Shown: in pieces, positions 1-23,325 of the stretch
Layout of the letters: each line of letters starts with the position of its first letter
Position numbering within the stretch: position 1 is the stretch's first letter
IMG/VR virus record: IMGVR_UViG_3300035670_001272
Location: 1-23,325 of that record
Strand: one strand, 5' to 3'
From: a virus
DNA: 23,325 bases
The notes under the pieces: generated by a model
Told to the model about the DNA's origin: nothing
Databases searched by the model: none
Seen by the model: only the letters and a program-made list of their open reading frames with translations
Position numbers and translations under genes: made by a program

Positions 1-50
1 GCTCTAGAGCTAACAATCGCGGTAGTACCTAACGCAATCCTAACAATTGC
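1..50. repeat. Palindrome and three CTAAC-type short repeats at the left edge
   Basis: Positions 1-10 (GCTCTAGAGC) form a perfect palindrome. Three related 11-mers follow in the same orientation: CTAACAATCGC (10-20), CTAACGCAATC (29-39) and CTAACAATTGC (40-50); the first and last differ at one position. The cluster lies downstream of the last gene of the leftward operon and no gene covers it. It could be part of an iteron-like replication site, a protein-binding region or the start of another control region. The window edge prevents a decision. Confidence 0.4.
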
Positions 51-75
51 CCTGGGGACACTTTTTCGTGTTGTT

Positions 76-104
76 GCATTTTGCGTCAGCAGCATTTTGC
101 GTCA
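76..104. repeat. 13-bp direct repeat pair, period 16
   Basis: GCATTTTGCGTCA occurs at 76-88 and again at 92-104 with three bases between, so both copies lie on the same helix face about one and a half turns apart. The pair sits just beyond the stop codon of the rusA-like gene, in the non-coding stretch 1-132. The arrangement fits a binding site for a dimer or an iteron. No function can be assigned from sequence alone. Confidence 0.5.
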
Positions 105-132
105 TTTGTCTCTGGGATGTGCTGTGTCTGCC

Positions 133-543
133 TTACGCTGCCTCCACTGGCTCAATCGTCACATGCGTACCTGCGTGCTCGTTGTACGCCTTCATGGCAA
201 TCAGCGTGCTGACGTTCGTGTCGTCGCCTATGACAGGCTGCAACGCATCGAGAACGGCCTTGGCGATGTTGTCCACGTCTGGCCTGGGCAATCGCGGCGC
301 CGTCGCCTTGACGCCCTTCTTCGTCATGTGTGATTTCGGCCGTGCGAAAAACGCCACGACGGTCACCGCAATCGGGTCATCGCTTGGCGTCACGCCGGCT
401 TCACGTGCGGCGGCCTCGAGCTGCTTGCGATAGGCGTGTACAGGGTGCTTTGCCGGCACATAAGCCCGAGCAAAACCGCCACGTGATGAAACGCGGGCCC
501 GCGGTTGGGGTACTGGGTCGCCTAGCACAATGAACTCGGCCAT
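133..543 (-). CDS. rusA: RusA-family Holliday junction resolvase
   Basis: The 136-aa product matches RusA endonucleases, which are dimers that cut Holliday junctions symmetrically during phage recombination and replication. The family signature PDVDNIAKAVLDAL lies at about residues 88-101, with acidic residues D89, D91, D99 and D107/D108 and lysine K95 in the expected pattern. Length is typical (about 120-140 aa). The ATG is preceded by AGGAGG seven bases upstream and overlaps the stop of the preceding small gene by one base. It is the last gene of the leftward early operon. With the RecT-like protein and the HNH nuclease in the same operon it supports a phage recombination module. Confidence 0.9.
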   Translation of the reverse strand: MAEFIVLGDPVPQPRARVSSRGGFARAYVPAKHPVHAYRKQLEAAAREAGVTPSDDPIAVTVVAFFARPKSHMTKKGVKATAPRLPRPDVDNIAKAVLDALQPVIGDDTNVSTLIAMKAYNEHAGTHVTIEPVEAA

Positions 544-665
544 CAGTCGCCCTCCTGGTCCAGCAGCCGCGCCGTCAACTCGGCAATCTGCGCCTGCATA
601 CGTGCGATCTCGGCCAAGAGCTTCTCAATCTCGCCACGGTATAGGGCTTGCTCGTAGTCGGTCAT
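543..665 (-). CDS. 40-aa coiled-coil small protein
   Basis: This short frame encodes MTDYEQALYRGEIEKLLAEI followed by ARMQAQIAELTARLLDQEGD. Leucine, isoleucine and alanine recur every three to four residues, so the product should be one amphipathic helix or a short coiled coil. Its ATG overlaps the stop of the upstream HTH gene (ATGA), and its stop overlaps the rusA start by one base, so it fits the translationally coupled pattern of the operon. No family is recognised. It might be an oligomerisation peptide or an accessory to a neighbour. Confidence 0.65.
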   Translation of the reverse strand: MTDYEQALYRGEIEKLLAEIARMQAQIAELTARLLDQEGD

Positions 666-964
666 GCCCGCATTCTCTCGCGTTCCTTCGATAGCCGGCT
701 GTCCGTCTGGATATGCGTCTCGGCTCTTCGCTTGGCTAGGTGCTGCTCACGCAGCTCACGCTTCAAAATCTCAATCTGCTCTAGGCTTGGGTTGTTTGGG
801 TTTTCCTCGCTGTCGAGAAACGCCACCCGTCTGTCGGCTGGCAGTCCGAAGCGTTTGACCCACTTGTATACCGCGTCTTTGCCGATGCCGGCCCGCCTGG
901 CGATTTCCGGCACAGGCGAGCCGGTCATCCACAAGTCACAAACCATCTGCTCCTGCTGATTCAT
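662..964 (-). CDS. HTH DNA-binding protein, transposase/Hin-like helix-turn-helix
   Basis: The 100-aa product starts with a simple helix-turn-helix (about residues 5-40: QMVCDLWMTGSPVPEIARRA, then GIGKDAVYKWVKRFGLP), of the type seen in Hin/homeodomain-like and transposase N-terminal domains. A charged helical C-terminal half follows (EQIEILKRELREQHLAKRRA). No catalytic domain is present, so it is probably a small regulator or accessory DNA-binding protein. The ATG at 964 was chosen over the TTG one codon upstream because AAGGA needs at least this spacing. The start overlaps the dnaN stop by one base and the end overlaps the next gene as ATGA. Confidence 0.75.
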   Translation of the reverse strand: MNQQEQMVCDLWMTGSPVPEIARRAGIGKDAVYKWVKRFGLPADRRVAFLDSEENPNNPSLEQIEILKRELREQHLAKRRAETHIQTDSRLSKERERMRA

Positions 965-2076
965 CAATCCTTGGCGAGTGGCATGACGACGTTTCGGAGG
1001 TTCTCGGCCCGAAACACGACCGCAGCCGATTCGTTTTCGGCTTCGACCTCCACTGTCTCAGCCGCGTCAAGTTGCCGCAGCCACTCGACCGCAAAGCGTG
1101 GGTCGATGGCTACCGTGCAAGCGTTGCCCGCCTCAACGACCTCGCACGTGGCGCTGCTCTCACCGAATTGACTCGACCTCGCCTGGAGAAATACTCCGGG
1201 GGGGCCAAAAACCATTGTGACGCCCTTGCTGTCCTCGCTCGCACACACAGCCGCCATCTCACAGGCGTGGAGCAGTTCGCCCACCTGCACCAGCGATGGC
1301 CGCACGTGGTCACGTGTAGGCTCAACGTCACGCCAGCGTGGATACTTGCCCTCGACCTGACGTGCCGAGACCACCGTTTCGCCGATAGTGCCGATGACCA
1401 TCGTGCTCGTCCGCTCGAGCTGGATGCTGTCGACGCCCGACGCCAGACGATAGAAGATGTTGACCACACGCCTGGGTATCAGCGTCTGCGACTCGTCGAG
1501 ATCCTGGTCAATGTCGGCCGACGCCACGCACATGCGACGCCCATCGGTGCCAACAAACGTCAGCTCACCTTCTTTGAACTCGGCCAGCACGGCGCCCAAG
1601 GCGTAGCGGCTGGATTCGTTGTCGGTGGCGAAACGCACCGCACCCACCAGCGTGCGAAACTGGTCACAGGGAAGTCGACCGATGCTGGTGGCATCAGATG
1701 CCGGGGGGGTATTTGGAAACTCCGCCGCGTCTTCCGTCGGCAGCCGCCACGTGCCGTTCCCGGCTTGGATGGTGCAGCTGGTGCCGTCAGGCGTAAGCGT
1801 CACCTCGTCACCGGTCGCAGTCGACAGAATCGCCTGCAGCCGCACGGCCGGCAGCAGCAGCGGATCGCCGTAGTAGGCCAGCGGCGTCTGAATCGTGACC
1901 TCAAGGTCGGTGCCCGTGAGCATCGCCTCAGAGAGGAGCACGTTTTGCAAAATCGGCTTCGGGCTCCTGGCCGGCACCGCCTGCAGTACGCAGGTCAGGG
2001 CGGTGCGGAGTTCCGACATCGAGATCGAGGTGCCAGTTGCCCGGCTCTTCTTGGGCTTCGTCATTGTCGCGGTCAT
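964..2076 (-). CDS. dnaN: Phage-encoded DNA polymerase III beta sliding clamp
   Basis: The 370-aa product has the length and layout of bacterial beta clamps (about 366 aa, three clamp folds). Visible landmarks are an N-terminal domain ending near a GNGTWRLPTEDAAEFP stretch, a central TDGRRMCVA motif, a SRQVEGKYPRW-like segment and the C-terminal VVMPLAKD, close to the usual YVVMPM ending. Clamps tether polymerases and repair proteins to DNA. The ATG at 2076 is preceded by AAAGGA with eight bases of spacing; an ATG at 2106 lacks this. A small membrane-protein gene overlaps its 5' end by 149 bases in another frame. Phage-encoded clamps of the bacterial type are uncommon and suggest that this phage builds its own replisome. 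Confidence 0.9.
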   Translation of the reverse strand: MTATMTKPKKSRATGTSISMSELRTALTCVLQAVPARSPKPILQNVLLSEAMLTGTDLEVTIQTPLAYYGDPLLLPAVRLQAILSTATGDEVTLTPDGTSCTIQAGNGTWRLPTEDAAEFPNTPPASDATSIGRLPCDQFRTLVGAVRFATDNESSRYALGAVLAEFKEGELTFVGTDGRRMCVASADIDQDLDESQTLIPRRVVNIFYRLASGVDSIQLERTSTMVIGTIGETVVSARQVEGKYPRWRDVEPTRDHVRPSLVQVGELLHACEMAAVCASEDSKGVTMVFGPPGVFLQARSSQFGESSATCEVVEAGNACTVAIDPRFAVEWLRQLDAAETVEVEAENESAAVVFRAENLRNVVMPLAKD

Positions 2077-2182
2077 CGGTCGAATCCTTTCTGAGAGTGA
2101 GCCCAACGGCGATGCCGAGGGCGAAAACCAATCCGTTCACCAACACACCAGCACAGAGAAAAATTGCGTTGTCGAGAGTCAT
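1928..2182 (-). CDS. Small single-pass membrane protein, unknown function
   Basis: The 84-aa product begins with a clear hydrophobic segment (about residues 6-28, IFLCAGVLVNGLVFALGIAV), then a basic RK and a very acidic cytosol-type stretch (DSTDDRDNDEAQEEP). An N-out, C-in single-pass topology is likely. The ATG overlaps the stop of the preceding gene as ATGA, with AAAGG nine bases upstream. The last 149 bases overlap the dnaN 5' end in another frame, a longer overlap than elsewhere in the operon, so the C-terminal third is constrained by dnaN or may be poorly conserved. Membrane proteins are unusual in a replication operon; it could act in superinfection exclusion or replisome localisation, but nothing in the sequence decides this. 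Confidence 0.6.
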   Translation of the reverse strand: MTLDNAIFLCAGVLVNGLVFALGIAVGLTLRKDSTDDRDNDEAQEEPGNWHLDLDVGTPHRPDLRTAGGAGQEPEADFAKRAPL

Positions 2183-2376
2183 GATTCGTTGCCTTTCTGG
2201 GCCTCTGCCCGCTCGGCTTTCATCGTCTGCTCTTCCGCTCGACGCATCAGGAATCGAATGACCGCACCCATGCCATCGGCGTGCCTGGCGAGATCTCCGG
2301 TGGCAAAGCGTGCCATGTAATCGCACCACAGCAGTGCGTCCCGAGTCGTGCAAATGGCATCTGGAAACTCATTCAT
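2179..2376 (-). CDS. Hypothetical 65-aa protein
   Basis: The product MNEFPDAICTTRDALLWCDY continues into a helical, charged C-terminal half rich in R, E and K (RFLMRRAEEQTMKAERAEAQ). Start and stop both overlap neighbours as ATGA, which is the main evidence that it is real. The upstream extension of this open frame is low-complexity arginine-rich shadow sequence and was excluded. No family is recognised. It is probably a small early phage protein. Confidence 0.6.
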   Translation of the reverse strand: MNEFPDAICTTRDALLWCDYMARFATGDLARHADGMGAVIRFLMRRAEEQTMKAERAEAQKGNES

Positions 2377-2621
2377 GCCGCGCCGCCTTTCTGCCCGCCA
2401 AGCACACGCACGAACCCGGCGAGCTGATCGTTGGTCGCCTCGGCCTGCTCCATCGAGTGCGACACTCGCACAAGGCGGCGATGCAGTGCCCGAATAGTCT
2501 GCTCTGCCATCTCGAGCACGAGCCGCGACTCGTCGTCGGTGTCGTCGTCCCACGCACGCATCTGGCACATCTCTGCGACGGTGACAGCAGGAGGCAGGTT
2601 GAATGGCTTGTCCTCGCTCAT
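2373..2621 (-). CDS. Hypothetical 82-aa helical protein
   Basis: The product begins MSEDKPFNLPPAVTVAEMCQ, then contains a long helix-prone region (SRLVLEMAEQTIRALHRRLV, HSMEQAEATNDQLAGFVRVL) with coiled-coil character. The start codon overlaps the stop of the LexA-like HTH gene (ATGA, 2618-2621) and the end overlaps the next gene in the same way. No family is recognised. Position directly behind a DNA-binding protein suggests co-translation, possibly as a partner, but this is inference. Confidence 0.6.
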   Translation of the reverse strand: MSEDKPFNLPPAVTVAEMCQMRAWDDDTDDESRLVLEMAEQTIRALHRRLVRVSHSMEQAEATNDQLAGFVRVLGGQKGGAA

Positions 2622-2872
2622 TTCAGCCCTCCAGTCGGTCGGATGGTGCGGCTGCAGTGGCTGCTCCACGTGAGCCAGCCCTTTTTCCGTAGCGGAATCA
2701 GGTGGCACATGACGCCGTTGTTCGACTGTAAGCCGAACGCCAGACGCACCTCGCGGATCGTCGGGCTGTAGCCATTCGTCTCGCAGTAATCGACCACCCA
2801 GTCGTAAACCGCTCGCTGCCGGTCGGTGATGGCAGCCGGGGGGTCATTTTCAATCGTTGCGGTCTCGGTCAT
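2618..2872 (-). CDS. LexA N-terminal-type winged-helix DNA-binding protein
   Basis: The 84-aa product matches the DNA-binding domain of LexA repressors: ITDRQRAVYDWVVDYCETNG (residues 15-34), YSPTIREVRLAFGLQSNNGV (35-54) and a wing-like LRKKGWLTWS (61-70). LexA's C-terminal S24 autoprotease is absent, so SOS-type self-cleavage is not expected. It could bind a LexA-like or phage-specific operator. The ATG at 2872 is preceded by GGAAAGGA; an in-frame ATG at 2887 would place this ribosome binding site inside the gene. The next gene overlaps as ATGA. It lies inside the early operon rather than at a divergent promoter, so it may be a late-acting regulator or host-SOS mimic. Confidence 0.8.
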   Translation of the reverse strand: MTETATIENDPPAAITDRQRAVYDWVVDYCETNGYSPTIREVRLAFGLQSNNGVMCHLIPLRKKGWLTWSSHCSRTIRPTGGLK

Positions 2873-2886
2873 AGGAATCCTTTCCA

Positions 2887-3690
2887 CTAGGTTGTCACCT
2901 TTGATGCAAGCGCACGCCGTGTGCGCTCAAATGCTTCTGCTGCCTCGCCTTGAAAAGCCCGAGGTGGTGGCGGCTCGTCGCCAAAGTCGGCACGACGCTT
3001 GCCGCCTTTCTTCTCGTCATACGTGCCGCCAAGGCAGTGCAGCACGAACTCAGGACCGCAGAACTGGGAGAGCGATACCGGCGTGTCAAAGTACCGGCAT
3101 CGCTTCAGCCGCTCGATCGCCTCGGGGTACATGGCTACCCAATCGGGATCGTTCAGCCTGTCCACGGCCTTTGGCGGCGGGTTGACAGGCTTCCACGGCT
3201 TTCCGGTCCCGTTGTTCCAGGCTTTTCGCAGTGCCTGCCATGCCTGCCGGTCGAACCCGTCTCGCGGAAGAGGAGGAATACTCTTATTCTTCTCTTCTTC
3301 TTCTCTGGTCCGGCTTTTGTCCGGTTCGCAACCGGACAAGACCCGGACAGACCGTGTCGCAGACTTCCGCTTGGCGTCTAAGGCGCGTGCTTTTGCGGTG
3401 TCGCTGCAATGCCGGTCGAAGCGCGGGAATGACAATCCGCCGTCACATTCAGCCAGCCAGCCCACCCTGACAAGGGCGGCACCGAAGCCATCGCACCTAG
3501 CCAAACGGTCCACCCAGCCAAGCCCGACGCCTTCGGCGTGCCCGTCGTGGGTATGCCTGTCCGCCCATGACCATAGGCGAAACAGTTTTCCGATCACGGC
3601 ATCGTCCTCAAGCTGGACGATGTCGGCCACGCGGATGACGGCAGGGTCATCCGCTAGGTCGTGACGCATTTTGAGCCATTCACCGGCCAT
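2887..3690 (-). CDS. Phage replication-initiator-like protein
   Basis: The 267-aa product opens with MAGEWLKMRHDLADDPAVIR and continues FRLWSWADRHTHDGHAEGVG, GFGAALVRVGWLAECDGGLS and FPRFDRHCSDTAKARALDAK. This N-terminal layout is typical of phage replication or replisome-organiser-type proteins. A charged linker (TREEEEKNKS, about residues 127-137) separates it from a second half with WQALRKAWNNGTGKPW and a basic C-terminus. Its likely role is origin recognition or helicase loading; the family assignment is from memory. GGGAGG lies six bases before the ATG. The neighbouring clamp gene, dnaN, fits a replication role. The region encoding the linker is locally less GC-rich. Confidence 0.65.
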   Translation of the reverse strand: MAGEWLKMRHDLADDPAVIRVADIVQLEDDAVIGKLFRLWSWADRHTHDGHAEGVGLGWVDRLARCDGFGAALVRVGWLAECDGGLSFPRFDRHCSDTAKARALDAKRKSATRSVRVLSGCEPDKSRTREEEEKNKSIPPLPRDGFDRQAWQALRKAWNNGTGKPWKPVNPPPKAVDRLNDPDWVAMYPEAIERLKRCRYFDTPVSLSQFCGPEFVLHCLGGTYDEKKGGKRRADFGDEPPPPRAFQGEAAEAFERTRRALASKVTT

Positions 3691-3701
3691 CCTTGGCCTC
3701 C

Positions 3702-4613
3702 CTATTTCACAGAAACTGAGTTGGCCTCTGACGCCAGACAGTCACCGTGGCATCGCTGCGGGTAGCAATGACACACAAGCACCTTGCCCGTCAGATCACC
3801 GGATTCAATGCGTTCCGTAATTGAAGGCTTGTGTGGCAGATAGTGCCGCTCGTAGGCGTTACACACATCGTCTCGGTCGCCGTCCTCGCCAAGAACAAAC
3901 GGGTTGCCATAGCGAGTGCCTCGATCAATGCGGACAGCCAGCCGCTCTTGCTCGGCCCACGCGATCAGGTTTTTGTCTGCCGATGCGTTTGCAACAACAG
4001 TCAGCCCAGACTCGACTTCGGCCTGGCGGTCGCGTTCGTCTTGCCGCCAATCGTCAGTCGGCTTTTTTGCAACCTCACGCTTCGCGTCCTGCAGCGTGAT
4101 CCTTCCGGCCTTGAGCCGCTCAAATACCTCTGGTGCTTCCTGCTTTACCTTCTTGGCGTCTTGAACGTACCGCTCGCCAACTCCGACAGACTTTGCGGCT
4201 TCTTTTCTGGCAGGAGCGGCAGGCTTTTTCTCGATAGGTTCTGGCACTTTTGCCATAACCTTTTGGCCCCTACCGTGCTCCTTCCCTGCATCTCGCTGCC
4301 GTCGCTTCGCGTCAGCCGCAAAGAACGGCTCAAGCTCTGCTGCCACCGCAGCCAAAGCACCCTTGTTCATGTGCCGCCGCCGGTCGTTCATTGCCACGGC
4401 AAAGGCGGTCGGCTCGTCGCCTGTGTATTCCTTGGTCTTCGGCTCCACACCTGCGATCTTGCAGGCCGCCCAGCGGTTGCGACCGTCAAGGATCTTTCCT
4501 TCGTAAGTCCAGACGGGCACAAGCTGACCATTCTTGCGAATGTCATCTGCTAACTCATGAAGTTTGTCCTCGGCCATCATCGGCCAAACGTCAGCAATCG
4601 GGTGGTGTTTCAT
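3702..4613 (-). CDS. ParB-like N-terminal domain fused to a DUF4326 domain
   Basis: The 303-aa product begins with a ParB/sulfiredoxin-like domain (about residues 1-95): HPIADVWPMM, LADDIRKNGQLVPVWTYEGK, ILDGRNRWAACKIAGVEP. A lysine-rich linker and a second HTH-like part follow (GVGERYVQDAKKVKQEAPEV, RLKAGRITLQDA). The last 76 residues resemble DUF4326, with RGTRYGNPFVLGEDG near 230-245 and the cysteine/histidine cluster VCHCYPQRCHGDCLA near 280-294. ParB domains bind DNA and often CTP. DUF4326 function is not established. The ATG at 4613 was chosen because the open frame before it contains the AAAGGA site. It overlaps the HNH stop as ATGA. The fusion is unusual: phage ParB-like proteins usually end after the HTH. 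Confidence 0.75.
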   Translation of the reverse strand: MKHHPIADVWPMMAEDKLHELADDIRKNGQLVPVWTYEGKILDGRNRWAACKIAGVEPKTKEYTGDEPTAFAVAMNDRRRHMNKGALAAVAAELEPFFAADAKRRQRDAGKEHGRGQKVMAKVPEPIEKKPAAPARKEAAKSVGVGERYVQDAKKVKQEAPEVFERLKAGRITLQDAKREVAKKPTDDWRQDERDRQAEVESGLTVVANASADKNLIAWAEQERLAVRIDRGTRYGNPFVLGEDGDRDDVCNAYERHYLPHKPSITERIESGDLTGKVLVCHCYPQRCHGDCLASEANSVSVK

Positions 4614-4870
4614 CGTCCATGAATCCTTTCGTGACAGGGTCGGCAAACGAGCAGATAGTCAGAGTCCGGGTACTCCCACGGCTCCAGGTGGGCGTCATAC
4701 CTCAAGTGGTGAACAACAGTTGCTGCCCCGTTGACTCCGCACGCTTCGCATCTACGTCCGCGAGAGTCAAATAAGGCCATCCGTCTGGCTTGCCATCGAC
4801 GATCAGCGAGCTTGAGTCGATAAGTGGCGGGGTCGTTTTTTTTAGACGGTGGATGTGGACAACAAGCCAT
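4610..4870 (-). CDS. HNH endonuclease
   Basis: The 86-aa product carries RLKLADRRWQARRMALFDSR, a common N-terminal flank of phage HNH nucleases. The zinc-binding and catalytic pattern is C41-x2-C44, H54-H55, then C76-x2-C79-H80 and H84. HNH proteins nick or cleave DNA in recombination, packaging or restriction. The ATG at 4870 has AGGA four bases upstream; a GTG at 4909 in the same frame has no ribosome binding site. The gene overlaps the preceding 270-aa gene by 169 bases in the -1 frame, while most other overlaps here are 4 bases. An A8 tract lies inside the overlap, so the domain may instead be made by -1 frameshifting as a fusion. Confidence 0.8.
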   Translation of the reverse strand: MACCPHPPSKKNDPATYRLKLADRRWQARRMALFDSRGRRCEACGVNGAATVVHHLRYDAHLEPWEYPDSDYLLVCRPCHERIHGR

Positions 4871-5514
4871 GCAGTCCTGTGCGTGCTGGTAGTCCCAATC
4901 AGAAGCCACTTGTCAAAGTCGATGTTCGTAACCTGAAGATTGTCCCAGAGGCCGCCGTGCTTCGATGGGTTTTTCCTCAGGTATTCGTAGACTTCATGCG
5001 CGGCAACTTGCTGGCGATGTGTCTTCCCCTGCTTGCTGCACCATTGCAGGAAAGGCTTCTGAGGCGTTTCTGTTTGCGTGGTGATCCAATCCGGCGAATC
5101 ATCAAACTCGCGGATCTCCATGCCGTATCCAATGTTCGACTGCTGCGGCTTTACGACAGCGATGCTTCGCCGCTCTTTGTTAAACAAGTCAATCGGGTCT
5201 TCATCGCCCGTCTGTCGCACGCACGCTTCAAGAATTGCCCGCTTTTCCTGCGAGCCTTGCACGCTGCCAATTATCTCGGCTTCAAGCATTTTCCAACTCT
5301 CAAACCGTGAGTCTTTGGGGGTGGCCTTGGCCAGCAACGAACAACGATCCCAGATACTCAGCCGATCCATGCCGTTGCAGTAATCACAGAACACCCGCGT
5401 AAGTCCGATGCTGTCATCCAGCACTATGGCGCACTGAACAACGCGACCGTCTTTCGTGCGGTTAGGAGCACCCACGCCTAAAACAACGCCAGTGATGTCT
5501 GTTCCGCGACTCAC
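4702..5514 (-). CDS. 270-aa early protein with C-terminal clamp-binding-like motif
   Basis: No family is recognised. The first ~90 residues (DITGVVLGVGAPNRTKDGRV, QCAIVLDDSIGLTRVFCDY, then LLAKATPKDSRFESWKMLEA) look like alternating beta strands and may form an OB-like barrel, which would suit a ssDNA-binding role; this is inference. The middle and C-terminal parts look mixed alpha/beta (HEVYEYLRKNPSKHGGLWDN, FDKWLLIGTTSTHRTAWLVV). The protein ends QQLLFTT, matching the QxxLF core of beta-clamp-binding peptides. Start chosen: GTG at 5514, with GGAGG five bases upstream and GTGA overlap with the preceding stop; the TTG four codons earlier is inside that site. The last 44 codons follow an A8 tract and overlap the HNH gene. 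Confidence 0.65.
   Translation of the reverse strand: MSRGTDITGVVLGVGAPNRTKDGRVVQCAIVLDDSIGLTRVFCDYCNGMDRLSIWDRCSLLAKATPKDSRFESWKMLEAEIIGSVQGSQEKRAILEACVRQTGDEDPIDLFNKERRSIAVVKPQQSNIGYGMEIREFDDSPDWITTQTETPQKPFLQWCSKQGKTHRQQVAAHEVYEYLRKNPSKHGGLWDNLQVTNIDFDKWLLIGTTSTHRTAWLVVHIHRLKKTTPPLIDSSSLIVDGKPDGWPYLTLADVDAKRAESTGQQLLFTT
4836..4843 (-). other. A8 slippery tract, possible -1 frameshift site
   Basis: On the minus strand the sequence is CTA AAA AAA ACG in the frame of the 270-aa gene. This contains A-AAA-AAA, which fits the X-XXY-YYZ rule for -1 slippage. The HNH frame is exactly -1 relative to it. Slippage here would join about 226 residues of the upstream protein to about 75 residues containing the complete HNH motif, giving a protein near 300 aa. 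A sequencing or assembly error in the homopolymer would look the same. Confidence 0.4.
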
Positions 5515-5834
5515 TTCACCCTCCAAACACTCGCCTTCCGCCCTGACGCCGTCTTCCGCGTCCCGGCCTCTACCACCATTCCGAGCTTGGCAAGCTCGAT
5601 GCGTCGTGGCCGCTGGGTGCTCGGGTTCATCTGCAGCCGTCGCTGCATCTCCTCGTCGGTGAGCCCGTCGGGCGTCTCGGCCAGGAGCTCGAGCACCTTC
5701 CGCTGCATGGCGTTTAGCACCTTCGGCGTCAGCGAGTCGGCAGCCGCGGCCGACGTGATCGAGCCTCTGACGCTGGGGGCGCGCTGGTTAAACAGCGGCA
5801 GCACGGCCTCGGCAGGTGGGTAGTAGTCGCTCAC
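5511..5834 (-). CDS. Winged-helix DNA-binding protein
   Basis: The 107-aa product has a proline- and alanine-containing N-terminus followed by a winged helix at about residues 35-107: LTPKVLNAMQRKVLELLAET, PDGLTDEEMQRRLQMNPSTQ, RPRRIELAKLGMVVEAGTRK, then SGRKASVWRV as the wing. This resembles MarR-type and phage HTH modules. The GTG start at 5834 has AAAGGAGG seven bases upstream and overlaps the preceding HTH gene's stop (GTGA); the end overlaps the 270-aa gene in the same way. It is likely a small regulator or replication accessory of the early operon. Confidence 0.75.
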   Translation of the reverse strand: MSDYYPPAEAVLPLFNQRAPSVRGSITSAAAADSLTPKVLNAMQRKVLELLAETPDGLTDEEMQRRLQMNPSTQRPRRIELAKLGMVVEAGTRKTASGRKASVWRVK

Positions 5835-5977
5835 TGTGCGGCCTCCTTTGCACGAAGGATGGCGTTGCGGATCCCGGTCGGCGTCACGCCAAGTCGCCGT
5901 GCGACCTGGGCCTGCGTGAGCCCTTGGGCGAGCAGCTGCTGCACGCGGGTGATGTCGATCGTGGGTCGGGATGGCAT
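5831..5977 (-). CDS. 48-aa helix-turn-helix protein
   Basis: The frame encodes MPSRPTIDITRVQQLLAQGL, TQAQVARRLGVTPTGIRNAI and a short charged tail. TQAQVARRLGVTPTGIRNAI is a textbook resolvase/Hin-like helix-turn-helix, and almost nothing else is present. AAGGA lies about eight bases before the ATG, and the stop overlaps the next gene as GTGA. About 31 codons upstream remain open in the same frame with a protein-like composition but no start codon, which may be a remnant of a longer ancestral protein. It probably binds DNA as a dimer. Confidence 0.7.
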   Translation of the reverse strand: MPSRPTIDITRVQQLLAQGLTQAQVARRLGVTPTGIRNAILRAKEAAQ

Positions 5978-6138
5978 GGGAAACGTCCTTGTATTGGCGG
6001 CGTCACGTGCCGCGGTCGGCTCAGCCTCGGCTACAGGAGATGGGCCTTGCTGAGCATCCGGCGTTGTTCCGCACTAGGCCGGCTCTACGGGCGAATGCGG
6101 CTGGCATGAGCGGCCACTACGGCAATCGCGTGCCGGGC
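5978..6138 (-). other. Non-coding spacer inside the early operon
   Basis: This 161-base stretch is the longest gap within the otherwise overlapping operon. No frame has both a start codon and a ribosome binding site. Its last 90 bases are open in frame with the downstream 48-aa HTH gene, reading a Pro/Ala/Glu-rich linker without an initiation codon. It could be decayed coding sequence. No promoter matching the operator class of the control region was seen. Confidence 0.45.
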
Positions 6139-6399
6139 TTAGTCGCTGGCCTCCGCTGGTGGTCTTGGGTCGTGCACCTTCTCGCGTTTGTGGAGCCCAA
6201 GCCACACTCGCAGCTCGTAGATCTCTTTCATGAGTTCGCGGACCTTGCGCCAGTTTGCGGCGTTGTCGTGGCCTTGCCTCTCCACCCATGCCGCCATCTT
6301 CGGGCGGTGCAGACGCTTCAACTCAGCGACGATGTCATCCGTGCAGCGGAACGTATCGTCGGCGGTCTCCCTGACCGGCGGGTGCCCGTAGCGGCTCAT
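6139..6399 (-). CDS. Hypothetical 86-aa protein
   Basis: The product begins MSRYGHPPVRETADDTFRCT and is mostly helical and charged afterwards (DIVAELKRLHRPKMAAWVER, KVRELMKEIYELRVWLGLHK). GGAGG lies seven bases before the ATG, and the start overlaps the preceding stop as ATGA. No family is recognised. The repeated small helical proteins in this operon may be host-takeover or adaptor proteins, but nothing here proves this. Confidence 0.65.
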   Translation of the reverse strand: MSRYGHPPVRETADDTFRCTDDIVAELKRLHRPKMAAWVERQGHDNAANWRKVRELMKEIYELRVWLGLHKREKVHDPRPPAEASD

Positions 6400-6668
6400 G
6401 CCTCCACCTCCGCTGGTGCGTCAGCCTCAGCCCGAACCCGCGCCGCCTGGTCGAGAAGCCGGTGGCCCAGCTGCTCGATGCGGTCAGCCGCCGCACGCAC
6501 AGCGTCGGCTCGGTTGTCGTGCCAGCCTTCTGCCGGAAACATGGCGTGCTTCATCTGCACATACCGTTGGCCCTCTAGCTTGGTGGCTTCGCCAAAAGCA
6601 ACCCACCAGCCGAGGCCATCGTCGCGAAACCATGAGTCGTTGACCTCTGGCTTGAACATCTTGCTCAT
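6396..6668 (-). CDS. Hypothetical 90-aa protein next to RecT
   Basis: The product MSKMFKPEVNDSWFRDDGLG continues GWWVAFGEATKLEGQRYVQM and a helical C-terminal part (NRADAVRAAADRIEQLGHRL). The start overlaps the RecT-like stop as ATGA, with GAGG seven bases upstream, so it is probably co-translated with RecT. Aromatic residues cluster in the first 40 positions, suggesting a small folded domain. No family is recognised. An accessory to the annealing protein is possible by position only. Confidence 0.65.
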   Translation of the reverse strand: MSKMFKPEVNDSWFRDDGLGWWVAFGEATKLEGQRYVQMKHAMFPAEGWHDNRADAVRAAADRIEQLGHRLLDQAARVRAEADAPAEVEA

Positions 6669-7483
6669 GCAGCCACCTCGCTCTCGTTGATGACGCTCAT
6701 GGCCACGTCGATAAGGTTGCGCAGATCCTCAAACTGCGTCGCCGTGTAATAACCGGCGTCATAACGCTCTTTGATGGTCGCCAGGAAGTCGCCGAGCTTC
6801 CCGAGGTCTCGCGTGGCGTTGATGGCCTTCTTCGCCTTCTGCATGTCCTCGTCGGTCGCGGCCTTCACCGGCTGCGTTGGCTGTGCCGCCGGCGTTTCGG
6901 TCCGCTGCGGCTGCGTCACGACCACGGGGGGGCTTTCTGGATTCGCGGCGTAGTCCTGGGCCTCCTCGCTGGTGATGAGGCCCTTGAGCACGTCGGGGAA
7001 TGCGTCACGCAGGGCGAATCCTCGAGCACGCAGCTGCAGCATCCGCTTTGGATACTGGCTCCACGGGCCGCTCTTGCCGGCGAGCCCGGCACGCTTGGCG
7101 TCGGCCATAGAAAACCGCACGACCACCGGCTCGGGGTAGCCCTTCCGCTTGGCCGTGCAGATCGCCACCGCGGCGTCAGCCTCGCCCTCGATGGTCTCCT
7201 TGACGTACTCGCAGACCGGGCTGGCCATGACGAGGGCCAGGGCGGCGTCGCCCCAAATGCTCGGCCGGCCGTTGATGACGGCGATGCTCTGGATAGCCTG
7301 CATCGGACCCAGGCCGACCTCGGCACCGTGCTGCACGGCGAGCACGCAGCTGGCCGGCTTGCCGCGGAAATCCTTGGGCGGGAAGTCGCTGTCGGCCAGC
7401 AGCTTTCCGAACCGCATCGCATCGTCAAACGTCTGCAGCGCCAGCCCGCGGCCCTGCGTTGTCGTGGTGAGTTCCGTTCCCAT
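6665..7483 (-). CDS. recT: RecT-like single-strand annealing recombinase
   Basis: The 272-aa product resembles phage RecT-type annealing proteins, which pair complementary ssDNA during recombination. Conserved-looking blocks are EVGLGPMQAIQSIAVINGRP, SIWGDAALALVMASPVCEYV, RFSMADAKRAGLAGKSGPWS and YPKRMLQLRARGFALRDAFP, followed by a Pro/Gln/Thr-rich linker and a helical C-terminal region. ATG at 7483 was chosen because AAAGGGA lies seven bases upstream; the TTG at 7516 would only give a TTGA overlap with the preceding gene. No RecE- or lambda-Exo-like exonuclease is seen in the window. It probably works with the RusA resolvase in the same operon. The RecT assignment is from memory of the family. 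Confidence 0.75.
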   Translation of the reverse strand: MGTELTTTTQGRGLALQTFDDAMRFGKLLADSDFPPKDFRGKPASCVLAVQHGAEVGLGPMQAIQSIAVINGRPSIWGDAALALVMASPVCEYVKETIEGEADAAVAICTAKRKGYPEPVVVRFSMADAKRAGLAGKSGPWSQYPKRMLQLRARGFALRDAFPDVLKGLITSEEAQDYAANPESPPVVVTQPQRTETPAAQPTQPVKAATDEDMQKAKKAINATRDLGKLGDFLATIKERYDAGYYTATQFEDLRNLIDVAMSVINESEVAA

Positions 7484-7512
7484 GTCTTCGTCCCTTTCTT
7501 TGGTGGTGTCGT

Positions 7513-7995
7513 TCAAGAATCAAACCCGTTGGTGCTAAACGTGTGCATGAGTTCCTGCTGTGAAGTCCTTGGCTGTTTGGCAATGCTTTTAACCGCGACC
7601 GTCAGTCGCTCAAGCGTTGCCTGCATCAGCGTGATGCCGTTGTTAATTTCGCAGAGCGCGGTGATTGCAGGCTCGGGCATGATTTGGTCAGCCCGATGAC
7701 GCGACGCGATTACCTGCCCGCCTTCCTCTGATGTGCCGACTAAGCCAGACAGGCCAGCCGCAATCAAAATGTCTTGGGCTTCATGTGGATCAATCCAAAT
7801 GGCACCATGCGTGTCATTTGGAGTTGTCATCAGCTTGTATCCGCTCAGCTCGTTCCTGCCCCATGCGGCAAATAGCGCCTTGTATTGAGGCGTGGCTGGC
7901 CTGCCTGACGTGTGGCAGCCAAATGACGCGAGCTTCACAAAGTGCTCCGGTATCTGACTCCTATCACTTGCGACCTTTTGAAAAGTCTTTCCCAT
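7513..7995 (-). CDS. Hypothetical 160-aa early protein
   Basis: The product begins MGKTFQKVASDRSQIPEHFV and includes KLASFGCHTSGRPATPQYKA, a mixed central part (TPNDTHGAIWIDPHEAQDIL) and a helical C-terminal region (ALCEINNGITLMQATLERLT). ATG at 7995 was chosen because GAGGGA precedes it; an in-frame GTG at 8049 with GGGAC upstream would add 18 residues and is possible. No domain is recognised. Its stop lies 29 bases before the RecT ATG. The codon pattern is slightly less GC-rich than in the RecT gene. Confidence 0.6.
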   Translation of the reverse strand: MGKTFQKVASDRSQIPEHFVKLASFGCHTSGRPATPQYKALFAAWGRNELSGYKLMTTPNDTHGAIWIDPHEAQDILIAAGLSGLVGTSEEGGQVIASRHRADQIMPEPAITALCEINNGITLMQATLERLTVAVKSIAKQPRTSQQELMHTFSTNGFDS

Positions 7996-8073
7996 CTGTC
8001 CCTCGCTTTCTGCGTTGTTGAAGAAAACCGGCTCCGCGTCCTGCCTCACCGGCGTGGTCCCGTCCTTGGCGTT

Positions 8074-8088
8074 CCCGGTTCCACCGGG
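8074..8088. other. Small intergenic hairpin
   Basis: CCCGGT (8074-8079) and ACCGGG (8083-8088) pair perfectly around a three-base loop, between the 96-aa and 160-aa genes. No T-tract follows on the minus strand, so it is not a simple terminator. It may stabilise the processed early mRNA. Confidence 0.4.
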
Positions 8089-8098
8089 CTCCTGTGGC

Positions 8099-8389
8099 TT
8101 AGAAAATCAGCACGTCCCGATTGCCGATGGCGAAGTGCTGCCTGCCTCGACCCGGCACATGAGCGGCGACGTGGTACTGGCTCCGCTCGCCGTCGTGAAT
8201 CAGCACCTCGATGATGGTGCCGACGAGCTCGCCGTGATCCTTGTGGCGAAACTTCACCCGCTCGCCGACCTGCCAGGTCGTGACGAGGTGGCCCGTGTCA
8301 TCAAGCGTCGTGGTCCCGTGGCTGGGCGTGCCGTAGGTCTCGGTCATGCCTTCGACTGCGGCGAGGTATTCGTTTTCGTGAGCGTCCAT
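8099..8389 (-). CDS. First gene of the early operon; small SH3-like protein
   Basis: The 96-aa product has an acidic N-terminus (MDAHENEYLAAVEGMTETYG) and a beta-rich second half: WQVGERVKFRHKDHGELVGT, then IIEVLIHDGERSQYHVAAHV. That layout suggests a small SH3/KOW-like barrel, but no family is recognised. AAGGAGA lies nine bases before the ATG. A near-consensus sigma-70 promoter ends 30 bases upstream, giving an inferred leader of about 23 bases, so this gene appears to open the leftward early operon. An internal ATG at 8347 is possible but lacks a comparable ribosome binding site. Confidence 0.65.
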   Translation of the reverse strand: MDAHENEYLAAVEGMTETYGTPSHGTTTLDDTGHLVTTWQVGERVKFRHKDHGELVGTIIEVLIHDGERSQYHVAAHVPGRGRQHFAIGNRDVLIF

Positions 8390-8418
8390 CTGTGGGGGTC
8401 TCCTTCTTCGTGTGGGTG

Positions 8419-8446
8419 ACTATACGGGTGTGCATCAGGGTGTCAA
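8419..8446 (-). promoter_or_regulatory. Sigma-70 promoter of the early operon (proximal)
   Basis: On the minus strand TTGACA (8446-8441) and TATAGT (8424-8419) are separated by 16 bases. Both hexamers are near consensus (6/6 and 5/6). Transcription would start near 8412, about 23 bases before the start codon at 8389. The spacer lacks the operator element found in the neighbouring promoters, so this promoter may be constitutive or differently controlled. Confidence 0.75.
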
Positions 8447-8475
8447 GCGTTCAGCAGAAAAATCTGTAACCGGTT

Positions 8476-8491
8476 CCGGTTTCGGAATCAT
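8476..8491 (-). promoter_or_regulatory. Stand-alone operator-like element
   Basis: Read on the minus strand this is ATGATTCCGAAACCGG, matching 13 of 16 bases of the element inside the promoter at 9163-9190. It has no -35 or -10 partner of its own. It begins about three bases after the start point predicted for the distal early promoter, a classical repression position, and lies about 30 bases upstream of the proximal -35. The overlapping sequence AACCGGTT (8468-8475) is a further palindrome. Confidence 0.55.
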
Positions 8492-8495
8492 TGGT

Positions 8496-8530
8496 GGTTG
8501 ACTGTACCCATATCGGAACCATTGTCAACC
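8496..8530. repeat. 7-bp inverted repeat enclosing the distal promoter core
   Basis: GGTTGAC (8496-8502) and GTCAACC (8524-8530) are perfect inverted copies separated by 21 bases. They cover the -10 and -35 regions of the distal early promoter and enclose its spacer element. The symmetry could place two regulator subunits across the promoter. It could also partly follow from the -35 hexamer itself. Confidence 0.55.
8501..8528 (-). promoter_or_regulatory. Operator-bearing promoter upstream of the early operon (distal)
   Basis: TTGACA (8528-8523) and TACAGT (8506-8501) are separated by 16 bases on the minus strand. The spacer is ATGGTTCCGATATGGG, identical at 15 of 16 bases to the spacer of the promoter at 9163-9190. 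The -35 overlaps the stop codon of the 45-aa gene. Transcription would start near 8494 and immediately enter the stand-alone element at 8476-8491. Confidence 0.7.
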
Positions 8531-8662
8531 GAGGATGCCTCCGAGCGTCAGCACCAGCGTGATCCAATCGTGGACCAGCCGTGCCAGCCTCGAGTCGGTG
8601 CCAAGCTCCTGGCCGAGGCGGACTAGCACCATCGCCCGCATGAGTTCGTTCCATCGAATCAT
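8525..8662 (-). CDS. 45-aa small protein with hydrophobic C-terminus
   Basis: The product begins MIRWNELMRAMVLVRLGQEL and ends HDWITLVLTLGGILG, a short hydrophobic stretch able to form one membrane helix or an amphipathic peptide. AAGGAGG lies eight bases before the ATG, a very strong ribosome binding site for such a short frame; this is the main evidence. It lies between the zinc-protein gene and the early promoter. It might be a small membrane-active phage peptide, for example in lysogeny control or exclusion, but no homologue is recognised. Confidence 0.6.
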   Translation of the reverse strand: MIRWNELMRAMVLVRLGQELGTDSRLARLVHDWITLVLTLGGILG

Positions 8663-8686
8663 CGTCGTGCCCTCCTTGGCGTAATG

Positions 8687-8710
8687 CCCGGCGGCCATGT
8701 TGCCGCCGGG
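8687..8710. other. Perfect 9-bp hairpin between small genes
   Basis: CCCGGCGGC (8687-8695) and GCCGCCGGG (8702-8710) pair perfectly around a six-base loop. It lies between the zinc-protein stop and the strong ribosome binding site of the 45-aa gene. On the minus strand no U-tract follows, so it is better explained as an attenuating or mRNA-stabilising hairpin than as an intrinsic terminator. Confidence 0.5.
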
Positions 8711-8723
8711 CTGATTTTGTTTG

Positions 8724-9110
8724 TTAGCCAGCCAGCACCGGCATCTGGATCTCAGCGTCAGGGGTGCCGGTGCCCATGCCGCTCCAGACCTGCAAGACGC
8801 CGCGAGCGATATTGAACGGGTAACCGTAGATGGTTGCCCGGCGGATTTCGTAGTAGCCGCCGCCGTCAGCGACAACCGACCGAAGCCGGTCGATGTGCTT
8901 GGCGAACCGCGACAGGTACTTCACGTCAGTCGCGGTGCCACGATCGCCACGAACCTTGCTTGCACAGATCACGCCCCAGCACTGAACGTCACCGGCGTGG
9001 TTGCCGTCGACATCGACCGGCATCACGTACACGCGACGCTTCGGGCAGTTAGCACCGCAGTGCTCGCACTTGCCCTCTTCAGCCATCCCCATGATCTTAA
9101 AGCCCTTCAT
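8724..9110 (-). CDS. Putative zinc-binding protein, unknown function
   Basis: The 128-aa product has cysteines C15, C18, C22, C44 and C49 (KCEHCGANCPKRRVYVMPVD, then DVQCWGVICASKVRGDR), a plausible zinc-ribbon-like site. The C-terminal half is mixed (YEIRRATIYGYPFNIARGVL). Proteins of similar layout occur in phages without assigned function. GGGAGA lies seven bases before the ATG. An operator-bearing promoter ends 52 bases upstream, so the gene appears to be under the same control as the excisionase-like gene. It may bind nucleic acid or a host protein. Confidence 0.65.
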   Translation of the reverse strand: MKGFKIMGMAEEGKCEHCGANCPKRRVYVMPVDVDGNHAGDVQCWGVICASKVRGDRGTATDVKYLSRFAKHIDRLRSVVADGGGYYEIRRATIYGYPFNIARGVLQVWSGMGTGTPDAEIQMPVLAG

Positions 9111-9162
9111 CGTTTCGTCTCCCGTTTAGTGTCTCGCGGCTCACTCGTCCGCGTCTGCCCTA

Positions 9163-9190
9163 ATGATACCGATATCGGAACCATTGGCAA
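9163..9190 (-). promoter_or_regulatory. Operator-bearing promoter of the zinc-protein gene
   Basis: On the minus strand TTGCCA (9190-9185) and TATCAT (9168-9163) are separated by the 16-base spacer ATGGTTCCGATATCGG. The spacer contains the perfect palindrome CCGATATCGG. Transcription would start near 9156, leaving a leader of about 46 bases before the start codon at 9110. It has the same architecture and spacing as the distal early promoter. Confidence 0.7.
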
Positions 9191-9243
9191 GGGGAGTTCA
9201 GAAAAAATCTTTTCCGCCTTTTTCCGGGGAAAACTGGGGGGTC

Positions 9244-9483
9244 TCAGCCGGGGCGGAACTCTTGGGCCTTGGGCTTGTGGCGGCCTTTTCCCTTGGCGAC
9301 CTTGGCCTTGAGCTTCGCCAGATCCGCCTCGGAGACCATGTAGGAGCCGCCCACGACCTCGCTGTAGACCTTTCCCTCCTGCGCCAGCCGACGTATCCAC
9401 CGCATCGAACAGCCGTACCTTGCCGCTGCGTCGTGGCAAGACAGCATTTTCCGCCCAGCGTCGTCTTTCATCAGTGCAATCAT
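9244..9483 (-). CDS. Excisionase/MerR-type HTH regulator, apparently leaderless
   Basis: The 79-aa product has a helix-turn-helix of the excisionase/MerR type at about residues 14-58: LSCHDAAARYGCSMRWIRRL, AQEGKVYSEVVGGSYMVSEA, then DLAKLKAK. A lysine-rich tail follows (KGKGRHKPKAQ). Such proteins direct prophage excision or act as repressors. It lies divergent to the integrase, the usual position of a recombination directionality factor. No ribosome binding site precedes the ATG; the promoter -10 ends only seven bases upstream, so the mRNA probably starts at or next to the A of the start codon. It is one candidate for the protein that binds the operator-like elements. Confidence 0.8.
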   Translation of the reverse strand: MIALMKDDAGRKMLSCHDAAARYGCSMRWIRRLAQEGKVYSEVVGGSYMVSEADLAKLKAKVAKGKGRHKPKAQEFRPG

Positions 9484-9490
9484 GCCCCCA

Positions 9491-9518
9491 ATAGTACCGA
9501 TTGGGGAACAAGGGTCAA
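9491..9518 (-). promoter_or_regulatory. Operator-bearing promoter of the HTH gene, predicted leaderless
   Basis: TTGACC (9518-9513) and TACTAT (9496-9491) are separated by the 16-base spacer CTTGTTCCCCAATCGG on the minus strand. It matches the spacer at 9169-9184 at 11 of 16 positions and keeps the TTCC and ATCGG parts. Only seven bases lie between the -10 and the ATG at 9483, so transcription should start at or next to the start codon. Confidence 0.65.
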
Positions 9519-9580
9519 ACCGCCATCTCCGTTGCCCAGTTTACTCGAAACTCTGTACACTATGCCAACGCCCCAAACAG

Positions 9581-9642
9581 GGCGATTGTTTGAGCGGACG
9601 GGGTGACGATTGAACGCACGTACACTATCCGCTACAATCGCC
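9581..9642. repeat. 9-bp inverted repeat in the integrase promoter region
   Basis: GGCGATTGT (9581-9589) and ACAATCGCC (9634-9642) are perfect inverted copies with 44 bases between. The right copy overlaps the -10 of the integrase promoter. The 9-mer GTACACTAT also repeats at 9555-9563 and 9620-9628. These may be operator or arm-type sites for the integrase or the excisionase-like protein. The core ACAATCGC also occurs at the left edge of the window (13-20). Confidence 0.45.
9610..9638 (+). promoter_or_regulatory. Probable integrase promoter
   Basis: TTGAAC (9610-9615) and TACAAT (9633-9638) are separated by 17 bases on the plus strand, matching consensus at 4/6 and 5/6 positions. Transcription would start near 9645, about 37 bases before the integrase ATG. 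A second weaker pair, TTGCCC (9532-9537) and TACACT (9556-9561) with 18 bases between, lies upstream. Confidence 0.6.
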
Positions 9643-9681
9643 TCTCGGGCGGTGTTTTTCACCACCAGAGGAGACGATGAC

Positions 9682-10605
9682 ATGACCCTGCGAGAGTTGC
9701 TTGTCGACCGGATTGCCACTTTGAAAGCCTACGAAGAGCGGACTGTCGAGATGTATTGCCAGACGCTCGACCGCTTCCGCGATTTCCTCGGGCATGAGCC
9801 CGGCGTCGATGACCTCGACGACCTGACAGTTAGCCGGTTTCTCCGCTGGCGGGCCAAGACGGTCCACGACCCGCGCAAGGGCATCATCTCGCCCGCCTCG
9901 CTGGCCAAGGATTCCGCCCACATCCGAGCACTCTGGACGTGGCTGGCGAAGAAACGCTGGAAGAAGGCCGACGGCGAGCTGCTCGAGTTCCCTGATTACG
10001 CCCGGCCGAAGGTGCCCAAGCCGCAGCCGAAGGCGTACAAGGCCGAGGAGCTGCGATTGCTGCTGGCAGCCGCCAGACGCCGCAAGGGGCTGGTGGCCGG
10101 CATCCCGGCCGCCTGGTACTGGACCACGAAGCTATGGGCGATGTTCGTCACCGGCGAGCGGATCGGCGCCGTCCTGCAGTTGCGATGGGGACAGGTCGAC
10201 CTCAAGGGCGGCACGCTCACCTTCCTCGCTCATACCCGCAAGGGGAAACGGGAGACGCTCACAAGCCCGATACCGCCGCAGCTGGCCAAGATGATGGCGA
10301 CGCAGCAGCGGGCTCCTGGCGACCTCGTATGGCCTTGGCTTGAAGATAGGGCGATGCTGTCCTGCTACGCCTCGCTGAAGGTGCTTTGCCGCACCGCTGG
10401 CGTCGATTACAAGGCGTTTCACAGCATCCGCAAGAGCACGGCCTCCTATTTGAAAAAGGCCGGGATTGCCGCTGCAGGCCAGCTAGGGCACGCCTCCGAG
10501 GGCATGGCCGAGAGGCACTACTACGACGGCGACATCGTCGGGCGTGAGTCCAACCTCGACTACCTGCCAGACATCACCGACGCACCGGAGCCGCCAGCCG
10601 CTTGA
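9682..10605 (+). CDS. int: Tyrosine-family phage integrase
   Basis: The 307-aa product is a tyrosine recombinase for site-specific integration. An N-terminal SAM-like DNA-binding domain (TLKAYEERTVEMYCQTLDRF) precedes the catalytic domain. Expected catalytic residues are R160 in GERIGAVLQLRW, K187 in HTRKGKRET, H247 and R250 in HSIRK, H270 in LGHAS and Y280 or Y281 in ERHYYD. The set is complete, so the enzyme should be active. ATG at 9682 was chosen because GAGGAG lies about eight bases upstream; an upstream ATG-like extension would cover the promoter. It is the only convincing plus-strand gene and ends convergently at a hairpin facing the late genes. Confidence 0.93.
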   Translation: MTLRELLVDRIATLKAYEERTVEMYCQTLDRFRDFLGHEPGVDDLDDLTVSRFLRWRAKTVHDPRKGIISPASLAKDSAHIRALWTWLAKKRWKKADGELLEFPDYARPKVPKPQPKAYKAEELRLLLAAARRRKGLVAGIPAAWYWTTKLWAMFVTGERIGAVLQLRWGQVDLKGGTLTFLAHTRKGKRETLTSPIPPQLAKMMATQQRAPGDLVWPWLEDRAMLSCYASLKVLCRTAGVDYKAFHSIRKSTASYLKKAGIAAAGQLGHASEGMAERHYYDGDIVGRESNLDYLPDITDAPEPPAA

Positions 10606-10627
10606 CATACGTCAAGAGGCAGGCGCG

Positions 10628-10664
10628 GGCGCGGTGAGGGAGGGACGAGAAACCTCACCGCGCC
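10628..10664. terminator. Perfect 12-bp hairpin between convergent int and late genes
   Basis: GGCGCGGTGAGG (10628-10639) and CCTCACCGCGCC (10653-10664) pair perfectly around a 13-base loop. It lies between the 3' ends of the integrase and the leftward 126-aa gene. No T-run follows on either strand, so a factor-assisted or structural bidirectional terminator is the best reading. Its symmetry could also mark an attachment-site region, but this is weaker. Confidence 0.65.
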
Positions 10665-10680
10665 GCTCGCGCCGCCCGGC

Positions 10681-11061
10681 TCACAGTTTTGCGTCGGCGT
10701 CGATGAAGATGCTGTAGCCCTCGTTGGCTCGCCGCTCCATCACGTCGACTTTTTCGCGGGTGCCAGGTCTCGCCGTGGTCGGCTCGGCCGAGTCCATGAA
10801 TGCCTGCACCTCGTGGAATATCTCACCATACTCGTCAATCGCCAGGGCCAGCACGTCGTGCAGAATCGTGCGGTCGCCGGTCGCGACACGCCGCTGGTAG
10901 TTGTCGTTGCCCGCTGCGCCGCCGATGTTGCTGTTCTTGGCGTAGATGGCCAGCGTGGTGCGCATGTGGGCCTGCACCCGTTGCACGCGGGTGAGCCACT
11001 TACGCAGCTTTGGGCACAGTTCATCCGGCCATCTCAGCCGGCGAGTCGGCGAGTCTTCCAC
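10681..11061 (-). CDS. Hypothetical 126-aa protein, last late gene
   Basis: The product is charged and helical (RWPDELCPKLRKWLTRVQRV, QAHMRTTLAIYAKNSNIGGA, then DVLALAIDEYGEIFHEVQAF). The GTG at 11061 has AAGGC seven bases upstream; an internal ATG at about 10965 is an alternative. No family is recognised. It is the last leftward gene before the integrase hairpin and may belong to the late transcript only by read-through. Confidence 0.55.
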   Translation of the reverse strand: MEDSPTRRLRWPDELCPKLRKWLTRVQRVQAHMRTTLAIYAKNSNIGGAAGNDNYQRRVATGDRTILHDVLALAIDEYGEIFHEVQAFMDSAEPTTARPGTREKVDVMERRANEGYSIFIDADAKL

Positions 11062-11104
11062 ATGGCAAGCCTTGCGTCCCGTCGTGCCTATTCTCGCCGG
11101 GCTG

Positions 11105-11488
11105 TCAAGTTTTTCGTGCCGCGTTAATCGCCTGCCGAATCACCTGCCGATGCTCGGCGCTCTCCAGCCAGAACATTGCGACCTCGTCGACCACACGCTC
11201 GAGGAGCAAAGCGAGGGCCGTCTCCAGATTGCGGCTGAGCCCGTACCGCCATTCCATGTATTCGCGGGCACGGGCTTTGACCAAGATTGTCAGGCGGTAG
11301 AACGTCTCGCCAGCCCGCCAGCTGCTGGACCTCGCCAGCAGGCTGGCCCAGTCGACCGGCCAGACACGTAGGACGGCGTCAACGATGGCGTCGGTCACCT
11401 CTGGCATCAAGGTGGCTGGCTCGCCGATGCACCGGCGGATCGTCTGCCGGATGCTGCCGAGATGTTCCACCGCTGGCGCGTCGCCCAC
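11105..11488 (-). CDS. Hypothetical 127-aa protein
   Basis: The product is helical with several tryptophans (ATLMPEVTDAIVDAVLRVWP, then RLTILVKARAREYMEWRYGL and LETALALLLERVVDEVAMFW). GTG at 11488 was chosen because GGGAGG lies five bases upstream. A GTG two codons earlier would overlap the preceding stop as GTGA. The open frame extends farther upstream, into the 124-aa gene, as shadow sequence. No family is recognised. It follows the proline-stalk cluster and might be part of the same late cassette. Confidence 0.55.
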   Translation of the reverse strand: MGDAPAVEHLGSIRQTIRRCIGEPATLMPEVTDAIVDAVLRVWPVDWASLLARSSSWRAGETFYRLTILVKARAREYMEWRYGLSRNLETALALLLERVVDEVAMFWLESAEHRQVIRQAINAARKT

Positions 11489-11490
11489 CG

Positions 11491-11865
11491 TCACCTCCCG
11501 CCCGCAGGCCGAGCCGGTGCGCCAGACGCAGGCGACGCGCGAGGGATGGGACACTTGCCGTCAGGGCAGCTCGCCCGATTCAGCGCCGCCTTGCACTTGC
11601 ACGTCGACGGGCACGGGCACGCGGTCCGGTGGCCGTCGCCGTGCACGATGTAGCCTCGCCCGCCGCACTCTTTGCAGCAGTCGCCGGGCTTTGGCTGCGG
11701 CCCTGGCTCTGGCTCTGGCTCTGGCTCTGGCGTGGGCGTCGGTGCGTCGGTCGCGAGCGATGCGTAGGCCGCAGCTACTGCCGCAGCTGCTCGCGGTGCC
11801 TCGCGGTCGAGAGCGACCGGGTCGGCGGCGAGGCTCGCCAGCCATGCGAGGAATGCTTTCCACAT
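11491..11865 (-). CDS. Proline/glutamate-stalk protein with cysteine cluster
   Basis: The 124-aa product starts with a weakly hydrophobic segment (MWKAFLAWLASLAADPVALD), then an alanine-rich stretch, a PTPEPEPEPEPGPQPKP stalk (about residues 44-60) and a cysteine-rich part (DCCKECGGRGYIVHGDGHRT, ACPCPSTCKCKAALNRASCP). CxxCGGRG recalls DnaJ-type zinc modules. AGGGGG lies seven bases before the ATG. Codons for the stalk are a six-base tandem repeat. It is the last of five consecutive proteins with N-terminal hydrophobic and proline-containing segments and may act outside the cytoplasmic membrane. The N-terminal segment is too weak to assign topology firmly. Confidence 0.65.
   Translation of the reverse strand: MWKAFLAWLASLAADPVALDREAPRAAAAVAAAYASLATDAPTPTPEPEPEPEPGPQPKPGDCCKECGGRGYIVHGDGHRTACPCPSTCKCKAALNRASCPDGKCPIPRASPASGAPARPAGGR
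11703..11730. repeat. CTGGCT tandem repeat encoding a PEPEPEP stalk
   Basis: CTGGCT repeats about 4.7 times from 11703 to 11730. On the minus strand it encodes alternating glutamate and proline. Replication slippage here would change stalk length by two residues per repeat without changing the frame. Confidence 0.8.
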
Positions 11866-11866
11866 T

Positions 11867-12121
11867 TCACCACCCCCTGCCGTGGTCGACGATTGGCTGG
11901 CCGTCCTTCGTTGCGAGATGCTCAGGCTGCGGCTCTGGTGCCGGCGGCGGCTCGACGAACAGGCTCACCCAGAGCAGCGTGCGGGCCGTCTTGGCGATCC
12001 AACGAAGAATAGGGCGGTTGTCGAGCGGCTCGGGTTTGTCGGGCTTGCTGCCGCCGGCCGACCACCAGCCCACGCAGAGGCACACGAAACACACGATGAG
12101 CGTCTTACGGTCGAGGTTCAT
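11867..12121 (-). CDS. Small membrane protein of the lysis-like cluster
   Basis: The 84-aa product begins MNLDRKTLIVCFVCLCVGWW, a clear hydrophobic segment with two cysteines, followed by SAGGSKPDKPEPLD. A second amphipathic or hydrophobic part follows (ILRWIAKTARTLLWVSLFV), then a proline-rich PPPAPEPQPE stretch. GGAGA lies nine bases before the ATG. It overlaps the protease gene by 17 bases. A small cysteine-containing membrane protein next to a lysis-type protease could be holin- or spanin-like; it has no clear lipobox. Confidence 0.6.
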   Translation of the reverse strand: MNLDRKTLIVCFVCLCVGWWSAGGSKPDKPEPLDNRPILRWIAKTARTLLWVSLFVEPPPAPEPQPEHLATKDGQPIVDHGRGW

Positions 12122-13172
12122 TCGCTACTGTCTCCGGTCGCAAAGGTGGGAATGGCATCAGCCAGTTGCCGTGGTGCAGGTCTCGGAAGCCGAAGCCGTC
12201 GATGCTGCCGACGGCGAACGAATCGCCAGCTGAGAGCATCCGGTCGGCGGTCGCCTTCTCGACCCAGAATGAGCCGTCAGGCATATCGTCTGGCCAGCGC
12301 GGTCCGCCCACGTAGGTCGGGCCCCATGAGTTGAGGCAGAGAAGGCCGGGTCGGCTGCCGTACCGCACGCCGATAAAGCACATGCAGTGTGCCCACGTGC
12401 CGCTCGCCCGGCAGAAGCCGTCGGCGTCGCGAAGACTGGTAAATCCGACCATAGAGCAGACAACGACCGGGAAACCAGACTCAATCGCCGCACTGGCCTC
12501 GGTCCACGTGCGGACCAGGCTCACGTACTTTGCCGGGTGAGCCTTCGCCTCGGCGTCGAGCTTGCCCTTGTCGCCTTGCCCGCCGTTGCCCCAGTTGCCC
12601 CAATCCTTGGCACGCTTGCTGCTGTACTTGGTCAGGTCGTGGCCGCCGACCTCCTCGCGGTAGATGACGCCCCAGTCACGCGACCACCTCGCGGCAGCGG
12701 CGCCGTAGCTGCCGTCGCTCCACCCGCCGCCGCCCTCGGGCTTGTTGCGTGCCTCGACACGCGAGCCGCCGTAGATGCTCTCTGTTGCCGGTGCGATGGG
12801 CGGCTCGGGCAGCCGGCCGAGATCCCAGTCGACAGCTTGGGCAATCCAGATGCCATGAGCCCAGCCCCACGAAACGCAGTCGCCGATACCCTGGCTGCCG
12901 ACCACGAACGGCTTGCCGTAGCGAGCCTGGTGGGCACGGTAGAGCGGCCGATACAGAAACGTATCGACGCCCTTCGCCTCGCGAATCGCCTCGGCTCCCG
13001 CCTGGGCAAAGAGCGGCTGGTCGAGCTCGGCTAGGAAACGCTCGACTCCTTGCGGGTCCGGTGTGTATCCGAAGTTTTCTTTTGGCGCCGGCACCGGCAC
13101 GTAGTAGAGCGCCAGAACCGCGGCGGTAATGAGCAGCAGGCCGGCCGCCAGGGCGCGTTCACTTCGTTGCAT
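12105..13172 (-). CDS. Membrane-anchored papain-like cysteine protease
   Basis: The 355-aa product has an N-terminal signal anchor (about residues 8-25, ALAAGLLLITAAVLALYY), a short VPVPAPKE linker and a peptidase C1 (papain-like) domain. Visible catalytic positions are Q94 and C99 in SQGIGDCVSWGWAHG, H262 in WAHCMCFIGVR and N281 in LCLNSWG, the full oxyanion-hole glutamine plus Cys-His-Asn set. It should be an active endopeptidase facing the cell envelope. ATG at 13172 has GAGGG nine bases upstream; the TTG at 13190 is weaker. Neighbours are membrane proteins and a holin-like protein. A lysis or envelope-penetration role is inferred. Processing of virion proteins is an alternative, but the anchor argues against it. 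Confidence 0.85.
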   Translation of the reverse strand: MQRSERALAAGLLLITAAVLALYYVPVPAPKENFGYTPDPQGVERFLAELDQPLFAQAGAEAIREAKGVDTFLYRPLYRAHQARYGKPFVVGSQGIGDCVSWGWAHGIWIAQAVDWDLGRLPEPPIAPATESIYGGSRVEARNKPEGGGGWSDGSYGAAAARWSRDWGVIYREEVGGHDLTKYSSKRAKDWGNWGNGGQGDKGKLDAEAKAHPAKYVSLVRTWTEASAAIESGFPVVVCSMVGFTSLRDADGFCRASGTWAHCMCFIGVRYGSRPGLLCLNSWGPTYVGGPRWPDDMPDGSFWVEKATADRMLSAGDSFAVGSIDGFGFRDLHHGNWLMPFPPLRPETVANEPRP

Positions 13173-13608
13173 CTTCGCACGCCCTCGCAACGTCGCGGTA
13201 TGCCTTCACCCAGCGAGCCCGCTGGTCCTTGTCGACCGGGCCGCCACCGACGCCAATCTGCTCGTCGAGGTAGTCGTGGATGGCTTTTCGCACGTGCGGC
13301 TGGCGGTCGCCGATGCTTACGCCACGCATCCGGCCTTCACGGGCGGCGACCCGCAAGTCATCAAACGCCACGCCGGTCTTGAGCCGGGGGCGGTCCTGCT
13401 CGCCGTCCCACTCGATGACCGATGCGATCTCGTCGCACAAGGCCGCGAGGGTCGCTGCGTCATCGGCAGCCGTCGGGCCGACGAACAGCCCACGCAGCGA
13501 GAGGCCCGCCGGCTCGGGCGATGGTGCCGGGGGCGTCTTGTCGCCGCTCGCCAGCCAGAGGATGCCGGCCAGCACCACGAAGCCGCCGGCGATGATGAGT
13601 CGTGTCAC
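13159..13608 (-). CDS. N-terminally anchored protein, unknown function
   Basis: The 149-aa product begins MTRLIIAGGFVVLAGILWLA, a strong signal-anchor or signal peptide, followed by SGDKTPPAPSPEPAG, a proline stalk. The remaining ~110 residues form a charged soluble domain (AALCDEIASVIEWDGEQDRP, RKAIHDYLDEQIG). GTG at 13608 overlaps the previous stop as GTGA with GGGAG nine bases upstream. No cysteine of the lipobox type is present. It precedes the protease gene and overlaps it slightly. It could be an i-spanin-like or protease-accessory protein. Confidence 0.65.
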   Translation of the reverse strand: MTRLIIAGGFVVLAGILWLASGDKTPPAPSPEPAGLSLRGLFVGPTAADDAATLAALCDEIASVIEWDGEQDRPRLKTGVAFDDLRVAAREGRMRGVSIGDRQPHVRKAIHDYLDEQIGVGGGPVDKDQRARWVKAYRDVARACEDATK

Positions 13609-13862
13609 GGCTTGTCGCTCCCGCTCGTCAGGGCGAGCTGCAGGGTGTCGATGGCTTCCTTCTCTTCCTCGCCCAGCTCGTCGGTGGCCACGAGCCGCTT
13701 GCGGACCTCGGCCAGGGCCGCAGTCGCCTCGAGGAAGCCCGGCACGCGTGGCGCAATCGGCGTCGGGCTCACGGGCTCAAACGGCATCGGCTTGGGCGTC
13801 GGCTTCGACTTGGGCCAAAAAAGAATGGCCGCCGCAGCGGCGAGAAGACCGGCAATCGTCAT
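13605..13862 (-). CDS. Small membrane protein with proline stalk
   Basis: The 85-aa product begins MTIAGLLAAAAAILFWPKSK, a hydrophobic segment ending at W-P-K. A long proline stalk follows (PTPKPMPFEPVSPTPIAPRV), then a short helical domain (GFLEATAALAEVRKRLVATD, EEKEAIDTLQLAL). ATG at 13862 overlaps the previous stop as ATGA, with GAGGG seven bases upstream. The membrane-stalk-coil layout recalls spanin-type proteins in general form, but no homologue is recognised. Confidence 0.65.
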   Translation of the reverse strand: MTIAGLLAAAAAILFWPKSKPTPKPMPFEPVSPTPIAPRVPGFLEATAALAEVRKRLVATDELGEEEKEAIDTLQLALTSGSDKP

Positions 13863-14230
13863 GTGGCAGCCCTCACTAGCGGGAGAAGAGATTCGATGGC
13901 ACCGGCGGTCGCCAGCAGCACCAGCTGCCGCACGGTGGGTCGCACGATCATCCAAATCGGCCACGCGATCACGGGCACGACCTTGTCGGCGGTCTCGTCA
14001 AAGAGCATCGCGACAGCGTCGACCGCCCATTTCTTCTTTTGGTCGCCTTCGACCGGGATGGTGTCGAGCGTGGTGATGACGAGCCGCAGCAACGCCACGG
14101 CGAGCTCGGCAAACTCGCTCACGGTCAGGCCGTCTTCTGCAGCCTCGCGGGCCGCCACGACAAACGCCTTGACCTGGTCGCCCAGCGTCTTGATGTCACG
14201 GGCAGCCGAGACTGGCTTGGAGGAAATCAT
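13859..14230 (-). CDS. Holin-like membrane protein
   Basis: The 123-aa product has two hydrophobic regions: FAELAVALLRLVITTLDTIP (about residues 41-60) and a longer C-terminal part, VVPVIAWPIWMIVRPTVRQL followed by VLLATAGAIESLLPLV (about 84-120). Charged KKK and a cytoplasmic-type loop separate them. Size and hairpin-like topology fit phage holins. It directly precedes the proline-stalk proteins and the protease, in the order expected for a lysis cassette. ATG overlaps the upstream stop as ATGA with GGAG seven bases upstream. The holin assignment is inference from topology and context. Confidence 0.55.
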   Translation of the reverse strand: MISSKPVSAARDIKTLGDQVKAFVVAAREAAEDGLTVSEFAELAVALLRLVITTLDTIPVEGDQKKKWAVDAVAMLFDETADKVVPVIAWPIWMIVRPTVRQLVLLATAGAIESLLPLVRAAT

Positions 14231-14721
14231 GCGTGTACTCCGACGATGTAGATGTCGATGTCGCAGGCGCTAGCGCCGTTGTTCGTGATCGCCAAAACCT
14301 TGTCGCTCGCGCCCGTTGAGTAGCCTGCGCCGGGGTAGGCCACGTAGAGCACGCCCTGCGGCCCGACCGTGACGGAGTCGCCTGCCAGTGCCGTCCATCG
14401 GTCGCTGACGCTTACGCCAACCGAGATGGTGCCGGCCGTGGCCTTGTTGTGGACTGCGAGCATCTTGACCTTGGCGAAGGTATCGGTGGCCGTACCGCCC
14501 ATGAGTTGCCGGGAGAGCGCCCGCAGGTCGAGGTTGGTCGTGGCCGAGGCGGCAATAGTGATGGTGTCGCGCCAATAGGCGTCTGCCTGGTCGTTGCCGG
14601 TCCCGTTGGTTAGGGCGGTCGGCAGCGAGACCGTGGTGCGGTCGACGATCGCCGTCAGGTCGAGATCCTCCGACCACGTCGGGTTCATCGTCACGCGGCC
14701 AGTGACAGAGAAGGTGCTCAT
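14227..14721 (-). CDS. Beta-rich phage protein A (tandem paralogue)
   Basis: The 164-aa product is rich in T, A, G, V and S, with alternating beta-type segments: TNGTGNDQADAYWRDTITIA, ASATTNLDLRALSRQLMGGT, GDSVTVGPQGVLYVAYPGAG and SDKVLAITNNGASACDIDIY. This composition occurs in virion decoration or tail-accessory proteins of many phages. It aligns with the upstream neighbour (14718-15245) over most of its length, so the two arose by duplication. GGAGG lies nine bases before the ATG, which overlaps the upstream stop as ATGA. A structural role on the virion is probable but not proven. Confidence 0.65.
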   Translation of the reverse strand: MSTFSVTGRVTMNPTWSEDLDLTAIVDRTTVSLPTALTNGTGNDQADAYWRDTITIAASATTNLDLRALSRQLMGGTATDTFAKVKMLAVHNKATAGTISVGVSVSDRWTALAGDSVTVGPQGVLYVAYPGAGYSTGASDKVLAITNNGASACDIDIYIVGVHA

Positions 14722-15245
14722 AGACCGCTACCTCCAACCGCCGTGGAGTTGCCAAAGAGGTAGAGCTCGTAGGTCAGGCTCGATGCGTTTGGATTGCTGA
14801 TGTAGATAGTGCTATTCGTATTCGTAACGACCCATGAATCGGTCGTATTGGCCGATAAGAACTCACAGCCCGGTCCTACTTCGGCGGCGTAGACGCTCGT
14901 CGGCCGGCCGGGATCGACGCCGAAGAGCAGCCGCTTGCCGGCGGCAGTCTCGGTGTTGACTACTCGCACTAGGTTGAGCTGCCGAAACGCAAACGGCACA
15001 TCGACGCCGAGGGTGCTCTGTGTCAGGTTGAGCAAGTCAATTTCTTCGACCGTGTTGGCGGCAATCGTCCGCGTGTCGGTGAAGACCAGGTCGGCCTGCC
15101 CGCTCGAGTTGCCGTCGGCAATGGTGTAGGAGCCCGATTGCGTTTTCTTGTTGGTGACGCTGCCCAGCTGCTGCGTGTCGGTGCGGTTCCACGTGAGCGT
15201 GGTGCGCAGCGTTCCCGACACGACATCCGTCACGGTCTCTGCCAT
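14718..15245 (-). CDS. Beta-rich phage protein B (tandem paralogue)
   Basis: The 175-aa product mirrors protein A: GSYTIADGNSSGQADLVFTD, TRTIAANTVEEIDLLNLTQS, a central AFRQLNLVRVVNTETAAGKR, and the C-terminal VVTNTNSTIYISNPNASSLT followed by YELYLFG. The order of motifs is the same as in the downstream gene, with low identity, so the duplication is old. The ATG at 15245 lacks a strong Shine-Dalgarno sequence; TAGGT is the best match. A beta-sandwich virion protein is likely. Confidence 0.65.
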   Translation of the reverse strand: MAETVTDVVSGTLRTTLTWNRTDTQQLGSVTNKKTQSGSYTIADGNSSGQADLVFTDTRTIAANTVEEIDLLNLTQSTLGVDVPFAFRQLNLVRVVNTETAAGKRLLFGVDPGRPTSVYAAEVGPGCEFLSANTTDSWVVTNTNSTIYISNPNASSLTYELYLFGNSTAVGGSGL

Positions 15246-15252
15246 GCCAGCA

Positions 15253-15269
15253 ACCTACGCCCGCCGTAG
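15253..15269. other. Small hairpin between late genes
   Basis: CCTACG (15253-15258) and CGTAGG (15264-15269) pair around a five-base loop, in the 25-base gap between the MazG-like gene and protein B. This lies next to a weak ribosome binding site. It may tune translation or mRNA stability of the next gene. No T-run is present. Confidence 0.4.
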
Positions 15270-15270
15270 G

Positions 15271-15855
15271 CTAGGTGGCAGGGCGTGTGGCCTGCTCTTC
15301 CCTCAGCTTGAGCAGGCAGATCAGCGACCAGTTGGCGGCGTCAATCAGTGCGTTCTCGGCGTCGACCGGCTGGCCGTTGGCATACCGCTGCATCCTGACA
15401 ACGCAGTCAGACAGGTCGCACAGAGCACGCTTCCACGGCGATACGCCGCACTTCGCCGATGCCGTCACGTTGGCAAACGGGTCTTCAGAATCACCGTACT
15501 CGGCGGTCTTCTTGAGGTGCAGCTGACGCAACTCCTCGACAATCTCCAGAAACGTCACCGAGCCCTCGGGGCGGTCACCTGACCGCAGGATGCCGTCTCC
15601 CTTAAGCCGGGGCGTCTTCTTCTCCTGCCGCAGTTCCCGGTCGCCTCGCAGAATCCAATCGCTCGGGATGCTCTCGGTACTGGTCGTGTCGACCGGTCCG
15701 CAATCAATCGCGTCTAGTTGGCTCATCAGCTCTCGCCTTTCTTTCAGGAGTCGAATCACATCTGCCGCCAGCCCGCCCTCCGAGCCAGTCCATTGACCTT
15801 GGAAGCGTCGTGCCCGCCGCTCAACGTCGGCGAGGTAGTCGGCTGGGAGCGTCAC
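15271..15855 (-). CDS. MazG-superfamily-like protein (DUF1599/DUF6378-type C-terminus)
   Basis: The 194-aa product has a helical N-terminal part (LADVERRARRFQGQWTGSEG) and a C-terminal domain with KKTAEYGDSEDPFANVTASA, CGVSPWKRALCDLSDCVVRM and AENALIDAANWSLICLLKLR. This order of EYG, DPFAN, PWKRA, a D-x-x-x-R helix and a D-A-A-N helix resembles MazG-like nucleotide pyrophosphohydrolase relatives common in phages. Such enzymes clean or adjust nucleotide pools; activity here is unproven. GTG at 15855 overlaps the upstream stop (GTGA). The earlier part of the open frame is a shadow of the phosphoesterase gene. Its position among late genes, not replication genes, is unusual. Confidence 0.6.
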   Translation of the reverse strand: MTLPADYLADVERRARRFQGQWTGSEGGLAADVIRLLKERRELMSQLDAIDCGPVDTTSTESIPSDWILRGDRELRQEKKTPRLKGDGILRSGDRPEGSVTFLEIVEELRQLHLKKTAEYGDSEDPFANVTASAKCGVSPWKRALCDLSDCVVRMQRYANGQPVDAENALIDAANWSLICLLKLREEQATRPAT

Positions 15856-16847
15856 GACGACCGCACCTCGCCCTTGCCGCTGATGCGGTAGTTCTCGACG
15901 TTGAAGTTGCCGTCCTTGGCAACCTCGACCGTGGCGAAGCCCCAGTTCCATTTATTGACTCGGGCGTATTCCGGGTTCATGTCGCAGAGGCACCCGGTCG
16001 ACCAGCAGAAGATTTCGTCATGCCACATATCTGTCTCGGCGTGGCCACTGGTGCGGTGTGAGTGGCCGACCAGCACCGTCGACAGCGTCCGCAGGAAGGC
16101 ACCGCGGGCGACGTTGACAGGAGCGGCCAAGCCCTTCGGCAGTTCGTGGCCGTGGCATACCGGCAGCTTGCCGAGCATCACGGGCCGCTGGTCGGTCACG
16201 TACTCGACGCCGTGCTTTTCCAGCTTCAACCAAGTTGGCAGGCTCATCTCGTTTTCTTCGCTAATCTCGGGAGCGTGCTGCCAGATCCAATGGTCCCACC
16301 GCTCTTCATGGTTGCCCGCCTTAAAGACAATCGGGATCTCTGGGAACTGGTCCCGCAGCCATTCGATTGTCTGCCGGCACGCCTTGAGCTCGCCGGCGAA
16401 GTTGCGTTTTGCCGGGTTCTTCGTCCATCGAGAGATGCTGTAGAAGTCGCACAGGTCGCCGTTGATGAGCAGGGCGGCGATGCCAGCGCCACGCAGGTGC
16501 CCGACCGCAGCCTCTAGCGCCCTCTCGGAGTGGTAGGGAATGTGAACGTCCGACAGGATGCCGACGAGGCCCTCGACATCGAGCACGCATGGCAGCCAAG
16601 GCTCGGCCACGCTCTTCGGCATCTCAACGCCCTGCCCGGGCTTGCGGGCAGCACGCTTCACAGTGGCAAGATGGTGCTTGTCTTTGCCGCTGACGCCGAA
16701 GAACGTGCGGATGCGGGTGCGTGCCGATTCAAGCGTGATGGCGCCGTTGCTGTCGGCTACCAAGCGACGGGCGAGCGTGCGGGCCGGCGCGTCTGGAAAG
16801 CGTTTGCACAAGTCCTTCGCCATTTTGGTAATCGGGTCGCCCGCCAT
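15852..16847 (-). CDS. Calcineurin-like metallophosphoesterase
   Basis: The 331-aa product shows all the metallophosphoesterase blocks: SDVH (99-102), GD (130-131) in NGDLCDFYS, GNHEERW (178-184), CHGH (231-234) and GHSH (261-264). An N-terminal helical domain (DLCKRFPDAPARTLARRLVA) is typical of a phage subfamily. The reaction is metal-dependent phosphoester hydrolysis; the substrate may be nucleic acid, a nucleotide or a phosphoprotein. Two adjacent ATGs exist at 16850 and 16847; the second was chosen because GGAGG then lies four bases upstream. It is translationally linked to the peptidase gene before it. Confidence 0.85.
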   Translation of the reverse strand: MAGDPITKMAKDLCKRFPDAPARTLARRLVADSNGAITLESARTRIRTFFGVSGKDKHHLATVKRAARKPGQGVEMPKSVAEPWLPCVLDVEGLVGILSDVHIPYHSERALEAAVGHLRGAGIAALLINGDLCDFYSISRWTKNPAKRNFAGELKACRQTIEWLRDQFPEIPIVFKAGNHEERWDHWIWQHAPEISEENEMSLPTWLKLEKHGVEYVTDQRPVMLGKLPVCHGHELPKGLAAPVNVARGAFLRTLSTVLVGHSHRTSGHAETDMWHDEIFCWSTGCLCDMNPEYARVNKWNWGFATVEVAKDGNFNVENYRISGKGEVRSS

Positions 16848-17119
16848 CATTCCTCCGTGTTGAGCAGATCCCAGTTTGCGAGAGCCGACGCCACCGCCTG
16901 CCCGATGTCGCTCACTGCTGTCTCGTCGAGATCCCACACGCGAGCGTGCACAATCTCATGCACCAAGACCTCTACCAGCTCCTGCCCGACGAGCGACTCG
17001 CAGACGCGGATGGTCTTGGTCTCGATGTTGCAATCGCCACGCCGGTCGCGGAGCCGCTGCTGCAATAGCTTCCATCGCTTGTCGCCGATGTAGAGCGTTC
17101 GCCGCCGATGCCTGCTCAC
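16847..17119 (-). CDS. Small zinc-peptidase-like (HExxH) protein
   Basis: The 90-aa product carries HEIVHARVWDLDE at residues 54-66, giving zinc ligands H54 and H58, catalytic E55 and a possible third ligand E66. The rest (RRTLYIGDKRWKLLQQRLRD, CNIETKTIRVCESLVGQELV) resembles small phage metallopeptidase or SprT-like fragments. GTG at 17119 has GGAGG seven bases upstream and overlaps the upstream stop as GTGA. A longer open frame is a shadow of the glycosyltransferase. It is shorter than typical SprT proteins, so it may be a minimal domain or an inactive relative. Confidence 0.7.
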   Translation of the reverse strand: MSRHRRRTLYIGDKRWKLLQQRLRDRRGDCNIETKTIRVCESLVGQELVEVLVHEIVHARVWDLDETAVSDIGQAVASALANWDLLNTEE

Positions 17120-18063
17120 AACGTGGCCTCCGGTGCCACATTCGTTTCTACTTGCGGCGTCAACTTTTGCGATGGCACTTCCGCCCGGAGTTTGGCCATC
17201 TTCCGGCGAAGATCCGCGGCAGCATCCGGCGCGAAGCGCCGATTGATGAGACCGGGTAACACCTCGCCACGGGCGATGGCGTGCTTGCCGGCGGTCGCGT
17301 GCTGAAAGACGAGCTCGCCCTTGCTGTCGTGCTGGCAGATCGCCGGCTCGCGGAACACGGGATTCCTCGGCGGCATGTGATACCGCTGGCCGACTAAGTG
17401 CCACGCCAAGAGAAACGTGTCCTTGTCGCCGTAGACCCACTTGTAGACGTACTCGCTCCACTCGTTTAGCAAGCAGGTCACGTCGAGGGCCGCCAGGCTG
17501 CGGCGCCGGTTCACGACGATCTGGCCGCTCTCAAACGGCCGGGCCGCCTTGTCCTGCTCGAGCCCGACGTTTCGCCACGCCGCCACGGGCACCCACTGGC
17601 CACGGCTGCGAGGCGGTGCCAAGTCGGGCCAGAACATGGCGCCGTGCCGCTCGTAGCCGGGGTCGGCAAACAGGTAGCTCGGGTCGCGTACCGGCACGTT
17701 GTCGGCGTCTAGCAGCATCGCTTCCGCCATGTCGCAGTGACGCAGGGCAAAGGGCTTGAGCTGCCAGCCGCCGGCCGGCACTGGCACGCCTAGGTTGCCA
17801 GCCACGATGCCGGCGTCGATGGCCTCGCATCCGGCGTCGGTGAACAGCCGCAGCCATGCGATGTCTGCCTCTCGCGGCAGGTGCCAGATCTGAATGGGTA
17901 GCCGGCAGCCAAGTTGCCGCAGGGCGTGGACGAGGTGCCACGCGAGGCGGTTGTAAAGGTCGCCGCCAGCCGGAATGACGATCCCGCGGACGTGGCGAAC
18001 GGGCGGCAGCAGAAAAGGCGGCGAGTCGAGGCGTGCCGCGAGGGCCTGGCGGAAGGCGTCCAT
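17116..18063 (-). CDS. GT71-like glycosyltransferase in the tail module
   Basis: The 315-aa product has glycosyltransferase signatures: AWHLVHALRQLGC, then WQLKPFALRHCDMAEAMLLD with the DAD nucleotide-sugar motif (119-121), NVPVRDPSYLFADPGYERHG, and ESGQIVVNRRR (178-188). This order matches the mannosyltransferase-type GT71 family and relatives. The likely reaction is sugar transfer from a nucleotide-sugar donor. The target could be host surface glycans (receptor change or superinfection exclusion) or the phage's own tail proteins; position beside tail genes supports the second as much as the first. No membrane anchor is seen. The ATG at 18063 has only a weak ribosome binding site. Confidence 0.75.
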   Translation of the reverse strand: MDAFRQALAARLDSPPFLLPPVRHVRGIVIPAGGDLYNRLAWHLVHALRQLGCRLPIQIWHLPREADIAWLRLFTDAGCEAIDAGIVAGNLGVPVPAGGWQLKPFALRHCDMAEAMLLDADNVPVRDPSYLFADPGYERHGAMFWPDLAPPRSRGQWVPVAAWRNVGLEQDKAARPFESGQIVVNRRRSLAALDVTCLLNEWSEYVYKWVYGDKDTFLLAWHLVGQRYHMPPRNPVFREPAICQHDSKGELVFQHATAGKHAIARGEVLPGLINRRFAPDAAADLRRKMAKLRAEVPSQKLTPQVETNVAPEATL

Positions 18064-18078
18064 AGCCGGGATTTTCGG

Positions 18079-20886
18079 CTAGGTGGCGGCAGGGCCGGAG
18101 GGGGTGGGGCTAGCGAAATTTAGCCGAAACGTAAGCTTGTAGGTGCCGAACGTGTTGTTGTGCCAATTCACCACCTGCGGATAGCTAGCCTTAGGGTCAT
18201 CGTGCGCAAACTCCGCCCATCGAGTTGCCGTCACTTCGTTGCCAGCAAGAAGACTCGCAGTTTCATCTCTGTTAAACCGAAAAAGCCCAATATCTCGAAC
18301 CCCAACATCTTGCGACACCGCGTAAGACCCATCTTTTCTCTGTATGCCGGTTGTAAGAAAAGAGATGTCTTCGATGTCCCATGTGTCGCCATTGAAGATA
18401 CCTGGATATGACTCGCCGCCCTGTGTGGCGTTGTACCCTGCCGCTCTGGTTTTGTAATTACCAGACATTCCCAATAATTCTGGGAATGTCCAATCGGAGG
18501 AAACCGACACCTTTCCTACCGCTCTCGCATAGACTCTGGCCGCAAGTACCGGCCTGATGTCTTGGCCGTTATCAACATCTGATTGAGCATTGAATGCAAT
18601 TTGGCCTTGGGCGTCCTCGTTGAGGGCGACTCCAGCTGTATTGTACGGCGTGGGCGAATAGTCGCCCGGTCGTTGCAGCGCCACAAACCACCGCACATAA
18701 ACTTCCACTAGCGTAGTCTGGAAATTCATTGTGTGGATTGCGTCCAATTGGTAGCTGCGGTCGCCGTAACGATAGTAGATCGGAACTTGGCTCTGGCCGC
18801 TCTCAACTGTTGGAAATGGCTTGACGTACTCCCTCCACTTAATTAAACCGCTGCCGCGCTGGTGGAGCGTTACTGAAAACTGCTGCCCAGCTCGCCTACC
18901 GCTAAATGTTCCAGCACTGAACGGCACGCCTCCATCGCTCGCAGCGTTGCATTCAATCCAAACGCCAGCGAGGGACGGACGCAGACCGGGTTGGCTAATC
19001 CGCCAATCAAGCGGGTTGCGTACTGTGATTCTTTCCGGCGGGACTCCCGCGACTGCGTCGCCTGCTGGCACCGGCGGAATTTGATCCTGTGCAAACGCAA
19101 ACGACGGCCCTGCGAACTGTGAGCTACCAAAACTAATTGTTCCAAATGCTTTTTCAAATATTACACCCGCCATGTAACCTTGTTCGTCGGTTGCGGTGTT
19201 GGCTGTGTAAACACGCCGAAACTGATTCACTCGACTCATGGGATAGTATTCATCTGAATCATATCTGCGAGAGCCGGTGCCAGGAATCACCTCGCTGTTT
19301 TTCAGTTCGACAAAACGCATTGACACGCGATCGCCAGATGCGGGCTGATAGAAATAAACGCGAGAATTGTCTGGTGGCGGCTCGGCTGTCGAATAAGAAA
19401 CATATTCAAAGCCGGTAGTCTCGGTATCAGCGATTGCCGTAAAATCAACGTAATCGCGGCCCGGCGCCTCAACGTAGCTGTTTCCGTTAGCGACAAAGTC
19501 ACTCGCCCACGGATCAAAGCGAACAGCCGTGCCGGAGATTTCCTTTCCTGCAAACACAAAGCTGCTCTGTTCAGATTGGGCAAGGGCTGGCACCTTGGCT
19601 CCGCGCGGGAGCCACAAATTAAAGCGGCGGGCATTCACCTCGCAGGCCAAGCGGTAGTCTCGCAGCGGGCCATTGACTAAACGTGGAACGCCATCAGATT
19701 CGTGCTTGGCATATGAAACTGGCGACGGATTGTCGTAGTCCTCGCGTGGCGAGAGCGGAGAGCCAGCCCTTCCCAAGCCAGAGACTACAGGCGCATACGG
19801 GGCATACATTGACGGGTACTCAAAAGCCTCGTTTTTCCCGTCCTGCACAGGGCTTGTTACGCTCACGAACGAAACGGGAACTGTGTCTGCCCAATCAATA
19901 GGGCCTGCGTCTTTGCGAAGGACGGGAAGCTCGGTGTTTGGAATGCCAGAGCACGCGGCCTCTAAAATAAAATTAGTCTCTGCTGGACGCACGATGTAGC
20001 CGCAATCGTTGCCCGCGCACTTGTTTTGGTCGATGTCAGCGGACAGGTTTACCGGATGCAGCCATCCGTTAGAGGAAGTATTTAAAGTTCCGGCAAAACC
20101 AAACGTAGTCAGTGCATCGTCGCAATAGACAGACGCCCTCGCATCACTCAACGAACATGGCAACACAAGCACCCTCGCAAGCACTTCGCGCGACGCCTCG
20201 TCTGTGCGATAGTCAAGCTCTAGAACTATGCACTCAGTCGGCAAAACAGTTTGGTCAAAGGCAAACTTCGCTGTCGGCTCAAATAGCGTCGTATATTCTG
20301 ACTTGGCCCTGGCAGCACTGAAAAACAGCCACGGCGGCTTAATGGTGTCTCCGTCAATTGTGCCGCAAAGAATTAATCCACGTCGCTCCGTCGGAGAATT
20401 CACCACAAATTGCCCGACGGTGTATGTGTTGTTTTCCGCAGAAGGAAACGATGCGTAACTGCTAAGGCTTCCGTACACAGAAGCTACCCGCACAGAGGAT
20501 GGTGTTTCTTTGCTTCCTGCCCACAGCTTCGATGGATCGCGCGGGTCTGGCCGCAGACTAGACGGCCAATTAGCAAACCGCGAAAACGAATCAATTCCCG
20601 ACCACCAAACAGATCGCGGGTGAACCACGTCCGCAAGCCCCTCGTCGTACCGCGAGTAAGACACAGAAGACTTTAGCTTAACGACTGGAACTCCCTGCAA
20701 CGGATAAAGATACCGCCCATTAGAGAATGCATTGTTTCCCCATCGCGTGAACTGCCCGGCAAGGGATGGTGAATTACTGAATCCGGCATAACTGCTTATG
20801 GCAAACGGCGCATAGCTGTTCATGTAATAAATGGTCACGCCCATTGTGGGCTGCCACGGCGCCAGCCAATTAAACGCAGACGGCAT
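18079..20886 (-). CDS. Large tail-associated protein, 935 aa, compositionally distinct
   Basis: The product is rich in Tyr, Ser, Asn and aromatic residues (YYMNSYAPFAISSYAGFSNS, SSVSYSRYDEGLADVVHPRS, VYFYQPASGDRVSMRFVELK, TFGTYKLTFRLNFASPTPS). It has beta-strand-like character throughout and no enzymatic motif that I recognise. Position downstream of the tape measure and before the glycosyltransferase suggests a tail tip or receptor-binding protein. By eye the gene is clearly less GC-rich than its flanks, with codons such as AAT, AAA and TAT more frequent. This suggests recent exchange or a different selection, as expected of host-range proteins. Start at the ATG at 20886, with GGGG five bases upstream. 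The family is unknown. Confidence 0.7.
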   Translation of the reverse strand: MPSAFNWLAPWQPTMGVTIYYMNSYAPFAISSYAGFSNSPSLAGQFTRWGNNAFSNGRYLYPLQGVPVVKLKSSVSYSRYDEGLADVVHPRSVWWSGIDSFSRFANWPSSLRPDPRDPSKLWAGSKETPSSVRVASVYGSLSSYASFPSAENNTYTVGQFVVNSPTERRGLILCGTIDGDTIKPPWLFFSAARAKSEYTTLFEPTAKFAFDQTVLPTECIVLELDYRTDEASREVLARVLVLPCSLSDARASVYCDDALTTFGFAGTLNTSSNGWLHPVNLSADIDQNKCAGNDCGYIVRPAETNFILEAACSGIPNTELPVLRKDAGPIDWADTVPVSFVSVTSPVQDGKNEAFEYPSMYAPYAPVVSGLGRAGSPLSPREDYDNPSPVSYAKHESDGVPRLVNGPLRDYRLACEVNARRFNLWLPRGAKVPALAQSEQSSFVFAGKEISGTAVRFDPWASDFVANGNSYVEAPGRDYVDFTAIADTETTGFEYVSYSTAEPPPDNSRVYFYQPASGDRVSMRFVELKNSEVIPGTGSRRYDSDEYYPMSRVNQFRRVYTANTATDEQGYMAGVIFEKAFGTISFGSSQFAGPSFAFAQDQIPPVPAGDAVAGVPPERITVRNPLDWRISQPGLRPSLAGVWIECNAASDGGVPFSAGTFSGRRAGQQFSVTLHQRGSGLIKWREYVKPFPTVESGQSQVPIYYRYGDRSYQLDAIHTMNFQTTLVEVYVRWFVALQRPGDYSPTPYNTAGVALNEDAQGQIAFNAQSDVDNGQDIRPVLAARVYARAVGKVSVSSDWTFPELLGMSGNYKTRAAGYNATQGGESYPGIFNGDTWDIEDISFLTTGIQRKDGSYAVSQDVGVRDIGLFRFNRDETASLLAGNEVTATRWAEFAHDDPKASYPQVVNWHNNTFGTYKLTFRLNFASPTPSGPAAT

Positions 20887-20888
20887 AA

Positions 20889-21566
20889 TTACCCCAGCAA
20901 CACGAGCGCTTCCGCAATGGAAGGGAAAGCGGCCGATTCAGTAAGGCGATAGTGCGCGCCAATGCTTAAGATGGCGCCTTGCCCGTAGTCTGATGCCATT
21001 AGATACCGCCGCCAAAAGGGTTGCAGCGATGCGTTTTGCGGGTAAACAGGCGGAGGGCTAACGAAGTTTCCTGGCTGCAAAAGCAACACCCTGCATCTCA
21101 CAAGCCCCCGAACGCGCACGCGACAAGTAAAATGCCCTTCTTGCTCTTCTGAAACGGATTCAATCAGCCCGCACCGCGCGCCAATAAAGTTTTCTTGACT
21201 GTTGGGCAGGGTAATGCACGAAACGGTCGAGGCGTCGTATTGCGGTATGTCGGATTCCGCATCCACTTGTAATGCCGTAGGTGAGCCAGTTGGATTGTTT
21301 GCTTGTGACAATAATCGAGACGCAACGCTACTAACGGGAAGCGATATACCATCGCCAACTTGCAGCGGATTTGTATCGACCCGGAAGTATGTTGTTGGAA
21401 CTCGGACGATTATGTGGTCAAGTTGTGATGTAGATTGCGGCACGCTAAACCCCGGCCGCACACCCAGCACAATGTCCGCCGCGTCCTGCGCCCGGTTCCA
21501 CGCCCTGGCCGAGATCGCAGTGCTCAGCCGCTGGCCTTTCTCGATGCGTCCGTCAGGCTTCGCCAT
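20889..21566 (-). CDS. Tail/structural protein, 225 aa
   Basis: The product begins MAKPDGRIEKGQRLSTAISA, then RAWNRAQDAADIVLGVRPGF, a compact N-terminal helical part that recalls planctomycete-associated phage proteins from memory. The remainder is beta-rich (LDHIIVRVPTTYFRVDTNPL, HFTCRVRVRGLVRCRVLLLQ). It lies between two tail genes with gaps of two bases on either side, so it belongs to the same transcript. GGAG lies about seven bases before the ATG. By eye the N-terminal part is GC-rich and the remainder shares the lower GC of the 935-aa gene, so the composition boundary lies inside this gene. Confidence 0.65.
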   Translation of the reverse strand: MAKPDGRIEKGQRLSTAISARAWNRAQDAADIVLGVRPGFSVPQSTSQLDHIIVRVPTTYFRVDTNPLQVGDGISLPVSSVASRLLSQANNPTGSPTALQVDAESDIPQYDASTVSCITLPNSQENFIGARCGLIESVSEEQEGHFTCRVRVRGLVRCRVLLLQPGNFVSPPPVYPQNASLQPFWRRYLMASDYGQGAILSIGAHYRLTESAAFPSIAEALVLLG

Positions 21567-21568
21567 GA

Positions 21569-22483
21569 CTAGGCTCCGGTCGTGCCGATACCAAGCCCCG
21601 AAAAGTCGGCCTCGCGGTAGACCTGGTCGACGTAGGCAAACTTGGGTCGCTTCAATAGATCCGAGCCGTCAACGGCCGACTCGTAGCGAATCCACAGGTA
21701 CTCGTGGCCCTTCTTCACTATGCCGCCAATCTCGCCGGTTGCACCCGTGGTGCCGAGGTGAATCGGCGGGTAGAAGGCACCGTCCGGCCCGGTCGGGCCG
21801 CCACGGTTGGGAGACGCCACGAACTTGTAAGAAAGCGACCACGGGCCGTCGCCCTTCTCTTCGTCCCACTCTTGATTTCCGCTGCAGCCCACAAACAGCA
21901 CCTCGCCCTGGGCGAACGTGCGAAAGGGTGCGTTGTTGACCGTGCCCGTGAGAGCCGCCACGCCTTTGATGTACGCCGCTGTCACGTACGTGCTCGGCAC
22001 GTCGTAGGTCTCGGTCCACTGCAGGGCTGGCACGATGACATCGACGCCGGCCACGCTGTCACCGTCGACGCCGATGGCCTTGTACTGGCTCGGCGGCGAG
22101 CTGCCCGTCGGGCCGTAGGCGGTCTCGCTTTCCGCCTGCGTCATGTGGACGTTGCCGCCCGACGTGTCGAAGCTGCGAGTGCGCCGCAGCGGCGCCTCTT
22201 GCTCCTCGTTGTCGGCGCCCGTCTTGGTGTAGGTCGCCGTGACCTGGAAGCATTCATCGCCGATGTACTCGACGCTGTACTGCTCCACCATGAAGGTGTA
22301 GTCGCCGATCGTGTAGAAGCGATTGGTGCTGAAAAACGTGTTGGCGTAGGTATGCACCTCGGTGTCGACGCTGGTGCCAAACGCGAGGTAGGTGACCGTG
22401 ACGGTCGAGTCGGCGCGCTTGCCCTTGCGGTGCAGGGTCGCGGAGCGGCTTTCAGAGGTCTCGATGAATTGGGTGACTGGCAT
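21569..22483 (-). CDS. Probable tail protein, 304 aa
   Basis: The product is beta-rich and starts with MPVTQFIETSESRSATLHRK and VTYLAFGTSVDTEVHTYANT, followed by FFSTNRFYTIGDYTFMVEQY. Gly/Thr/Pro-rich segments appear later (SPNRGGPTGPDGAFYPPIHL, GTTGATGEIGGIVKKGHEYL). The layout suits a tail or baseplate component. It lies directly after the tape measure gene. The ATG at 22483 has a weak ribosome binding site close to the preceding stop. No family is recognised with confidence. Confidence 0.65.
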   Translation of the reverse strand: MPVTQFIETSESRSATLHRKGKRADSTVTVTYLAFGTSVDTEVHTYANTFFSTNRFYTIGDYTFMVEQYSVEYIGDECFQVTATYTKTGADNEEQEAPLRRTRSFDTSGGNVHMTQAESETAYGPTGSSPPSQYKAIGVDGDSVAGVDVIVPALQWTETYDVPSTYVTAAYIKGVAALTGTVNNAPFRTFAQGEVLFVGCSGNQEWDEEKGDGPWSLSYKFVASPNRGGPTGPDGAFYPPIHLGTTGATGEIGGIVKKGHEYLWIRYESAVDGSDLLKRPKFAYVDQVYREADFSGLGIGTTGA

Positions 22484-22486
22484 GGG

Positions 22487-23325
22487 TTACTCGCCGATGG
22501 CGCCGCCTTCCATGTCTTTTGTGTTGCTGGCGATTTCCTTCAGCGTGTCCAGCTGCTGCTGCTGCAAGCTGCCTCCGAAACCCATGCCGCCAAGGCCAAC
22601 TGACGAGAAAGTCCCGACGACCTCGCTCTGCTGGGCCGCTGCTGCCATCGCAGCTTCTTTCATGGCACCCGGATCTGGCTTGGCGGTAGCGTTGGCGTTT
22701 TCCTGAGTGGCGGCGGCCGCCTCGCCAATCTTTTCGCTCGCCTGGTTGTAGGCGTCGATGAGCTGTTTCTCGCGGTCGGCCGTTAGGTTTCCACGCTCAA
22801 GCAGGTCGGTCAGCGTATTCCCAAGGGCGCCGAGCTGCTCCATCGTCTTGACGCTCCCAAGGTCGCCCTGCAGGGTCGATGCCGCAGACACGTCGGCACG
22901 GGTGGCGGCAGCCTGCTGCGTCAGAGCGTCGAGGTTGGCCTGCGCCGCAGCTGAGCCAGACGCCCGCTGCCTCTGGATCGCCACCATCGTCTCCTCGCGG
23001 GCCGCCCTGGCCGCCTCGTAGTCAGACTGGCCCGTCTCCATACGCTTGGCGATGCCCGGCCTGCTGGCCTGCCGTGCCTGGGCCCGAGCCGCCATCTCGT
23101 TGTCGACCTTCTGGTTTTCCTTCGCCAAGTCGTAGCCGCGGGTGATAAACGACTGCACCCAGTTCCACGACTTGCGAACGGATGCCACCATCGCGTCGAA
23201 CGCAGACATCACGCCGTTGACCAGGTTGTCGATGGTGCCCATGACCACGGCCGATACGGTCGTGAACGCTTGGGCCAGCGTTTCGTACATGCCATGCGAC
23301 AGGTAGTCGATTCCGTTGAGCAGGG
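22487..23325 (-). CDS. Tape measure protein, C-terminal part (runs off the window)
   Basis: The open frame continues beyond the right edge: codons before an internal ATG at 23290 read LLNGIDYLSHG. About 279 residues are visible. They include a hydrophobic region (ETLAQAFTTVSAVVMGTIDN, LVNGVMSAFDAMVASVRKSW) and long alanine-, glutamine- and arginine-rich coiled segments (KVDNEMAARAQARQASRPGI, EQLGALGNTLTDLLERGNLT), ending EIASNTKDMEGGAIGE. Helical, alanine-rich C-termini with membrane-like segments are typical of tape measure proteins, which set tail length and enter the host envelope. It indicates a long-tailed (sipho- or myo-type) phage. The true start lies outside. Confidence 0.75.
   Translation of the reverse strand, partial: LLNGIDYLSHGMYETLAQAFTTVSAVVMGTIDNLVNGVMSAFDAMVASVRKSWNWVQSFITRGYDLAKENQKVDNEMAARAQARQASRPGIAKRMETGQSDYEAARAAREETMVAIQRQRASGSAAAQANLDALTQQAAATRADVSAASTLQGDLGSVKTMEQLGALGNTLTDLLERGNLTADREKQLIDAYNQASEKIGEAAAATQENANATAKPDPGAMKEAAMAAAAQQSEVVGTFSSVGLGGMGFGGSLQQQQLDTLKEIASNTKDMEGGAIGE

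Follow-up and report, generated by a model that had tools for sequence, protein, structure and literature searches.

The window analysed here is a 23,325-base stretch of viral DNA (positions 1-23,325 of the IMG/VR virus record IMGVR_UViG_3300035670_001272), in which six consecutive open reading frames, all on the minus strand and all where they had been placed beforehand, occupy positions 11491-14230 and are referred to as genes A to F:

13859..14230, minus strand: gene A, 123 aa, hydrophobic towards its C-terminus and resembling a holin in its position only
13605..13862, minus strand: gene B, 85 aa, with an N-terminal hydrophobic segment, a proline stretch and a short predicted helix
13159..13608, minus strand: gene C, 149 aa, with an N-terminal TM segment, a proline stretch and a conserved helical domain
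12105..13172 (ATG start), minus strand: gene D, 355 aa, a predicted exported or anchored papain-like (C1-type) cysteine protease
11867..12121, minus strand: gene E, 84 aa, with an N-terminal TM segment, a conserved RPVLRWIAKxAKxLLW segment and a conserved NHGRGW-like C-terminal end
11491..11865, minus strand: gene F, 124 aa, with a weak N-terminal hydrophobic segment, a Pro/Glu stretch and Cys-rich motifs (CxxCxGxG...CPCP and CPDGKCP)

When all 38 gene calls of the window were scanned for hydropathy, only C, D and E exceeded a KD19 of 1.6 within the first 45 residues, with B (1.45) and F (1.23) falling below this threshold. Prolines are frequent within the 25 residues following the hydrophobic segment (9 in B, 6 in C, 5 in D and 4 in E). 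An earlier note, made from the sequence alone, had counted five genes with an N-terminal hydrophobic segment and prolines; B, C, D and E fit this pattern cleanly, but the N-terminus of F shows weak hydrophobicity only (amphipathic or signal-like), which brings the number to four. Gene A does sit ahead of the cluster, where a holin-like protein had been proposed, but it matched no holin or other family, nor anything in phage records, and its one C-terminal hydrophobic stretch is borderline (KD19 1.65). Elsewhere in the window, positions 964-2076 encode a DNA polymerase III beta clamp of the phage itself.

Judged by its active site and modelled fold, gene D encodes a papain-like C1 cysteine protease. 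Although at least 147 relatives were found in viral contigs, the window protein had no sequence match in Pfam, PHROGs, NCBIfam, PDB or 50,697 phage records; the Pfam family PF00112 (Peptidase_C1), which does not match it, was reached by a distant homologue from a Planctomycetaceae MAG (L110, 24.9 bits vs a cut-off of 20.7). Residues Q100, C105, H268 and N287, numbered from an upstream TTG at 13190, are invariant in 32 of 32 non-redundant relatives, and correspond to Q94, C99, H262 and N281 when counting from the ATG at 13172, for which the earlier assignment of C99 as catalytic cysteine is right. The AlphaFold (AF2) model (pLDDT 85, pTM 0.82) has xylellain as its top PDB match in Foldseek (E 2.9e-10), along with many cathepsins B, and together with the invariant residues it bears out the earlier reading of a full Cys-His-Asn papain-like protease. 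D thus shares the fold and Q-C-H-N active site of papain C1A proteases (xylellain, cathepsin B; PF00112), from which it differs by its N-terminal TM segment, its proline linker and its setting in a phage cassette. The anchor precedes the catalytic part and is positively charged on its N-side in 28 of 30 rows, from which D is predicted to be periplasmic, and in distant homologues signal-peptide-like or twin-arginine (Tat)-like N-termini take the place of the anchor. Anchorless single-gene homologues also occur outside any cassette or phage context in two Mucilaginibacter genomes (L108:10061-10975 and L109:9863-10789).

About 80 viral contigs, and prophages of Pirellulales as well, share the gene order A, [B], C, D, E, F. 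Around D, in 88 loci, we found A 77 times, C 85 times, E 78 times and F 73 times, always in one order and one orientation, with the missing genes mostly accounted for by contig ends. The cluster that the earlier note suggested looking for in related phages is therefore present there, and since its order is maintained in some 80 loci and purifying selection acts on D (dN/dS 0.14 vs L003), it goes beyond chance. Gene A is the most widely shared gene among these phages. B is separate only in the closer kin of the window, C being longer N-terminally elsewhere (in many relatives this extended C has B fused to it or takes its place), and the helical domain of C was modelled confidently (AF2 pLDDT 90) with no significant match in a fold search against the PDB. 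At three loci (L075:7149-7376, L079:8720-8947 and L074:3266-3502), D and E are separated by an additional small membrane protein, which by eye resembles GlsB/YeaQ/YmgE (transglycosylase-associated) proteins.

Homologues of D were detected in Blastopirellula marina DSM 3645, in MAGs of Pirellulales and Planctomycetaceae, and in 29 of 297 Pirellulales genomes (the order of B. marina). The best Pirellulales copies read A-C-D-E and then, in the position of F, a thioredoxin-like gene. This occurrence in Pirellulales prophages, including that of B. marina, supports a planctomycete host. One contig binned as Alphaproteobacteria (L107) also carries a D-E-F cassette, and is probably a misbinned phage contig.

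The cassette accompanies three different head modules. A relative of 35,575 bases (G005), circular and complete as judged by a 127-base overlap of its ends, encodes a separate S78 prohead protease (PF04586), portal, capsid and terminase according to a Pfam scan, and its cassette, which lacks gene A, is flanked by the genes for the S78 protease and the capsid, a placement shared by many relatives. In genomes of the window type (G001, which is collinear over its full length with the independent assembly G004), the cassette ends the late genes and the capsid family differs from that of G005. In the B. marina prophage the head set is yet another, the third, and the cassette lies just upstream of the terminase, portal and capsid genes. 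The S78 protease is a separate gene in a second complete genome, G030, as well. These contexts bear on whether D is a virion maturation protease or a virion-borne entry protease. The site between S78 protease and capsid gene is a usual one for maturation genes, but a dedicated S78 protease is present there, the same cassette travels with unrelated head types, and a TM or secretion signal would draw D away from procapsids, so we regard a virion role as very improbable. The more specific candidate of an HK97-type capsid-maturation protease was rejected, given the separate S78 gene, the unrelated head types and the anchored papain fold of D; three head modules and a separate S78 protease in complete relatives indicate that D does not mature capsids. 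Processing of virion proteins by D, alongside a conventional endolysin elsewhere in the genome, had been named earlier as an outcome that would overturn a lysis function, and wherever a capsid-maturation protease was found it was a different gene.

No recognised peptidoglycan (PG) hydrolase appeared in Pfam scans of the circular genomes G005 and G030, of G001 or of the B. marina prophage, among the best 25 of 36 families for G001 and the best 25 of 26 for G030, where weak matches are possibly hidden. Searches by family agree: PF01510, PF01464, PF00959, PF01551, PF08291 and PF05257 gave no match in 16 to 23 virus records with positive controls (PF00182, whose control was silent, was kept off this list), CHAP (PF05257) specifically from 16 records with a control positive in 4 genomes, and a Pfam scan of D was empty. 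The earlier statement that muramidase, amidase and transglycosylase are lacking carried little weight for a 23 kb fragment alone; the complete circular relatives bear it out, and in them no conventional endolysin was found elsewhere in the genome either. A published survey recognised a lytic protein in 97.4% of dsDNA bacteriophages (PMC12596118). A divergent PG hydrolase may be present among the unknown genes of these phages. Earlier literature describing a planctomycete protein wall that resists SDS is summarised in PMC3422733. The host half of the earlier proposal of a planctomycete-type wall is supported by the Pirellulales prophages; its protein-wall half is weakened by evidence that planctomycetes, including Rhodopirellula baltica, have lysozyme-sensitive peptidoglycan (PMC4432640). 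With PG in the wall, there would be a hidden PG hydrolase, a freed host autolysin, or action of D itself on PG peptides.

Among relatives fetched by the G005 capsid, some contigs keep A in place and have the C-D-E-F block replaced. The replacement block contains a secreted trypsin-like serine protease (Trypsin_2, PF13365; E 7e-20) with invariant H102, D133 and S204, whose CxxCxGxG and CPDGRC ends are reminiscent of gene F, as well as small membrane proteins and a 289 aa protein. Trypsin_2 was found in 14 of 16 searched records, the other two being of the papain type, and two complete circular genomes (G030 and G036) are of the trypsin type. At 190 loci bearing A, the protease was of the papain kind in 164 and of the trypsin kind in 16, with 10 loci too short, none having both and none having neither, a ratio that is partly biased as loci fetched by D lean to papain. 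In an independent scan for A (alignment A4 was too diverse for scanning; a subset was used), the papain gene was present in 69 of 69 A-fetched contigs with long enough flanks. Across A-bearing contigs of sufficient flank, we met no case of A beside a conventional endolysin, the neighbour always being a protease. The gene A tree, which rests on only 117 columns, implies three protease changes, of which at least two are forced by well-supported branches. That an exported protease of one class has been exchanged for one of another class suggests that protein cutting is the point of the module, and the presence of either enzyme in every sufficiently long A-bearing contig favours the cutting of envelope protein. 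Adjoining the trypsin-like protease, the 289 aa protein (L129:3632-4501) is highly conserved, without a Pfam match, and displays an invariant NQxPTHECTCHSL and GHAV pattern; from this Gln-Cys ... Gly-His-Ala arrangement, it could be a second papain-like enzyme.

This replacement also weighs on the idea that D is itself an endolysin, i.e. a papain-fold peptidase cutting PG peptide cross-links as CHAP, NlpC/P60 and pseudomurein endoisopeptidases do. Wall-peptide cutting is frequent among papain-fold enzymes (PMC10318531; for Pei enzymes, PMC4592898), planctomycetes have PG (PMC4432640), no other PG hydrolase was found, and the BFVD matches included phage Lysin A entries of weakly similar fold. 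Against this, the fold and active site of D are C1A/cathepsin-like and not CHAP-like, no wall-binding domain was seen, and the same block in sister phages holds an HtrA/DegP-like serine protease of the trypsin type. We know of no PG-cutting member of that family, and consider D unlikely to be an endolysin.

Our preferred reading, which we put at roughly 55%, is that the cassette is the egress (lysis) module of Pirellulales phages, its catalytic part being an enzyme that is sent to the periplasm and cuts proteins. Timing, topology, lysis and substrate are what we infer for it in the following scheme. Late in infection, C, E and D would be inserted into the inner membrane, their bodies facing the periplasm in keeping with their net positive N-termini, and A and/or E would compromise this membrane. 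Envelope proteins joining wall and outer membrane would then be cut by D or, in sister phages, by the trypsin-like protease, and F, Cys-rich or thioredoxin-like, may break or shuffle disulfides of the substrate or keep the active-site cysteine reduced. The broader claim, that one class of phages achieves lysis of planctomycetes through a membrane-tethered protease module with interchangeable cysteine and serine types and a thiol-redox partner, replacing a PG-cutting endolysin, is tentative, and in this full form we would sooner bet against it. Several observations run counter to egress: a protein-only protease would not cut the PG of planctomycetes (PMC4432640), A matches no holin family and is missing from the complete G005, and a place between S78 protease and capsid gene is odd for lysis genes.

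Remodelling of receptors or of the envelope, by which the module would block superinfection or help progeny detach, would likewise explain why all parts are exported or anchored, and the phages are temperate, with an integrase, and carry a cassette that is mobile between genome types. This is rather improbable, as the cassette shares its strand with the late structural genes around it and the phages would be left without any recognised exit module. Lysis is the usual exit of tailed phages, which argues against chronic release through a local path opened in the envelope of a cell that is not killed. A chronic, non-lytic phage has been reported from another planctomycete (PMC10945688), though not as a carrier of this cassette, and no PG hydrolase was recognised here; we think non-lytic release highly unlikely.

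As an egress module, the cassette would resemble holin-endolysin-spanin cassettes, which likewise place small membrane proteins beside an exported hydrolase among late genes; it differs in that the enzyme is a protein protease and no recognised holin or spanin family is present. SAR endolysins have an N-terminal TM tether like that of D, and in lambda the lysis genes lie ahead of the terminase, as the cassette does in the B. marina prophage. The replacement enzyme shares the invariant H-D-S triad of HtrA/DegP-type proteases (PF13365) and is secreted, but it has no visible PDZ domain and is fused to the gene-F-like Cys-rich CxxCxGxG and CPDGRC ends. The pseudomurein endoisopeptidases PeiW and PeiP of methanogen viruses, compared via the literature only, are also viral cysteine peptidases that open a non-standard wall, but they belong to another family, act on another substrate and have no anchored cassette.

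If the preferred reading holds, protease-based exit via envelope proteins would be a new escape route for phages. Complete phage genomes from one bacterial order have no recognised lytic protein, yet strictly keep an exported-protease module. What the planctomycete envelope is made of has been a matter of long dispute. The occurrence of a cassette prophage in the cultured B. marina DSM 3645 makes the egress idea directly testable, and work on this prophage could reveal the proteins that hold the planctomycete envelope together. In one bacterial MAG (L103:3591-11800), the cassette is directly followed by about eight tandem paralogous membrane proteins of about 325 aa each.
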